Shown here in pieces: positions 1 to 64,000 of a DNA stretch of 64,000 nt. The stretch's first letter is position 1. Each line of letters opens with the position of its first letter. The notes below the pieces were generated by a model. It was not told the DNA's origin. It saw only the letters and a program-made list of their open reading frames with translations, and did not search any database. Position numbers and translations under genes: made by a program. This DNA comes from Pacificispira spongiicola (GTDB lineage Bacteria > Pseudomonadota > Alphaproteobacteria > UBA8366 > Aestuariispiraceae), in assembly GCF_012926505.1 (NCBI RefSeq), contig NZ_JABBNT010000002.1, positions 310,001-374,000 of the forward strand, read 5' to 3'.

Positions 1-3000
1 GCGTTGGAGGGCTGGATATAAGTTCCGGCAATCTTGTCGTTTCCGCTGGAACATTAAGTTTCGACGACCTCTACGTTGCCGGCGCCTTTGCTACGATTTC
101 AGGTTCCGGGACGGTCGAATTCACCGGCGCCGGTGAGGCGAGTATCGGCGCGTTGGCCCTGAACACGACATTTCGCGTCGCGGAAGATGCCGATCTTGAT
201 CTGAATTACGGGGCCCGCATCACCGGCGACGGCAAAATCGACAATTTCGGGAATATCTTCTTTGAAGGCGGCAAGACGACGCTGTCCGTCGATATCGACA
301 ATCACGGCGACATTGACTTGAACGGTCTGAACGGGACGACCTTGAGCCTGATCGACACGCTGACCAACCGCGGGACGATCGATTTCGGTACCGACAGCTC
401 AGATTCCGTGAAGATCAACGGTGGCGGCGACTTTATCGACAATGGCGGCACATTCGGGGATGCCAACGGCGCGACGATCGTCTTCGTAGACAGCACCGAC
501 TTCGTCCTTGGTTCCGCGAACGGGTTCACCCTGTCCCAGACCGGCCCTACCCTGGCGTTCAACGCCAACACGGGCATTCATACCGGCCTAGCAACCGCCG
601 AATTCCTGAACGAAGGGGTTCTGGATTTCGATTCCGGCACCATCGGTACCGGGGTCGTCCTCGACAATAACGGTCGGGTCATTGTCGACGGTCTGCAAGT
701 CGAAGGAACGCTGGACACCCGGGACGGTACCATCGCCGCCGCCCATGGGGAGGCCGGTTTCGCGATCAATGACGGCGGTCGGCTTATCGTCGGGGAAGAT
801 AGTCGGTTTGAAAATTCAAGTGGGACGATCGGTCAGGGCGTTCCATTTATTAGCGCCCAGGATGGCGCGATCGTGGAAATCGCCGAATCCGAAACCGTCG
901 ATCTGGACGCATTGGGCAGTTTCGACTTCAGTGACGGCGGTACGCTCGATGTCGGCGGCGTCTGGCAGGTCAACGGCACCAGTACAATTTCTGACAACGC
1001 TAGCCTGACCTTCACCGGCGACGGATCGATCGTAAATGCCGGATATCTATTCCTGAACAACGACACGGTCGACGTTGATATCGTCAACTATGACGACAGC
1101 CAGGAGGCCATCGGCACTGTCGATTTCGATGCTTCCACAGTGTTGAATTCGGAAATAGACGGGGGAACCGTTATCGTTTCCGGCGGCACCTTAAGTGGCA
1201 TGGGCACACTTACGAACCAGGATGCACTCGAACTCAGTGCCTCCGCCGTGTTGGCAGTCAACGCCGATCTCGGCGCCGGCACGCTTTTCTATGGCGACGG
1301 CGCGACGATTACCTCCGCATTGGATTTGACGAGCGGCACGTTAAGAGGTGCCTTCGTGATCGAAGCGGCGGCCGAATTAGAGGTTTCCGGCACCAATGCC
1401 ATAATGTCGATATCCGACGACACTCTTTTGGAGTCCGGTTACGTATCCCTATTAGCAGGCGCCACGCTTAAGGTAGCGGCCGGATCCGATCTGGACCTCG
1501 CATCCGACGGATATCAGGATTTCTACTTCCAGGACGGCGGCACGATGTCGACCTTGTCCCTGGAGGGTGACGTACGGTTTACGGATACTAGTTACCTCCT
1601 CGATAATTCGGGTTCGGTTGAGGTTTCCGGCCCGGGAACGCTGACCGTTACACAAGACGGCGACCTTAATATTTCGAACGATACCCTGGCAGTGGCGGTT
1701 CAGAACGCGGGAACGATTTCCTTCCAATCCACCGCGAACGAAATTGAAGGAACGGTAACCAATACCGGAACGATCGCGTTCCAATCGAATGCTGAAACGG
1801 ACCTGGTCGGCCGGATCGACAATACCGGCACCATCGTCATGGGCGACAGCGCCATCCTGCGCGGCGACGGCACGGGCGTCATCGATCAAGACGGACATCT
1901 GACCATTACCAACGGCGCGACGGCCCAAATCCGGGACATCGACCTGGATATGTCGCACGGTACCCTTACGGCGACGGACGGCGCGCTGTTGCGGATCGAC
2001 GACGGGGCGATCACCGTCGGCACCAATATGGTGTTCAATCATCACGGGACCGGGTCCGACGGGACCTTGCTGATCGGCAGCGGCGGGACCCTGAACATCC
2101 TGGCCGGTGAAACAATCACGACGACCGACGAGGAACTGAACGTCAAAAGCGGCACGATCGCCGGAACCGGTCTGTTACGGAACCATGGGACGCTGGACCT
2201 GACAGACGCCGTTATCGCGGAGGGTGCGCAAGTATCGAGCACCGGGTCGATCGATATCTCGACGGAATGGAACGGCGGGACCGGCCTGATCCTGCACGGA
2301 ACATTGACGAACCAGAACACGTTGGATGTCGGCGCCGCCAATCTTTCCATCGGCACGACGGGTACCTTGATCAATAACTACGCCATGGATTTCAGCGGTT
2401 CCGCGCTGACCGTCGATGGGGTGCTGAACAACCAGGACGAAGACGGCCCCGGCGGAGAAATACCCGCGCCGACCTTTACCCTGGCGAACAATTCGACCCT
2501 GACCGGCAGCGGTACTCTGGCGAACGACGGTCATATGGTTTTTGGCGGTTCGTCGAAACTGTTCGTCGATCATTTCGAAAACGCCGGGACGGCCGTCTTC
2601 GGCTACGGGGCCACGATCAACGTCGGGGATTTCGATCTATCCGGCGGCACGCTCGATTATTCTTCCGGCAGTGTCGTCGTTACGGGCGGCACCATCGATG
2701 CTACGAATGGCGCCCTCGTCGCCGACAGCATCCAGGACAACCTTATTTTCAGTGGCGGAAAACTGATCGTCGGCAGCGGCACGACGCTCAGCCAATACGG
2801 CGACCCCTTGATTACCGCCTATGCGACGCTCTCCATCGCTGACGGCAGCAGCTTCAACGTTCATGACTTCTCACTGGTCGGCGGCACCGTTGACGGCTCG
2901 GGAACCCTGACAAATGCGAGCAGTTGGACCCTCAGTAATATAGCCCTTGGTGACGACCTTCATTTCGTCAACAACGGCACGATTTCCGAGATGAACGGAA

Positions 3001-6000
3001 CGCTGCATTTCGGACGCGACATCGACAATACGAATGGTGAATTGCGGCTTACTAACAGCAGCAACGGATCCACGATCACATTGGACAGCGGCGGCACCTT
3101 CACCCTGGAAGGCCTGACCCGGATGCAGGGCGGCGGCGTGATCCAGGGTGGTTCCGCATCGGAAAGCCTGATGCTGACCGGGACGTTGATGTCGAATAAC
3201 GCAGCCAAAGCCGACACAATCAGCGTCGACATGACCGTCGATGAAACCGGCAGCCTGATCGTCGGCGGCGATATCGCGGCCGGGACTGACGGCACGTTGG
3301 CGATCACCGGCGCCTTCCGGAACGACGGTTTTGTTCAGGTTGATCCCGCCCTGGCCGCCCATGGCGTCTTGAAAATCACTGAAGATTTTACGAATACCGG
3401 CACCCTTCAGGTCGACAATGGGGCCAGCCTGTCCGTCGGCGCCGGGTCGGGAACGATCCTCAATACCGGATTGATGCGCGGCTACACCGCATCCGAATCC
3501 GATTCCGAAACGGGGACGCTGACGCTCGGCAAAATCGACAATACCGGCACGATCGCCCTGGCGGAAACCGGCCAAATCGCCATGAAATGGACCATCGACG
3601 GCGGCTGGGTCGATACGACGAACGGCACATTGCATATCGCGGACGGCAACGTTCTGACCTTCGACGCCGGGACCCTGTCCGTCGGCACGAACAGCGTTCT
3701 TTTGGGAACCGGCGGCACGATAGAGTTCCAATCGGCGAGCATGTTGGACATCGGCGCGGGCGCGACGATATCGACAGAAAATTACGGTTTCGATTTTGAC
3801 GATTCCACGATTTCCGGCATGGGTACGCTGGAAATCGCCGATGACGGCGGAAGCGCCGCTTTCGGCAACACGACGATTTCCGCGACGGTCGTCAACGAAG
3901 GGACTCTCGCTTCCGTTGCCTACGGCAAAACGGCGTTTATCGACGGAACGTTCGCCAACAAATCCACCGCAAACCTGATTGCCTCTGGGAATATCTCCAT
4001 CACCGCCAACGGCGACCTTCAAAATGCCGGCACGATCACGACCTTCAGCGGTTGGGTGGATGTGGCGGAAGGCGGGAGTTTCACAAATAGCGGTACCCTT
4101 AATTTCGCGGGTTTGGCGAGCGGCGGGTCGTTGTCCCTGGACGGCACGATGGCGAATTCCGGCGTTCTCGAATTCTCTGGAAACGGACAATCGGATTTCC
4201 AGATCGTTTCCGGCACGATCGGTCTGTTGGACAATAGCGGCACGTTGTTGCTGACCGATTCAGGAGAGCAGTCCTCCACCACGTTGATGGTGGAATCCGA
4301 CATCACCAATACCGGCACGATCGAGCTGGACGCCTTTCTTCGCTATGGATACGGGGAAGGTGCGGCGGGCTACAATCTCGATACCCGCGACGGCGCGATC
4401 ATCGTCAATTCGGACGGTGAGCTGAATATCCGCGAAACGATCACCGTCGGCGCCGACACCGACCTTTCCGGCGGTGGCGAATTGAACGTCACCCACGGCG
4501 GCACCATGGTGGTCGCGACGGGCGAGACATTCACCTATAGCGACGACGAAGAACTGGTCGGCCTTTTGGACGGCACGATCACCGGTTCAGGCGAATATAT
4601 CAACGAAAGCGGAACCTTGTACGTCGCGGGTGGGAAGATTTCCGTCGTCAGTTTCACCAACGCGGACCTGTTGCTTCTCGATTCCGGAACGCTGACGATC
4701 GATACCGCCAACTTCACGAACCGAGCGGCAAACGGCACGATTTCGGCCGGCACTATCGAGCTTACGGCCAGCACAGCCCAGGCGGCCGTTCTAAAGCTCG
4801 CCAACGACCTGACCAACGACGGCGTGATTCGCATGACCGGTTCTTTGGCCGCGGATAATGCCATTCTGACACATACCGCCAGCGAAACCCTCACCAACAG
4901 CTTGAACGGTACGATCGAGGTCACAACCGGCTCTGAACCCGGCGACCGCATTCTGGACCTGAACATCGTAAACCAAGGCTTGCTGAAACTGAACAATGCG
5001 GACGGCACGCTGACGGCCGGTCATCTGTTGGACACAACCGCGGGCCAGATCGATATCGGTACTTCCGACACACTCGTCGTCAAAGGGGAGTTACAGCTAG
5101 GCTCCGTCACCAACCTGACCGGTGCAGGTCCGGTCGACGTGCAGGGCCTGCTTTCGGTTGCTGCAGGTCAGAACTACACGCATTTCGACAGTGCATCGCG
5201 GTTTGACTTCTCGACGCAAGGTAAGCTCGGCGGTGACGGGACCTTCACCAATCTCAGCGCGCTCGACATCACCAATGCGACCCTGTCCATTGCCGGTTTC
5301 CAAAACTCCGGCACCGTCAGTGTGGCAACGGGCGATGCGACCATAACCACGGCGGGTTTCAACAATACCGGCGGCCACCTTAACGTCACCGGTCTCGGCG
5401 TCGACTCGATGCTGTATTTCGACGCCAGCATGACCAGCGCTGGCAGCATCACCGTGAACGCGTCCGACGCGGCGGCGGGGTTGGTTTCGACGAGCCAACA
5501 CGCATTCACGCTGACCAACGCCGGATATATGGAGTTCACCGGCGGCGGCGCCGGGAACGCTGCCTATAACATCCTGGCCGTCGATGTCGTGAATACCGGC
5601 ACGATCTCTGTGGACGGTTATGCGGAAATCCGGAATCTCGCGTCGCTGGATACGTCCAACGGCAAGCTGGAAATTGCCCCCAGCGGGGCCCAGGGCTTGT
5701 TGGAACGCCTGGACCTGGATACCGGCGCGACGCTGGTGGTCGGCACCGACACGCAATTGGCCGGAAACGGGACGATCCTTTTCGGGGATAACAGCACTCT
5801 GTCTATCGGCGCGAACGAGAATTTCACTTATAGCGGCACCGGCGCGGTGCTGGACCTGAATCAGTGGGATTCCATTGCCGTCACCGGCGCGGGCACGTTC
5901 ACCAACACGACCGATCTTTCCCTGGGCGGAGCCACCTTGTCCGTTGGGACGTTGGTAAACCAGGGCAGCATCACCAGCACGACCGGGACCTTGCATTTTG

Positions 6001-8129
6001 ACGGGTCGACGCTGACCAACAGCAACAATAACGGGTTGTCATCCTTGACGCTGACCGGTTCCGGAAAGCTGATCAACACGTTCGGCACGACGCTGAGCAT
6101 GGACGACATGGAATTCGCCAATGGCATGACGGCGATCAACAACGGTGTCATGACACTCGACACCGACGAAACGATGTCCGTCCTCGGCACGACATCCGGT
6201 ATGACGATTTCTTCGACCGGCGTGTTTCAGCATATCGGCGATACGTACAGTTATATTCGGTTGAACGACGGCGGCCGGATGGTCAATCAGGGCATGATCG
6301 GCATCGGTGGCACGGAAGGCGTTGTATCGTTGTTCAACAACAGCGGCGCCGATGGGACGTTCTCAAATGTCGGCACGATCAGTTTCTCCAACACGTCCAA
6401 TAGGTTGAGTGTCGGATCGAATACAACACTGACTTTTCAATCCGGCACTGCCTTTGCCGGAGCCGCGGGTATCATCTCGGTTTCCAACGGGGCGGCACTT
6501 GCCTTCGACACCAATTTCGATATGGACGGTTCGGTTGAGTTCACAGCCCTTGTCGAAGGTCCCCCTGTCACCATGTCGGGCACAGGAACGGTCACCAACA
6601 GCGGCGGGTTGGACAACCTTTATGGCTTCGATCTGGCGATGGCGAAGTTCATCAACGCGTCGAATCTAAACCTCAGCGGCGGTGCCATCAGCACGGATTT
6701 CCTGAACAGCGCGGCAACCGGTCAGATGACCCTGACGAATGGGGGGACGCTGACCCTGGACAGCACCCTAACCAATGCGGGTCAACTGGACCTCGGCAAT
6801 GCGGAAATCGCAGGAACCGGTACGTTGATCAATACCGGCACCATCGGAATGACGGCGACGTCGCAATCCCTGACCGCGGATGTCAGCGACATCGACTTCC
6901 ATAACCAAGGAACGATCACCTTGGTCGGGGAACAATTCGGTCAAACAACCGCCTCCCCCACTTTGTCGGTCGCGCACCTCACCGTGAACGACGGCGTCAT
7001 TGAGTTCGAACCGGGCAGGATATCCGAACCGGTCCTGCGGGTCGGTGACGCGGCGGGAACGCTTATCAACAACGGCGAATTGAATTTCAACACCGGCAGC
7101 GGGACCATAAGCGGGAAGTCCAGGATCGACGGAAGCGTCGAATTCGGCGCCGATGACGGCACCATGTTCGTTAACAGTTTCCAGGCTCAGGCGCACAGCA
7201 CCGCGAACAAGGTGCAAATCACGGGCGATCTGACCATGAACGAAAACTCGAAACTGGTCATGGATTTGGGATCCGGTACGAACGCGGCGGACCACACCGC
7301 CTATTTGGATGTCGGCGGCACAACGACTTGGGGCGGCACATTCGAAGTTCGGGTCAACTCTGACTATTCCAATACATCGACCGACGCGATTACCAGCATG
7401 TATGAGGCCGGTAACTTCATGCGCGTGCGGATCGTCGATGCGGATACCGGCGCGAGCATCGGTAAGAACGACTCCGGTGATATCCTGTTGCCGTCCTTTG
7501 TCGGTACCGGTTTCAAACTGTCGACGGGCGGCTTGACCGGCGATTTGGAAACGATCGAGGATCAGGACGCCATCCAAGGCAGTGTGGGCGACAGCGGCGA
7601 CAACAGCTTCACCCTGAACACGGTCGGCGACCGGGAAGTCTGGTACGGGCTGGACGGCAACGACAGTTTCACGCTGTCGAACGGCGGTACCCTGGCTTTC
7701 CTGGATGGCGGGATCGGCGATGTCGATATTCTGCATGTCCAATCCGACTTCTATGGTTTGGCGAACAATTCGACGAACGAATGGCGCCTGAACAACCTGG
7801 AAGCCCTGGACTATACGGGCGGAGCGGATGGAACGATTTCGATGACCCAGGATTTTGCCTTCGCCTTGTCGGAGGACGTGAACTCTCTCGTCAACGGATT
7901 GTCCATCGACGCCTCGCTGAAGGACGACGCCCTGATCATCGCGGGCGGTACCGGCCAGACGCTGTCCTTCACCGACGCCATCAATTGGACGGCGACGGGA
8001 ACGACCGTTTCGCTGGACCACGACAATCAAAACGGCAGCGACAGTTACGCGATCTATACGGCCAGCAATGGCGCGCATGTCTATGTCGATACCGATATGT
8101 CGGTTAACATGCAGTCGACGCCGGTATAA
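1..8129 (+). CDS. Giant beta-repeat surface/secreted adhesin-like protein, 5' end outside window
   Basis: The reading frame is open from base 3 to the TAA at 8127-8129, giving about 2,708 visible residues; the true start lies upstream. It is almost entirely low-complexity Gly/Thr/Asn/Ser/Asp sequence built from short degenerate units such as NTGTI, GTLTN and GGTLD. This is typical of beta-helical passenger or adhesin proteins, and the DNA word aataccggcac recurs. Cysteine is essentially absent, as in exported repeat proteins. The last 180 or so residues change character (GLDGNDSF, LDGGIGDVDIL, NNLEALDYTGG, then a YAIYTASNGAHVYVD-type end). That resembles the C-termini of large type I-secreted repeat proteins. 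No outer-membrane beta-barrel end is visible, so a classical autotransporter is less likely. Role in adhesion or biofilm is inference. The export machinery is not in the window. Confidence 0.85.
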   Translation, partial: VGGLDISSGNLVVSAGTLSFDDLYVAGAFATISGSGTVEFTGAGEASIGALALNTTFRVAEDADLDLNYGARITGDGKIDNFGNIFFEGGKTTLSVDIDNHGDIDLNGLNGTTLSLIDTLTNRGTIDFGTDSSDSVKINGGGDFIDNGGTFGDANGATIVFVDSTDFVLGSANGFTLSQTGPTLAFNANTGIHTGLATAEFLNEGVLDFDSGTIGTGVVLDNNGRVIVDGLQVEGTLDTRDGTIAAAHGEAGFAINDGGRLIVGEDSRFENSSGTIGQGVPFISAQDGAIVEIAESETVDLDALGSFDFSDGGTLDVGGVWQVNGTSTISDNASLTFTGDGSIVNAGYLFLNNDTVDVDIVNYDDSQEAIGTVDFDASTVLNSEIDGGTVIVSGGTLSGMGTLTNQDALELSASAVLAVNADLGAGTLFYGDGATITSALDLTSGTLRGAFVIEAAAELEVSGTNAIMSISDDTLLESGYVSLLAGATLKVAAGSDLDLASDGYQDFYFQDGGTMSTLSLEGDVRFTDTSYLLDNSGSVEVSGPGTLTVTQDGDLNISNDTLAVAVQNAGTISFQSTANEIEGTVTNTGTIAFQSNAETDLVGRIDNTGTIVMGDSAILRGDGTGVIDQDGHLTITNGATAQIRDIDLDMSHGTLTATDGALLRIDDGAITVGTNMVFNHHGTGSDGTLLIGSGGTLNILAGETITTTDEELNVKSGTIAGTGLLRNHGTLDLTDAVIAEGAQVSSTGSIDISTEWNGGTGLILHGTLTNQNTLDVGAANLSIGTTGTLINNYAMDFSGSALTVDGVLNNQDEDGPGGEIPAPTFTLANNSTLTGSGTLANDGHMVFGGSSKLFVDHFENAGTAVFGYGATINVGDFDLSGGTLDYSSGSVVVTGGTIDATNGALVADSIQDNLIFSGGKLIVGSGTTLSQYGDPLITAYATLSIADGSSFNVHDFSLVGGTVDGSGTLTNASSWTLSNIALGDDLHFVNNGTISEMNGTLHFGRDIDNTNGELRLTNSSNGSTITLDSGGTFTLEGLTRMQGGGVIQGGSASESLMLTGTLMSNNAAKADTISVDMTVDETGSLIVGGDIAAGTDGTLAITGAFRNDGFVQVDPALAAHGVLKITEDFTNTGTLQVDNGASLSVGAGSGTILNTGLMRGYTASESDSETGTLTLGKIDNTGTIALAETGQIAMKWTIDGGWVDTTNGTLHIADGNVLTFDAGTLSVGTNSVLLGTGGTIEFQSASMLDIGAGATISTENYGFDFDDSTISGMGTLEIADDGGSAAFGNTTISATVVNEGTLASVAYGKTAFIDGTFANKSTANLIASGNISITANGDLQNAGTITTFSGWVDVAEGGSFTNSGTLNFAGLASGGSLSLDGTMANSGVLEFSGNGQSDFQIVSGTIGLLDNSGTLLLTDSGEQSSTTLMVESDITNTGTIELDAFLRYGYGEGAAGYNLDTRDGAIIVNSDGELNIRETITVGADTDLSGGGELNVTHGGTMVVATGETFTYSDDEELVGLLDGTITGSGEYINESGTLYVAGGKISVVSFTNADLLLLDSGTLTIDTANFTNRAANGTISAGTIELTASTAQAAVLKLANDLTNDGVIRMTGSLAADNAILTHTASETLTNSLNGTIEVTTGSEPGDRILDLNIVNQGLLKLNNADGTLTAGHLLDTTAGQIDIGTSDTLVVKGELQLGSVTNLTGAGPVDVQGLLSVAAGQNYTHFDSASRFDFSTQGKLGGDGTFTNLSALDITNATLSIAGFQNSGTVSVATGDATITTAGFNNTGGHLNVTGLGVDSMLYFDASMTSAGSITVNASDAAAGLVSTSQHAFTLTNAGYMEFTGGGAGNAAYNILAVDVVNTGTISVDGYAEIRNLASLDTSNGKLEIAPSGAQGLLERLDLDTGATLVVGTDTQLAGNGTILFGDNSTLSIGANENFTYSGTGAVLDLNQWDSIAVTGAGTFTNTTDLSLGGATLSVGTLVNQGSITSTTGTLHFDGSTLTNSNNNGLSSLTLTGSGKLINTFGTTLSMDDMEFANGMTAINNGVMTLDTDETMSVLGTTSGMTISSTGVFQHIGDTYSYIRLNDGGRMVNQGMIGIGGTEGVVSLFNNSGADGTFSNVGTISFSNTSNRLSVGSNTTLTFQSGTAFAGAAGIISVSNGAALAFDTNFDMDGSVEFTALVEGPPVTMSGTGTVTNSGGLDNLYGFDLAMAKFINASNLNLSGGAISTDFLNSAATGQMTLTNGGTLTLDSTLTNAGQLDLGNAEIAGTGTLINTGTIGMTATSQSLTADVSDIDFHNQGTITLVGEQFGQTTASPTLSVAHLTVNDGVIEFEPGRISEPVLRVGDAAGTLINNGELNFNTGSGTISGKSRIDGSVEFGADDGTMFVNSFQAQAHSTANKVQITGDLTMNENSKLVMDLGSGTNAADHTAYLDVGGTTTWGGTFEVRVNSDYSNTSTDAITSMYEAGNFMRVRIVDADTGASIGKNDSGDILLPSFVGTGFKLSTGGLTGDLETIEDQDAIQGSVGDSGDNSFTLNTVGDREVWYGLDGNDSFTLSNGGTLAFLDGGIGDVDILHVQSDFYGLANNSTNEWRLNNLEALDYTGGADGTISMTQDFAFALSEDVNSLVNGLSIDASLKDDALIIAGGTGQTLSFTDAINWTATGTTVSLDHDNQNGSDSYAIYTASNGAHVYVDTDMSVNMQSTPV

Positions 8130-8163
8130 GGGCGCGCCAAACAGGCACAGTAGCGGGGGTTTG

Positions 8164-10515
8164 ATGTCCGATACGGGGGATGCCGGCAAGCAAGGCCGGA
8201 TTACAGGTTTTCTTAAGTCCATGTTCGGCGGAAAGAAGAAGCGCCGCGGCCCCTGGTGGAAACCCGGTCTGCCGACGATTATCGCCTTTGCGGTGCTGGT
8301 CAGCGGCATCGCCGTTCGCATCGTGGACCCGGCCCCGGTCGAAATGCTGCGCCTGCGCACCTTCGATTATTACAACGTTCTCGCCCCCCGCGTCCCGCCG
8401 CCCCAATCGCAAGTCGTCATTGTCGACATCGATGAAAAAACCCTCGCGGAACTCGGCCAATGGCCGTGGCCGCGCACCATTGTCGCCGAGTTGCTGGACG
8501 CCCTGCGCGACTATGGTGTTGCCGTGGTCGGATTCGACGTTGTCTTCGCCGAACCGGACAAGACCTCCCCGGGCCGTATGGCGATGACGCGAAAGGACCT
8601 CCCGCCGGAACTCCGCTCCGCTCTGGAAGGCATTTCCAGCAACGAGGAAATCATGGCCGCGTCGATGCGGACCGTCCGGACGGTGTTGGGGCAGGCCGGA
8701 ACGAAGACTCAATCGGTTCTCGCCGACAGCGAAATTGCGAAGTTTACCGCCTTTAAAGGCGCTTTGGGCCTGTTGGGAGTCCAGGACCCCAATAAGGCGG
8801 TCGACGAACGCATCTATAAAATGCCGTCGCTTATTTACAACTTACCGGAAATCGAATCCTCCGCCTCCGGCCTCGCCTCCATTTCCGTTGAAGAAGAAGT
8901 CGATGGCGTTGTGCGGCGCGTTCCCATGATCATGGAAATCGGCGGCGTCATCAAACCGACTCTGTCGATCGAAATGCTGCGGGTCGGACTGCAGGGAAAC
9001 AGTATCTTCGCAGCCGTCGATCCGGGGGGAATCCACGAAATCCGCTTGCAGACACCCCGCGGCAATTTTCCGATCCCCACCGATGCGAACGGCCGTATCT
9101 GGGTCTATTACGCGAAACCCGACATATTCAACAGCCCGACGAACGAAGGGCGCATGTATATTTCGGCGTCGGACATCATTGCCAAACGTGTCCCGCCGGA
9201 ACGCCTAAAAGGGCGATTGGCCGTTGTCGGTACCTCCTCCGTCGGCCTGGTCGATATTCGAGCGACGCCGATCGAACCCCGCCTGCCGGGGGTCGAAGTG
9301 CACGCGAATGTCATCGAAAACATTCTCAGTCAGCAATTCATCCGCTATCCGGACACGATGCGGTTGACGGAATTGATCGCCATGGCCGTGGTCGGTCTGT
9401 TGCTGATCTTCTTCATTCCGCGCGTCGGGCCGGTCGTCACCCTGGTCGGGTTGGTCGTCGGCGGCGGCGGTTTCGCGGCGGCAAGCTGGTATCTGTTCTC
9501 AACAGAACGCATCCTGTTGGATACGACCTATCCCGGCGGATTGCTATTCTCGCTTTATGCCGTTTTGGCGTTTGCCAACTACGCCCGCGACGCGGCGGAA
9601 AAACGGCAGGTGCGCGGGGCGTTCAGCCAATATCTGTCCCCCGATCTGGTCGAACAATTAGCGGAAGACCCGGACAAGCTACAGCTCGGCGGCGAAACGA
9701 AGAAGATGACGCTGTTGTTCTGCGACGTGCGCGGCTTCACGACAATTTCGGAAAGCTTCAAATCCGACCCGCAGGGCCTGACCGTCCTTATCAACCGCCT
9801 GCTGACCCCGCTGACCGGAGAAATCCTGAAACGGCGCGGCACGATCGACAAATATATGGGCGATTGCATCATGGCCTTCTGGAACGCGCCCCTGGACGTG
9901 CCGGAACAGGAAGCCAAGGCCTGCGAATCCGCCCTGGCCATGTTCGAATCCCTGGAAGCCCTGAACGAAGACCGCAAGCGGGAAGCGCTGGAAGAAGGCA
10001 AGCCGTTCCTGCCACTCAACATCGGGATCGGTCTGAATACCGGCGATTGCGTCGTCGGCAACATGGGGTCGGAGCAGCGTTTCGACTATTCGGTGCTGGG
10101 CGATGCGGTGAACCTCGCGTCCCGTCTGGAAGGGCAGTCCAAAAGCTATGGCGTCGGCATCGTCATCGGTGAGGAAACCGCACGGGCCGTCACCGGGCGG
10201 TTCCCGCTGGCGGAATTGGACCTGATCGCGGTGAAGGGCAAAAGCGAGGCCGTGCGCATCTTCACCATCATGGGCAAGCCGGACATGCTGCAGGATCCGG
10301 ATTATGACAATTTCGAACGGCAGCATGCCTCCATGTTGGAGGCCTATCGGGCGCAGAATTGGGAAGAAGCGGAACGCCTGATGGCGACGCTGAAGGGCCG
10401 CCTGAACGGTGTCCTGGATGGGTTCTACGACATCTACGGCGCACGCGTTGCCGAATATCGCGAGAACCCGCCCCCGGCGGAATGGGACGGCGTCTACGTC
10501 GCCACGTCCAAATAA
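8164..10515 (+). CDS. CHASE2-domain class III adenylate cyclase
   Basis: A 783-residue membrane cyclase predicted to make cAMP from ATP. A basic N-terminus is followed by a membrane segment (about 36-51) and an extracytoplasmic CHASE2 sensor (about 60-395; VVIVDIDEKTLAELGQWPWPR is the usual opening). Three clustered membrane segments (about 400-475) and a cytoplasmic cyclase domain follow. Metal-binding Asp521 (LFCDVRGFT) and Asp567 (DKYMGDCIMAFW) are present. So are Lys563 and Asp647, which specify adenine, and Asn650/Arg654 (DAVNLASRLE), so the enzyme should be active. The ATG at 8164 was chosen because the open frame upstream overlaps the adhesin gene. It lies 34 bp after the adhesin stop with no terminator between, so co-transcription is likely. 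CHASE2 proteins are often found beside large surface proteins; that it senses envelope state here is inference. Confidence 0.9.
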   Translation: MSDTGDAGKQGRITGFLKSMFGGKKKRRGPWWKPGLPTIIAFAVLVSGIAVRIVDPAPVEMLRLRTFDYYNVLAPRVPPPQSQVVIVDIDEKTLAELGQWPWPRTIVAELLDALRDYGVAVVGFDVVFAEPDKTSPGRMAMTRKDLPPELRSALEGISSNEEIMAASMRTVRTVLGQAGTKTQSVLADSEIAKFTAFKGALGLLGVQDPNKAVDERIYKMPSLIYNLPEIESSASGLASISVEEEVDGVVRRVPMIMEIGGVIKPTLSIEMLRVGLQGNSIFAAVDPGGIHEIRLQTPRGNFPIPTDANGRIWVYYAKPDIFNSPTNEGRMYISASDIIAKRVPPERLKGRLAVVGTSSVGLVDIRATPIEPRLPGVEVHANVIENILSQQFIRYPDTMRLTELIAMAVVGLLLIFFIPRVGPVVTLVGLVVGGGGFAAASWYLFSTERILLDTTYPGGLLFSLYAVLAFANYARDAAEKRQVRGAFSQYLSPDLVEQLAEDPDKLQLGGETKKMTLLFCDVRGFTTISESFKSDPQGLTVLINRLLTPLTGEILKRRGTIDKYMGDCIMAFWNAPLDVPEQEAKACESALAMFESLEALNEDRKREALEEGKPFLPLNIGIGLNTGDCVVGNMGSEQRFDYSVLGDAVNLASRLEGQSKSYGVGIVIGEETARAVTGRFPLAELDLIAVKGKSEAVRIFTIMGKPDMLQDPDYDNFERQHASMLEAYRAQNWEEAERLMATLKGRLNGVLDGFYDIYGARVAEYRENPPPAEWDGVYVATSK

Positions 10516-10537
10516 ATCGCGCCGGACAGTCCGGCGG

Positions 10538-12676
10538 TCAGGATTTCTTTTTGGATTTGGCTTTTTTCGCCGGGGCGGGCGGCGGTTCCACGAGGTCGGA
10601 AGCGGTCGCGCGGCGTTGGTCAACGACTCCCGCCAGCCCTTCCCGCACCCGGTCCAGAACCATGCCCCAATCGCCCAGCACGCGCTGGCGCACCAGTTTC
10701 ATGGTCGGATACCAAGGCGTGTCTTCGCGTCCACGCAGCCAACGCCATTCCCCGCCATATGGAATAAGCGTCCAGACGTTCTTGCCCATCGCCCCCGCCA
10801 AGTGGCACACGGCCGTATCCACCGTCACGACAAGGTCCAGTTCAGCAATGATCGCGGCGGTGTCGGAGAAGTCTTTTAAATCCTGCGCATAAGAAAACAC
10901 GTTCGGGCGTGCCGTCGCGGCCTGGATCTCATCGGCGCCGGCGCCGACTTGCAGGGAATGGAAATCGACGCCGTCGACGTCAAACAGCGTCGCCAGTTCC
11001 TTGAACGGAATGGATCGGTACAAGTTGTCCGCATGGGTCGGCCGTCCCGTCCAGACGATCCCAACCTTCAAAACGCTACCGTCGGACGACGGCAGCGGTT
11101 TTTTACGCTGCGCATCCTTGGGCACGGAAAGATAGGGAATGTCGGCGGGAATGGTCTGAACGCTGGTTCCGAAGCGATGGGGCAGCGACAACAGGGGAAT
11201 TTGAACGTCGTATACGATCTTCAGGTCCGTTTCCCGGACGTGATGCAACTCATCCACCCCGTCCAGCGTCGTCATTACACGATACAGTTCCTGTTCGCAT
11301 AGAAACTGGATCGTCCCCCCCGTCCCCAGCTTTTCGCGAAGCTTTGGCACATATCGGCAGAATTGCAGCGTATCGCCGAAGCCCTGTTCGACATGGACAA
11401 GAAGACGGCGGCCGTCCAACGGCGACCCGTCCCACAGCCGTTCGCGAATATTCGGCACATTCGGCTTGAATGCAGACATCGCATACCGGGACTCATAGGC
11501 CGCGAAACCTTTTTCATACTGCCCATCCATCAATAGCACCGCCGCCGGGGCGAAGGTCCCGCGCGCCTGATTGGGCTGCAATTCCCGAACCCTCAAATAC
11601 AGGTCCATTGCGGGCTGAAGCTGTTCCATACGCAAAAGGCAATTGGCGTAGGAATACAGCGTGTCCGGGTCGGCGGGCGCCAGCGCGCGGGCCCGTTCCA
11701 GCACGTGTTTCGCCTCTACCGCGTTACCCAGCTTCAGCGTGACATGCCCCAGGCCCTTCAACGCGGCCAAATCGTCCGGCGCGACGGCGACCGCCTGTCG
11801 CATATGGGACGCCGCGGCAGATAATTTGCCCAACCGTTCCAGAACGCCGGCAATCGCGGTAAGACACCGCAGGTGATTGGGGTCTATCCGAAGCGCCTTC
11901 CGGAAGGCGGCTTCCGCCTCGACCAATTTGTTTTCCGTCTGTCGGCAGTTACCAAGTTTGACCCAAAGTTCGACGAAGCCCGGTGCGTATTCCAGCGCCT
12001 TTTCATAGCTTTCCGCCGCATCGGCAAAATGGTCCTTGCCCTTGGAGAACAAGGCATCGCCCCGGTTAGACCAGGCCTCCGCATAATTCGGCCGGGTCGC
12101 AATCGCCGCATCATATTGCGCAACCGCCATATCGAAATTGCGCATGCGGGCATAAGCGTTGCCCAGATTGTTCAGAATTTCCGGGATCGGTTCCCGGTCT
12201 TTCAACGCCTGCTCATAGGCACTCCGCGCCTCATCCAGCCGCCCCAGATCGGCATAGGCGATGCCTAGATTGTTGTAGGCTTCCGAATAGGTCGGATCGA
12301 CGTCGATCGCCTTCTTCAATTCCTCTATCGCCGCATCCGGCTGTTTCGCGACCCGCAACAGAAATCCCAAAGTGTTGCGGAAAGATGCCGTTTCAGGCTG
12401 CAAGGCAATCGCCTTCCGAACCAGGTCGATCCCGATATCCGTCCGCTTCGCCTGATGTGCAATCACCCCCAGCAGATGGATGGACAGGGCGTCTTCCGGA
12501 GTATCGGCCAGGATTGCCCGGACCTTCGTTTCCGCATCCTGCAACTTCCCGGCCTTCAACGCCTCGACGGCTTCGCGGAACCGCGTATCAGCATGTACCG
12601 ACTGTGTCGCATCGCCGATCGCGTGCTGCGCCGACTCGTCTGCCATTTCCGGCGTGTCGTTTACCGTGTCGTTCAT
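10538..12676 (-). CDS. TPR protein with C-terminal GT9-like glycosyltransferase domain
   Basis: 712 residues. The N-terminal half (about 35-400) is a run of tetratricopeptide repeats with the usual W/L/G/Y-A-P spacing (for example DPTYSEAYNNLGIAYADLG). The C-terminal half resembles glycosyltransferases of the heptosyltransferase (GT9/GT-B) type: KVGIVWTGRPTHADN, then DLVVTVDTAVCHLAGAMG and PYGGEWRWLRGREDTPWYP near the end. The tail is Lys-rich. Such TPR-GT proteins are common in alphaproteobacteria and are thought to modify proteins or surface glycans; substrate unknown. The ATG at 12676 has AGGGGGA just upstream; an upstream in-frame extension to 12733 has no good ribosome site. Expressed towards the cyclase gene (convergent). 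Confidence 0.8.
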   Translation of the reverse strand: MNDTVNDTPEMADESAQHAIGDATQSVHADTRFREAVEALKAGKLQDAETKVRAILADTPEDALSIHLLGVIAHQAKRTDIGIDLVRKAIALQPETASFRNTLGFLLRVAKQPDAAIEELKKAIDVDPTYSEAYNNLGIAYADLGRLDEARSAYEQALKDREPIPEILNNLGNAYARMRNFDMAVAQYDAAIATRPNYAEAWSNRGDALFSKGKDHFADAAESYEKALEYAPGFVELWVKLGNCRQTENKLVEAEAAFRKALRIDPNHLRCLTAIAGVLERLGKLSAAASHMRQAVAVAPDDLAALKGLGHVTLKLGNAVEAKHVLERARALAPADPDTLYSYANCLLRMEQLQPAMDLYLRVRELQPNQARGTFAPAAVLLMDGQYEKGFAAYESRYAMSAFKPNVPNIRERLWDGSPLDGRRLLVHVEQGFGDTLQFCRYVPKLREKLGTGGTIQFLCEQELYRVMTTLDGVDELHHVRETDLKIVYDVQIPLLSLPHRFGTSVQTIPADIPYLSVPKDAQRKKPLPSSDGSVLKVGIVWTGRPTHADNLYRSIPFKELATLFDVDGVDFHSLQVGAGADEIQAATARPNVFSYAQDLKDFSDTAAIIAELDLVVTVDTAVCHLAGAMGKNVWTLIPYGGEWRWLRGREDTPWYPTMKLVRQRVLGDWGMVLDRVREGLAGVVDQRRATASDLVEPPPAPAKKAKSKKKS

Positions 12677-12770
12677 GCATTCCCCCTGGATACCGCAGGA
12701 ACTTACCACTTCCCTGTACCGGCAGGAAAGCACCGGACTGTTTTCTATACGGGTCGTGCCCTATATTCTG

Positions 12771-12789
12771 CGCCGACCCGTGGTCGGCG
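12771..12789. other. Perfect inverted repeat in divergent intergenic region
   Basis: CGCCGACC and GGTCGGCG form an 8-bp perfect stem around a 3-base loop. It lies between the divergently transcribed TPR-glycosyltransferase and secreted-protein genes. No T-tract follows on either strand, so it is more likely an operator-like or structural element than a terminator. The remainder of 12677-12892 shows nothing I can name. Confidence 0.35.
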
Positions 12790-12892
12790 GTGTCAAAAAT
12801 GCCGTAATCCCTCCCCCGCGCCGCCCCTGTTTGGACATGCCGCCGGGGCAGATTTTCCGGCGATGGTATTTGACGACGAAAAGGTTACGCCC

Positions 12893-14107
12893 ATGCGGAT
12901 TGGCGCCGCCCCGATAGCCCTGATCCTGTTCACCGCCGCATTGGGTGCTTTATCGCCGCGCGGCCCGATCGCGACTGTGTTCGTGTCGAGCGCTTGGGCA
13001 CAAGCGGCACAGGAAGCCCCATTCCTGGTCTTGCGCATCCAATCCGAAATGGGATTCCGCCTACAGGACCGGAAGGCGGGCTTGGGAGGAGCAGTCTATG
13101 TCCTGAACCGCGCTCAACCGCGCGCCGATACCCGCACGCAATCCGTCCAGGTCGCCTATGACGCCCGAAACCGACCGACGCTGTTGCGCCTGACGCAGCG
13201 TATCGACAGCAATACCGCCGGTCAGGCCTTTATCGATGCCGCCCGTCAATCCATTGCCCGGGTCCAGCCGAAAGGGATCGACGCGCCGGTCGATCTGATC
13301 AAGCAAGCCCTGGCCGAAAAGCCGTCGCAACCGATCGCCCTGCCCTTGTCCGGCGGTCGGTCGGGATCGGTTTCCTATCTCGCTGACAGAAATATCGCCG
13401 TGCTCGATATCCCAATCGCTGTTGCGGATGCCCGGGCACTGGATGAACAAGACCTGCGCGACCGCCTTTCCGACGCGACCCTCACATTTGAAGAAACGGA
13501 AGCCGGCGATGGCGCAACCGTCGGCGAGCACCGCCGGTATCACGGGCCCGACGGTCGGTTCGGCGGCGGCGCGGTAAAGGGGGTTACGATTGAATCGGGC
13601 AGTTGGTCCCTCGATCCCAACGGCCTTTACTGCATCGACTCGGCGCCGACCGGGGACACCTCTTGCGGGGCACTCTACGAAATCGACGGGGACGGATTGT
13701 ATCTCGCGATTCGGGACGGCGAGACGACGACGGTCAACCGCGTGTCGGTTCAGCACGGCAATCCGGGCGATTTCGCGACACCGCGTCGGGCGGATGCCGT
13801 GCCCCAGGCTGTCGCGGAAATGATCGTCCGCGGACAGACGGAAGATCGTCGCTACCCCAATGGAGGTCGCGCCAGCCTGTATATGATGCGGGACGGAACC
13901 TTCCGGGGCATCCGCGACGGAGAACCCTCCGACGGCACCTGGACGATCCTGAAAGACGGTCGACGATGCCTGACGGAAACGGAAACCGGTGAATCGGAAT
14001 GCCTCTTCCTCAGCGAAACCGACGGCGGGACCTTCCGCTTGTTTGATCTGGACCGCAGTTTGCGGGGGGAAGCCGTCTATCGCGACGGCAATCCCGAAGG
14101 GTATTAA
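12893..14107 (+). CDS. Secreted protein with duplicated W...C...C motif, function unknown
   Basis: 404 residues with a clear Sec signal peptide (about 1-38, ending SSAWAQA before AQEAP). The N-terminal half (about 40-210) has no motif I recognise. The C-terminal half carries two related units: GSWSLDPNGLYCIDSAPTGD..C..LYEIDGDGLYLA and GTWTILKDGRRCLTETETGE..C..LSETDGGTFRLF. This W-x(8-9)-C-x(8)-C pattern resembles DUF995-like periplasmic proteins of alphaproteobacteria, with a probable disulfide in each unit. The ATG at 12893 was chosen because the signal peptide begins there; an in-frame ATG at 12863 is possible. Its stop overlaps the stop of the convergent FAH gene by a few bases. Periplasmic location is predicted; function is unknown. 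Confidence 0.7.
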   Translation: MRIGAAPIALILFTAALGALSPRGPIATVFVSSAWAQAAQEAPFLVLRIQSEMGFRLQDRKAGLGGAVYVLNRAQPRADTRTQSVQVAYDARNRPTLLRLTQRIDSNTAGQAFIDAARQSIARVQPKGIDAPVDLIKQALAEKPSQPIALPLSGGRSGSVSYLADRNIAVLDIPIAVADARALDEQDLRDRLSDATLTFEETEAGDGATVGEHRRYHGPDGRFGGGAVKGVTIESGSWSLDPNGLYCIDSAPTGDTSCGALYEIDGDGLYLAIRDGETTTVNRVSVQHGNPGDFATPRRADAVPQAVAEMIVRGQTEDRRYPNGGRASLYMMRDGTFRGIRDGEPSDGTWTILKDGRRCLTETETGESECLFLSETDGGTFRLFDLDRSLRGEAVYRDGNPEGY

Positions 14108-14946
14108 ACCGAAACGACGAAGTGATTCTGGGCGCCCAAACCGTCGACGCCGCTTTCCAGGCGATTTCCGGCGCGCAAATATTCCGACGGTTCCATCCCG
14201 TGCCCAACGCCGGGCGGCGTGCCGGTCGCGATCACGTCGCCGGGGGCCAGCGTCATGAACTGGCTTAGATAGCTGACGATCTGGGCCACGCCGAAAATCA
14301 TCAATTCCGTATTGCCGAACTGCTTGCGGCGACCGTCAACTTCCAGCCATAGGCTCAACCGTTGGGGGTCCAGGATTTCGTCCCGCGTCACCAACCAGGG
14401 TCCCAAGGGACCGAACGTGTCGCAGCTTTTCCCCTTGGTCCATTGACCGCCGCGTTTGTTCTGATACTCGCGTTCCGAGAGGTCGATAAACCCGGCATAG
14501 CCCGCGACATGATCCATGGCGTCGTCTTCCGACACATATTGCGCGGTCTTGCCGATCACGACGGCAAGTTCGACTTCCCAATCCGTATGTTTCGATCCGC
14601 GCGGCAGCTTGATGTCGTCGAACGGCCCCGTCAGCGCGGTCGTCGCCTTCATGAAGATGATCGGTTCGGACGGGATTTCCGCGCCGACTTCCTTCGCATG
14701 ATCGCGGTAGTTCAAACCGATGCAGACAATCTTGCCGATGCCGTCCAGCGGCACGCCCAGACGCGGCTTGCCCGTCACTTCCGGAAGTTCGGTCTTATCC
14801 AGGGCCTGCAGCGCGGCCAGACGGTCGCTGCCCAGGCAGTCCGGCGTGATATCGTTCAGTTCATGCGACAGATCCCGGAGCACGCCATCCGCGTCAATAA
14901 CTCCCGGTTTTTCGGCGCCTTTTTGTCCGTATCGAACCAGTTTCAT
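14104..14946 (-). CDS. Fumarylacetoacetate hydrolase (FAH) family protein
   Basis: 280 residues with the length and layout of the small FAH-family enzymes that cleave or hydrate keto acids. Family members include ureidoglycolate lyase, 2-keto-3-deoxy acid hydrolases and related acylpyruvases. Visible landmarks are VCIGLNYRDHAKEVG, the metal-binding Glu pair in DWEVELAVVIGK, the Asp in FIDLSEREYQ, the lid region KRGGQWTKGKSCDTFGPLGP, and TGTPPGVGHG near the end. Substrate cannot be assigned from sequence alone. The ATG at 14946 gives the canonical MKLVRYG start. Convergent with the preceding secreted-protein gene; the 293-bp gap upstream separates it from divergent dppA. Confidence 0.85.
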   Translation of the reverse strand: MKLVRYGQKGAEKPGVIDADGVLRDLSHELNDITPDCLGSDRLAALQALDKTELPEVTGKPRLGVPLDGIGKIVCIGLNYRDHAKEVGAEIPSEPIIFMKATTALTGPFDDIKLPRGSKHTDWEVELAVVIGKTAQYVSEDDAMDHVAGYAGFIDLSEREYQNKRGGQWTKGKSCDTFGPLGPWLVTRDEILDPQRLSLWLEVDGRRKQFGNTELMIFGVAQIVSYLSQFMTLAPGDVIATGTPPGVGHGMEPSEYLRAGNRLESGVDGLGAQNHFVVSV

Positions 14947-15239
14947 CGTCTGCCCCGCTGTCTTTTATCGTTTCATGAAATGGTGCACAGCACCGCCCTG
15001 AAAAGCAACGAAACTTGTGAAGTATTTTATCGATCACGACACAACTGTTTGGCCACGCCGGAGAAATGGCGTTTGACTCCTTTTGAAACGCATGATGTTC
15101 TGGGCGTTCAGCACGCGCGGAATACGGGGTCCTTCCGCGACCCGGGACGCCACATGGTCCCAGCGGTTCCGCGTAGCCATTCTATAGATGAAAGCGTGGT
15201 GGAACTGTGGGGCCCCCGCTTTTCAGGGAGACTTCAAAA
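14947..15239. promoter_or_regulatory. Divergent regulatory region between FAH gene and dppA
   Basis: No gene is seen in this 293-bp gap. It contains two adjacent perfect palindromes close to the FAH start: TTTCATGAAA at 14971-14980 and GGTGC-ACA-GCACC at 14982-14994. Both are good operator candidates. A TTGACT at 15073 could be a -35 box for dppA, but no convincing -10 lies at the right distance, so I do not assign a promoter. CAGGGAG at about 15224-15230 is the ribosome site for the dppA GTG start. Confidence 0.4.
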
Positions 15240-16832
15240 GTGAAAAAAGCACTTCTGGCGGCCGTCACCGGCCTTACCTTGGCTATGGGGGCACAGGCTG
15301 CTCAGGCCAAGACCCTGGTTTTTTGCTCGGAAGGCAGTCCCGAAGGATTCAACCCGGCGTTTTACACCGCCGGTACGACCTTCGACGCGACCTCTCGTCA
15401 AATCTTCAACAAGCTCGTCGAATTCGAACGCGGCTCCACGAAGATCGTCCCGGGTCTCGCCGAAAGCTGGGAAGTCAGCAACGACGGGTTGGAATACACC
15501 TTCAACCTGCGTAAGGGCGTCAAGTTCCACACGACGGACGGCTTCACGCCGACGCGTAACTTCAACGCTGCGGACGTGGTCTTCTCGTTCAAGCGTCAGT
15601 GGGATCCGAACCACCCGTATCATGCTGTTTCCGGCGGCTCCTACGAATACTTCAACGGCATGTCCATGCCGGACCTGATCAAGGACATCGTCGCGGTCGA
15701 CGACTACACGGTGAAGTTCGTTCTGAACCGTCCGGAAGCCCCGATGATCGCGAACCTGGCGATGGATTTCGCCTCCGTCACCTCTGCAGAATACGCGGAT
15801 AAGATGATGGAAGCCGGCACGCCGGAGAAAGTCGACCTTGAGCCGGTCGGCACGGGTCCGTTCCAACTGGTCGATTACCAGAAAGACGCCGTCATCCGTT
15901 ACAAGGCCAACCCGGACTATTGGGCCGGTGCGGCGCCGATCGACAACCTGATCTTCGCCATCACGCCGGACGCGTCCGTGCGCTATGAGAAGCTGAAGGC
16001 CGGTGAATGCCATGTCATGCCGTATCCGAATCCGGCCGACCTGGAAGACATGAAGGCCAATGGCGACATCAACCTGATGGAACAGGAAGGCCTGAACGTC
16101 GGCTATCTGGCCTATAACACGCAGGTGGCGCCGTTCGACAATCCGAAGGTCCGCAAGGCCCTGAACATGGCGATCAACAAGGAAGCCATCATCGAGGGCG
16201 TGTTCCAGGGGGCCGGTAAGGTCGCCAAGAACCCGATCCCGCCGACGATCTGGTCCTACAACGAAGCGACCGTCGACGATCCGTACGATCCGGATGCGGC
16301 GAAAGCCATGCTGGAAGCCGAAGGTGTCAAGGACCTGTCGATGAAGATCTGGGCCATGCCGGTCCAGCGTCCGTACAACCCCAACGCCTCGCGTATGGCC
16401 GAACTGATTCAGGCGGACTTCGCGAAAGTCGGCGTGACGGCGGAAATCGTCTCCTACGAATGGGGCGAATACCTGAAGCGTTCCAAGGAACTGGACCGCG
16501 ACGGCGCGGTTCTGCTGGGTTGGACCGGTGACAACGGCGACCCCGACAACTTCCTGGCCGTTCTGCTCGGCTGCGACGCTGTCGGCGGCTCAAACCGTGC
16601 CCAGTGGTGCTATCAGCCGTTCGAAGACCTGATCCAGAAGGCGAAAGTCGTTTCCGACAACGCCGAACGTACCAAGCTGTATGAAGAAGCGCAGGTCGTC
16701 TTCAAGGAACAGGCCCCGTGGGCGACGATCGCACACTCCGTCGTCTTCAAGCCGGTTCGCAAGGAAGTCAAAGACTTCCGCATCGATCCGTTCGGCGGCC
16801 ACGTCTTCTACGGCGTCGATATCGAAGAGTAA
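15240..16832 (+). CDS. dppA: Dipeptide ABC transporter periplasmic binding protein DppA
   Basis: 530 residues, close in sequence along its whole length to E. coli DppA as I remember it. The mature N-terminus KTLVFCSEGSPEGFNP, the segments SGGSYEYFNGM and PTRNFNAADVVFSF, and the late segment WAMPVQRPYNPN all match. The start is GTG at 15240, with CAGGGAG upstream and a Sec signal peptide ending AAQAAQA before KTLV. An in-frame upstream ATG at 15207 would only add residues ahead of the signal peptide. It binds dipeptides (and in E. coli also haem and 5-aminolevulinate) in the periplasm and delivers them to DppBC. First gene of the dpp operon; a hairpin separates it from dppB. Confidence 0.95.
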   Translation: MKKALLAAVTGLTLAMGAQAAQAKTLVFCSEGSPEGFNPAFYTAGTTFDATSRQIFNKLVEFERGSTKIVPGLAESWEVSNDGLEYTFNLRKGVKFHTTDGFTPTRNFNAADVVFSFKRQWDPNHPYHAVSGGSYEYFNGMSMPDLIKDIVAVDDYTVKFVLNRPEAPMIANLAMDFASVTSAEYADKMMEAGTPEKVDLEPVGTGPFQLVDYQKDAVIRYKANPDYWAGAAPIDNLIFAITPDASVRYEKLKAGECHVMPYPNPADLEDMKANGDINLMEQEGLNVGYLAYNTQVAPFDNPKVRKALNMAINKEAIIEGVFQGAGKVAKNPIPPTIWSYNEATVDDPYDPDAAKAMLEAEGVKDLSMKIWAMPVQRPYNPNASRMAELIQADFAKVGVTAEIVSYEWGEYLKRSKELDRDGAVLLGWTGDNGDPDNFLAVLLGCDAVGGSNRAQWCYQPFEDLIQKAKVVSDNAERTKLYEEAQVVFKEQAPWATIAHSVVFKPVRKEVKDFRIDPFGGHVFYGVDIEE

Positions 16833-16854
16833 GGCTCTTCATCGGGATAGGGTG

Positions 16855-16894
16855 GGACCGGCGTGAGTTTGTTCGCGCCGGTCCTTTCCGTTTT
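16855..16894 (+). terminator. Intercistronic hairpin/attenuator between dppA and dppB
   Basis: GGACCGGCG (16855-16863) pairs perfectly with CGCCGGTCC (16876-16884), followed by TTTCCGTTTT. The T-run is interrupted, so this is probably a partial terminator or an mRNA-stabilising stem. It would allow more binding protein than permease to be made from one operon. That pattern is common for binding-protein genes; strength here is inferred. Confidence 0.6.
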
Positions 16895-16929
16895 AACATC
16901 CCGTTGACGGCCGTAAGGGACCGGCATTC

Positions 16930-17943
16930 ATGTTCAGATACACACTTAACAAAGTCGCATTGACGATCCCGACACTGATCGGCGTCACGATCGTCGCATT
17001 CGCCTTTATTCGCCTTTTGCCCGGCGATCCGATTCTTCTCTTGGCGGGCGAACGCGGCGTTACCGAGGAACGCTATACCCAATTGGCTGCGCAATTCGGG
17101 TTCGACCAGCCTCTTTGGCAGCAATACCTGATATTCATGGGGAACTTGCTCCAGGGCGATCTCGGCAATTCCTTCGTCACGAAGCAACCGGTGTTGACGG
17201 AGTTTCTGGCACGGTTCCCCGCGACCCTGGAACTGTCGATCTTCGCCATGCTCCTGGCACTGATCGTCGGCCTGCCCGCGGGCGTCATCGCCGCCGTTCG
17301 GCGTGGCACCTTCTTCGACCACACGCTCATGACGGTGTCTCTGACCGGCTATTCCATGCCGATCTTCTGGTGGGGCCTTCTGCTTATCATCCTATTTTCC
17401 AGCATCCTGGGTTGGACTCCCGTGTCGGGCCGCATTTCGGTCATGTATTTTTTCGACATGCCGACCGGCTTGATGACCATCGACGCCCTTTTTTCCGGGG
17501 ATAAAGGCGCCTTCCGCTCCGCGCTCAGCCATCTGATTCTACCGTCGATCGCGCTCGGTACGATTCCCATGGCCGTGATCGCGCGGCAGACCCGATCGGC
17601 GATCCTGGAGGTTCTGGGCGAAGACTATATCCGTACCGCCCGGGCAAAAGGGATTTCGGCCTGGCGCATCGTCGGTCTGCATGCGCTGCGCAACGCCTTG
17701 ATCACGGTCGTCACCGTCATTGGGCTTCAGGTCGGCGTGCTGTTCGCGGGCGCCATTCTGACGGAAACGATTTTCGCCTGGCCCGGTATCGGTAAGTGGA
17801 TGATCGATTCCATCTACCGTCGCGACTATCAGGTGGTCCAGGGCGGCCTGATCCTAATCGCCGGTATCGTGATGATCGTGAACCTGATCGTCGACTTCTT
17901 GTACGGATTGATCAATCCGCGCATCCGCCATACGAGGGGCTGA
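16930..17943 (+). CDS. dppB: Dipeptide ABC transporter permease DppB
   Basis: 337 residues, with the usual DppB/OppB opening (MFRYTLNKVALTIPTLIGVT) and six predicted membrane segments. The EAA cytoplasmic loop EDYIRTARAKGISAWRIVGL contacts the ATPase subunits. AAGGGA upstream of the ATG serves as ribosome site. It is separated from dppA by a 97-bp gap containing the hairpin, and from dppC by 2 bp. Forms the membrane channel with DppC. Confidence 0.95.
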   Translation: MFRYTLNKVALTIPTLIGVTIVAFAFIRLLPGDPILLLAGERGVTEERYTQLAAQFGFDQPLWQQYLIFMGNLLQGDLGNSFVTKQPVLTEFLARFPATLELSIFAMLLALIVGLPAGVIAAVRRGTFFDHTLMTVSLTGYSMPIFWWGLLLIILFSSILGWTPVSGRISVMYFFDMPTGLMTIDALFSGDKGAFRSALSHLILPSIALGTIPMAVIARQTRSAILEVLGEDYIRTARAKGISAWRIVGLHALRNALITVVTVIGLQVGVLFAGAILTETIFAWPGIGKWMIDSIYRRDYQVVQGGLILIAGIVMIVNLIVDFLYGLINPRIRHTRG

Positions 17944-17945
17944 CA

Positions 17946-18851
17946 ATGAGCACCGCTACCACTACGTCCGACATCGGCGGTTCGCCGCGCACTCGCGCAA
18001 TCGCCGAATTCTGGCACTATTTCAGCGAAAACAAGGGTGCCGTCGTCGGCCTCTGTTTCGTCGGCATTGTTATCTGTTGCGCGATTTTCGCACCGCTGAT
18101 CGCCCCTTATTCGCCGGAAGAGCAATTCCGCGACTACTTCCTGGTTCCGCCGGTTTGGGAAGACGGCGGCAGCTCAATGTTCCTGCTTGGTACCGATGCG
18201 GTCGGGCGGGATATCCTGTCACGGCTCATCTATGGCGCGCGTTATTCCTTGGCGGCGGGTTGCGTTATTATCGCCCTCACGCTGACATCGGGAATCGGAC
18301 TCGGCCTCACCGCCGGTTATGTCCGCGGCTGGTTCGAAGTCCTGGTGATGCGATTAATGGATATCATCCTATCCGTCCCGTCCCTGCTTCTGGCCTTGGT
18401 ATTGGTAACCGTGCTGGGTCCCGGACTGTTCAGCGCGATTGTCGCGATTGCCGTGACCTATGTCCCTCACTTCGTCCGACTGACCAGGGCGCAGGTGATC
18501 TCCGAGGCCCAGCGTGACTATGTGACCGCCAGCCGTGTCGCCGGTGCGGGCACCCTGCGCCTGATGGTTATCGCAATCCTGCCGAACTGCATGGCCCCCC
18601 TGATCGTCCAGGCCACCATGTCCTTTTCCACGTCGATCCTGGATGTGGCGGCGCTCGGCTTCTTGGGGGTCGGGGCGCAGCCGCCGACACCGGAATGGGG
18701 CCGCATGCTGGCCGAAGCACGGGAATTCATCACCCGCGCCTGGTGGGTCGTGACCTTCCCCGGTCTGGCGATCCTTTTGACCGTATTGGCGATCAACCTG
18801 ATGGGCGATGGATTGCGCGACGCGCTCGACCCGAAAATGAAGAGGTCCTGA
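17946..18851 (+). CDS. dppC: Dipeptide ABC transporter permease DppC
   Basis: 301 residues of the DppC/OppC type: cytoplasmic N-terminus, first membrane segment at about 34-52, and an extracytoplasmic stretch containing the family signature FLLGTDAVGRDILSRLIYGAR. The remaining membrane segments carry the EAA loop (QRDYVTASRVAGAGTLRLMV). The ATG at 17946 was chosen over an upstream extension inside dppB because it has GAGGGG upstream and follows the dppB stop by 2 bp. Heterodimerises with DppB. Confidence 0.95.
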   Translation: MSTATTTSDIGGSPRTRAIAEFWHYFSENKGAVVGLCFVGIVICCAIFAPLIAPYSPEEQFRDYFLVPPVWEDGGSSMFLLGTDAVGRDILSRLIYGARYSLAAGCVIIALTLTSGIGLGLTAGYVRGWFEVLVMRLMDIILSVPSLLLALVLVTVLGPGLFSAIVAIAVTYVPHFVRLTRAQVISEAQRDYVTASRVAGAGTLRLMVIAILPNCMAPLIVQATMSFSTSILDVAALGFLGVGAQPPTPEWGRMLAEAREFITRAWWVVTFPGLAILLTVLAINLMGDGLRDALDPKMKRS

Positions 18852-18854
18852 TCG

Positions 18855-19847
18855 ATGCCGCTTCTAGAGATACAGAACCTATCCGTCGATTTCGCCACGG
18901 CGCATGGCAAATTCCGGGCGGTCGACGGCGTCAACCTGACCGTCGATCCGGGCGAAACCGTCGCCATCGTCGGTGAATCCGGTTCCGGGAAATCCGTGTC
19001 CATGTTGGCCCTGATGGGCTTGCTGCCCTGGACCGCGACAATCACCGCGGACCGCATGGCGCTGGACGGGCGCGATCTTCTGACCATGAGCAAGCGGCAG
19101 CGCCGTAGCCTTGCGGGCAAGGATATCGCGATGATCTTCCAGGAGCCGATGACGAGCCTGAATCCGTGTTTCACGGTCGGGTTCCAAATCGACGAGATCC
19201 TGAAGACCCATATGTCGCTGACCCGTAAGGAACGCGACCGTCGCGCGATCGAACTTATGTCCCTGGTCGGCATCCCGTCGCCGGAATCCCGATTATCGGC
19301 CTTCCCGCACCAGCTTTCGGGCGGGATGAGCCAGCGCGTGATGATCGCCATGATGATCGCCTGCAATCCGCGTCTGTTGATCGCGGACGAACCGACCACG
19401 GCCCTGGATGTGACCATTCAGGCACAGATCCTGGAACTGTTGCTGACCCTGCAACAGGAAACGGGCATGGCCCTGGTGCTGATCACGCACGATATGGGCG
19501 TGGTGGCGGAAACCGCGCAGCGCGTCGTCGTGCAGTATGCGGGGCAGCAGGTGGAAGCACGGCCCGTGCTGGACCTGTTCGACATGCCGCGTCATCCCTA
19601 TACCCAGGCGCTTCTGGCGGCCCTGCCGGAACGCGCGACCAGTCAGCACCTGCCGTCCATTCCAGGTGTCGTGCCGGGTCAATTCGACCGGCCCGCAGGG
19701 TGTTTGTTCAATCCGCGCTGCGAATACGCGACCGACCTGTGCCGGTCCACCCCGCCGGTGGTCCGCGACGGCGCGCTGTGCCACATGCCGCTGGACGATG
19801 CCGGTAACCCGACCCAACCCAAAATTCTTGCGGAGGCCGCGTCGTGA
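18855..19847 (+). CDS. dppD: Dipeptide ABC transporter ATP-binding protein DppD
   Basis: 330 residues with a complete ABC ATPase set: Walker A GESGSGKS, signature LSGGMSQR, Walker [13 protein letters not shown] and switch His in LVLITHDMG. The C-terminal oligopeptide/dipeptide extension contains a Cys cluster ([19 protein letters not shown], then ALCHMP), which in DppD/OppD relatives can bind a 4Fe-4S cluster. The ATG at 18855 lies 3 bp after the dppC stop. Its stop overlaps the dppF GTG by 4 bases (GTGA), implying translational coupling. Confidence 0.95.
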
Positions 19848-20851
19848 GCAATCAAGCAGTTCTATCCGCGCGGGACCTGAAGCGCGATTATGAGGTCGGC
19901 GGCAGCGCCTTTTCCAAACCGAAACTGCTGCGCGCTTTGGCCGGGGCCAGTTTCGACCTGTTCCCCGGCAAAACCCTGGCCGTTGTGGGGGAATCCGGTT
20001 GCGGCAAGTCCACTCTCGGCCGTCTGGTCACGATGATTGAAAAACCGACCAGCGGCACCCTGACCCTGGACGGAAAGGATGTCGTCGCCGGGCTGTCCAA
20101 CAAGGCGGAAGCCAAGCAATTGCGCCAGGACGTCCAGATCGTCTTCCAGGATCCCTACGGCTCGCTCAACCCCCGGCATAAGATCGGGTCGATGCTGGAA
20201 GAGCCGCTGAAGATCAACCGGCCCGACCTGTCCGCGAAGGATCGGGAGGAACTGGGCCGTCAGATGATGGCGAAGGTCGGTCTGCGGCCTGAACATTACT
20301 CCCGCTATCCGCATATGTTTTCCGGCGGCCAGCGTCAGCGCATCGCCATTGCCCGCGCCCTGATGTTGCAGCCGAAGGTGATCGTGCTGGACGAACCGGT
20401 GTCCGCCCTGGACGTCTCCATTCAGGCACAGGTTCTGAACCTGCTGAACGACGTGCAGGAGGAATTCAAACTCGCCTATCTCTTCATCTCGCACGATCTG
20501 TCTGTGGTGAAGCATGTCGCGGACGAGGTCATGGTGATGTATCTGGGCCGTCCGGTGGAAAAGGGGTCCTGCGAGGAAATTTTCGCCAATCCGCAGCATC
20601 CGTATACCCGCGCTCTGCTGTCCGCCACGCCGGTGGCCGATCCGCGCCACAAGCGCGACCGTATCCGGCTGACGGGCGAAATCCCCTCCCCCATCGCGCC
20701 GCCGCCGGGCTGCACCTTCCATCCGCGTTGTCCGCTCGCCAATGAGCGCTGCCGCGCGGAAATCCCGGAACTCCTGGACCGAGGGGGCACCCTGATCGCC
20801 TGTCACGCCGTGGAAGAAGGCCGCAACCAGGAAGCCGCACCCGCCGCGTAA
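19844..20851 (+). CDS. dppF: Dipeptide ABC transporter ATP-binding protein DppF
   Basis: 335 residues; the second ATPase of the importer. Walker A is [10 protein letters not shown]-loop [15 protein letters not shown], signature [15 protein letters not shown] and Walker [13 protein letters not shown]. The C-terminal Cys cluster ([15 protein letters not shown], later IACHAV) matches the oligopeptide transporter ATPase extension. It starts with GTG overlapping the dppD stop. Last gene of the operon; it converges on the CULT-domain gene, whose stop is 3 bp away, with no obvious terminator between. Confidence 0.95.
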
Positions 20852-20854
20852 GAC

Positions 20855-21229
20855 CTACCTTTTCGGCCGGTCCGTCAATGCCTGGCGGATCAGGCCGAAA
20901 AAGGCACTGTCCGCATTGGTGTAAACCCAGCCGATATGTTCCGCGCAGCCGCGGCACAGCGCGTATTGCCACGCGAAACCGGGAAACCATGAGAATTCCG
21001 TCGTCGCGTCGCCCCAGGCCGCAGCCCCCGTCGCCCGCGAAAAGCAGCGGATGACGAACAGCCGACCCATCGGATTGAACACGGTGTGCTCGTGCGTACC
21101 GCGCCTTGCGACCGCATGGGCCGACCGCGTGATCGGATGGCCGCAGGCAGCACAGAAAAGCCGGTCGTCGTCGGATAAAGACTCATTCACGTCGGAAGAC
21201 GGCTTGCCTTGAATATCGGACTCCAGCAC
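20855..21229 (-). CDS. CULT-domain (bacterial cereblon-like) protein
   Basis: 124 residues from a GTG at 21229, which has AAAGGAG 8 bases upstream; an in-frame ATG at 21253 would add 8 residues but lacks a good ribosome site. Zinc ligands are CxxC at 26/29 and CxxC at 92/95. The aromatic cage that in human cereblon binds thalidomide is complete: Trp81 and Trp87 (SWFPGFAW), Trp101 and Tyr103 (HIGWVY). Asn52 lies in HTVFNPMG, the counterpart of the VNPHG segment of cereblon. The end FFGLIRQAL parallels FWGLTRSAL. Length and spacing fit the single-domain Magnetospirillum protein MsCI4. That protein binds uridine and thalidomide-type ligands in vitro, but its cellular role is unknown. No signal peptide is seen. 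It diverges from the SDR gene at 21274 with a 44-bp gap. Confidence 0.9.
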   Translation of the reverse strand: MLESDIQGKPSSDVNESLSDDDRLFCAACGHPITRSAHAVARRGTHEHTVFNPMGRLFVIRCFSRATGAAAWGDATTEFSWFPGFAWQYALCRGCAEHIGWVYTNADSAFFGLIRQALTDRPKR

Positions 21230-21237
21230 CGTCGTTT

Positions 21238-21244
21238 CTCCTTT
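21238..21244 (-). promoter_or_regulatory. Ribosome binding site fixing the CULT-gene start
   Basis: AAAGGAG on the minus strand, 8 bases before GTG 21229. It lies inside the 8-codon extension from ATG 21253, which is why the shorter GTG form is preferred. Confidence 0.65.
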
Positions 21245-21273
21245 GGGTCCCATGGCATTGGCGGAGATTAGCG

Positions 21274-22035
21274 ATGCACGACTTTACCGGCAAACGGGCA
21301 ATCGTAACGGCGGGCGGTTCAGGCATCGCCCGGCGCATCGCGGAACGGCTTCACGAAGCCGGGGCCAGTGTGTTCGCGGGCGATGTCGATCAGGCGGCGC
21401 TGGGCACCCTGCCCGACGGTATCGGTTACGCCTTCTGCAATGTTGCGGATCAAGCCTCCACCGACGCCTTCTTCGATCAAGCCCTGACCGCGCTAAACGG
21501 TGTCGATATCCTGATCAACGCGGCGGGTATCAAAGGGCCGACAGGCGCGATCGAGGATGTGGACCCCGCCGAATGGCGCGCCTGTGTGGATGTGAACCTG
21601 ACCGGGGCTTTCCACTGCATGCGCCGTGTTCTGGGTCCGATGAAGGAACAGGGGTCGGGCAGCGTGATCAATTTCTCCTCCACCGCCGGACTGTTCGGCT
21701 ATCCCAACCGATCGCCCTATTGCGCGGCGAAATGGGCGATTATCGGCATGACCAAGGGCGCGGCGGCCGAGGCCGGGCCCTTCAACGTTCGGGTCAACGC
21801 GCTGTGTCCCGGCGCCGTCGAGGGGGAGCGCATGGACCGGGTCATCCGGGACGAGGCCGCCACGACCGGCAAGACCGAGGAACAGGTCCGCGCGGACTAT
21901 GTGAAGGATACCAGCATGCGCTGCTTCGTGACGGCGGACGACATGGCGGAAACCGTCATGTTCCTGTGTTCCGACGCGGGCGCGCGGATATCCGGACAGG
22001 CCATTCCCGTCGACGGCCACACATCGATGCTGTAA
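21274..22035 (+). CDS. Short-chain dehydrogenase/reductase with altered Gly motif
   Basis: 253 residues of classical SDR length. The fold landmarks are present: strand-4 motif INAAG (usually NNAG), catalytic Ser in INFSSTAG, Tyr/Lys in PYCAAKW, and a VNALCPGAVEG segment. The dinucleotide-binding motif reads TAGGSGIA instead of TGxxxGIG, with Ala at the first and last Gly positions. Cofactor preference or binding mode may therefore differ. The acidic residue after strand 2 (AGDVD) suggests NAD over NADP. The ATG at 21274 has GGAGA upstream. It is divergent from the CULT gene and convergent with the AT-rich gene (3-bp gap). Substrate unknown. Confidence 0.85.
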   Translation: MHDFTGKRAIVTAGGSGIARRIAERLHEAGASVFAGDVDQAALGTLPDGIGYAFCNVADQASTDAFFDQALTALNGVDILINAAGIKGPTGAIEDVDPAEWRACVDVNLTGAFHCMRRVLGPMKEQGSGSVINFSSTAGLFGYPNRSPYCAAKWAIIGMTKGAAAEAGPFNVRVNALCPGAVEGERMDRVIRDEAATTGKTEEQVRADYVKDTSMRCFVTADDMAETVMFLCSDAGARISGQAIPVDGHTSML

Positions 22036-22038
22036 CCC

Positions 22039-22995
22039 TTACTCAAAATCTCTTATACTGCCTATTTTGTATCTCACGTACTGATTGCGCCGATCAGCAT
22101 TTCGACTTTGCCCTAAAGCATCTTCGACATACTTCTTACCACCATCAGAAACAGAATTATTATACTTTATCTTCAAATAATCCCTCTCTCTTTCCAAAGA
22201 AACAATTTTATCTTTCAATTTAATTATATATTCTTTTTTATTATTTTCAGTATCTAGCATCTTTTTCTTTATTGTGTCTATATCCACAATATTACGACTA
22301 ATTTCTTTATTTTTTTCGTTTATTTCATAATTTAATTTCTTTGTAAATTCCGACATTTCTACATATTTTTTTTGTATTTCTTCGTAATTTCCAATCACCT
22401 TATTTAGCTCTATGTTTTTATTATACAAATCATTATTTTTTTGCCCTATTTCTTTATCTTTTTCAGAAATGATAATTTTATAAGATTTTTCAATTTGCTC
22501 GACATGCAATTTAGAGTTCAATAATTGGGTTTGTTTTTCTTTTTCCAACCTAGAAATATATGTCTCTGTATTTGCCAACTGAACCTCAATATCCTTAACC
22601 TTCTTCAAAGCCTCCTCTTCGCGTCGGCGAATTTCAAGAGCCTCCTCTCTAGACATAAAAATATCTTTATCGATGCTCCTAATATACTCCTCTTGTTTTT
22701 TTAACTGCCAGTGCCAGTACCCAGCAACTATTCGAGAAGGGAAAGGGTAAATCAAAAGAAACGCCGCTGTTGTTAACACAGGTAAAATTAGGAAAAATAT
22801 TAGCAAATCTAGCCATCCACCATACAATACACTTTCTATTATTTCTATCTTAACAACAACGTCTTTAGATGAAAATACAACCAAGAACAATTTATAGTTC
22901 CAGGTCAAAAAGGAAATAAATAGAGAGCCTCCTAATGGGCCAACAAATCTCGCTCTTACCCCGGACATTACCGTCTCTTTTAGATTATTAATCAA
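22039..22995 (-). CDS. AT-rich orphan: two-TM membrane-anchored coiled-coil protein
   Basis: 318 residues. Base composition is strikingly AT-rich against GC-rich neighbours, with Lys/Asn/Ile-rich codon use, a sign of horizontal acquisition. Two hydrophobic segments (about 22-41 and 60-84) are separated by a short Lys/Glu loop. A long charged coiled coil (about 97-300) follows, with a basic C-terminus. The N-terminal pattern (RFVGPLGGSLFISFLTWNYK, then IYPFPSRIV) looks like a conserved but uncharacterised membrane module I have seen in scattered bacterial proteins. Start is TTG 22995 because GGAGG lies 6 bases upstream; an internal ATG at 22968 is weaker. The coiled coil is probably cytoplasmic. 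I do not recognise a function; accessory or defence roles are possible but unproven. Confidence 0.8.
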   Translation of the reverse strand: MINNLKETVMSGVRARFVGPLGGSLFISFLTWNYKLFLVVFSSKDVVVKIEIIESVLYGGWLDLLIFFLILPVLTTAAFLLIYPFPSRIVAGYWHWQLKKQEEYIRSIDKDIFMSREEALEIRRREEEALKKVKDIEVQLANTETYISRLEKEKQTQLLNSKLHVEQIEKSYKIIISEKDKEIGQKNNDLYNKNIELNKVIGNYEEIQKKYVEMSEFTKKLNYEINEKNKEISRNIVDIDTIKKKMLDTENNKKEYIIKLKDKIVSLERERDYLKIKYNNSVSDGGKKYVEDALGQSRNADRRNQYVRYKIGSIRDFE

Positions 22996-23001
22996 AGCAT
23001 A

Positions 23002-23006
23002 CCTCC
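23002..23006 (-). promoter_or_regulatory. Shine-Dalgarno GGAGG supporting a TTG start
   Basis: GGAGG on the minus strand, 6 bases before TTG 22995. The nearby ATG at 23000 reads into a stop after two codons, so the TTG is the supported start of the AT-rich gene. Confidence 0.6.
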
Positions 23007-23032
23007 GGGAAATCTACGACATCAACAGCACC

Positions 23033-23083
23033 AGCACGTGCTACACTCACGCATAGCAACAAAGTTTAAAGATATTAAACTTT
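23033..23083. promoter_or_regulatory. Two perfect palindromes upstream of the AT-rich gene
   Basis: AGCACGTGCT (23033-23042) is a 10-bp perfect palindrome. AAAGTTTAA-agata-TTAAACTTT (23061-23083) is a 9-bp perfect inverted repeat. Both lie 38-88 bp upstream of the TTG start, where operators normally sit. No T-run follows, so terminator function is unlikely. The rest of 22996-23152 is AT-rich and shows no gene. Confidence 0.5.
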
Positions 23084-23152
23084 AAGGTGTTCAGATGTCT
23101 CGTCATTTCAATACACAGACACTTACAAAACCACCTCGAAGCCAATTGTCGT

Positions 23153-23896
23153 CTATAGGAACGGCGCTTTCGTTACCGGCTGACGGGCGACGGCGATCGC
23201 GTCTTCCAGGCTGATCCGGTTGTTGAATAGCGCTCGACCAACAATGGCCCCGGCGATCCCCGGCAGCTGTTTCAGTACGGCGATATCATCCAACCCCCGC
23301 ACCGTGCCTGAGGACAGGATGTCGATATCCAATTCCTTTGCCAGCTGGATCGTCGCGGCAAATCCGGCTTCCGGCTGTTCGGTATCCATGTCGATATCGG
23401 TGTAGATCAGGGCCGCGGCGCCCATTTCCTGGAACGCCTTGCCCAGTTCCAGCGGGCTGTACATCGTCTTTTCCCGCCAGCCTTCGATCACGACCTTGCC
23501 GTCGCGGGCGTCCAGGCTGATCGCGACCTTGCCCGGCCACCGGGCGCAGGCTTCATGCACGAAGGTTCTGTCCTTCACCGCCGCCGTGCCCAGAACGATG
23601 CGGCTGGCCCCCGCCGCGAACCACCATTCGGCGGCGCTCATCGTCCGAATACCGCCGCCTACCTGACACGGTATGCCGGACGACTGCATGATATGCTTCA
23701 GAACATCGCCGTTATGCTGGCCACCCTGCAGAATCCCGTCGATATCGACGAGGTGCAGCCATTCCGCCCCCTTCGCGACAAGGCCGGAGGCGGCCTCGGA
23801 CGGCGATACCGAATAGGTTTCGACATCGTCGATATCACCGCGTCTCAGATTGACGCATTGACCGGCTTTTACCTGGATCGTCGGATAGATGATCAT
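23153..23896 (-). CDS. HisA paralogue lacking the first catalytic Asp
   Basis: 247 residues, a complete (beta/alpha)8 barrel of the HisA/HisF family. Phosphate-binding segments VGGGIRT and SSGTVRG and the strand-1 region MIIYPTIQVKAG are clear. In true HisA the strand-1 residue 8 is the catalytic Asp (PAIDLKDG); here it is Gln8. The second catalytic Asp is retained in ISLDARDGKVVIEGW. The gene does not sit among his genes. It lies 74 bp downstream of, and on the same strand as, the CaiD-like gene. It is therefore probably a neofunctionalised paralogue and not the histidine-pathway isomerase. Start is ATG 23896 with GGGGAAG upstream. A GC hairpin at 23914-23933 lies in the leader. Confidence 0.75.
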   Translation of the reverse strand: MIIYPTIQVKAGQCVNLRRGDIDDVETYSVSPSEAASGLVAKGAEWLHLVDIDGILQGGQHNGDVLKHIMQSSGIPCQVGGGIRTMSAAEWWFAAGASRIVLGTAAVKDRTFVHEACARWPGKVAISLDARDGKVVIEGWREKTMYSPLELGKAFQEMGAAALIYTDIDMDTEQPEAGFAATIQLAKELDIDILSSGTVRGLDDIAVLKQLPGIAGAIVGRALFNNRISLEDAIAVARQPVTKAPFL

Positions 23897-23970
23897 AGCG
23901 CTTCCCCTTTCTTCCGGCCTCGTGTCCGGCCGGTTCGTTCGGGAAGCGTATCACGAAATGCGGATCGGCC

Positions 23971-24753
23971 CTACTTGCCCTTCCAGACCGGTTTCCGCTT
24001 TTCGGCGAAGGCACGCGCGCCTTCCTTCTGATCCTCGGAATTGTACAGCGTTTTGACGGTCTGAAGTTCCTGACGGTTCATCATATTCAGAACGTCCTGG
24101 AACTTCTTGTCTTCGGCCTCCCGCAGGACTTCCTTGATCGACGCGAAGACCAGCGGCGGCCCGTCGGCCAACAAGGCCGCCTTTTCCCGCGCGCGGTCCA
24201 TCAGCTTGTCCGCCGGAACGACCTCGTTCACGAAGCCCCAGCGCGCGGCTTCTTCCGCGTCCAGGACCCGGCCCGTAAACAGCATGTCCATCGCGATGTG
24301 ATACGGAATACGCTTCGGCAATTTGATCGTCGCCGCGTCGGCGATGACGCCGGAATTGATTTCCGGCAGGGCGAAGGTCGCATGTTCCGCCGCGATGATG
24401 ATGTCGCAGGACATCATGATTTCGAACCCACCGCCGAAAGCGATGCCGTTCACCGCCGCGATGACCGGCTTGTTCATATTCGGCAGTTCCTGCAACCCGC
24501 CGAAGCCGCCGACGCCATAGTCGGATACCGGCCCCTCGCCGTCCGCCGCCGCCTTCAAGTCCCAGCCGGGGCAGAAGAACTTCTCGCCCGCGCCGGTCAG
24601 GATGGCGCAGCGCAATTCCGGGTCGTCGCGATAGGCGGCGAAGATATCGCCCATGATCCGGCTGGTCGGCGCGTCGATGGCATTCGCCTTCGGCCGGTCC
24701 ATGGTGACTTCCAATACGCGGCCGTCCCGCCGTGTCTTGATCGGTTCCGACAT
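23971..24753 (-). CDS. caiD: Crotonase-family enzyme, crotonobetainyl-CoA hydratase (CaiD)-like
   Basis: 260 residues; the sequence follows E. coli CaiD closely as I recall it. Matching segments are DRPKANAIDAPTS, GAGEKFFCPGWDLKAAA, KPVIAAVNGIAFGGGFE and the C-terminal EGARAFAEKRKPVWKGK. The oxyanion-hole segments and both candidate catalytic Glu residues (GGGFE and LPEINSG) are present. CaiD hydrates crotonobetainyl-CoA to carnitinyl-CoA; relatives accept other enoyl-CoAs. It lies third in a minus-strand cluster (dehydrogenase, CoA ligase, hydratase), 43 bp after the ligase. The carnitine assignment rests on sequence resemblance plus context and could be another betaine-like or short enoyl-CoA substrate. 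Confidence 0.75.
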   Translation of the reverse strand: MSEPIKTRRDGRVLEVTMDRPKANAIDAPTSRIMGDIFAAYRDDPELRCAILTGAGEKFFCPGWDLKAAADGEGPVSDYGVGGFGGLQELPNMNKPVIAAVNGIAFGGGFEIMMSCDIIIAAEHATFALPEINSGVIADAATIKLPKRIPYHIAMDMLFTGRVLDAEEAARWGFVNEVVPADKLMDRAREKAALLADGPPLVFASIKEVLREAEDKKFQDVLNMMNRQELQTVKTLYNSEDQKEGARAFAEKRKPVWKGK

Positions 24754-24796
24754 ATCTTTCTCTCCCTATTCCCAATTCCCGGTCCAACGGACCCTA

Positions 24797-26863
24797 TTAC
24801 TCGGTCCAACGCACCAGGGCATCCGCTGCAACCGCACCGTCTCCAGTCACGATCAGCGGGTTGACGTCCAGTTCTTCCAAACGGTCAATATGCGCTTCCG
24901 TAAAGGCGGCGACGGCCATGACGGCGTCAATCACCGCCTCGCGATCCGCCTTCTTCCCCCGGAACCCGCGCAGCAGCTTTCCGACGGCCAGACAATCCAG
25001 CGCCCGATCCACGTCCGCGCGGGACGCGGGCAGCAACAGAACCGCGGAATCCTTCATCAGTTCCGCAAGAATACCGCCCGCCCCGACCATCAACAACGGG
25101 CCGACCTGCGGATCGCGAGTGACACCGACGATCAGTTCACAGACGGCACCGCCCGCCATTTTCTCGACGATGAAGCGGTCCGACAGGCCGGACATACGGT
25201 CCACAGACGATGCGACCTGATCCGCGTCGACAAGGTTCAGGGCGACGCCACCGGCCTCCGTCTTGTGAGACAGGGTATCCGAGCAGGCTTTCACGACCAC
25301 GGGGAAACCCAGAGCTTCCGCCGCCGCGACGGCTTCCGTGCCGGAGGACACCAGCGACCCGTCCGGCACGCCCAGACCGAATGTCGCCAGAAGCTTTTTC
25401 GACCGCCATTCGTCCAAAACGCGGCTATCGCCCACCGGCAGCGATCCTGCGCCCAGCGGCACCGGATTTTCCGGCACCGTCTTGCGAGCCTTCGCATACC
25501 ATGCCGCCGCCTTGATCGCCTTCAACGCATCGTCGAAACCCTGCATCGGCGCGATACCGGCCTCCAGGCACTTTGCCTGAACCTTCGCGGGCATGGTTTC
25601 CTGCATACTCGACGCGATTATCGTCGTCCGACCCGTCGCCTTCACCGCGTTGACGATGCCTTGCGCGGCTTCCGGCCAACCGAACAGCGTCATCCCCTCC
25701 CGATCCGGCGTATCGAGCACCAGCACGGCGACGTCGATATCGTGCCGCAATACCTCCGAGAAGCAGGCGGTCAACGCATCGACATTGCCCCAGATATACG
25801 TGTGATAATCCAGCGGATTATCGATCGCGACCTTATCGCCCAACACGTCGAACAAGGCCTTTTCCCGTTCGGCGCTGAAGGGCGGCATGGGGATGCCGAG
25901 ATCGTGAGCCATATCGGCGATCAGCCCGGCCTCGCCGCCCGAACAGCTCATAGAGGCGATGCGGTCGCCCGGCAGGCCCGGATTGACGTGCAGGAATTTC
26001 AGGAATTCCAGGAACTGCGGCAGGGTTTCCGCCTGAATCACCGCCAGCTTCCGGCACAAGGCGTCAAACGCCGCCGACGACCCCGTCATGGAGCTGGTAT
26101 GCGACAGGGCGACGCGCGCCGCCGCTTCCGACCGTCCGTTTTTCAGGACGACGACGGGCACGCCTTTTTTCGCCGCCGCCGCCGCCGCCTCGCAGAAACC
26201 CGGAATGTCGCCGACCGTTTCGATGAACAGGCCGATGGCCGTGATACGGTCGTCGCGCAGCAGCGAATGCATGACTTCCGGCACGCCGTCTTTCGCCTGA
26301 TTGCCCAGCGCCGCTAATTGCGCCAGCGGCAGGCCGCGTGTCTGCATGGAAAGATTGAAGGCGACATTGCCGCTTTGGCTGACGATGGCGACGCCGCGAT
26401 CCACGCGATGGCCGCCATGGTCGTCCGGCCACAGCGCCACCCCGTCCAGATAATTGACAATGCCGTAGCAGTTGGGTCCCAGCACCCCCATATCGCCCGC
26501 CGCCTTCAGCAGGCGTTCCTGTCGTTCCGCGCCGTCCGGTCCGGTTTCCGCGAAGCCGCTGGCATAGATGACCGCGCCGCCCGCGCCCATGTCGGACAGA
26601 CGTTGCACGGCATCGATCGCCGCCTCGTTCGGGATGGCAATGAAGACCGCGTCCGGTGCTTCCGGCAGGTCCGCAACATCTTTCAGGCAGGGAACCCCGG
26701 CCATTTGATCGCGCGATTTGCTGATCGGATAGATATTACCGGCGAAGCCGACCTGTTTGCATTCGACGACGCATTTTTCCGCCTCGCGCCCGCCGATGAC
26801 GGCGATGCTGCGCGGCCGGAGAAGACGATCCAAGCCTTCCCCGGCAATGTTCCCACCCGCCAT
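24797..26863 (-). CDS. ADP-forming acyl-CoA synthetase (single-chain ACD family)
   Basis: 688 residues in the NDP-forming acyl-CoA synthetase arrangement. An N-terminal CoA-binding Rossmann domain comes first (LLRPRSIAVIGG, with VLGPNCYGIVN at about 130). Two succinyl-CoA-ligase-like domains follow; VSQSGNVAF and the His of SHTSSMTGS, the expected phospho-His region, are visible. The C-terminal ATP-grasp domain (about 470-688) has FPVVVKACSDTLSHKTEAGG and DVNPLIV. It makes acyl-CoA from acid, CoA and ATP, releasing ADP and Pi. Its position between a dehydrogenase (6 bp) and a CaiD-like hydratase suggests it activates the pathway acid in place of the AMP-forming CaiC. The exact acid is unknown. 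Confidence 0.85.
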   Translation of the reverse strand: MAGGNIAGEGLDRLLRPRSIAVIGGREAEKCVVECKQVGFAGNIYPISKSRDQMAGVPCLKDVADLPEAPDAVFIAIPNEAAIDAVQRLSDMGAGGAVIYASGFAETGPDGAERQERLLKAAGDMGVLGPNCYGIVNYLDGVALWPDDHGGHRVDRGVAIVSQSGNVAFNLSMQTRGLPLAQLAALGNQAKDGVPEVMHSLLRDDRITAIGLFIETVGDIPGFCEAAAAAAKKGVPVVVLKNGRSEAAARVALSHTSSMTGSSAAFDALCRKLAVIQAETLPQFLEFLKFLHVNPGLPGDRIASMSCSGGEAGLIADMAHDLGIPMPPFSAEREKALFDVLGDKVAIDNPLDYHTYIWGNVDALTACFSEVLRHDIDVAVLVLDTPDREGMTLFGWPEAAQGIVNAVKATGRTTIIASSMQETMPAKVQAKCLEAGIAPMQGFDDALKAIKAAAWYAKARKTVPENPVPLGAGSLPVGDSRVLDEWRSKKLLATFGLGVPDGSLVSSGTEAVAAAEALGFPVVVKACSDTLSHKTEAGGVALNLVDADQVASSVDRMSGLSDRFIVEKMAGGAVCELIVGVTRDPQVGPLLMVGAGGILAELMKDSAVLLLPASRADVDRALDCLAVGKLLRGFRGKKADREAVIDAVMAVAAFTEAHIDRLEELDVNPLIVTGDGAVAADALVRWTE

Positions 26864-26869
26864 GATCCG

Positions 26870-28030
26870 TTACGCCCCCAGCGGACGCAGCAGCGCACGG
26901 GAAATGATGTGACGCTGAATTTCGCTGGTCCCTTCCCAGATCCGTTCGATCCGGGCATCGCGCCAGATGCGTTCCAGCGGCAGTTCGGACATCACACCCA
27001 TGCCACCGTGAATCTGGATCGCCTCATCCGCGATGAAGGCCAGCGCTTCCGTGGCATTCAGTTTCGCGATCGCCGCGTCCATATCTTCCATGCAGTTATT
27101 GTCGTATTTCCACGCGGCCTCATAGGTCAGAAGCTCCGCTGCCTTCAGGCGCATTTTCATATCGGCAAGCTTGAAGGATACGCCTTGGAATTTCGCGATT
27201 TTCTGGCCGAACTGTTCGCGGTTCGCGGCCCAATCCAGCGAATGTTCCAGCGCCCTGTCGCAGCGGCCCAGGCACAGCGACGCGACTTGAAGACGCGTTG
27301 CCCCCAGCCAGTCGTTGGCGACGTCGAATCCCTTATCGACCTCTCCCAGGACCTGGCTTTCCGGGATTCGGCAATCCTCGAAATCCAGGATGAAGTTGTG
27401 ATAGCCGCGATGGGAAACGTTCTTGTAACCCGGACGCAGGGTGAAGCCCGGCGTGCCCTTGTCGACCAGGAAAGTCGTGATCTTCTTCCGCTTGCCGCGG
27501 GCGGAATCTTCCTCCCCCGTCGCCGCCATCAGGATAACGAAATCCGCCCAATCGGCGTGGCTGATGAAGTGCTTCGTACCGTTGATGATGAAGTCGGACC
27601 CGTCGCGCTTCGCGAAGGTTTTCATACCGCGCACATCCGATCCGGCGCCCGGTTCGGTCATGGCGAAACAGTCGACTTTTTCCCCCCGGCAAGCGGGCAG
27701 CAGATATTTTTCACGCTGTTCGCCGACACAGGCCTGCAAGACGTTCGACGGACGATAGACGGTGTAGTTCAGCGCCATATTCGCGCGGCCCAACGCACGG
27801 TCCAACATGCACATGGTCAGCGTATCCAAACCGCCGCCGCCGCAGTCTTCCGGCATGCCCGCCGCGTAGAGCCCCAGTTCGATGGACTTCTGCTTGATCT
27901 GTTCGACCAATTCGGGCGTGATCGCGTCGGTACGCTCAACTTCTTCCTCATAGGGGTAAAGTTCTTCCTCGACGAAGCGAAGCGCGGTTTCGATGATGAG
28001 TTTCTGTTCTTCGGTGACGCTGAAATCCAT
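26870..28030 (-). CDS. Acyl-CoA dehydrogenase, CaiA-like
   Basis: 386 residues, standard acyl-CoA dehydrogenase length. Flavin and substrate signatures CFAMTEPGAGSDV and GTKHFISHAD, the late FAD segment IQIHGGMGVMSELPLERIWRDAR, and the catalytic Glu in IWEGTSEIQR are present. It transfers two electrons from an acyl-CoA to an electron-transfer flavoprotein. The ATG at 28030 (with CAGGAAAG upstream) was preferred to an upstream extension to 28117, since MDFSVTEEQ is the normal beginning. First gene of the cluster. Together with the CaiD-like gene it suggests gamma-butyrobetaine/crotonobetaine or similar chemistry; this is inference. Confidence 0.85.
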   Translation of the reverse strand: MDFSVTEEQKLIIETALRFVEEELYPYEEEVERTDAITPELVEQIKQKSIELGLYAAGMPEDCGGGGLDTLTMCMLDRALGRANMALNYTVYRPSNVLQACVGEQREKYLLPACRGEKVDCFAMTEPGAGSDVRGMKTFAKRDGSDFIINGTKHFISHADWADFVILMAATGEEDSARGKRKKITTFLVDKGTPGFTLRPGYKNVSHRGYHNFILDFEDCRIPESQVLGEVDKGFDVANDWLGATRLQVASLCLGRCDRALEHSLDWAANREQFGQKIAKFQGVSFKLADMKMRLKAAELLTYEAAWKYDNNCMEDMDAAIAKLNATEALAFIADEAIQIHGGMGVMSELPLERIWRDARIERIWEGTSEIQRHIISRALLRPLGA

Positions 28031-28162
28031 GGTGACTTTCCTGCAAAACTGGCCCTGTAATCGGGGTGCTTTCGTGTATGCGAGAGCGTAAGAAAATAAA
28101 CTTCCCACGCTTTGCAAATTCCGACTTGAGGATGACCAAAACCGTCTTTATTTCTACCCCCC

Positions 28163-29131
28163 ATGTTCGATAAATCACCCAGTGAAGAGACTCAGCGGAT
28201 CGGATTTCTGCTGTTGCCGAATTTCTCGATGCTCGCCTTTTCGGCGCTGCTCGACCCCTTGCGCATGGCCAATTGGCTGAGCGGCAAACCACTGTATGAA
28301 TGGGTTCTGCTATCGCGGGACGGAAATCCGGTGACCGCCGCCAACGGTGTGACGGTTTCCGTCGATCATTCGTTGGGGTCCGCGCAACGCCTGCCGACCT
28401 TGATCGTCGCCGCCAGCTACAATCACGAAAAGCTGGCGACGCCGGACATCATGGCGGTGCTGCGCCGGTGGTCCAGTTTCGGCACATCCTTGGGCGCGCT
28501 GGACAACGGAACCTTCGTCCTCGCCTCCGCCGGGCTTCTCGACGGCTATCGTGCAACCGCCCATTGGGAAGTCCTGGACAGCTATATCGAAGCTTTCCCG
28601 CGCGTCACCTTCACCCAGGACTTGTTCGTCGTGGACCGGGACCGCTTCACCGCGGCGGGCGGCACATCCGCGCTGGATATGATGTTGAGCCTACTTCGGC
28701 TGCGGCACGGCAACGAATTGGCGGCAAAGGCGGCGGATGAGTTCATCTATACCCGCATCCGCGAACCGAACGATTCGCAGCGCGCGGTCCTGAAGGATCG
28801 ATTGAGCGGCGTTCATCCGCGCTTGATCCGCGCGGTCGAATTGATGGAACAATCGCTGGAAGATACACAGCCGATGGCAGCCTTCGCCGACGCGGCGGGC
28901 GTTTCGCCCAGGGAATTGGAGCGGCAGTTCCGAAAATGGCTTAAATCGACGCCGGGGGCGTATTATCGTGGGCTGCGGCTGGACCGTGCCCGGCATTTAC
29001 TGCGCAATACGGACCTGCCGGTGATTGAGGTCGCATTCCGGTCCGGCTTCGGATCGCCCGCGCATTTCACCCGAAGCTATTCCAAACGCTTCGGCCATCC
29101 GCCCAGCGCGGAACGCCGCCCGGCACCGTAA
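28163..29131 (+). CDS. GlxA/CdhR-type AraC-family regulator
   Basis: 322 residues. The N-terminal DJ-1/PfpI-like sensor domain (about 10-180) opens with IGFLLLPNFSMLAFSALLDPLRMAN, matching the GlxA/CdhR group. The C-terminal AraC helix-turn-helix pair (about 225-320) contains AADEFIYTRIRE ahead of it, ARHLLRNTDLPVIEVAFRSGF and the final FGHPPSAERR. Regulators of this group control carnitine and glycine-betaine catabolism in pseudomonads. It faces the acyl-CoA dehydrogenase gene across a 132-bp divergent region, so it is the likely activator of that cluster. The ribosome site before ATG 28163 is poor (a C-run precedes it), so the start may be further in. Confidence 0.85.
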   Translation: MFDKSPSEETQRIGFLLLPNFSMLAFSALLDPLRMANWLSGKPLYEWVLLSRDGNPVTAANGVTVSVDHSLGSAQRLPTLIVAASYNHEKLATPDIMAVLRRWSSFGTSLGALDNGTFVLASAGLLDGYRATAHWEVLDSYIEAFPRVTFTQDLFVVDRDRFTAAGGTSALDMMLSLLRLRHGNELAAKAADEFIYTRIREPNDSQRAVLKDRLSGVHPRLIRAVELMEQSLEDTQPMAAFADAAGVSPRELERQFRKWLKSTPGAYYRGLRLDRARHLLRNTDLPVIEVAFRSGFGSPAHFTRSYSKRFGHPPSAERRPAP

Positions 29132-29158
29132 CAGCGGAAAAGAGAGCAGGAAACGCCC

Positions 29159-30589
29159 GTGACCGACACGACCTTCATTCCCGTCATCCTTTCCGGTGGG
29201 TCCGGCACGCGATTGTGGCCGCTGTCGCGAAAGGCCTATCCGAAGCAGCTTTTGCCGCTGATCGGGCCGGAATCGCTGTTACAGGCAACGGCAAGGCGTC
29301 TGGCGGGATTCGGCGGCGCGGCGGCCCCGATTGTCATCGCCAACGACGATCACCGGTTCCTCGTGCGCGAACAATTCGAACAGATCGGTATGGATGCTGC
29401 CCAGATCGTTCTGGAGCCAATGGGGCGAAACACGGCCCCGGCGGTCGCCGTCGCCTGCCTGATCGCCCTATCGCGCACACCCGATCCGGTTCTGGGAATT
29501 TTCGCATCCGACCATAAGATCGATGATCAGGCGGGTTTCCTGACCTGTCTGGCGAAGGCTGTGGACGGCGCGAAAGCCGGTCATATCGTGACATTCTCCA
29601 TTCGACCCACCCGCCCGGATACGGGGTACGGCTATATCCGCCATGGCGATCCGATTCCCGGCACTGGTGGATTGGACAAGGTCGATGCCTTTGTCGAAAA
29701 GCCGGACGCTGCAACGGCCAGCAATTACATCCTGTCCGGCGATTATGGCTGGAACAGCGGCATGTTCGTATTCCGCGCATCGGTCATGCTGGGCGAACTG
29801 GAGAGATTCTGCCCTGAGGCCGTCACCACCGCCCGTGCCGCGCTGGACAAGGCGGAGGAAGACCTGGGCTTCACAAGGCTTGCCGCCGATGCCTTCGGGA
29901 CCGCCCCCAATATCGCTATCGATGTCGCCGTCATGGAACGTACCGACAAGGCGGCGACCTTACTGACCGATTTCGGGTGGAGCGATCTGGGCGCCTGGGG
30001 TGCGATCCACGAAGCGACCGAAACGAACGGCGACGGCAACGGCATGGTCGGTCCCGTGGTTCAACGCGGCACGACGAACAGCTACCTGCATGCGGAAGAC
30101 GGGCGTCTGCTCGCCGTGATCGGGCTAGACAACATGGTCGTGGTTTCCACGGCCGACGCCGTCCTCGTCGCCCCTATGGATCGGGCTGGCGATGTGAAGG
30201 ACCTTGTCGCTGACCTGTCGAAAAGTGGCCGGTCGGAGGCCGACACCCATCGTCGTGTTGCCCGTCCCTGGGGAACCTATGAAGATATCGACCGGGAAGA
30301 CGGCTTTCGGGTGAAACGCATCGTCGTCAAACCGGGCGGGCGACTGTCGATGCAGCGTCACCGGCAGCGGTCGGAACATTGGGTCGTCGTGCGGGGCGAG
30401 GCACATATCACCATCGACGACTCGCTGCAGGTCCTGACCCGTAACCAGAGCACCTATGTCCCGATCGGGTCGACGCACCGGCTGGAAAACCGGGGCGACG
30501 AGCCGCTGCACCTGATTGAGGTACAGGTCGGCGACTATGTCGAAGAGGACGATATCGAACGGCTGGACGACGTCTACGGGCGGAACTGA
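29159..30589 (+). CDS. manC: Mannose-1-phosphate guanylyltransferase / mannose-6-phosphate isomerase
   Basis: 476 residues of the bifunctional type II PMI-GMP enzyme (ManC/AlgA/CpsB). The N-terminal nucleotidyltransferase has the signature GGSGTRLWPLSRKAYPKQ and FVEKPD. The C-terminal cupin isomerase region starts at RPWGTYEDIDR and carries the metal-binding SMQRHRQRSEHWVVV. It makes GDP-mannose for polysaccharide. Start is GTG 29159 after GAGAGCAGGAAA, 27 bp after the regulator stop. No polysaccharide cluster is adjacent. Convergent with the following SDR gene, stops abutting. Confidence 0.92.
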   Translation: MTDTTFIPVILSGGSGTRLWPLSRKAYPKQLLPLIGPESLLQATARRLAGFGGAAAPIVIANDDHRFLVREQFEQIGMDAAQIVLEPMGRNTAPAVAVACLIALSRTPDPVLGIFASDHKIDDQAGFLTCLAKAVDGAKAGHIVTFSIRPTRPDTGYGYIRHGDPIPGTGGLDKVDAFVEKPDAATASNYILSGDYGWNSGMFVFRASVMLGELERFCPEAVTTARAALDKAEEDLGFTRLAADAFGTAPNIAIDVAVMERTDKAATLLTDFGWSDLGAWGAIHEATETNGDGNGMVGPVVQRGTTNSYLHAEDGRLLAVIGLDNMVVVSTADAVLVAPMDRAGDVKDLVADLSKSGRSEADTHRRVARPWGTYEDIDREDGFRVKRIVVKPGGRLSMQRHRQRSEHWVVVRGEAHITIDDSLQVLTRNQSTYVPIGSTHRLENRGDEPLHLIEVQVGDYVEEDDIERLDDVYGRN

Positions 30590-31372
30590 TCAGCCCCAAT
30601 GGGTCGTGCCGTTGCAGACGCTGACGCTCTGCGCGGTGATATGCCGCCCCCGGTCGGATGACAGGAACACCACCATATCCGCCACAGCTTCCGGCGGCAG
30701 GATTTCGCCCAGCATCGACCCCGCCCGCATCTGATCGGTCGCGATATCCGCATCGACCTGCGTTTCCGCCGCATATTGCGTCCGCCAGCGATCCGCCATC
30801 GGGGTATCGACCCATCCCGGCGCGACACAGTTCACGCGGATGCCCAGCGGCGCCAATTCGACGGCAAGACAGCGCGCCAATCCTCTCACGGCATGTTTCG
30901 AGGCATTATAGGCGGTGTGATCGGCGGCGGCGTCCTTATCGCTGGTGGAACTGATAAACAGGACGGATCGCTCGCGGCTTCCCTCCCCCTCCATCATGGG
31001 CAGGCAGGCTTGCGTCAGCAGGAAGGGGGCTTTCGTATTCACCGCGAAGGTGCGGTCCCAATCCGCCTCCGTAACCTTACCGATGGGCGCGGTTTCATAG
31101 ATACCGGCATTGTTGATCAGAATATCGAGACCGCCCAGCCGCGCCTTCGTCATTTCCGCGATCCGTGTCGCCGATTCCGCCTGCCCCAGATCTCCGAAGA
31201 CCGGAACGCAGCCGGCGCCCATCGCTTCCGCGACGGCAACGGACTTTTCTTCCGTTCGGGCGTGGACCGCGACACTCGCCCCTTCGGCCAGGAATGCCGC
31301 CGTTATCGCCCTGCCGATTCCACCCGACGCACCGGTCACCAGCACGCGCCGTCCATTCAAACCCGTATCCAT
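30590..31372 (-). CDS. Short-chain dehydrogenase/reductase
   Basis: 260 residues from ATG 31372. A classical SDR: TGASGGIG nucleotide motif, NNAGIYE, catalytic Ser in FISSTSD, Tyr-Lys in YNASK, and CVAPGWVDTPM. The sequence after strand 2 (AVHARTEEKS) carries an Arg in place of an acidic residue, favouring NADPH. An upstream extension to 31417 is open but has no better ribosome site. Substrate unknown. Divergent from the binding-protein gene at 31505. Confidence 0.8.
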   Translation of the reverse strand: MDTGLNGRRVLVTGASGGIGRAITAAFLAEGASVAVHARTEEKSVAVAEAMGAGCVPVFGDLGQAESATRIAEMTKARLGGLDILINNAGIYETAPIGKVTEADWDRTFAVNTKAPFLLTQACLPMMEGEGSRERSVLFISSTSDKDAAADHTAYNASKHAVRGLARCLAVELAPLGIRVNCVAPGWVDTPMADRWRTQYAAETQVDADIATDQMRAGSMLGEILPPEAVADMVVFLSSDRGRHITAQSVSVCNGTTHWG

Positions 31373-31504
31373 AGAATTCGTTACCTTCCCACTCGCAGGA
31401 CCTGAAAATGCACGCATTTCGCGTTACTTACCGCGATTATCCTAGTCAGTCCTCACGCCGTGACATTATCGTTTTCGGACAAAATGATTAAGGATGGGGA
31501 CAAC

Positions 31505-33055
31505 GTGACTGACAATGGCTTGCGGCCGTCCCGTCGCGGCGCTCTCGGCATTTGGGTTGCCGCCATGGCATTGCCGCTAACCGGAGCCTACGCCGCCGAC
31601 ACCAAACCACGATCCGGCGGCCATTTCACGGTCGCAACCGGCCACGGCAGCACAGCGGACAGCCTGGATCCTGCCCATTGGGACAATCAATTCACCAATC
31701 TTTTGGGGCACGCCTTGCATGGCCGCCTGACCGAGATTCTGCCAGACGGCGGCGTGCGCGGCGAAATCGCCGAAGAATGGGACGCTTCCGCCGACGGCAA
31801 GACATGGCGATTCAAACTGCGCCCCGGTATTCGTTTCCATGACGGGCGTCCTGTGACCGGCGACGACCTCTACGCCTCCATCGCCTATCATGGTCTGCAG
31901 GAAACATCGTCCGCCGTGCAGCCGATCGCCGACCAAATCGCGTCCATGACGGCCCATGCGGATGGATTGACCCTTGTCCTGAAACAGGCGAACCGCGACC
32001 TGCCGTATCTTCTGGCCGACGGTCATTTCGTCATCCTGCCGTCGACGGACGGAAAGCCTGAAACGCTATCGGGGATCGGTTGCGGTCCCTATCGGCTGTC
32101 CGGGTTCGAGCCGGGTGTCCGGGCGGACCTGACCCGTCATGATGATTTCTGGGCGACGGACCGCGCTTTTTTCGACGGCGCGACCATTCTGGCCGTTCAC
32201 GACGTTACCGCAAGGCAGGCTTCGTTGTTGAGCGGCGAAGTGGACGCCATCGACCGGGTCGGCCTGGATACCGTCCATTTGCTGAACCAACGCGACGACA
32301 TCGCGGTGATGGAGGTCACGGGGACACAGCACTACACCTTCCCCATGCGTTGCGACGCGCCGCCTTTCGACAATAACGACGTGCGCCTGGCCCTGAAGCT
32401 GTCTCTCGACCGCGCCGCGTTGCTGGACGTCGTATTGAACGGATGCGGCGGCATAGCGAACGACAGCCCGATCACACCTGCGAACCGGTATTTCAATTCG
32501 ACCATGCCGCGGAATTCCTACGACCCGGACAAGGCGCGTTTTCATTTGAAGAAGGCCGGTCTGTCTGACCTTAAAGTATCGCTACATGCCGCCGACGCGG
32601 CCTTTCCCGGTGCGATCGGCGCGGCGCAATTGTATCGCGAACATGCGAAAGCGTCCGGCATCGACATCACGGTCGTGCGCGAACCCGATGACGGATACTG
32701 GACATCCGTCTGGACGAAGAAACCCTGGACCGCCTGTTATTGGAGCGGCAGGCCGACCGAAGACGCGATGCTGTCCGCCGTCTATGCCGGTGACGCGCCC
32801 TGGAACGATACGGCTTGGACGAACCCGGAATTCGACCGGATACTGATGGCCGCGCGTGCCGAAGCGGATGAAGGCACGCGGGCGGATATGTACGGCACGC
32901 TGCAGGACATGCTCCGGCGGGAGGGCGGTACGGTCATCCCGCTCTACGCCAATTATGTAGATGCGCGGCGCGGCACGATCGGCGTTCCCGAGAAACTCGC
33001 CGCCAACTGGTCGCTGGACGGCAGCCGCTGCATCGAACGTTGGTGGCGTGTCTGA
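31505..33055 (+). CDS. Orphan peptide/nickel-family substrate-binding protein
   Basis: 516 residues from GTG 31505 (GGGGA upstream), family SBP_bac_5. The N-terminus has a twin-arginine-like signal, RPSRRGALGIW, followed by a hydrophobic stretch ending GAYA before ADTKP. The domain follows the family pattern: DSLDPAHWDNQ, RGEIAEEWDASADGKTWRFKLRPGIRFHDG, and late NPEFDRILMAARAE. No permease or ATPase genes are near, so it either pairs with a transporter elsewhere or acts as a sensor. An in-frame ATG at 31460 would put 15 extra residues before the signal. Its stop abuts the stop of convergent davB; supplying that pathway is a guess. Confidence 0.82.
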   Translation: MTDNGLRPSRRGALGIWVAAMALPLTGAYAADTKPRSGGHFTVATGHGSTADSLDPAHWDNQFTNLLGHALHGRLTEILPDGGVRGEIAEEWDASADGKTWRFKLRPGIRFHDGRPVTGDDLYASIAYHGLQETSSAVQPIADQIASMTAHADGLTLVLKQANRDLPYLLADGHFVILPSTDGKPETLSGIGCGPYRLSGFEPGVRADLTRHDDFWATDRAFFDGATILAVHDVTARQASLLSGEVDAIDRVGLDTVHLLNQRDDIAVMEVTGTQHYTFPMRCDAPPFDNNDVRLALKLSLDRAALLDVVLNGCGGIANDSPITPANRYFNSTMPRNSYDPDKARFHLKKAGLSDLKVSLHAADAAFPGAIGAAQLYREHAKASGIDITVVREPDDGYWTSVWTKKPWTACYWSGRPTEDAMLSAVYAGDAPWNDTAWTNPEFDRILMAARAEADEGTRADMYGTLQDMLRREGGTVIPLYANYVDARRGTIGVPEKLAANWSLDGSRCIERWWRV

Positions 33056-34711
33056 TCAGTCCGGTAGGGCGACCGGCCCCCATTCCGGATAAGCGTCGCC
33101 CGGTCCGGGGTTGTCGGCATGACTGCGCCCACCCAGATGGGTCATGACGCCCCAGACGGCGTTCAATGCCGTCTGCACCGCGCCTTCGGCCCAGGCCGGG
33201 GTCCAACTGATATCGTCACCCGCCAGGAAGATGCCCCGTTCGGACGGCGGCAGATTTTCCTGCATGAAATGGCCGTACATTCGGTGGTTATAGCGATAGT
33301 GGCCGGGCAAGGCGCCCTTGAACGCACCCAGGAAATTTGGGTCGTCCTCCCAACTGACGGTAATCGGATCGCCCAATACATGCCCCGCAATATCCAGGCC
33401 CGGATAAATCTTTTCCAAGGCCGACAGCGCCAGTTCCACGCGCCGTTCGACCGGCAGAGGCAGCATCTTCAACGCATCCGACATCCAGGAATAGGTCAGG
33501 CAGATCACGCCGGGCCTGTCCGGTCCGTTGTCGAACAGATAGGTCCCGCGCGTCAGCCGGTCCGTCAGCGTCATCGACATGGCATCGCGGCCCGTTCGAG
33601 GGTCCACATCCTTCCAGAACGGCCGGTCGACCATGACGAAGGTTTTCGAGGACTGCATGTAGCGGGTGCGGTCCAGCGCCATCCAGAGCTTCTGACTGAA
33701 CAGACTTTCCTCGGTATCGATCGCGGTGGTCAGAAGCCAGCTTTGGCAGGTGGCGATAACCGCGTCGAAAACATCCTCCCGCCCCCATCGGTCGCGGACG
33801 GCAACCTTTCCGTCAGGCAGTCGCCGGATGGCCGATGCCCCGGGGCGTAGCGCACCGCCGTTCAGGCTTTGCAGGCTGGTCCCTTTCGGCCAATGCACCA
33901 TCCGATCCGGCGCGCGTCGCCACAGCCCTTGCGGCAGCCGTTCCACGCCGCCGACGAAAAAACGCTGACGGTCGTCGCATTCGGTGACGTTGACGCGCAA
34001 GATTTCCAACATGGAATTCGGGAAATCGGAATCCCATCCGCCGGTACCGAATCCGACCTGCCCAAAGACTTCCCGGTGTCGGAAGCTCAAGCGTTGAAAC
34101 GCGGGGGACGAGGTGACGAAATCGTAGAATGTCCGTTCATCCCAGGCCTGCACGATGGGGTTCCAGATTTCCTTGATCCGCGCCTTGTCGCGGGTGCGGA
34201 TCGCCTGCTTCAAGGCGGAATAGTTCGCCCCGCTTTCCAAGGCCTCGTCATAGGCTTTGGCAACTTCCTGAAACACGGATGGCAGGTCGCCCAACGACTT
34301 GGCGTAAAAGGTCTCGCCTTCCAGGTCGATCACGGTGGATCCCGCAGCTTCCGTCAGCGGATTCGGGAAAGGCTTCGTTTCCAGCCCCAGCAAATCCGCA
34401 TAATGATAGAAGCCGGTCCCGGAGACCGGAAAGCGCATACCACCCAATTCCGCGACGACATCGTCCGCGCCTTCGAAAGGTTGAGACCGCAACCGTCCGC
34501 CCAATTGGCCGCTTTCGAACAGGATCGGACGCAGGCCCAGCTTCATCAGCTCGTAAGCGGCAACGAGACCCGAGAGCCCCGCCCCGATCACCGCGACGGA
34601 CGCGCCGTGGCTGTCCGTCGGGATCGCGCCCAATCCGGACGGATGGCGTATCCAATCGTCATGCGCGAAGGGGAAATCCGGCCCGAATTGGGTAACGGGA
34701 CGTTCGGTCAT
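33056..34711 (-). CDS. davB: L-lysine 2-monooxygenase (DavB-like flavoenzyme)
   Basis: 551 residues; very close to Pseudomonas putida DavB as I remember it. Matching segments are FGPDFPFAHDDWIRHP, VIGAGLSGLVAAYELMKLGL (FAD site), ELGGMRFPVS, QVGFGTGGWDSDFPNSMLEI, TYLFDNG and PGHYRYNHRMYGHFM. The C-terminal FAD segment is IFLAGDDISWTPAWAEGAVQ. DavB oxidatively decarboxylates L-lysine to 5-aminovaleramide. Homologues acting on Trp, Phe or Arg exist but diverge more. Last gene of a four-gene minus-strand operon, 13 bp after davA. The downstream davT/davD genes are not in the window. Confidence 0.9.
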   Translation of the reverse strand: MTERPVTQFGPDFPFAHDDWIRHPSGLGAIPTDSHGASVAVIGAGLSGLVAAYELMKLGLRPILFESGQLGGRLRSQPFEGADDVVAELGGMRFPVSGTGFYHYADLLGLETKPFPNPLTEAAGSTVIDLEGETFYAKSLGDLPSVFQEVAKAYDEALESGANYSALKQAIRTRDKARIKEIWNPIVQAWDERTFYDFVTSSPAFQRLSFRHREVFGQVGFGTGGWDSDFPNSMLEILRVNVTECDDRQRFFVGGVERLPQGLWRRAPDRMVHWPKGTSLQSLNGGALRPGASAIRRLPDGKVAVRDRWGREDVFDAVIATCQSWLLTTAIDTEESLFSQKLWMALDRTRYMQSSKTFVMVDRPFWKDVDPRTGRDAMSMTLTDRLTRGTYLFDNGPDRPGVICLTYSWMSDALKMLPLPVERRVELALSALEKIYPGLDIAGHVLGDPITVSWEDDPNFLGAFKGALPGHYRYNHRMYGHFMQENLPPSERGIFLAGDDISWTPAWAEGAVQTALNAVWGVMTHLGGRSHADNPGPGDAYPEWGPVALPD

Positions 34712-34724
34712 GTCTGGAACCCGA

Positions 34725-35492
34725 TCAGTAAAGGTCTGTCCGTCGATCGGGGAGATGGGTCAGTACCCGCCGCGTCTCGACGATCGCATCGTGCGAAATC
34801 TCGCCGATCAGCAGACATTCTTCAAGCGCCGCCCGCGCGACATCTTCGCCGTTCGGTCCGGACAGGCAGGACAGGCCGCAATAGACGAATTGCGCCTCCG
34901 GCCCGATATAATTGGCATAGGCGACATAGACCGCGTTCTCCTCCGCCCGTGCCGGGACGAGGCGCATCGGGACGGATCGAAAGGGTTCCATATTCGCAGT
35001 CGGCACCAGGATCGCCTCCGCCCCCTTCTCCGCCGCATCGCGGGCGAATTCCGGAAATTCGATGTCATAGCAGATGCCCAGCGACAGCAGGAACCCACCA
35101 AGTTCAACCACGTCGGAGAGGGCCGGCCCGGCACTGAACTGCGACCGGTCGACATCGCCGAACAGATGCGTTTTGCGATAGCGCAACCTGATTTCACCTT
35201 CCGCGTCGATCAGCCAGGCGGCGTTGTAGATATGCTCGCCATCGCGTTCCGGCAGACCGACGACCAGCGCGAGACCATGCTTCCGGGCTATTTCCGTCAG
35301 GGCCGTCGGGTGGATCGCCGCCGCCGCCTCGCGCACGGCCGCCGCCCCGATCGCATATCCGGACATGAACATTTCCGGCGTGATCAGGATATCCGCATCC
35401 TGTGCCTTGGCCTCTGCCGCCCAATGGTCCAAGGCCGCAAACCCCTGATCCACGCCCGTCACCGGATATGTTTGAAGAAGCGCCAGTCGCAT
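34725..35492 (-). CDS. davA: 5-aminovaleramidase (DavA-like nitrilase-fold amidase)
   Basis: 255 residues of the nitrilase superfamily with the complete Glu-Lys-Cys triad: Glu in TPEMFMSGY, Lys in YRKTHLFG and Cys in GICYDIEFPE. The flanking sequences (PTANMEPFRS, YVAYANYIGPE, YCGLS) follow P. putida DavA. It hydrolyses 5-aminovaleramide to 5-aminovalerate and ammonia. Adjacent to davB as in pseudomonads, but here davA precedes davB. Start is ATG 35492, 7 bp after the sulfotransferase stop, so co-translation is likely. Confidence 0.88.
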   Translation of the reverse strand: MRLALLQTYPVTGVDQGFAALDHWAAEAKAQDADILITPEMFMSGYAIGAAAVREAAAAIHPTALTEIARKHGLALVVGLPERDGEHIYNAAWLIDAEGEIRLRYRKTHLFGDVDRSQFSAGPALSDVVELGGFLLSLGICYDIEFPEFARDAAEKGAEAILVPTANMEPFRSVPMRLVPARAEENAVYVAYANYIGPEAQFVYCGLSCLSGPNGEDVARAALEECLLIGEISHDAIVETRRVLTHLPDRRTDLY

Positions 35493-35499
35493 TGCCTAT

Positions 35500-36237
35500 C
35501 TACTCCACCGTCAATTTGTACCGCGCCATATGATCGTAGGCCGGACGGCACGCCGCCGCCACCGCCGCCAGATCGGGCGCCAGATCGATTTCCTTGGGGG
35601 TATAGGGTTGGAATCCCGTCGATGCCTCCACGGCGTGATACCAGACCGCCGCCCAGATGCCGTCACTGTCGCGCCGCCCCGTCGGCCAGGACAGCATCGC
35701 CGTATCGAACGAAATGCCAATCGCCGCGCAGAGGGCTGACAACACGCCGCGCGGATCGCGCAGCACATCCGCCGCGTCGATCACCGGCGGTACACGGCCC
35801 GTCCGGTCGCGAATGCGTTCGAACAGTTCAACCTGACGGTCGAAGCCGAAATCCGACGCGACGGGCCGGGCGCGCTTCTTCGCGTAGGACGCGACCATTT
35901 CTTCCGGCTTTCGGATCAGGAAACAATTCACCATTCCGTCCGTCCAATCCAACAGATCGTCGGGCAACATATGGTGGCTCATGTGCTTTTGATACCAGAC
36001 CGGCGCGCCACCCGGCACGGGACCGTTCAGCGCCTGCGCGACGGAGGCAAAATCGCTGTCCATATCGGCAATGATTTCCGCCGCCATCGGATGATCGATG
36101 CCGGTCCGCTTCAAATAACAGCCGTAGAACGGTTCGTCGCTGACGGTACAGTCCGGACGGTTTTCGAAACTGCGCATCATGGCGGTCGAGATATTGCGCG
36201 GTCCCGACCACATTGCGATCCGGGTTGCCCGTGTCAT
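35500..36237 (-). CDS. Sulfotransferase-like protein
   Basis: 245 residues. The N-terminal WSGPRNISTAMMRSF matches the 5'-phosphosulfate-binding loop of PAPS-dependent sulfotransferases. FLIRKPEEMVASYAKK fits the 3'-phosphate-binding segment. The start ATG at 36237 overlaps the aminotransferase TGA (ATGA), so the two are translationally coupled; an in-frame start at 36261 is less likely. Alphaproteobacteria often pair this protein type with a class IV aminotransferase, and its activity is generally unknown. The link to lysine catabolism seen here is contextual. It may instead be a phosphotransferase-like P-loop enzyme. Confidence 0.75.
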   Translation of the reverse strand: MTRATRIAMWSGPRNISTAMMRSFENRPDCTVSDEPFYGCYLKRTGIDHPMAAEIIADMDSDFASVAQALNGPVPGGAPVWYQKHMSHHMLPDDLLDWTDGMVNCFLIRKPEEMVASYAKKRARPVASDFGFDRQVELFERIRDRTGRVPPVIDAADVLRDPRGVLSALCAAIGISFDTAMLSWPTGRRDSDGIWAAVWYHAVEASTGFQPYTPKEIDLAPDLAAVAAACRPAYDHMARYKLTVE

Positions 36238-37163
36238 ACGGCGATTTCCGACGGCGGACATTCCCGCGCGATCAGGTCATAGTATCCTTGGCGCAATTTC
36301 TTGGTGATCGGCCCCAGACCGCCAATGCCGATGGTCCTGCCGTCCACGTCCCGGACCGGGATCAGACCGGCGAATGTACCGGTTACGAAGGCTTCGTCCG
36401 CCGAATAGACCTTGGTCAGCGGAAATGTCGTTTCCCGCGCCGGGATGCCCATTTCGGCGGCGACCCGCAAGACATTGCCGCGCGTAATGCCCGCCAGACA
36501 ATAGAGACCGGAGGATGTCAGCACCTCGCCCTTCCTGACGATAAAGAAATGCGTGGAGTTGCAGGTTGCGACAAAGCCCTGCGGGTCCAGCATCAAGGCC
36601 TCGTCCGCCCCCGCCTTTTCCGCCTGGATACAGGCCGAAATGCAGTTCAGCTTGCTAAGAGAGTTCCACCCCGGATCCTGCACATCCGGCGCGCCGCGAT
36701 GCACATGCACCGTATGCAGCCGCAACCCGGTGTCCAGCACCGCCGTATTCGGTTGCTTCCATTCCGGGATGATGACGACCGTCGCCTTGCCGATATTGGC
36801 GCGCGGGCTCTGATACGGGGTCGTCTTCAGGCCGCGCGTAACCACCAGCCGGATATGCACGCCGCTGTCCATATCGTTGGCACGGCAGGTCTGCAGGATC
36901 GTTTCGTGCAATTCGTCCGGCGTCATGCCCACGTCCAGGTCGATCGCCTTCGCGCCTTCATACAGGCGTTCCAGATGCCGGTCGATGAAGGCCAGCTTGC
37001 CGTTGTGAAGGCGTATCCCTTCCCAGACGCCGTCACCCAGCAGAAAGCCGGAATCGAACACGGAAACGACCGCTTCGGGCCGCGGCAGGATGCGTCCGTT
37101 CACATAAATTTTGACCGTCGCATTCTTCGGATTCTCACCGTGTGCGTGACTGCCTGTGTCCAT
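36234..37163 (-). CDS. Class IV (branched-chain/D-amino acid type) aminotransferase
   Basis: 309 residues of PLP fold type IV. It opens with VKIYVNGRILPRPEAVVSVFDSGFLLGDGVWEG. The PLP Lys lies in SKLNCISACIQAEKAGADEALMLD (read as SKLNCISAC then QAEKAGADEA). GLYCLAGITRG and FVTGTFAGLIPV complete the cofactor phosphate site. It transfers amino groups between branched-chain or D-amino acids and 2-oxo acids; specificity is not assigned. The ATG at 37163 has AAGGTGGA upstream; a GTG at 37172 is in frame. First gene of the aminotransferase-sulfotransferase-davA-davB operon. It faces the DadA-like gene across 71 bp, which must hold both promoters. Confidence 0.85.
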   Translation of the reverse strand: MDTGSHAHGENPKNATVKIYVNGRILPRPEAVVSVFDSGFLLGDGVWEGIRLHNGKLAFIDRHLERLYEGAKAIDLDVGMTPDELHETILQTCRANDMDSGVHIRLVVTRGLKTTPYQSPRANIGKATVVIIPEWKQPNTAVLDTGLRLHTVHVHRGAPDVQDPGWNSLSKLNCISACIQAEKAGADEALMLDPQGFVATCNSTHFFIVRKGEVLTSSGLYCLAGITRGNVLRVAAEMGIPARETTFPLTKVYSADEAFVTGTFAGLIPVRDVDGRTIGIGGLGPITKKLRQGYYDLIARECPPSEIAV

Positions 37164-37234
37164 TACTTCCACCTTGTGCCGCGGACTTTCTCTGCTACCG
37201 TCCCGACCTTACACGAGCGAACCCGGACGGCAAT

Positions 37235-38497
37235 ATGACTGAAGGACGTGATCTCCAAACCTCTCGGCATGTGCTTGTCCTGGGCGCAGGCGTTGTCGGC
37301 TGTGCAACCGCCCTAACGCTGGCGCGACGCGGCTATCGCGTCACCCTGTTGGATCGGGACGGCCCCGGATCGGGGGCAAGCCACGGCAATGCCGGGGCAA
37401 TCGCGCCCCTCGCAGGACCGCAGGCCACGCCGGGATTGCCATTGAAGGTTCCGGGCATGCTGTTGAACCCGACGGGGCCGCTGACCATCCGCCCGACGCA
37501 ATTCGTGAAGGCCCTGCCCTGGTTCCTGCGCTTCATCCTGGAGAGCATGCCCAGCCGCGCGGAGGCGAACTCCATCGCGCTCTATGCCCTGACCGGACGC
37601 GCGGCCCCGGCCTGGAAGGAATTGGCGCGCGGGACGCCGGGCGAATCGCTGCTGCGCGATGTCGGCTGGTTGAAGGTCTTCAGCAGCGATGCCGGATTCC
37701 AAGGGTTTGCGAAGGAAATCGCCTTCATGGCACGGCGCGGGGCTCCGCACGACATTCTGACGGAAGACGATATCCGGCAGATGGAGCCCAACCTGGCCCC
37801 CATCTTCAAACACGGTGTGTTCCAGCCGGACGGGTTATGCGTGCGTAATCCCAGACGCCTTGTCGAGGGGTTGGCTGAGGCCGCCCGAGATCTGGGTGCC
37901 GAATTCCTCCGGGAAGACGCCAAGACCCTGACCCTCGATCCGGACGGCATGCCGGTCCTGACGACCGACAAGGGCGAACACCGACCGGACCAAATCGTGT
38001 TGAGTGCCGGTGCTTTCTCCAAAAAATTTGCAAGGACACTGGGCGCCAATCCTCTGCTAGAGGCGGAACGCGGCTACCACGCCATGTTCGAAACGCCGGA
38101 AAAGTCGTTGAACCGGTCGGTCTATTGGGTCGAAAACAGCCTTGTCGTTTCCCCCATGGAAACCGGTATTCGCATGACGACCCAGGCGGAGTTCGGTGGA
38201 TTGGACGGGCCGCCGTCCTTCGCGCGGCTGGAACGGATGATCCCGAATGCGAAAGTACTTCTGCCCAGCCTGGACATCACGGTGCGGGAAACCTGGATGG
38301 GACGACGCCCCTCGACGCCGGATTCCGTGCCGTATCTGTGCCGGTCTCCCGATTCCGACCGGGTGTTCTTCAATTTCGGCCATCAGCATCTGGGCCTGAC
38401 CATGGCGGCCATTTCCGCGCGGGTTCTCGCAGACATGATGGACGGTCGCCCGACGGAGGTCGACGAGACGCTACAGGCCTACCGCGCCCTGAGATAA
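37235..38497 (+). CDS. DadA-like FAD-dependent D-amino acid dehydrogenase/oxidase
   Basis: 420 residues of the DAO/DadA family. The N-terminal FAD site is VLVLGAGVVGCATALTLARRGY followed by an acidic LLDRDG. GSGASHGNAGAIAP is the DadA-type second motif. RKRAR-type insertions are absent, and the late GHQHLGLTMAA segment closes the FAD site. It probably deaminates D-amino acids or related secondary amines, passing electrons to the respiratory chain. The ATG at 37235 was preferred to the open upstream region, which overlaps the divergent operon promoter. The ribosome site is weak (GGACGG). Divergent from the aminotransferase operon, suggesting shared control. Confidence 0.8.
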   Translation: MTEGRDLQTSRHVLVLGAGVVGCATALTLARRGYRVTLLDRDGPGSGASHGNAGAIAPLAGPQATPGLPLKVPGMLLNPTGPLTIRPTQFVKALPWFLRFILESMPSRAEANSIALYALTGRAAPAWKELARGTPGESLLRDVGWLKVFSSDAGFQGFAKEIAFMARRGAPHDILTEDDIRQMEPNLAPIFKHGVFQPDGLCVRNPRRLVEGLAEAARDLGAEFLREDAKTLTLDPDGMPVLTTDKGEHRPDQIVLSAGAFSKKFARTLGANPLLEAERGYHAMFETPEKSLNRSVYWVENSLVVSPMETGIRMTTQAEFGGLDGPPSFARLERMIPNAKVLLPSLDITVRETWMGRRPSTPDSVPYLCRSPDSDRVFFNFGHQHLGLTMAAISARVLADMMDGRPTEVDETLQAYRALR

Positions 38498-38576
38498 TCC
38501 CTGCCCGTCATAGATTTTAAACGAAACCTCGCTATCGTCGGCGCACTTCAGCGACAATTTGCGATCGGGTTTCTGA

Positions 38577-40385
38577 ATGCTTTTGGGGTTATCCGCCGTC
38601 TCCGGGTCCGTGCTAACGGACGCCGAACAACATCTGTTAGACGCCATAACGGCATCCGCCAGCTATGCTTTTCAGCCGGTGGTCAACATCCATACGGGCC
38701 GCGCCGTCGGGTTCGAAGCCTTCCTGACGAATGTGGAAGCGATCGGTTTCGACAGTGTCGACGCCTTGTGCGACCATGCCTGGAATGCGGGTTTCCTGCA
38801 CCGCCTGGACTTGAGCTTGCGCGATCGAGCGATCGCCCAATTCGTGAACGCGCCAGCCTGCGCCAATACGAAGATCTTCTTCAACATCGATCGCCGCCTG
38901 TTGGACAGCAGCGACCATGACGCGGAACAAGCGATACGTGTTCTGGACCGGCACGGCCTGGGCGCGGAACGCGTCGTCTTTGAATTTTCACAAAAGCGCG
39001 AGGGCACGTCGTCGCGCCATCTGGTCGCCGCGCTGGATGCCTGTCGCGACAACAACCATTGCCTTGCAATCGACAGTTTCGGTCGTGGCGATTCCGAATT
39101 GCGCACGCTGTACGATCATGCGCCGGACTTCATCAAGATCGACCCGTTCTTCGTGTCCGGCCTGGCCGACGATTCGAAGAAACGGCAGTTCATGTCCGCC
39201 ATCGTCGATCTGGCCCATGTCCTGGGCACGGTCGTCGTCGCGAAGGGGGTTGAGCGCGAACGCGACTTCCTGGCCTGCCGCGATATCGGTTGCGACCTGC
39301 TGCAAGGCTATTTCGTCGCCCATCCGACCGCAGACCCGGGGGAACTACGCGAGGTCTATGACGCCATTCCCAATGCGCTGGCGCGAGAACGCCGCAAGAA
39401 TGAAACCGACGAACCGCTGATCAGCGAGCATATCGAAGCACTGCGCACCATGCCGATCGGGGCCGACCTGACCACGGTGTTCGAAACGTTCCGCGCAAAC
39501 AAATCCCAACATCTATTCCCCATCCTGCATGAAGACGGGTCGCCGGCGGGGCTGCTGCGCGAATTGGACATGAAGGAATTCATCTATCTGCAATACGGCC
39601 GCGACCTGTTGCAGAACAAGGCTTATGGCCGATCCCTGAAGGACTTCGTCATCCGCTGCCCCATCGCCGACATCAATACGGAAATCGAACGGGTGTTGGA
39701 GATGTATTCCGTATCCGAACGCGGCGACGGCATCCTGATCACCAAGGATTCCCGCTATGTCGGTTTCCTGACGGCCGAAGCCCTGCTGCGTATCATCAAC
39801 GACAAGAATCTGCGTGTCGCCAAGGATCAGAACCCGTTGAGCAATTTGCCGGGCAACAATTCCATTTCGGACTATGTCGCGCACAGTCTGGCGGATATCG
39901 CCAACGGCTACGACTTCGTCTATTTCGATTTCAACGATTTCAAACCGTTCAACGACGTCTACGGGTTTCGTCAGGGGGACCGGGCGATCACCCTGTTTGC
40001 CGATGTCATGAAACGTCGTAGCTTCGGCCTGCCCGCCTTTCTGGGCCATGTCGGCGGTGACGACTTCTTCGTCGGCTTCCGCGGCATCCCGCGCGATCTA
40101 GTCGAAGAGACCGTCCGCAGCATGTTGGACGAGTTCGAACGCGACGCCAGCCTACTTTATTCCCCGGAAGACCGCGCGGCAGGCGGCATCGAAACCCGCG
40201 ACCGCCACGGTCAGGTACGGAAATTCCCGCTGCTGTCCTGCTGCGCCGGACAAATCGCCATTTCGCCCGGCGAAAACCGGCCGGATGCGGATACATTGAT
40301 GGGGCTGTTCGCAAAGGCGAAATCCGCCGCGAAGAAATCCGAAACGCGGCTCTATACGCTGAACGCCGCCGGAAAGCCTGTCTAA
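38577..40385 (+). CDS. EAL-CBS-GGDEF cyclic-di-GMP protein with degenerate motifs
   Basis: 602 residues: EAL domain (about 20-265), paired CBS domains (about 275-415), GGDEF domain (about 430-595); no membrane segments. In EAL, the signature reads FEAF. KID (FIKIDPF) and the Gln of LQGYFVAHP are kept. The DDFG pair is reduced to AIDSFGRG, and the AEGVE motif to AKGVE, so loss of two key acidic residues predicts a dead phosphodiesterase. GGDEF reads HVGGDDFF, with DFNDFK in place of DxDxFK and no RxxD inhibitory site. Cyclase activity is uncertain. It may be a c-di-GMP or adenylate sensor. The ATG at 38577 lacks a clear ribosome site; alternative starts a few codons in are possible. Confidence 0.85.
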   Translation: MLLGLSAVSGSVLTDAEQHLLDAITASASYAFQPVVNIHTGRAVGFEAFLTNVEAIGFDSVDALCDHAWNAGFLHRLDLSLRDRAIAQFVNAPACANTKIFFNIDRRLLDSSDHDAEQAIRVLDRHGLGAERVVFEFSQKREGTSSRHLVAALDACRDNNHCLAIDSFGRGDSELRTLYDHAPDFIKIDPFFVSGLADDSKKRQFMSAIVDLAHVLGTVVVAKGVERERDFLACRDIGCDLLQGYFVAHPTADPGELREVYDAIPNALARERRKNETDEPLISEHIEALRTMPIGADLTTVFETFRANKSQHLFPILHEDGSPAGLLRELDMKEFIYLQYGRDLLQNKAYGRSLKDFVIRCPIADINTEIERVLEMYSVSERGDGILITKDSRYVGFLTAEALLRIINDKNLRVAKDQNPLSNLPGNNSISDYVAHSLADIANGYDFVYFDFNDFKPFNDVYGFRQGDRAITLFADVMKRRSFGLPAFLGHVGGDDFFVGFRGIPRDLVEETVRSMLDEFERDASLLYSPEDRAAGGIETRDRHGQVRKFPLLSCCAGQIAISPGENRPDADTLMGLFAKAKSAAKKSETRLYTLNAAGKPV

Positions 40386-40393
40386 CCCCAAAT

Positions 40394-41272
40394 TCAGACG
40401 TCGGATGTCGGTGGAAGCGGGGGTTTGGGCGCCGCGCGCTGGCTGACCAAAATCAGGGCGATCAAAACGCAAACACCGCCCGCATACTGGCCCATGGTCA
40501 GGATTTCCCCCAACAAAGCCGCCGACACGACCAAGACCGACAAGGGTTCGAAATTGAACAGCATGGCGGATGTCTCGGAACCGCATTTCGCGATACCGTA
40601 AAAGGCGCAGGTCATGCCGACCGCATAAAATGTGCCCGCCGTGATGAAGAAGGCCATCCCCTCCCCGGTTTGCGGCAAGTTGAACCCGTTGGCGGGCAGC
40701 GCGGGAATGAATAACAGCGCCACCCCGACATTCGTCCAGGCCATGAGCGTCAATCCGGGCATGTAGCGGCTGGCCGCCGGGACACACAGGAAATAGACGG
40801 TCGCACAGACCGCCGCGAATATGCACAGGCCGACGCCCAGCGGATCGATCCCACCGAAATTCGGGCCGAACACCGCCGCCAGCCCGACAAAAGCCAGAAT
40901 AAACGCCACGATCCGTTTCGGCCCCGGGATGGCGCGCGCCTGCACAGCCCCGACGATGAGCACCAACAGCGGATACGTGTAGAAGATCAGGGCGGCGAGA
41001 CTTGCCGGAATGCGTTCGACGCCCCCCAGATACCCGAAGCCCAACCCGGCCGTGCCCAACGCGATGCCGAGCAGCCCCCAGCGCGCCGGTTTGGCGATCC
41101 CCAGGGGATAGCGCTGCATCGCCGCCAGTCCGAAGCAGACCGGAACCGCCATGACGGACCGGAACAAGGAAAAGGAGATTGTATCGGAACCGGCCTCGAA
41201 GGCCAGTTTGGCCAGCGGCATTTGAATGCCCAGCAGCGCGGCGGCCACCAGGCACAACACTATCCCCCCCAT
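40394..41272 (-). CDS. EamA/DMT-family transporter
   Basis: 292 residues with ten predicted membrane segments arranged as two EamA repeats. Family features include the first segment LCLVAAALLGIQMPLAKLAF, a PLLVLIVGA segment ending repeat one, and NFEPLSVLVVSAALLGE in repeat two. Drug/metabolite exporters of this type move amino acids or other metabolites; substrate unknown. It follows smpB by 28 bp on the same strand and may be in the dapA-smpB transcript. Confidence 0.85.
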   Translation of the reverse strand: MGGIVLCLVAAALLGIQMPLAKLAFEAGSDTISFSLFRSVMAVPVCFGLAAMQRYPLGIAKPARWGLLGIALGTAGLGFGYLGGVERIPASLAALIFYTYPLLVLIVGAVQARAIPGPKRIVAFILAFVGLAAVFGPNFGGIDPLGVGLCIFAAVCATVYFLCVPAASRYMPGLTLMAWTNVGVALLFIPALPANGFNLPQTGEGMAFFITAGTFYAVGMTCAFYGIAKCGSETSAMLFNFEPLSVLVVSAALLGEILTMGQYAGGVCVLIALILVSQRAAPKPPLPPTSDV

Positions 41273-41300
41273 CGCCGTCTTCCTCTTGTTGCGGCTTTAT

Positions 41301-41789
41301 TTACCCCTCGCGGCGCAGGATCGCTGCTTTCCGACGATCCCAATCACGCTGCTTGATATCCTGGCGTTTGTCGAAGGTCTTTTTCCCGCGACCCAGACCG
41401 ATGATCAGTTTCGCGATTCCCCGGTCGTTAAAGAACAGACGCATCGGCACCAGCGTCAACCCGTCCTTCTGCACTGCGCCGAGAAGCCGGTCGACCTCCC
41501 GCTTATGCAGGAGCAGGGTCCTGATCCGTTTCGGTTCGTGCTGGAACTTGCCCGGCGCGTTCGGATATTCGCCGATATACAGATTGTGCAGGAAGACGGA
41601 ATTGCCCTTCGGCGCGGCATAGGCGTCGGACAGGTTGACCGTTCCCAGGCGCAGCGACTTGACTTCCGTCCCGGTCAGGACGATCCCGGCTTCGAACTCT
41701 TCCTCGATAGCATAGTCATGGCGCGCGCGGCGGTTCACGGCGACGGTGCCCGTGCTCAGCAGCGGCTTCTTTTTCTTATCCTTTGCCAT
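41301..41789 (-). CDS. smpB: SsrA-binding protein SmpB
   Basis: 162 residues. The beta-barrel core (VAVNRRARHDYAIEEEFEAG, TGTEVKSLRLG, NLSDAYAA) and the basic C-terminal tail (LGRGKKTFDKRQDIKQRDW) are canonical. It delivers tmRNA to stalled ribosomes. The dapA-smpB order is common in alphaproteobacteria. Starts ATG 41789. Confidence 0.97.
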   Translation of the reverse strand: MAKDKKKKPLLSTGTVAVNRRARHDYAIEEEFEAGIVLTGTEVKSLRLGTVNLSDAYAAPKGNSVFLHNLYIGEYPNAPGKFQHEPKRIRTLLLHKREVDRLLGAVQKDGLTLVPMRLFFNDRGIAKLIIGLGRGKKTFDKRQDIKQRDWDRRKAAILRREG

Positions 41790-41821
41790 GACCTTTTCAC
41801 CGTTCGCGCCTTATCGTCGGA

Positions 41822-42700
41822 TCAGACGAGACCGGCGCTTTCCATTGCCGCGCGGACCTGAGCCTTGGTTTCAGCCGTAGCAGAGACCAGGGGCAGGCGC
41901 ACGGTTTCCGACGACAGGCCCAGCAGACTCGCGCCGTATTTCGCGGGCGCCGGGCTGGACTGGCAGAACATCGCGTCATGGACCGGCATCAGACGGTCGC
42001 GGACTTCCTCGAACGTCGCCCAATCCTTCTGCTGCCAGCTATCGTGCAACCGTGCACACAGGCCCGGCGCGACGTTCGACGACACGGAAATGCAGCCATG
42101 GCCGCCCTGGGCCAGGAAGGCCGCCACAGTGGCGTCCTCACCGGACAGCTGGCTGAAATCCTCACCGATCGCAACACGGGTCTTCAACGGACGGCTGAGG
42201 TCCGCCGTCGCATCCTTCACGCCGACGATATTGTCGAAATCCTTCGCCAAGCGCGCCATGGTCGCGACCGACATGTCGATGATGCTGCGCCCCGGAATGT
42301 TGTAAATCACAATCGGGATATCAACCGCCTTCGCGATAGCCGCGAAATGCGCGTAAAGACCGTCCTGAGTCGGCTTGTTGTAATAGGGCGTCACGACCAA
42401 CGCGGCATCCGCGCCCGCATCCTTCGCATGACGGGTCAGGCTGATCGCCTCCGCCGTGTTGTTCGAACCGGTCCCCGCGATCACCGGCACCTTGCCCTTG
42501 GCGACCTCGATGCACAGGTCCACGACGCGCTCATGCTCCGCATGGGACACGGTCGGGGACTCGCCCGTCGTGCCCATCGGGATGACCCCGTCGGTCCCCT
42601 CGTCGATCTGCCACTGCACGAATTTCTGGAAACCGGCTTCGTCCACAGAACCGTCTTCGTGCATCGGCGTGATCAGCGCCGTCATCGATCCGCGAAACAT
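41822..42700 (-). CDS. dapA: 4-hydroxy-tetrahydrodipicolinate synthase DapA
   Basis: 292 residues of the DapA TIM barrel. The catalytic Tyr is in VIYNIPGRS, the Schiff-base Lys in VGVKDATAD and the Thr-Thr pair in MGTTGESPT. It condenses pyruvate with aspartate semialdehyde for lysine and diaminopimelate synthesis. The ATG at 42700 ([12 protein letters not shown]) was chosen; an in-frame extension to 42724 is open. Divergent from the lytic transglycosylase gene, and upstream of smpB by 32 bp. Confidence 0.95.
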
Positions 42701-42985
42701 CGCTGGCATTTCCAGATACTCCACATCCGTCTTCGGTTTTCTGCTGCGCGGGCGAACCCCTGTCCGACCGCTTTCGGCAAGGGGGCGGTGTTAGCATAAG
42801 CGCGCCCCTTGCAACAAGACTGTCGCGACGTCAGAGAGACAGAGTGTCTCGCCCCTGTTGCGCGAATGCGCGAAGCGGACGATACTCTGGTCCGAAAGGG
42901 AATAATGCCGTCGGTTGGAACGGCATTTGCGGACTGGCCCGCACCCTGTTTAGAACTGATATGCGTGGACGGAGCTTTAGCTGCC

Positions 42986-45031
42986 ATGCCGTGGCTGCGC
43001 AAATGTGGATTCGTTCCCCCAATGCCGACAGCGGCCTCTCTTCTGGCCGTCGGCTTCCTGGTAACCGTGGCCCCGGTTTTGCCGTCATCGCTCTCGCCGA
43101 TCCCGTCAGCTTGGGCGGAAACGCAGGTGGCAAGCACCCGCGCGTCCAGCACGCTTTCCGCCAATGACCTGAAGACCTATCAGACTGCTTTCAGATCCCT
43201 GGACGCGGGCCGTTGGCAGCAGGCCTTGAGCCGCGCCGCGACCGCCACGGAAAAGCTGCCCGCTAAGGCGATTCAGTGGCTCCATCTCCAGTCCAGCGAT
43301 TCAAACGCCGGGTTTGAGGAAATCGTCCGCTTCATCCGGGACAATCCGTCCTGGCCGCGGCTCGACCGTTTGAAGCTGCGCGCCGAACAGCAGATGAGCG
43401 ACGCCCTGCCGGATGAAACGATCCTGATCTGGTTCCGAAGCAACCCGCCGCAGACGGGCGCCGGTTTCCTGCTCTATGCCCGGGCCTTGGAACGCGCAGG
43501 CATGTCGGACGCGCTGCAACGTCAGGCCGTTCACGCCTGGCGAGAAACCGACATGACCAGTGGGGAAGAATACGAATTCCGCCGTAAATACCGGACGCTC
43601 GTCCCGATGTCCGATGAGGTCTACCGACTGGATCGGCTGATCTGGGAAGGAAAATATACCGCCGCCGACCGTCAGGCCCGGCGCGTGCCCGACGCATATC
43701 GCCGTCTGGGGGAGGCCCGCATCCGGTTGGCGCGTCAATCCGGCGGCGTGGATGCGGCCATCGCCGCCGTCCCGCCCGATCTGGAAAACGACCCCGGCCT
43801 CGTCTTCGAACGCATGCGCTGGCGACGCCGTAAAGGCTTTGACGACGGCGCGATCGAACTTCTCGCCTGGCCGGAGATGCAGATTTCCCACCCCGACAAA
43901 TGGTGGGACGAACGGTCCATCCTTGCTCGCAACCTTCTGCAATCCGGGGATGCGAAGCGCGCCTATGCCATCGCCGCCGACCACCGCGTCCCGGATGGCG
44001 CTGGCTTCGCGGAGGCCGAATGGTTCGCCGGTTGGGTCGCCCTGCGCTTCCTGAAGGACCCGGAAAAGGCCTTCCCGCATTTCCGCGATATGTATAACGG
44101 CGTCGGTTATCCGGTCAGCCGGTCTCGCGCCGCGTATTGGGCGGGCCGCGCGGCGGAAGCCGCCGGACAGCAGCAGATCGCGCTGCAATGGTATACGGTC
44201 GCCGCGCGCCATAACACGAGCTTCTATGGCCAGGTTGCCGCGATGAAGCTGCCGAATGCGTCGCTGCTGCCGCCGATTCAAGACCCACAGATCACGCTTG
44301 CCGAACGGCAGGCCTTCGACCGGTCCGAAATGACGATGCTGATCCGAATGCTGGCCGAAATCGGTGCGGAAGATACGGTCCGAACCTTCGTCCGGCATCT
44401 TGCGGATACCTATACCTCTCCGGCGCATCTGGCACTGACGGCGGAACTGGCGTCGGCGATCGGACGGCTGGACCTCGCGGTTCATACGTCGCGTCAGGCG
44501 ATCAAGACCGACGTCGTAACACTGGCCGGATACCCGGTCCTGCCTTTCCGGGACAGCAAGTTGGGCGATTTGAGCATCGTTCATGGCCTGATCCGCCAGG
44601 AAAGCGGCTTCGATATCGGCGCGGTCAGCCATGCCGGAGCGCGTGGCCTGATGCAATTGATGCCGGCCACGGCCCGCACCGTTTCGGGCTGGGAGAAGAT
44701 CCACTACCGCAAGAACGATCTGACGGCGAATATGGATTACAATGTCCGTCTCGGCTCCGCCTATTTGAAAGACCTGCTTGTGAAGTTCGACGGCATGCTG
44801 CCGATGGCCTTTGCCGGATACAATGCGGGACCGAACCGCGTCACCCAATGGGTGCAGCGTTTCGGCGATCCCCGGAAAATGGACTTCGAGGGCGTGATCG
44901 ACTGGATGGAACAGATCCCGTTCAGCGAAACCCGCAACTATGTGCAGCGTGTTCTCGAAAACGTGACCGTCTATCGCCAGCGCGAATTGCAGAAACCGGT
45001 GCCGGTGACCTTGACCGCGGAAGCGGGTTGA
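42986..45031 (+). CDS. Soluble lytic murein transglycosylase (Slt70-like)
   Basis: About 681 residues from ATG 42986. The signal peptide is read as ending SAWA before ETQVAS. A long alpha-helical superhelical region (about 60-500) precedes the SLT catalytic domain (about 510-650). The domain contains the catalytic Glu in LIRQESGFD and the signatures GARGLMQLMPATA, NVRLGSAYL and AFAGYNAGPNRV. It cleaves peptidoglycan with formation of 1,6-anhydro-MurNAc in the periplasm. Starts at 42905 (AAAGGGA very near) or 43022 cannot be excluded. The 285-bp gap to dapA (42701-42985) shows no other gene. Confidence 0.9.
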   Translation: MPWLRKCGFVPPMPTAASLLAVGFLVTVAPVLPSSLSPIPSAWAETQVASTRASSTLSANDLKTYQTAFRSLDAGRWQQALSRAATATEKLPAKAIQWLHLQSSDSNAGFEEIVRFIRDNPSWPRLDRLKLRAEQQMSDALPDETILIWFRSNPPQTGAGFLLYARALERAGMSDALQRQAVHAWRETDMTSGEEYEFRRKYRTLVPMSDEVYRLDRLIWEGKYTAADRQARRVPDAYRRLGEARIRLARQSGGVDAAIAAVPPDLENDPGLVFERMRWRRRKGFDDGAIELLAWPEMQISHPDKWWDERSILARNLLQSGDAKRAYAIAADHRVPDGAGFAEAEWFAGWVALRFLKDPEKAFPHFRDMYNGVGYPVSRSRAAYWAGRAAEAAGQQQIALQWYTVAARHNTSFYGQVAAMKLPNASLLPPIQDPQITLAERQAFDRSEMTMLIRMLAEIGAEDTVRTFVRHLADTYTSPAHLALTAELASAIGRLDLAVHTSRQAIKTDVVTLAGYPVLPFRDSKLGDLSIVHGLIRQESGFDIGAVSHAGARGLMQLMPATARTVSGWEKIHYRKNDLTANMDYNVRLGSAYLKDLLVKFDGMLPMAFAGYNAGPNRVTQWVQRFGDPRKMDFEGVIDWMEQIPFSETRNYVQRVLENVTVYRQRELQKPVPVTLTAEAG

Positions 45032-45075
45032 CGTCGAATACCACTTCCAAAATGCAAGTGAAGTGAGGAAACGAC

Positions 45076-45765
45076 ATGACCGGATTGACCGGCGTCCGTG
45101 CCTGCGTCTTTGACGCGTATGGGACCCTGTTCGACGTCCATTCCGCCGCCAACGCACTGAAAGCCGATATCGGACCGGAGGCCGACCGCCTATCCATGCT
45201 GTGGCGGGACAAGCAGGTGGGCTATTCCTGGCTGCTGAGCCTTATGGGCGATGCCTATAAGCCGTTCTGGGAGGTAACCCAGGACGCGCTGGATTATGCG
45301 ATGGAAGCGACCGGATTGGCGGATCGCAAGGACCTACGCCAGCGCCTTCTGGACCTGTATTTCACCCTCGCCGCCTATCCGGAGGTCCCTGGCATGCTGG
45401 CCGGTTTGAAGGCAAAGGGATTGTCGACCGCGATCCTGTCCAACGGATCGCCGGATATGCTGAACGGTGCGGTCTCCTCCGCCAATGTCGGCGGGGTATT
45501 GGACGCCGTCCTTTCCGTAGAAGATGTCGGCATTTTCAAACCCGCCCCATCCGTCTACCAATTGGTGATGGATCGGTTCGGCCTGACGAAGCGCGACGAG
45601 GTGCTGTTCATGTCCTCCAACGGCTGGGACGCCGCCGCCGCGTCGCATTTCGGTTTCCGTGTCGTCTGGATCAACCGGTCCGGCCTGCCGCTGGAACGCC
45701 TGCCCGGCACGCCGGTTGCGATCAAAAACGATCTCACGGGCCTTGCGGATATGATCGACGTATGA
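45076..45765 (+). CDS. Haloacid dehalogenase type II (HAD hydrolase)
   Basis: 229 residues. Nucleophile Asp is in CVFDAYGTLFDVHS. The Ser of LSNGSP, Lys of VGIFKPAPSVYQL and the Asp of SSNGWDAAAASHFGF complete the HAD core. The whole follows L-2-haloacid dehalogenases as I remember them. It would hydrolyse short 2-haloacids with inversion; other HAD substrates are possible. It lies 44 bp after slt, and its stop overlaps the alpha/beta hydrolase start (ATGA). Confidence 0.88.
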   Translation: MTGLTGVRACVFDAYGTLFDVHSAANALKADIGPEADRLSMLWRDKQVGYSWLLSLMGDAYKPFWEVTQDALDYAMEATGLADRKDLRQRLLDLYFTLAAYPEVPGMLAGLKAKGLSTAILSNGSPDMLNGAVSSANVGGVLDAVLSVEDVGIFKPAPSVYQLVMDRFGLTKRDEVLFMSSNGWDAAAASHFGFRVVWINRSGLPLERLPGTPVAIKNDLTGLADMIDV

Positions 45766-46610
45766 CGATTACGGAAAAACGGGTCACGGCGCGCGACGGG
45801 ATCAGTCTGTTCCTGCGCGATTACGCCCCGACGGCTAACGGAGCGATGCTGCCGGTCCTGTGTCTGTCCGGCGTAACCCGAACGTCGCGGGATTTCGATC
45901 GGCTGGCCCGGCATCTGACCGCGAATGGCCGTCGGGTGCTGGCCCTGGACTATCGGGGGCGTGGCGGGTCGGACCGGGCCAAAGACCCGATGACCTATAC
46001 GCCGCAAACCTATCTTGACGATATACGAGCCTGCCTGACGGCCCTCAACCTGCACCGGGTACATCTCATCGGCACGTCGCTGGGCGGGTTCCTGGCGATG
46101 GCCGTCGCGATCGCCATGCCGACCGCCGTGGCCGGCGCGATCCTGAACGACAGCGGCCCCGACCTGCCGGCGCACGGGCTGGGCCGGATCGTCGATCATA
46201 TCGCCGACCGCACCGTCCATGCGGATTGGGACAGCGCTATCGCCGCGACGAAAGCCGCCCTGCCCGACTTGAACTTGACGGAAGACGACTGGCGGCGGGC
46301 GGCGGAAGGCAATTATCGCGCAGCGCCGGACGGCCGGATTCATCCCGATTGGGACCCCGCCATCGCAATCCCGTTGCGGAAAGCCGGGGGACTCGACCTC
46401 TGGGGGCTGTTCGGCGCCTTGCGGGATCGTCCCGTGCTTGCCTTACGCGGCGAATTGTCGAAGCTTCTATCCGACGCCTGTTTTGCAAGGATGGCGGAAC
46501 GTCATCCCGGCCTTCGGCGTGCCACCATCCCGAACCGGGGTCATGCCCCGACGCTCGACGAACCAGAAAGCCGGACAGCCATCGATGCCTTTCTCGCCGC
46601 TCTCCCCTGA
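45762..46610 (+). CDS. Alpha/beta hydrolase
   Basis: 282 residues. The nucleophile elbow is GTSLGG, the oxyanion segment CLSGVTRTSRDFD, and the late His lies in NRGHAPTLDEPE. Substrate unknown; esterase or lactonase activity is plausible. Starts in the ATGA overlap with the dehalogenase gene and itself overlaps the threonine dehydratase start by 26 bp, so the three are one operon. Confidence 0.85.
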   Translation: MTITEKRVTARDGISLFLRDYAPTANGAMLPVLCLSGVTRTSRDFDRLARHLTANGRRVLALDYRGRGGSDRAKDPMTYTPQTYLDDIRACLTALNLHRVHLIGTSLGGFLAMAVAIAMPTAVAGAILNDSGPDLPAHGLGRIVDHIADRTVHADWDSAIAATKAALPDLNLTEDDWRRAAEGNYRAAPDGRIHPDWDPAIAIPLRKAGGLDLWGLFGALRDRPVLALRGELSKLLSDACFARMAERHPGLRRATIPNRGHAPTLDEPESRTAIDAFLAALP

Positions 46611-47580
46611 CGACGCCCCTGTCTTCGACGATATCCTTGCCGCGCAACAGCGCCTGCACGGCATCACGATCCGCACGCCGCTGCTGGAATCGCCCCTGCT
46701 GAACGACCGGATCGGACGGCGCATCCTGATCAAACCGGAATGCCTGCAAACCACCGGGTCCTTCAAGTTCCGGGGGGCGAGCAACCGGATCCGCGCCCTG
46801 AAAGACGATGAACTGGCGGGCGGTGTCGTCGCCTTTTCCAGCGGCAATCACGCGCAGGGCGTGGCGGCGGCGGCGCGTCAGCGCGGGATCGACGCGACGA
46901 TCATCATGCCGTCCGACGCGCCCGCGATCAAAAAGGCGAATACGGAAGCCTGGGGGGCGACGGTCGTCACCTATGACCGCTTCACCGAAAACCGAGAAGA
47001 AATTGGCACCCGCATCGCCGAAGACCGGGGTGCGACGCTGATCCGTCCCTATGACGATCCCTTCGTCATTGCCGGTCAAGGCACTATCGGTTTGGAAATC
47101 GCCGCGCAGTTGGACGAAATCGGTGCGGCGGCGGATATCGTCATCACGCCCTGCGGCGGCGGCGGCCTGATTTCCGGGACGGCGCTTGCCCTGTCCGGTA
47201 CCAAGCCGGAAATCGCGGTCTTCGGCGCGGAACCCGAGGATTTCGACGACACCCGCCGGTCCCTGGAGTCCGGCAACCGTGAAACCGTCAATCCATCGGC
47301 GCGGTCGATCTGCGATTCCATCCTGACACCGCAGCCGGGCGTCCTGACCTGGGCGATCAACAGCAGGCTTCTGAAAGGCATCGTGCCGGTCAGCGACGAA
47401 CAGGCACTTGCCGCCATGAAGACGGCCTTCCTGGATTTGAAGCTGGTGGCCGAACCCGGTGGGGCGACGTCCCTGGCGGCGGCCCTGTCAGGGGACTTGC
47501 CGCCCGGCGACGGCGCCATCGTCGCGGTGATTTCCGGCGGCAATGTCGACCCCGAAACCTTCAGGCGGGCGTTGGCCTGA
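46585..47580 (+). CDS. Threonine/serine dehydratase (PLP fold type II)
   Basis: 331 residues from ATG 46585. The PLP Lys lies in GSFKFRGASNRI, the substrate loop is SSGNHAQGVAAAA, and the phosphate-binding glycine loop is PCGGGGLISG. The length matches catabolic-type threonine dehydratases and serine racemases, with no C-terminal ACT regulatory domain. It would deaminate Thr to 2-oxobutyrate (or Ser to pyruvate). Its start lies inside the preceding hydrolase gene (26-bp overlap), and its 3' end overlaps the convergent ruvX by 20 bp. Confidence 0.85.
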   Translation: MPFSPLSPDDAPVFDDILAAQQRLHGITIRTPLLESPLLNDRIGRRILIKPECLQTTGSFKFRGASNRIRALKDDELAGGVVAFSSGNHAQGVAAAARQRGIDATIIMPSDAPAIKKANTEAWGATVVTYDRFTENREEIGTRIAEDRGATLIRPYDDPFVIAGQGTIGLEIAAQLDEIGAAADIVITPCGGGGLISGTALALSGTKPEIAVFGAEPEDFDDTRRSLESGNRETVNPSARSICDSILTPQPGVLTWAINSRLLKGIVPVSDEQALAAMKTAFLDLKLVAEPGGATSLAAALSGDLPPGDGAIVAVISGGNVDPETFRRALA

Positions 47581-48034
47581 GACGCCGCGCATCCATTGCG
47601 CCTTGCAGGATGAAGGCGGCGGCCATCTTGTCCACGACATCGCCGCGCCGCGCCCGCGTCATATCCGCCTGATCGATCAACACCCGTTCCACCGCCGTGG
47701 TCGACAGGCGTTCGTCCCAAAAGGCGATAGGAAGCGTCCAGTTCCGCAGGGAAATCAGATTGCGCGCAAATTGGCGCGTCGATTGACAACGCGGTCCCTC
47801 GCTACCGTCCATATTGACCGGCAAGCCCAGAACGATGCCGCCGATCCGGCGTTCCGCGATCAAGGCTTCCAGCCGTTCCGCGTCCTTGGTAAATTTGGCG
47901 CGCTTCACGGTTTCCAGGGGCGACGCGATCTGCCCGCCGGGATCGCCGACGGCGACACCGATTGTCTTTTCGCCAAGATCGAGCCCCAACAGGGCCACGC
48001 CGGTCGGCAGGTCGAACACGCTTTCCAAGATCAT
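47561..48034 (-). CDS. ruvX: Holliday junction resolvase-like protein RuvX (YqgF)
   Basis: 157 residues. The RNase H-fold motif LLGLDLGEKTIGVAV, the GIVLGLPVNMDGSEG segment, the Glu of FWDERLSTTAVE and the late DKMAAAFILQ carry the acidic catalytic residues. The family is implicated in pre-16S rRNA processing. The ATG at 48034 gives the normal length, but GGGAG lies only one base upstream; a TTG two codons later has better spacing. Divergent from gatC, the usual alphaproteobacterial order. Confidence 0.88.
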   Translation of the reverse strand: MILESVFDLPTGVALLGLDLGEKTIGVAVGDPGGQIASPLETVKRAKFTKDAERLEALIAERRIGGIVLGLPVNMDGSEGPRCQSTRQFARNLISLRNWTLPIAFWDERLSTTAVERVLIDQADMTRARRGDVVDKMAAAFILQGAMDARRLRPTPA

Positions 48035-48177
48035 GCTCCCTGAATAGGCATGAAACCGGCGTCCCGCAAGCATGGTTGCCGTAAAGCCTGCCCTTGAAGC
48101 CCCGCCTGCCGGGTGGTAGCTTCCGCGCCGATTTCCAAGAAATCCGTCACCGCATTCGCCAGGGGAGCCGCCCGCGC

Positions 48178-48465
48178 ATGACCATCGACCGCCAGACCGT
48201 CGCAAAGGTCGCCCATCTCGCCCGTATCAAGGTCGCCGAGGATCGTCTCGACAGCCTTGCCATGGAATTGGACGAAATCGTCGCTTGGGTCGAACAACTG
48301 GGCGAAGTCGACACGGACGGGGTGCGTCCCATGGCGTCGGCCACCGACATGGTCGCCGCATGGCGCGACGATGTCATTACCGACGGCGGCTATGCCGACC
48401 GCGTGGTCGCGAATGCGCCGGACCCGCAGGGCGATTTCTACACCGTTCCCAAAGTCGTCGAATAA
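48178..48465 (+). CDS. gatC: Asp/Glu-tRNA amidotransferase subunit C
   Basis: 95 residues: VAKVAHLARIKVAEDRL, ELDEIVAWVEQLGEVDTDGV and the C-terminal DFYTVPKVVE are typical GatC. It helps assemble GatCAB, which amidates mischarged Glu-tRNA(Gln) and Asp-tRNA(Asn). The ATG at 48178 follows AGGGGAG. gatA follows after 51 bp. Confidence 0.93.
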   Translation: MTIDRQTVAKVAHLARIKVAEDRLDSLAMELDEIVAWVEQLGEVDTDGVRPMASATDMVAAWRDDVITDGGYADRVVANAPDPQGDFYTVPKVVE

Positions 48466-48516
48466 TCGGCGCCGCTGATTTCCAATGTTGCTGATCTCTA
48501 ATACAGGCTTCATCCG

Positions 48517-49992
48517 ATGACCGATCTGATCGACCTTTCCCTGAGCGAGGCCCGTGACGGGCTACGTTCCAAGGATTTCACCGCCGTCGAACTGACCCGC
48601 GCCTATCTGGGCGCGATGGAGCGCAGCCGGGAACTCAACGCCTATATCACCGAAACGCCGGACAAGGCGCTGACCATGGCGGAAGCCAGCGACAAACGCC
48701 TCGCCGCCGGTGATGCCGGGACTCTGGAAGGCCTGCCCATTGCGGTGAAGGATCTGTATTGCACGGAAGGCGTCCTGACGACCGCCGCCTCGCATATTCT
48801 GGACGGATTCAAGCCGCCCTACGAATCCACCGTCACGTCCAATCTGTGGCGGGAAGGCGCGGTTCTGCTGGGCAAGACCAACCTGGACGAATTCGCCATG
48901 GGATCGTCCAACACGACCAGCTATTACGGTCCGGTCCGCAACCCGTGGCAGGACAAGACAGCCCCGTCGCGTCATCTGGTGCCCGGCGGATCGTCCGGCG
49001 GGTCGGCGGCGGCGGTGGCCGCGCGGTCCGCATTGGCCGCGCTGGGCACCGATACCGGCGGATCGATCCGTCAGCCTGCCGCCCTGACCGCCACGGTCGG
49101 ATTCAAGCCGACCTATGGCCGGTGCAGCCGATGGGGCATCGTCGCCTTCGCCAGTTCCCTGGATCAGGCCGGGCCCTTCACCCGCACCGTGCGCGATGCG
49201 GCAATCATGCTGCGGGCCATGGCCGGGCATGACCCGAAGGATTCGACCAGCGCCAAGATCGAGGTCCCGAATTTCGAGGCGTCCCTGACCGGCGACATCA
49301 AGGGCCTGCGCATCGGCATTCCGAAGGAATATCGTCTGGAAGGTCTGTCGCCGGAAATCGACGCCCTGTGGCAACAGGGGATCACCTGGCTGAAGGATGC
49401 CGGGGCGGAAATCGTCGATGTCAGCTTACCGCATGCGAAATACGCCCTGCCCGCCTATTACATCGTCGCCCCGGCGGAAGCCTCGTCGAACCTCGCGCGG
49501 TATGACGGCGTACGTTATGGCCTGCGCGTGCCGGGCAAGACCCTGGACGAGATGTATGCGAACACCCGTGGCGAAGGCTTCGGGGACGAGGTACAGCGCC
49601 GCGTCCTGATCGGCACCTATGTCCTGTCCGCCGGATATTACGATGCCTATTACCTGAAGGCGCAGAAGGTTCGCGCACGGATTGCCGAGGACTTCCGATC
49701 CGCCTGGAACAGCTGCGACCTGCTGCTGACCCCCGCGACGCCGACGGCGGCGTTCGGCGTTGACGAGAAGCAGGACGATCCGCTCCAGATGTATCTGAAC
49801 GACGTCTTCACGGTCACGGCCAACCTTGCCGGACTGCCGGGGATCAGCGTCCCCGCCGGTCTGGATTCCAAGGGCCTGCCGCTGGGGCTGCAGCTTCTGG
49901 GCCGTCCGTTCGACGAAGGCACCCTGTTCCGTGCCGGGGGCGTGCTGGAAGAAGCCGCCGCCTTCACCGCGCAGCCGGGATTGCGCGCCTAA
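48517..49992 (+). CDS. gatA: Asp/Glu-tRNA amidotransferase subunit A
   Basis: 491 residues, amidase-signature family. The Lys of [13 protein letters not shown], the cis-Ser of [14 protein letters not shown] and the nucleophile Ser of [12 protein letters not shown] make the triad. It releases ammonia from glutamine for GatB. Unusually for an alphaproteobacterial gatCAB locus, gatB does not follow; a convergent MFS gene ends 21 bp downstream, so gatB must be elsewhere. Confidence 0.96.
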
Positions 49993-50013
49993 TCGTATTG
50001 CCGACTCACCAGA

Positions 50014-51306
50014 TCAAAATTCCTTTTGATCGACGTCGTCCGCCGACGCCGGAACCAGCAGTTCCGGCGAATAGGCCGCCTGTCCGGCCAACGGTTCGTA
50101 AGCTTCCTGGTCGTCCTGCACCACGGCCTCCCGCCGCGTCATGCGATACAGCACGAACAGGCCGTAGATCACCGCGATGACCAGCGCCACATACATATAG
50201 GCCGTCACGCCGATGACCTGTGTCAGGGCCGATGCGATCCCCGGCATGACCACGGCGGAAACGGACCAGGCGAACAGCATCGTCATCGACAGGGATACGT
50301 AATATTGCGGATCCGCCCGGTCGTTCGCGTGGGCATTCGACACGGCATAAACCGTTTCCCCCGCCCCGGCCCACAGACCGAACAAGACAATGAGCGGCCA
50401 CAAGCCGATGCCGCTGCTCTGCGTCGCGATCGCAGCAAAAATGGCGACCAGCGCGCTGGTCAATACAAGGACAATACGGCGGTCGATTCGGTCCGACAGG
50501 GCGCCGAGCGGCATTTGTACGAAAATCATGCCGAACTGCATCAGGAACAGCAGCAAGCCGATCTCACTTTGCGTATAGCCTTCCGATTTGGCGTATAGCG
50601 GGGCGAAGCCTTGTACCATCATGGTCAGGCCACCGGCGGCCAGCAGCCCCGTCAGGCCGACGGGCGAAATCTTCCAGACGGCGCGAAACGCGACCGACAC
50701 GGATTCCGGCGGCAGCGGCGCACGCAAATTCGTCATGCCGATTGGCAGGATCGCGAGGGTCGCAAAGGCAATCGCCACGATCGGCGCTTCCGAACCGGTC
50801 AGGTCGATCTGACCGACCAGGAAACCGCCGACCCCGATACACAGGATATAGGACATGTAGAAGGCGGCCATGACCCGGCCGCGCCAATTGTTCGGACAGG
50901 CGTCGTTCAGCCAGCTCTGCGCGATGATGAAGACACCCGCAATCGACAACCCGTATCCCATGCGGGCAACCAGCCATACCCACACGGCCTCCGTCGCCGC
51001 GATGGCCAAGTGGGACAGAACCATTAACGCCACAAGGGACATAAACGCCCGCGCATGACCGACACGTCGGACAATATGGCCCGTCCCAATACAGGCGAAA
51101 AAGCCGCCGACGGATGTCGCGGTCAAAATCCAGCCGGGCACCGACGGGTCGAAGCCGCGGTCCACGAGCCTGATCGGGATATAGGCCACCATCAACCCCG
51201 CGCCGACCGCGATCAAGGACATGGATAGAATAATGCTGGCAACCGCCAATGGCGGCTTTGTCAGCGGTATATCGCTGCTATAGGTCGGTACACTATCCTG
51301 CGACAT
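50014..51306 (-). CDS. MFS transporter
   Basis: 430 residues with twelve predicted membrane segments. The MFS loop 2-3 signature appears as GHIVRRVGHAR and, in the second half, as GALSDRIDRR. The overall look (YIPIRLVDRG at the first loop, AQSWLNDACPNNWRGRV) resembles the YcaD-like group. The cytoplasmic C-terminus is long and acidic. Substrate unknown. Convergent with gatA; the next gene upstream on this strand (YHYH protein) ends 72 bp away. Confidence 0.85.
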   Translation of the reverse strand: MSQDSVPTYSSDIPLTKPPLAVASIILSMSLIAVGAGLMVAYIPIRLVDRGFDPSVPGWILTATSVGGFFACIGTGHIVRRVGHARAFMSLVALMVLSHLAIAATEAVWVWLVARMGYGLSIAGVFIIAQSWLNDACPNNWRGRVMAAFYMSYILCIGVGGFLVGQIDLTGSEAPIVAIAFATLAILPIGMTNLRAPLPPESVSVAFRAVWKISPVGLTGLLAAGGLTMMVQGFAPLYAKSEGYTQSEIGLLLFLMQFGMIFVQMPLGALSDRIDRRIVLVLTSALVAIFAAIATQSSGIGLWPLIVLFGLWAGAGETVYAVSNAHANDRADPQYYVSLSMTMLFAWSVSAVVMPGIASALTQVIGVTAYMYVALVIAVIYGLFVLYRMTRREAVVQDDQEAYEPLAGQAAYSPELLVPASADDVDQKEF

Positions 51307-51378
51307 GAGGCCCCCAAGGAATGATGATCCTCGTTAGGCCCTCGACGCAGGGTTCGTCAATGCCGGTCTAGGGCGTTC

Positions 51379-52365
51379 CTATCCGCGCGGTAGCGGCGGC
51401 ATACCCGGAGGGGGTGGCATTCCGGGGCGCCCGCCGCCCATAGGACCATTTGGCGGACCGTTTGGCGGGCCGCCCGGCATTCCTCCTGGCATACCGCCGC
51501 CCATTCCTCCGCCGGGCGGGCCATGTCGGAAGGTATCGTCCGGCCGTCCCGCGAAATATCGGGGAATGAAGGGATAGCTGTCCGTCAGGAAATAGGCATA
51601 GATGCCGTTCGGAAATTCGGGCGTTTGCGTTTCCCGACCATTCGCGGCGTCCAGATCGCCCGCGCCGTCGACGAATTCGAAATCTTCGACAAAGGTTCCG
51701 TCATAAGATCCGCCCGGCCCGCCGGATGGACGGCTGCCCTGCTTCAGTCGCCAGCCGCTGCGCATCGGACGTATTTCGTCTCCAACGCGCCCGCCCGAAA
51801 ATCCATACAGCGCATAGATCGGAAATCCGTCTGCGGCATAACCGATCAACCCAGAATGATGATCCGTCGACCAACGCTTCACAAGATCCACGGGCAGACC
51901 GTGATAGTGATAGGCGCCATTCGGCTGTACATGCGCGTTGTTACTGTCGAGCCCCAGATCGACCTTCCCTGTCATGGCCTCGTACCGCCAGCCGGACTGC
52001 CGGTTGCGTCGCCAAAACTCCGCCGTGAAGGGATCGAACGGGATACCGTTCATCGCAACGCCGAAATTGCCGTGTTCCAGCGGCGTGAAGCGTCCCGTCT
52101 TTCGGGGATGTGCATCAATGCGGAAAGTATAGTTCTGTGCCGCTATCCGGTTCGGATTGTGCCGGTTCGGGAACTGACCGGTCGCATGATCCGGAATGCC
52201 GTTGGACCGGATCACGCGCATACCGCCTTCTTCGGAAATCGTCACCGCGTTTTCGACCGCCCAAGCGCTGCCGGCGGCGAAGGCGGCAGGTACCAGTCCC
52301 AACGTCGCCAGAACGGTCCGACGCGACGGATGATAGTGATGGCTGGGTTCGTGGTTCTCGCTCAT
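51379..52365 (-). CDS. Tat-exported YHYH-domain protein with Gly/Pro/Met-rich tail
   Basis: 328 residues. The twin-arginine signal SRRTVLATLG is followed by a hydrophobic stretch ending GSAWA, so it is probably exported folded. The central region carries the YHYH motif in NGAYHYHGLPVDL, with further His and Asp residues (DHHSGLIGYAADGFPIYALYG), suggesting metal binding. The last 45 residues are a low-complexity tail of repeated GGMPGG/PPNGP units. Function of YHYH proteins is unknown. Start is ATG 52365 with GGGGGA upstream. Divergent from the MoxR gene (107-bp gap). Confidence 0.82.
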   Translation of the reverse strand: MSENHEPSHHYHPSRRTVLATLGLVPAAFAAGSAWAVENAVTISEEGGMRVIRSNGIPDHATGQFPNRHNPNRIAAQNYTFRIDAHPRKTGRFTPLEHGNFGVAMNGIPFDPFTAEFWRRNRQSGWRYEAMTGKVDLGLDSNNAHVQPNGAYHYHGLPVDLVKRWSTDHHSGLIGYAADGFPIYALYGFSGGRVGDEIRPMRSGWRLKQGSRPSGGPGGSYDGTFVEDFEFVDGAGDLDAANGRETQTPEFPNGIYAYFLTDSYPFIPRYFAGRPDDTFRHGPPGGGMGGGMPGGMPGGPPNGPPNGPMGGGRPGMPPPPGMPPLPRG

Positions 52366-52472
52366 TGCCTTATCCCCCGGACACCAGTTCCAGCGAACCG
52401 GCTTCTTGATCGCGGCGGTGAAGCCGCATAGCTTCCTTGCAGGGTACCTTAAACTTCGATCGGGACACAATT

Positions 52473-53324
52473 ATGCGCTTTACCGGAACCTCCAGCTATG
52501 TCGCTTCCGACGACCTTGCGGTCGCCGTCAACGCCGCCGTCGCGCTGGAGCGCCCGTTGCTGGTGAAGGGGGAACCGGGCACCGGTAAGACCCAACTGGC
52601 CCGCGAAGTCGCGGAAGCCCTGGGCCGTCCTTTCATCGAATGGCACATCAAATCCACGACAAAGGCGCAGCAGGGCCTGTACGAATACGATGCGGTCAGC
52701 CGCCTGCGGGACAGTCAGCTGGGCGACGAGCGTGTCCACGACATCAAGAACTACATCGTCAAAGGCAAACTGTGGGAGGCCTTCACGACCGATCCCGCAC
52801 CGGTGCTGCTGATCGACGAGATCGACAAGGCCGATATCGAATTTCCGAACGACCTGCTGCTTGAACTCGACCGGATGGAATTCCACGTTTACGAGACGAA
52901 GGAAGTCATCAAGGCGGCACAGCGCCCGATCGTCATCATCACGTCGAATAATGAAAAGGAATTGCCGGACGCCTTTCTGCGCCGTTGCTTCTTCCACTTC
53001 ATCCGCTTCCCCGATCCGGACACGATGGAGAAAATCGTTCAGGTCCACTTCCCGGACATCAAGAAGCGTCTGTTGAGCGAGGCGCTGACGCTGTTCTTCC
53101 AATTGCGCGAGGTTCAGGGCCTGAAAAAGCGGCCGTCGACATCCGAACTGCTGGATTGGATCAAGTTGTTGATGGTCGAGGATATCGCCGCCGAGACCCT
53201 ACGCGAAACCGACCCGAAAAAGGCGATCCCACCCCTGCACGGCGCCTTGCTGAAAAACGAACAGGACGTCCACCTGTTCGAACGCCTCGCCTTCCTGGCA
53301 CGGCGCGAAGCGGCCGGACGCTGA
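52473..53324 (+). CDS. MoxR-family AAA ATPase
   Basis: 283 residues. Walker A is VKGEPGTGKTQLA, Walker B VLLIDEIDKAD, sensor 1 IVIITSNNEKELPDAFLRRC. The family chaperones assembly of metalloenzymes or complexes, usually with a VWA-domain partner encoded next door. Here no VWA gene follows; a strong terminator does. The ATG at 52473 (MRFTGTSSYVAS) is the family start; an upstream extension to 52437 is open. The ribosome site is weak. Confidence 0.9.
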   Translation: MRFTGTSSYVASDDLAVAVNAAVALERPLLVKGEPGTGKTQLAREVAEALGRPFIEWHIKSTTKAQQGLYEYDAVSRLRDSQLGDERVHDIKNYIVKGKLWEAFTTDPAPVLLIDEIDKADIEFPNDLLLELDRMEFHVYETKEVIKAAQRPIVIITSNNEKELPDAFLRRCFFHFIRFPDPDTMEKIVQVHFPDIKKRLLSEALTLFFQLREVQGLKKRPSTSELLDWIKLLMVEDIAAETLRETDPKKAIPPLHGALLKNEQDVHLFERLAFLARREAAGR

Positions 53325-53353
53325 CTCTTTCTTAAAATTCGGCCCAAACGACG

Positions 53354-53383
53354 AAGGGGAGCAGACCCGCTGCTCCCCTTTTT
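53354..53383 (+). terminator. Rho-independent terminator after the MoxR gene
   Basis: AA-GGGGAGCAG (stem 53356-53364), loop ACCCG, CTGCTCCCC (53370-53378), then TTTTT. A perfect 9-bp GC-rich stem followed by a T-run. It lies between convergent genes and could also serve the LdtR-like gene on the other strand, less efficiently. Confidence 0.9.
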
Positions 53384-53405
53384 AATTCCGTTGCAATGAT
53401 CCGGG

Positions 53406-53870
53406 TTAGCGGACCGGGCCGTAGCCGTAGCTGTGCAGCAGGAAGCGTTCGATCCGGTTCAGAACCGTCGCGGTAAATTGCAACTGTTCTGCATTGATCC
53501 CGGATTCGCCCAGCTTCGCCTGTTGTTCGTCGATAACGTCGCCGACCTTGTTCCGCACATCCATGCCCTTTTCGGACAGACGCACACGGATGGACCGACG
53601 GTCATGGGTCGACCGCTCCTGGATAAGGTAGCCGTTCTCCACCATTTTCCGAACGTTATACGAGACGTTGGAGCCGAGATAATAGCCGCGGTGAGTTAAC
53701 TCCCCGACCGTCAACTCATCCTCTCCGATATTGTAAAGAATCAGAGCCTGGATGTTGTTGATGTCTCTAATGCCAAGCCGATCGATCTCCCCTTTGACAA
53801 CTTCAAGGAATTGTCGATGAAGTCGCTCGATCAATCGGATGACGCTGAGATATTCCTCCTTCACCGGCAC
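53406..53870 (-). CDS. MarR-family winged-helix regulator, LdtR-like
   Basis: 154 residues with the MarR winged helix: ALILYNIGEDELTVGELTHRG, recognition helix LGSNVSYNVRKMVENGYL, and wing ERSTHDRRSIRVRLSEKG. It looks like the alphaproteobacterial LdtR group, which controls an L,D-transpeptidase and envelope stress genes; target genes here are not visible. Start is GTG 53870 with GAGAGAGAT upstream. Two palindromes in the upstream region (53908-53921 and 53934-53944) suggest autoregulation. Confidence 0.85.
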   Translation of the reverse strand: MPVKEEYLSVIRLIERLHRQFLEVVKGEIDRLGIRDINNIQALILYNIGEDELTVGELTHRGYYLGSNVSYNVRKMVENGYLIQERSTHDRRSIRVRLSEKGMDVRNKVGDVIDEQQAKLGESGINAEQLQFTATVLNRIERFLLHSYGYGPVR

Positions 53871-53907
53871 ATCTCTCTCTGTTCGACCTGACGCATACAG
53901 CGAATAA

Positions 53908-53944
53908 GCGGTAAAAACCGCCCTCTTTTTATTGGTGTTACACC
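53908..53944. promoter_or_regulatory. Two palindromes upstream of the LdtR-like gene
   Basis: GCGGT-AAAA-ACCGC at 53908-53921 and GGTGT-T-ACACC at 53934-53944. They lie 38-74 bp upstream of the MarR start, where a MarR dimer would act on its own promoter. The first is followed on the plus strand by CCTCTTTTTA, but no plus-strand gene ends there. Confidence 0.45.
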
Positions 53945-54006
53945 GATTTGCACGGAACGACTAGACCGAAACTGTCGTTTCTCGATAAACCGCCGCAGCT
54001 ACAGGA

Positions 54007-54894
54007 TTATTTCGCCCCACCCCCTCGGATGTAACGAATAATTCCGGAAAAATCCACCCCGGCGTTACCCGAATCGGTAAATCGGCGGTAGATATCCAGG
54101 GCAAGGGCCCCGATTTCGGTCTGGGCCTCCGCGGATTTCGCCGCGTCCTGGCTCAATCCCAGGTCCTTCGTCATCATCGCGGCAGCAAATCCTGGCAGAT
54201 AATCCCGGTTCGCGGGCGATGTCGGGACCGGTCCCGGCACCGGGCAATAAGTCGTCAGCGACCAGCACTGACCGGAGGATTTGGAGGACACGTCATAGAG
54301 TTTCTGATGATCGAGCCCCAGTTTTTCCGCCAGGACGAAGGCTTCGGCGACGGAAATCATCTGAATGCCCAGCATCATGTTATTGCAGATTTTCGCCGCC
54401 TGACCGTTCCCCGGCCCGCCGCAATGCACGATGGTCTTGCCCATCTTGTCCAGCAACGGCTTAGCCCGGTCGAAAGCGGCCTGGGGACCGCCGACCATGA
54501 AGGTCAGAGTCCCGGCTTCCGCCCCGCCGACACCGCCCGACACCGGCGCATCGATCATATCGAACCCCTTATCCGCCGCCTGCCCGGCCACATCGCGCGC
54601 CGTATCGACGTCGATCGTCGAACAATCGATAAACAGCGTACCGGGCTTCGCCGTCGGCAGGATCGCTTCCTCATAGACCTTCCGCACATGCGCGCCCGCG
54701 GGCAGCATGGTCACGACGGCTTCCGCGCCCGACACCGCCCCTGCGGCGGAAGCGGCTGCCGTCGCCCCTGCCTTTTCCAGGGCCTTCACCGATTCTTCGG
54801 CCAAATCGAACACCGTCAGATCGTGACCCGCGGCAATCAGGTTACGGGCCATCGGCCCGCCCATGTTACCGACACCGATGAAACCGATTTTCAT
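54007..54894 (-). CDS. mmsB: 3-hydroxyisobutyrate dehydrogenase
   Basis: 295 residues. NAD site is GFIGVGNMGGPMARNL, substrate segment DAPVSGGVGGAEAGTL, and the catalytic Lys lies in GNGQAAKICNNMML. It oxidises 3-hydroxyisobutyrate to methylmalonate semialdehyde in valine catabolism. 84 bp downstream of the 3-hydroxyisobutyryl-CoA hydrolase gene, which supplies its substrate, on the same strand. A short inverted repeat AGCCCG-GTA-CGGGCT (54912-54926) sits just upstream of its start. Confidence 0.93.
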   Translation of the reverse strand: MKIGFIGVGNMGGPMARNLIAAGHDLTVFDLAEESVKALEKAGATAAASAAGAVSGAEAVVTMLPAGAHVRKVYEEAILPTAKPGTLFIDCSTIDVDTARDVAGQAADKGFDMIDAPVSGGVGGAEAGTLTFMVGGPQAAFDRAKPLLDKMGKTIVHCGGPGNGQAAKICNNMMLGIQMISVAEAFVLAEKLGLDHQKLYDVSSKSSGQCWSLTTYCPVPGPVPTSPANRDYLPGFAAAMMTKDLGLSQDAAKSAEAQTEIGALALDIYRRFTDSGNAGVDFSGIIRYIRGGGAK

Positions 54895-54978
54895 GACGCT
54901 TCCCCTCTATGAGCCCGGTACGGGCTGTCTTGGTTTTGTTTTTTGAATTTTAACGGAAGGATCGCCGGTTCGAAAACG

Positions 54979-56040
54979 TTAAAGAACGAGATCGCCGCCA
55001 TCCTGCGGCGCGAAATATTCCGCCACCAAGGATTCGGAGACATCGCTTACGGTTGCCGGGGACCATTTCGGTGACTTGTCCTTGTCGATCAGCAGCGCGC
55101 GGACCCCTTCATGGAAATCCGCGCCGGGCTTCAAGGCGCGACGTGCCATCCGGTATTCCATGACCATATTCGCATCGAACTCCTGCGCGCCGCCTCGACG
55201 CAGTTGTTCCAGCGTCACCTTCAACAGGGTCGGCGATTTGCCGGTCAGGAATTTCAGGGACTCGGCGGCGAAAGCCCCGTCGTCCGCCTTCAGGCTATCC
55301 AGGATCGCTTCCACGCTGTCTTTGGCGAAATGGCGCTCAATATCGGCGCGGATCGCATCCAGGGGCGCGGGTCCGGCATCCCCGGCGAATTTCGCACAGA
55401 CATCGGCAACGACGGCATGGGCATCGCCGCCCCAATTCGCCGCTTCCAGGGCCGTCATGAAATGGTCCCGGCTGGCCGCCGGAATGAAGACATCCGCCAA
55501 TCCGATGGATAGAAGGTCCGCTGCCTTCAACCGCGATCCGGTCAGGCCCAGATAGAGACCGACCGCGCCCGGACAACGGGGCAGAAAGTGACTGCCGCCG
55601 ACATCGGGGAACATGCCGATGCCCGTTTCCGGCATGGCGAACAGCGTGTTTTCGGTAACGATGCGGTGGTTGCCGTGCACCGACAAGCCGACCCCGCCGC
55701 CCATGGTGATCCCGTCCAGGAATGCGATATAGGGCTTTTCGAAAAGATGGATCGCCCGGTTCAGCCTGTATTCCGCCTGAAAGAATTCGTGCGACAGCGG
55801 TTCCTGCTTCTGGCCGGCCAAACTGACGGCGACAACATCACCCCCGGCGCAGAAGGCGCGGTCCCCCGCCCCTTCAATCACCACGGCGCGGATTTCCGAA
55901 TCGAAGGCCCAATCCGCCAGCGCGGCGGCCACGGTCGACACCATCCCCATATTGATTGCGTTCAGAACCTTCGGCCGGTTCAACAGGATATGTCCGATGC
56001 CTCCCCGCCGGGAGAGCACGACTTCTTCGGCGGTTTCCAT
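54979..56040 (-). CDS. 3-hydroxyisobutyryl-CoA hydrolase
   Basis: 353 residues, the longer crotonase-fold type. Key segments are EGAGDRAFCAGGDV, DGITMGGGVGLSVHG, and the Glu-containing FAMPETGIGMFPDVGGS, which together fit HIBYL-CoA hydrolases. It releases free 3-hydroxyisobutyrate from the CoA ester in valine breakdown. GAGGAAACGACAC precedes ATG 56040. With mmsB it forms a valine module; the earlier steps are not in the window. Confidence 0.9.
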   Translation of the reverse strand: METAEEVVLSRRGGIGHILLNRPKVLNAINMGMVSTVAAALADWAFDSEIRAVVIEGAGDRAFCAGGDVVAVSLAGQKQEPLSHEFFQAEYRLNRAIHLFEKPYIAFLDGITMGGGVGLSVHGNHRIVTENTLFAMPETGIGMFPDVGGSHFLPRCPGAVGLYLGLTGSRLKAADLLSIGLADVFIPAASRDHFMTALEAANWGGDAHAVVADVCAKFAGDAGPAPLDAIRADIERHFAKDSVEAILDSLKADDGAFAAESLKFLTGKSPTLLKVTLEQLRRGGAQEFDANMVMEYRMARRALKPGADFHEGVRALLIDKDKSPKWSPATVSDVSESLVAEYFAPQDGGDLVL

Positions 56041-56197
56041 GTGTCGTTTCCTCTATTTTCGGATGCCGGGACAATCGTGGAAGACAGCCATATTTGTCAA
56101 CGTCGTGACGGAAACTCAATCAGCAACACAAACTCTCGGTCGCCTTTTCCGGCGCGCTCCGCTAAACCCGAAAGACAAAATAAATACGGGGCGGGAT

Positions 56198-56890
56198 ATG
56201 AAGCTTACCCTTTTCTACGGTACCGATCTGGCGTCCTTCGCGCCGCATATCTGCCTGCGCAAGGCTGAGGCGGTCTTCGACGCGGTTAAACTGGACAAGC
56301 ATAGCGGCGTTCTGTCCGAAAGCTGGTATCTGAAGCTGAATCCGAATGCCCGCATTCCGACTTTGGTGGTCGGCGACCCGGAAGACGGCAACTCAGGCGG
56401 TGGCAACTCAGGAGACGGCGGTTTCATCGTGCGCGAGTCGGCGGCGATCTGCCTGTTCGTTGCGGAACATTTCCCCGATGCAGGCCTGCTTCCCGCTGCC
56501 GGAACGGCGGACCGTGCCCGTGCGATGGACAGCCTGATCTATCTGACCAACACGGTGCAGGCGGATTTGATGGTCTGGTTCTATGGCCACCGTTATTGTG
56601 ACGACGACGCGCAACTGGACGTCATCAAGGGCCACGCCGCGCGCCGTCTCGGCGGCATGTTCGCCACATTGGACGAACAACTGGCGGCGCAGGGCCCATG
56701 GCTGGGTGGCGCGGCGCCCGGATGCGCGGATTACTTCCTCTACATGGTCGCAGGATGGGCGATGCAGGCGGGAATCCCGGAACCGCCGTCCAGCCGCAAG
56801 CACGTGCTGGATCACGCGCGGCGTTGCGAGGCCCTGCCGGAAGTCCGCGACACCATGGCGGCCGAAGGCTTCACCTCGCATTTCGGATAG
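56198..56890 (+). CDS. Glutathione S-transferase family protein
   Basis: 230 residues from ATG 56198. The thioredoxin-like N-terminal domain has LTLFYGTDLASFAPHICLRK (Ser/Cys region near 13-20) and PNARIPTLVV with the cis-Pro. RESAAICLFVAEHF supplies the ESxAI motif. The all-helical C-terminal domain follows. Between strands 3 and 4 there is an insertion with GNSGGGNSGDGG, encoded by a short tandem duplication (about 56388-56420). Substrate unknown. The EamA gene follows after 4 bp. Confidence 0.85.
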   Translation: MKLTLFYGTDLASFAPHICLRKAEAVFDAVKLDKHSGVLSESWYLKLNPNARIPTLVVGDPEDGNSGGGNSGDGGFIVRESAAICLFVAEHFPDAGLLPAAGTADRARAMDSLIYLTNTVQADLMVWFYGHRYCDDDAQLDVIKGHAARRLGGMFATLDEQLAAQGPWLGGAAPGCADYFLYMVAGWAMQAGIPEPPSSRKHVLDHARRCEALPEVRDTMAAEGFTSHFG

Positions 56891-56894
56891 GGTT

Positions 56895-57869
56895 ATGAAA
56901 CCGCAGACCAGCGCCAGTTCCGGCACGGTGGGCATCATGTGCGTCACCGCCGCCGCAGCGACCTTCACCACCGCCGATATGGTGATGAAGTCGTTGAGCG
57001 GCCAGTACGCGCTGCATGAGGTCGTTCTGTTCCGGTCCCTTATCGCGATCACCATTGTTCTGGCGGTATTCGTGCCGCTGGGCGGCGGTTACCGTGCCCT
57101 GAACAGCAAGCGGATGCCGCTGCATTTTCTGCGCGGCTTCTGCGTCGTTTTCGCCAATATGTCCTATTTTTTCGGTCTCGCGTCCCTGGCCTTGGCGGAC
57201 GCGACGGCGATCTTCTTCGTCGCGCCGCTGTTCATCACCGCCTTGTCCGTGCCGATCCTGGGGGAAAAAGTCGGGGCCCGCCGTTGGGTCGCGGTATCGG
57301 TGGGCCTGATCGGCGTCGTGATCATGGTGCGACCGGGGTCTGACTCGATCAAGCTTGCAGCCTTTGCGCCGATTCTGGCGGCTTTCGCCTATGCGTCCAT
57401 GCAGATTCTGTCGCGCAAATTGGGGGTGACGGAAAGCGCCTCCACCCTCGCCTTCTATATCCAGCTGACTTTCATCATCGTCAGCGGCGCCGTCGGTCTC
57501 GTCGCCGGACACGGGCGGTTTGCCGAAGGCATAGACGACCCCAGCATGCAGTTCCTGCTGCGTGCCTGGATCTGGCCCGCCCCGTCGGATTTCATCATCA
57601 TTCTGACCGCCGGGTTCCTGAGCGCCGTCGGTGGATTCCTGATGTCGCAAGGATATCGGCTGGCGGAAGCGGCGACTGCCGCCCCGTTCGAATATGTCGC
57701 GATGCCGATCGCGGTGCTACTGGGCTATTTCGTCTGGGGTGAATTGCCGGACCTGACCGCCTGGATCGGGATCCTGCTGATCGTCGGCAGCGGCCTTTAC
57801 GCTTTCTGGCGTGAAAATGTGCGCGGCCAGCCCGTCGTGTCGAAGCAGCCGATCCAGAAAGGCCGTTAG
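56895..57869 (+). CDS. EamA/DMT-family transporter
   Basis: 324 residues from ATG 56895, with ten predicted membrane segments in two EamA repeats (FRSLIAITIVLAVFVPLGG; AIFFVAPLFITALSVPILGEKVG; and APFEYVAMPIAVLLGYFVWGE, here cited in parts). It resembles RhaT/SAM-type or YdcZ-like exporters; substrate unknown. It lies 4 bp after the GST gene, so the two are probably co-expressed. Convergent with the GNAT gene (4-bp overlap). Confidence 0.85.
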   Translation: MKPQTSASSGTVGIMCVTAAAATFTTADMVMKSLSGQYALHEVVLFRSLIAITIVLAVFVPLGGGYRALNSKRMPLHFLRGFCVVFANMSYFFGLASLALADATAIFFVAPLFITALSVPILGEKVGARRWVAVSVGLIGVVIMVRPGSDSIKLAAFAPILAAFAYASMQILSRKLGVTESASTLAFYIQLTFIIVSGAVGLVAGHGRFAEGIDDPSMQFLLRAWIWPAPSDFIIILTAGFLSAVGGFLMSQGYRLAEAATAAPFEYVAMPIAVLLGYFVWGELPDLTAWIGILLIVGSGLYAFWRENVRGQPVVSKQPIQKGR

Positions 57870-58333
57870 AGCCGTTTACGCATACCGAAATGCGTATGCG
57901 CGAAGCCGTGGCTTTCATAGAAGCGCTTGGCGCGTCCATCCCGGATTCTGTCGGAGGTCAGGACGATCAACCGGCATTCGTTCGTCGCTGCCCAATCTTC
58001 CGTCCAGCGCAGAATTTCCGCGCCGATACCCGCACCGCGAAAGTCCTTATGGACAAATACGGCCTCCAACAGCAGACGTTTGGCCGCCTTGGGGCCGAAG
58101 CTGGGAATGATTGTCGGGTGAAAGGTCGCGACGATCGCGCCGTCCCGCTCCACCACGATCAACCGATCGGACGGCGAGGCGTCGATTTCCTCAAGCGCCG
58201 CGCGATGGCACGGGTCGTTCGCATCGAATGGAACAGGTTCCGGCGACTTGCCGTCGTCGGCCATTATATCGAGAAGCGCGGCCAGATCTTCTGGCCGCGC
58301 ATCCCGAAAAATCAGACTATCCGGTGTCGCCAC
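57866..58333 (-). CDS. GNAT-family acetyltransferase
   Basis: 155 residues with the acetyl-CoA-binding motif A (LEAVFVHKDFRGAGIG, the R-x-x-G-x-G loop) and motif B (AKRFYESHGF). Substrate unknown. It lies 10 bp downstream of icd on the same strand, so it may be in the icd transcript. Confidence 0.85.
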   Translation of the reverse strand: MATPDSLIFRDARPEDLAALLDIMADDGKSPEPVPFDANDPCHRAALEEIDASPSDRLIVVERDGAIVATFHPTIIPSFGPKAAKRLLLEAVFVHKDFRGAGIGAEILRWTEDWAATNECRLIVLTSDRIRDGRAKRFYESHGFAHTHFGMRKRL

Positions 58334-58343
58334 CGTCGGCCTC

Positions 58344-59567
58344 TCACCACTTGTCCATGGCGTTTTTCAGGTTCTCGTCGATCTTGTCGAGGAACTGGGT
58401 CGTGGTCAGCCATTTCTGGCTTTCCCCGATCAGCAGCGCCAGATCCTTGGTCATGAAGCCGCTTTCGACGGTTTCCACGCAGACCTTTTCAAGCGTATCG
58501 GCAAATTTCACCACATCCGGCGTCTCGTCGAACTCACCGCGGTATTTCAGGCCACGGGTCCAGGCGAAGATCGACGCGATCGGGTTCGTGGAGGTTTCCT
58601 TGCCCTGCTGGTGCTGACGGAAGTGACGGGTCACCGTGCCGTGCGCGGCTTCGGCTTCCACCGTCTGCCCGTCCGGCGTCATCAGGACGGAGGTCATCAG
58701 ACCCAGCGACCCGAAGCCCTGGGCGACGGAGTCGGACTGAACGTCGCCGTCGTAGTTCTTGGCGGCCCAGACGAATTCGCCGGCGGCCTTCATCGCGAAG
58801 GCGACCATGTCGTCGATCAGGCGGTGTTCGTACCAGATGCCGGCTTCTTCGAAGGTCGCCTTGAACTCTTCCTCATAGACTTCCTGGAAGAGATCCTTGA
58901 AACGGCCGTCATAGGCTTTCAGGATCGTATTCTTGGTCGACAGGTAGACCGGCTGTTTGCGCATCAGGCCATAGTTCATGCAGGCCCGGGCGAAGCCGCG
59001 GATCGATTCGTCCAGGTTATACATGGCCATCGCGACGCCGGAGCCGTCGAACTTGAACACCTGGTGGCGGATCGTTTCGCCATCCGGATCTTCCGGCGTG
59101 AAGGTGATGGACAACAGACCCGGCCCCGGGACCAGGAAATCGGTGGCGCGGTATTGGTCGCCGAAGGCATGACGGGCGACGACGATCGGCTTGGACCAGC
59201 TGGTGACCAGACGCGGCACGTTCTGGCAGACGATCGGCTCACGGAAAACCGTACCGTCCAGAATGTTGCGGATCGTACCGTTCGGGGAGCGCCACATGCT
59301 CTTCAGGCCGAATTCCTCGACCCGCGCTTCGTCCGGAGTGATGGTCGCGCATTTCACGCCGACACGGTATTTCTTGATGGCGTTGGCGGCGTCGACGGTG
59401 ATCTGGTCGTCGGTCTCGTCGCGCTTTTCGATGCCGAGATCATAGTATTTCAGGTCGATATCGAGATAGGGCAGGATCAATTTGGTCTTAATGAAGTCCC
59501 AGATGATCCGGGTCATTTCGTCGCCGTCGAGTTCGACGACAGGGTTGGCGACCTTAATCTTCGACAT
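58344..59567 (-). CDS. icd: NADP-dependent isocitrate dehydrogenase
   Basis: 407 residues of the eukaryote-like (type II) homodimeric IDH found in alphaproteobacteria. Markers are [46 protein letters not shown] and [13 protein letters not shown]. It converts isocitrate to 2-oxoglutarate with NADP. The ATG at 59567 gives the standard MSKIKV start; the frame is open further upstream but without support. A candidate promoter lies about 90 bp upstream. Confidence 0.95.
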
Positions 59568-59657
59568 GGGTGTGAGGCTCCCGTGACTAGAGGGTGCGGG
59601 CGTTGGACACGCGAAACGGCGACGCGTCCCATCGGCCCGTCGGCTGAACTGGCGCGG

Positions 59658-59686
59658 ACCATACAGTAGGCGTCGCAAAGCCGCAA
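59658..59686 (-). promoter_or_regulatory. Candidate sigma-70 promoter for icd
   Basis: On the minus strand, TTGCGG (59686-59681), a 17-base spacer, and TATGGT (59663-59658), about 90 bp upstream of the icd start. Box quality and spacing are good but unverified. Confidence 0.4.
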
Positions 59687-59734
59687 TCGCTTGGACACGG
59701 CGGATGCCCTAGGATTAATCGGACAAAGTGCGGG

Positions 59735-60265
59735 TTAATCGAACAAACTGTCGATTTCCGATTGGTCCATAACGGTCGTACCGTGTTCGGCAGGCGCGGC
59801 AGCGTCCAGGCTGGCCTTATACTGTTCCTCATTCATGGCGCCGTTGATCAGGGCGCTCATCATATCGATACGCCCGCGCAGCGACATGGAGAGATTCCGC
59901 GCTTCAACCGACAGCACGTGAGTGTCGCCCGCATCGGCCAGCGCCCTCAGGCGCGGCAGGCCTTCGGCGATTTCGGCGTCCATGCGGTCCACGCAGTCGT
60001 CGAGCGGCACGCGGTATTCATCCGGCGCGCTTTCATAGGCGAAACAGGCCAGATCCTTGTGTTGGAACGAACTGTTCTGGAAATGCTCGTGATAGGTTAG
60101 CGGCGTCCAGGCCTCCGCTTCCTCCAGCATATCCGGCATATCGGCGACCATTTCGAGCATCATGACAAGCTCGTTGAAGTGGTTCAGATAGTCGGTGGAA
60201 AGCAGAGTGATATTGTTGATCGTCGTATCTTTGACGAGCTTCCGATATGTCTCCGTTAACTTCAC
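59735..60265 (-). CDS. Small conserved-looking protein ending in a FliM-like peptide
   Basis: 176 residues from GTG 60265 (AAGG upstream). Mostly helical and acidic, with several Met-rich helices (MMLEMVADMPDMLEEAEAW) and a His/Phe segment HEHFQNSSFQHKDLACF. No domain I recognise. The last eleven residues, MDQSEIDSLFD, resemble the N-terminal CheY-binding peptide of the flagellar switch protein FliM (LSQAEIDALL). A docking tail for a response-regulator receiver domain is therefore possible. Neighbours (icd, LOG) give no functional hint. Confidence 0.65.
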   Translation of the reverse strand: MKLTETYRKLVKDTTINNITLLSTDYLNHFNELVMMLEMVADMPDMLEEAEAWTPLTYHEHFQNSSFQHKDLACFAYESAPDEYRVPLDDCVDRMDAEIAEGLPRLRALADAGDTHVLSVEARNLSMSLRGRIDMMSALINGAMNEEQYKASLDAAAPAEHGTTVMDQSEIDSLFD

Positions 60266-60376
60266 GCGACCGAACCTTCTAGCAATACGCCCCCCTCCGA
60301 GCGGACCATAACACGATTTGCCGGAAGCGAACCTGTTTGTCGCAGGATAATGGAAAAGGCAGCCGTTAGACGCCGA

Positions 60377-60970
60377 TCATGTCCGGTCCAGGCGGTGCCG
60401 GTCGATGTCAGACTTAGCGGCACCCTCCAAAAGGGTAGGAATGACCTCTTCCACATTATCCACGACGCGGAAGAATTTCAGGTACCGTTCCTGCACGAAC
60501 CCCTCGCGCACCTGATGTTCGACAAGGTGAACGAAATGATCCCAATATCCTTCGATATTGAGGAGCACGATCGGCTTGTCGTGAAGCTGCAACTGCTTCC
60601 AGGTCAGGATTTCGAATGTTTCGTCCAGCGTCCCCAACCCGCCCGGCAGAACGACGAATCCATCGGACAGTTCCGCCATTCGGGCCTTTCGATCGTGCAT
60701 GTTGTCGGTGCGGATCAGCTCCGTCAGGTTCGCTTTCCCGACTTCGGCCTGATCCAGGAAATGCGGGATGATGCCGGTGACCCGGCCGCCCTTGTCCAGG
60801 ACCGCCTGAGCGACCTCTCCCATCAGGCCGACCGCACCGCCACCGTACACCAGTCTGATCTCCGCTTCCGCCAGCATATTGCCCAATCGCCGGGCGGCTG
60901 TTGTAAAGGCGGGCCGTGCACCATGCCGCGAGCCGCAATAAACACATACTGAACCGACACGCGCGTGCAC
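60377..60970 (-). CDS. LOG-family (TIGR00730) Rossmann-fold protein
   Basis: 197 residues from GTG 60970, chosen because AGGAGGT lies 7 bases upstream and SVCVYCGSR then falls near residue 7, as in the family. The signature PGGLGTLDE (with EILTWKQLQLHDKPI) and VYGGGAVGLMG are present. Relatives release cytokinin bases from nucleoside 5'-monophosphates or act as nucleotide phosphoribohydrolases. In bacteria their role is usually unknown. An open extension to 61111 is not supported. Confidence 0.85.
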   Translation of the reverse strand: MHARVGSVCVYCGSRHGARPAFTTAARRLGNMLAEAEIRLVYGGGAVGLMGEVAQAVLDKGGRVTGIIPHFLDQAEVGKANLTELIRTDNMHDRKARMAELSDGFVVLPGGLGTLDETFEILTWKQLQLHDKPIVLLNIEGYWDHFVHLVEHQVREGFVQERYLKFFRVVDNVEEVIPTLLEGAAKSDIDRHRLDRT

Positions 60971-60977
60971 TTCTGGT

Positions 60978-60984
60978 ACCTCCT
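60978..60984 (-). promoter_or_regulatory. Perfect Shine-Dalgarno for the LOG gene
   Basis: AGGAGGT on the minus strand, 7 bases before GTG 60970. It decides this start against longer in-frame alternatives. Confidence 0.7.
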
Positions 60985-61200
60985 GTAACGACAAACACTG
61001 TTCCAACAGTATCGTCCTGAAGAACCGGATTAAAAGCCGAAAGTCGACCGTCGCGACGTTACCGTTATCCACCCTTCTCTCTTCGCCTATTGAGTGAGGT
61101 CGCCGTGACAAGTAAAGTCGCTGGAAATACGAATGGATCGTATGGTTCGTCCGACCTATTTGGGAACTGGGTCGATTGAGGCGGCGGAACGGGGGACAGG

Positions 61201-62307
61201 TTGAATCGAACGGTTTTGATCGGCGTTATCGGCGGCATTCTGCTGCTCCTGGCGCTGCTGCTGAATTGGTGGAGCATGCCGTCCACCGATCCGGTGAGCG
61301 ACGGCGCGCCCGCAACTGCGGAAACGACCGATTCCGGCAATGCCGACACCGCCGGGACGTCCACGACGCCGGCGCCGGAAATCGTCACGACCGATCCCAG
61401 TGTCGGACAAACCGAGGACCAGGATCCGCTTGCCGACCCCATCAAACCGACCTTCGACGTGGTTCGCGTCGATCCGAACGGCGATACGGTCATCGCCGGG
61501 CGCGCCCACCCGCTGGCTACGGTCACCGTTCGAGACAATGATACCGATCTGGGCCAGTCCACCGCCGACGACCGTGGGGAATGGGTCTATCTGCCCACCA
61601 GTCCGCTGGAACCCGGGCCCCATGAATTGAAGCTGTCTTCCGTTCTGCCGGACGACCGCACCGTGGAAGGCGACGGTACCGTCGTTCTGGTCGTGCCGAA
61701 ACCCGGCCACGACGTCAGCGGACAACCGCTCGAAGAAGGAACGCAACAGCAGCCCTTGGTCGTCCTGATCCCGGAAAAGGGCAAGCCGGGGGCGGAACTG
61801 ATTCAGAAACCAGGCGGTGCGTCCGGCATGACCGGCACGGCGGAACCGGGTGGCGTCAGCACCGAAGATGGCAGCCTGACCGTTGAAACCATCGACTATG
61901 ATCAGGACGGCAATATCTCCATTTCCGGTCGCGGCCCCGAGGGCAGCACCATCATCGCCTATCTGAACAACGCCCCTATCGGGGACGGTTCCGTTGGCGA
62001 GGACGGTTATTGGCGCGTCGATCCGGAGCAGGAAGTTTCACCGGGCGTCTATCGCCTGCGGTTCGACGCCGTGCGGGACGCGTCGGTCATTGCGCGCCTG
62101 GAAATACCGTTCAGCCGCGCCGCGCCCCTTGCGGATCTGGACCCGGATTCCTTTATTGTCGTGCAGCCCGGCAACAGCCTGTGGCGTATTGCCCGGCGGA
62201 CATTGGGTACCGGCTTCAGCTATACTGAGATTTACGAGGCGAATAGCGACCAAATCCGCGATCCGGATCTGATTTATCCCGGTCAGGTCTTCGAGATACC
62301 GAAATAG
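61201..62307 (+). CDS. Membrane-anchored LysM protein with Ig-like modules
   Basis: 368 residues from TTG 61201 with GGGGGACAGG upstream. One N-terminal membrane segment (about 5-24) anchors it to the inner membrane. A Thr/Pro/Asp-rich linker (about 28-82) is followed by two beta-sandwich Ig-like modules (about 83-170 and 225-300), which share the TVIAGRA/NISISGRG and STADDRGEW/GSVGEDGYW patterns. The C-terminal LysM (about 317-368: VVQPGNSLWRIAR to IYPGQVFEIP) binds peptidoglycan. It probably bridges membrane and cell wall. The 230-bp upstream gap shows no other gene. Confidence 0.88.
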   Translation: MNRTVLIGVIGGILLLLALLLNWWSMPSTDPVSDGAPATAETTDSGNADTAGTSTTPAPEIVTTDPSVGQTEDQDPLADPIKPTFDVVRVDPNGDTVIAGRAHPLATVTVRDNDTDLGQSTADDRGEWVYLPTSPLEPGPHELKLSSVLPDDRTVEGDGTVVLVVPKPGHDVSGQPLEEGTQQQPLVVLIPEKGKPGAELIQKPGGASGMTGTAEPGGVSTEDGSLTVETIDYDQDGNISISGRGPEGSTIIAYLNNAPIGDGSVGEDGYWRVDPEQEVSPGVYRLRFDAVRDASVIARLEIPFSRAAPLADLDPDSFIVVQPGNSLWRIARRTLGTGFSYTEIYEANSDQIRDPDLIYPGQVFEIPK

Positions 62308-62407
62308 GCCGCAATGAACCGCCGCAGCGCCGAAGACCGGCGTCCCGGACCAAGCGCATGACTTGCGCCACCGGGAACGGGATCGTTAAACCGAGAGGAA
62401 TTTACGG

Positions 62408-63112
62408 ATGAAAAGCGCCCTGGATACGGTCATCGTTCCGATACACCGGGAAGGCTATCCCTTTATCGTTTTGTTTGCCGTTTGCGGATTCGGCATCGGC
62501 TTCCTGTGGGAGCCGCTGTGGGTGCTGGGTCTGATCCTGACCGCGTGGTGCGTCTATTTCTTCCGCGATCCGGATCGCGTCACCCCGACCCGACAGGGGT
62601 TGGTCATCAGTCCTGCCGACGGCGTCGTGCAAAGCGTCGGCAAGGCGGAACCGCCGCCAGAACTGGAAATGCCGGCGAAGCCCGTTTGGCGCATCTGCGT
62701 CTTCATGAACGTCTTCAACGTCCATGTGAACCGCGCACCGGTCGACGGCACGATCACAAAAATGGAATACCGCCCGGGCAAATTCCTCAACGCCTCCCTG
62801 GACAAGGCCAGCACGGATAACGAGCGCCAGTGCTTCCGCATCGAAACACCGACGGGCAAGGAATTCGCGGTGGTGCAGATTGCAGGACTGGTTGCCCGAC
62901 GCATCCTGGCTGATGTAGAACCCGGCGACGAGGTCCAGGCTGGACAGCGGATCGGCATGATCCGGTTCGGCAGCCGCGTCGATGTATATCTGCCACCGAA
63001 TGTCGTTCCCATGGTCTGCGAAGGGCAATTGGCGATTGCCGGTGAAACCGTCCTCGCCGATATGGGCGGGGTTAAGGGTAAGGAAGGCGTCCGCGAAGGC
63101 GCAACACGCTGA
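62408..63112 (+). CDS. psd: Phosphatidylserine decarboxylase, short (type A) form
   Basis: 234 residues of the short PSD-A type. An N-terminal membrane-associated segment is followed by [24 protein letters not shown], and the self-cleavage region [11 protein letters not shown], where the Gly-Ser bond generates the pyruvoyl group. It converts phosphatidylserine to phosphatidylethanolamine. pssA follows after 16 bp, as in many alphaproteobacteria. Confidence 0.93.
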
Positions 63113-63128
63113 AAGCAGGCGAAATTAC

Positions 63129-64000
63129 ATGCTGAAACCGACTGCCAGAAAACGGCGCGCGCCGCGACTGAAAGGGATGACCGTCGCCCGGTTGATCCCG
63201 AACATGATCACCGTGGCGGCGACTTGCGCGGGATTGAGTGGTATTCGCTTCGCTCTCGATGGCCGTTGGGAAGTCGCGCTGGGCGCCATTCTGGTCGCCG
63301 CCGTTTTGGACGCCTTGGACGGCCGCATGGCGCGCCTGCTGCACGCGACCAGCGACTTCGGTGCGCAATTGGATTCGCTCAGCGATTTCGTCGCCTTCGG
63401 TGTTTCCCCCGCCCTGATCATGTGGCTTTGGGGGTTGGGCGACCTTGGCGGTCCGGGCTGGGGCATCGCCCTGTTCTTCGCTATGTGCTGCGGTTTGCGG
63501 CTGGCGCGGTTCAACAGCCGCCTGGATAAGCTGCCGCCCTATGCCTACAACTATTTTCAGGGCATTCCCGCCCCGGCGGGGGCCGCCGTGGCCATGATGC
63601 CCATGGCGCTCGGCTTCGTTCTGGGCGACACGGTCAGCATTCCGCCGCTCGCCTCCGGGATTTGGGTGGTGGCGATCGCGCTTCTGATGGTCAGCGAATT
63701 GCCGACCTATTCATTCAAGAAGTTCAAGCTGGCGCCGCGATGGGTCCTTCCCTTCATGGTGACGGTCGGATTGGCCTTGGCCGGTTTGTTCAGCGCACCC
63801 TGGGAAACGCTCAGTCTCGTCGGCGTCGTCTACCTGACCACACTGCCGATGTCGGTGCGTTCATTTTCGCGGTTGAAAGCGGAAGCAGAACGGCTGCAAA
63901 CGGACGAACCGTCTGTTGATGAGATGTCCGCGGATGAGGCGAAATCAGATGGCGGCACCGGCAAGGATGGCGATGCGGATAATACGTCCGCGTCGATCCA
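63129..64000 (+). CDS. pssA: CDP-diacylglycerol-serine O-phosphatidyltransferase, 3' end outside window
   Basis: 290 codons are visible from ATG 63129, open to the window end. The CDP-alcohol phosphatidyltransferase motif is complete: D-x2-DG-x2-AR-x8-G-x3-D-x3-D (LDALDGRMARLLH, then FGAQLDSLSD). About eight hydrophobic segments follow. The end of the visible sequence is an acidic, Asp/Gly/Thr-rich tail, longer than I expect for this enzyme. It makes phosphatidylserine for the adjacent psd product. Confidence 0.93.
   Translation, partial: MLKPTARKRRAPRLKGMTVARLIPNMITVAATCAGLSGIRFALDGRWEVALGAILVAAVLDALDGRMARLLHATSDFGAQLDSLSDFVAFGVSPALIMWLWGLGDLGGPGWGIALFFAMCCGLRLARFNSRLDKLPPYAYNYFQGIPAPAGAAVAMMPMALGFVLGDTVSIPPLASGIWVVAIALLMVSELPTYSFKKFKLAPRWVLPFMVTVGLALAGLFSAPWETLSLVGVVYLTTLPMSVRSFSRLKAEAERLQTDEPSVDEMSADEAKSDGGTGKDGDADNTSASI

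Follow-up and report, generated by a model that had tools for sequence, protein, structure and literature searches.

The ligand pocket of cereblon is widely used in drug design, and a short gene of Pacificispira spongiicola raises the question of what such a pocket does in a bacterium and with which partner it would act. The gene lies in a stretch of 64,000 nucleotides (contig NZ_JABBNT010000002.1, positions 310,001 to 374,000), which we call the window, and it stands beside a divergent gene for an SDR-family dehydrogenase. An earlier note, made from the sequence alone, had described the product as a bacterial CULT protein with a zinc site and an aromatic cage, and had suggested that the SDR may act on, or respond to, the same ligand, for example cyclic imides formed at protein C-termini. 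The CULT family is already known, and the window protein adds a member to it; the new part is the gene context. A conserved gene partner makes the open question of the bacterial CULT role testable, with one binding protein and one dehydrogenase at hand.

In order to define the gene, we examined its reading frame on the minus strand, which is open for 132 residues from an ATG (20855-21253) and for 124 residues from a GTG (20855-21229). We preferred the GTG start at 21229 over the upstream ATG, because the sequence AAAGGAG lies 8 bases 5' of it and because the first residues of the resulting protein (VLES..) align with M-L-D, where the proteins of the other five genus members begin. A Pfam search matched the protein to PF03226 (Yippee-Mis18) at 27.5 bits, barely above the cut-off of 26.6, and in a search of its own genome it was the sole match to this family. 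No other Pfam family scored above its cut-off, so that the protein consists of a CULT domain alone. Searching solved structures with phmmer returned the bacterial CULT protein MsCI4 at an E-value of 6.4e-24 and human cereblon at 1e-11 to 5e-10. Cereblon, a substrate receptor of an E3 ligase, has an N-terminal LON-like domain, whereas the Pfam search found no match to a LON-like domain in the 124-residue window protein, which also differs from human cereblon in having no DDB1-binding part. We conclude that the window protein is almost certainly a bona fide bacterial CULT protein; the identity first proposed from the letters alone is borne out by the family match, by the similarity to MsCI4, and by a predicted fold that superposes on ligand-bound MsCI4.

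Table 1. Features of the CULT locus and its surroundings (window coordinates).
Feature	Position	Strand	Basis or remark
Peptide-type ABC transporter	15207-20851	(+)	SBP_bac_5 and oligo_HPY domains
CULT-domain protein	20855..21229	(-)	124 aa, GTG start, AAAGGAG ribosome site, single domain
Aromatic cage segment (Trp81, Trp87, Trp101, Tyr103)	20921..20989	(-)	Sequence; Trp 32/32, position 103 Tyr or Phe
Second zinc CxxC (Cys92, Cys95)	20945..20956	(-)	Sequence; invariant 32/32
First zinc CxxC (Cys26, Cys29)	21143..21154	(-)	Sequence; invariant 32/32
Intergenic gap between both start codons	21230..21273	(.)	44 bases, head-to-head
SDR-family dehydrogenase	21274..22035	(+)	253 aa, motif TAGGSGIA, Asn108-Ser136-Tyr149-Lys153 (positions by eye)
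AT-rich stretch with ORF	22039-22995	(-)	GC about 0.29-0.42 vs 0.60-0.65
HisA-family protein	23153-23896	(-)	PTIQVK: Gln at the position of HisA's first catalytic Asp

The features that define CULT, among them two CxxC motifs for zinc, are set out in passages of PMC4287342, with others in passages of PMC4449219 and PMC8900816, and the NPxG motif is named in PMC4449219. This motif reads Asn52-Pro53-Met-Gly55 in the window protein. We found that all 32 distinct bacterial CULT sequences share the four cysteines, Asn52, Pro53, Gly55, Trp81, Phe82, Trp87, Gly100, Trp101, Phe110, and Leu113, and that position 103 is Phe in 22 of them and Tyr in 10. The zinc cysteines and the cage residues thus stand at the positions that had been read from the sequence. 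These 32 sequences come from 34 loci, minus L015, where the full frame is absent, and L010, which is the same record as L050; L009, at the same place as L016, was left out of the counts. Gene calling at the 34 loci returned no CULT gene in 17, and with the CULT frame forced in, L015 was the only locus left without one. L009 (CP051228.1) is titled Mesoflavibacter (Bacteroidota) and encodes the same CULT protein as the genus member G004, a label that looks wrong.

An AlphaFold2 model built from seven aligned sequences reached a mean pLDDT of 87.8, with weak values for about the first 20 residues. Comparison of this model by Foldseek gave MsCI4 in all of the best 30 rows (TM(target) 0.84-0.92, about 41% identity), and VIA-align gave MsCI4 in all of its best 21 rows (Z 18.0-19.2, rmsd 1.0-2.2 over 97-107 residues) and human cereblon at a Z of about 17 with 30-35% identity. 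The comparison with MsCI4 that the earlier note had called for therefore returned a predicted beta-tent fold with MsCI4 as its best structural match, just as the family search had returned PF03226. As far as sequence and predicted fold can tell, as distinct from atom-level geometry, the ligand pocket is intact.

MsCI4 (cereblon isoform 4, MGR_0879, of Magnetospirillum gryphiswaldense; PDB 4V2Y and others) is likewise a single-domain bacterial CULT protein, at about 41% identity, and shares the zinc site, the NPxG motif, and the Trp cage with the window protein. Trp81, Trp87, and Trp101 correspond to its W79, W85, and W99 in our alignment and in a passage of PMC8900816, and the fourth cage residue is Tyr in both (Y101 in MsCI4). 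The thalidomide-binding domain of human cereblon has the same fold and the same three tryptophans, but carries Phe where the window protein has Tyr103; the Y101F variant of MsCI4 reproduces the human cage (passage of PMC8900816). Yippee and Mis18 proteins belong to the same Pfam family and share the beta-tent fold with CULT (passage of PMC4287342), whereas the Trp cage is a feature of CULT.

According to passages of PMC4449219, MsCI4 has uridine and thalidomide among its ligands and folds upon binding, and it accepts uridine while refusing thymidine and cytidine. PDB 8BC7 shows MsCI4 in complex with QcQ, the terminal dipeptide of a natural degron peptide that ends in a cyclic Gln (passage of PMC10641816). 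The assertion that CULT domains bind uridine or glutarimide-type groups thus stands for this relative and extends to the window protein by analogy, and from that analogy we consider it very likely that the window CULT binds an imide- or uridine-type ring. PMC4449219 states that its authors could not consolidate a biological context for uridine, and across the titles and abstract openings of the open-access literature, which largely excludes subscription papers, we found no established function for a bacterial CULT protein and nothing contrary to the view that none is established.

We found the head-to-head pair of CULT and SDR genes in all six species of the genus examined (the window and G001-G005). 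The start codons are separated by 44 bases in the window, 37 in G004, 38 in G002, 43 in G005, and 44 in both G003 and G001; in G001 the contig ends inside the SDR. The divergent neighbour is a real gene, with matches to adh_short (164.2 bits) and adh_short_C2 (170.8 bits). Identity between the window's proteins and those of the other genus members is 72-75% for the SDR and about 49-53% for CULT, which changes faster than the SDR within the genus. NG86 estimates of dN/dS for CULT were about 0.03-0.15 between nearer species and about 0.4 between the window and G004, a rough value since synonymous sites are near saturation; both genes are under purifying constraint, with synonymous changes near saturation in the wider pairs. 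A scan for sigma-70-like promoters found none between the two genes, and no terminator was found in 20700-22200; the one promoter-like match, at 22136, was about as expected from shuffles.

The pair occupies two different genomic settings. In G002 and G004, it sits in the window's own setting, with the FAA-hydrolase gene, the transporter, the HisA-like gene, and the CoA-ligase gene. In G001, G003, and G005, these neighbours are absent within the stretches compared, apart from weak matches of the transporter ATPases to another ABC ATPase; an AAA gene read by eye as MoxR-like lies on the CULT side in all three, and an amidase-domain gene (read as GatA) and a GatC-like gene lie on the SDR side in G003 and G005, the two genomes in which both flanks of the changed setting are seen. 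Since the pair is tight and head-to-head, CULT and SDR are probably expressed together and would serve one process, and we regard their functional coupling as reasonably probable on this sequence evidence. On the basis of the pairing, CULT most likely works beside the SDR in this genus.

Because the six species are closely related and a head-to-head pair about 40 bases apart can move as a block, conservation of the pairing is partly inertia. This leaves room for a reading of the pair as a passenger: the two genes would be unrelated, would happen to have a short divergent promoter region in common, and would stay adjacent since separation would break both promoters. Such a history would suit a pairing seen in one genus only, with all six SDRs in one clade and 0 of 26 other CULT loci carrying the SDR, but it fits less well with the persistence of the pair between two species groups with different flanks and with the purifying constraint on both genes. 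We judge it possible, if on the unlikely side.

To place the SDR, we compared it with homologues of the family. It aligns over nearly its whole length with FabG-like classical SDRs such as PDB 5UNL (E 1.7e-55), with Ser-Tyr-Lys kept. The catalytic Asn-Ser-Tyr-Lys set is present, including YCAAK, with the Asn and Ser assigned by eye, and an Asp after strand 2 is what we take to mark an NAD-type enzyme. The classical motif TGxxxGxG differs from the TAGGSGIA of the window SDR, in which the third glycine is replaced by Ala. Ala for the first Gly is common to all 23 readable order-level homologues; therefore, only the change at the third glycine, read by eye from the sequences, is distinctive. Ala at this position (TAxxxGIA) occurs in 6/6 CULT-linked SDRs, in none of the 23 other readable order-level homologues, in 0/20 paralogues of the window's own genome, a set that shares one member with the 23, and in one of the 14 new class-level loci. 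The order-level set comprised 32 matches, 30 of them with loci, and L092 was unreadable for the motif.

The single class-level exception, L141, belongs to genome G257, which we infer to lie within the class draw of 385 and for which CULT is not among the matches listed. The cofactor motif is thus altered, as had been claimed, but it is a weak sign of a special role, since L141 has it too, and we rejected it as proof of coupling or common origin with CULT. The six CULT-linked SDRs form one clade (support 100/99). Their sisters, L101 and L102 of a related genus (G007, G012) with no CULT match, lie directly 3' of an M81/MlrC metallopeptidase gene, and L141 falls on a long branch beside the CULT-linked and MlrC-linked SDRs in a tree that left out L087, L098, and L100, with L092 already excluded for its length. 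One or two origins of the GIA motif would both fit this tree. Because the sister SDRs and L141 have other neighbours, this SDR lineage must predate the association with CULT.

Outside the genus, CULT is patchy. A search of relatives found it in 7/59 genomes, the window's own included. In the window's order it was found in 7/43, and in the window's family in 6/6 genomes of its own genus and 0/8 others. It was present in at least 4 of 385 genomes of the class draw and in at least 21 of 398 of the phylum draw, counts that are lower bounds because only 7 to 11 candidates were scored per genome. CULT is common in the order to which G448 belongs, inferred to be Magnetococcales: there 20 of 48 genomes carry it, which makes this order a place to seek a partner. 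MsCI4, too, comes from a magnetotactic bacterium. Named genome contigs, scanned at a reach limited to close relatives, gave seven CULT loci, and the titles of their records include Acidobacteria, Gammaproteobacteria, Pseudomonadales, Myxococcales, and Nitrospinales (partial); passages of PMC4287342 place the bacterial CULT group mainly in the delta-proteobacteria, to which a few alpha- and gamma-proteobacteria and a spirochete are added. Neither phage nor plasmid records yielded a CULT relative, nor did viral contigs in a scan with one protein that reaches close relatives only, and there is accordingly no sign of carriage by such elements.

An SDR of the paired kind lay near none of 26 CULT loci outside the genus at E 1e-8, several of these contigs being short and four below 10 kb. 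Therefore, the proposed link to the SDR holds inside the genus, in six species and two settings, but is genus-specific. No gene recurs as a universal CULT partner, and the neighbours differ by clade. Their families were assigned by sending one member per cluster to Pfam and the others by clustering, with GatC, MoxR, and similar calls made by eye. At L051, L056, and L057, CULT follows BatD-type and VWA-type genes in the same direction (L051 by Pfam), and at L064 the VWA-type cluster is present with BatD not called. A rhodanese-family gene lies directly 3' of CULT in the same direction at L059, L062, and L069 (L059 by Pfam). At L012, a D-2-hydroxyacid dehydrogenase gene (6898-7872), of a different dehydrogenase family, stops two bases short of the CULT start as called.

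Together, these results lead us to favour, by a little more than an even chance, a model in which CULT binds an imide-type ring and acts with an NAD-type SDR in one process. A zinc ion would pin the beta-tent fold, and the three tryptophans with Tyr103 would hold an imide or uracil-type ring in their cage by its -CO-NH-CO- edge, as suggested by MsCI4, which folds around its ligand. Because no catalytic residues are known in the CULT family, the protein would capture or sense an imide-type compound or an imide-capped protein end and leave it unconverted, and the SDR would carry out redox chemistry on a connected metabolite. Several results weigh against this model: this kind of SDR is missing from the CULT loci scanned outside the genus, its lineage predates the pairing, the GIA motif recurs in L141, CULT changes faster than the SDR, and no sigma-70-like promoter was found between the genes.

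The nature of the ligand bears on two further readings. C-terminal cyclic imides are plausible because MsCI4 binds one in the crystal, and by this analogy they may be the ligand here, although we would call that rather unlikely. Human PCMT1 produces C-terminal cyclic imides that act as signals to cereblon in the cell (passages of PMC11974815 and PMC13001092), and together with the cyclic-imide peptide held by MsCI4 in 8BC7 (PMC10641816) this lends itself to a reading in which CULT is a free-standing reader of damaged proteins bearing C-terminal succinimide or glutarimide, passing them to a protease or repair enzyme, with the SDR as a chance neighbour. The variation of CULT neighbours by clade is as expected of a stand-alone protein, but no single neighbour is shared by the CULT loci of different clades, and the SDR pairing in six species is left unexplained. 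PIMT-family genes (PF01135) are present in 48/48 and 43/43 genomes, but they also occur in 14/14 controls; with PIMT everywhere and CULT patchy, their co-occurrence is neutral. We consider this reading doubtful.

In the other, which we also hold to be unlikely, CULT would be a sensor for a small imide metabolite such as uridine or uracil, and the SDR would serve in the catabolism of an imported compound, in one unit with the nearby peptide-type ABC transporter and FAA-hydrolase gene. Both genes do lie near the pair, the selectivity of MsCI4 for uridine agrees with such a sensor (PMC4449219), and around L141, which is the clade's most distant SDR, there are two FAA-hydrolase family genes, a match to Amdase that falls below its cut-off, and, on the other strand, a RidA-type gene. 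However, the CULT gene and the transporter (plus strand) are tail to tail and therefore not one operon, and in G001, G003, and G005 the pair does not have the transporter as a neighbour. It also differs between species at this very place, with 26-56% identity to its counterparts in G002 and G004 compared with 70-88% for the flanking genes, and is possibly a replaced cassette. A dedicated two-gene cyclic-imide system, in which the targets captured by CULT would be imide-capped proteins, peptides, or metabolites and in which the SDR, through its modified dinucleotide site, would complete their removal or report on them, would if true be a bacterial role of the cereblon-type pocket without ubiquitin, but we think it quite improbable.

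The region downstream of the SDR also varies within the genus. The ORF in the AT-rich stretch appears by eye to encode a membrane and coiled-coil protein and has no Pfam match; in G002 and G004, the HisA-like gene directly follows the SDR in place of this stretch. The Asp replaced by Gln in the HisA-like protein is the first catalytic Asp of HisA. G002 and G004 carry a 72-73% orthologue of this protein and a 45% second copy elsewhere in the genome, and G001, G003, and G005 carry only a 43-44% HisA copy, in a search that covered these five genus members.
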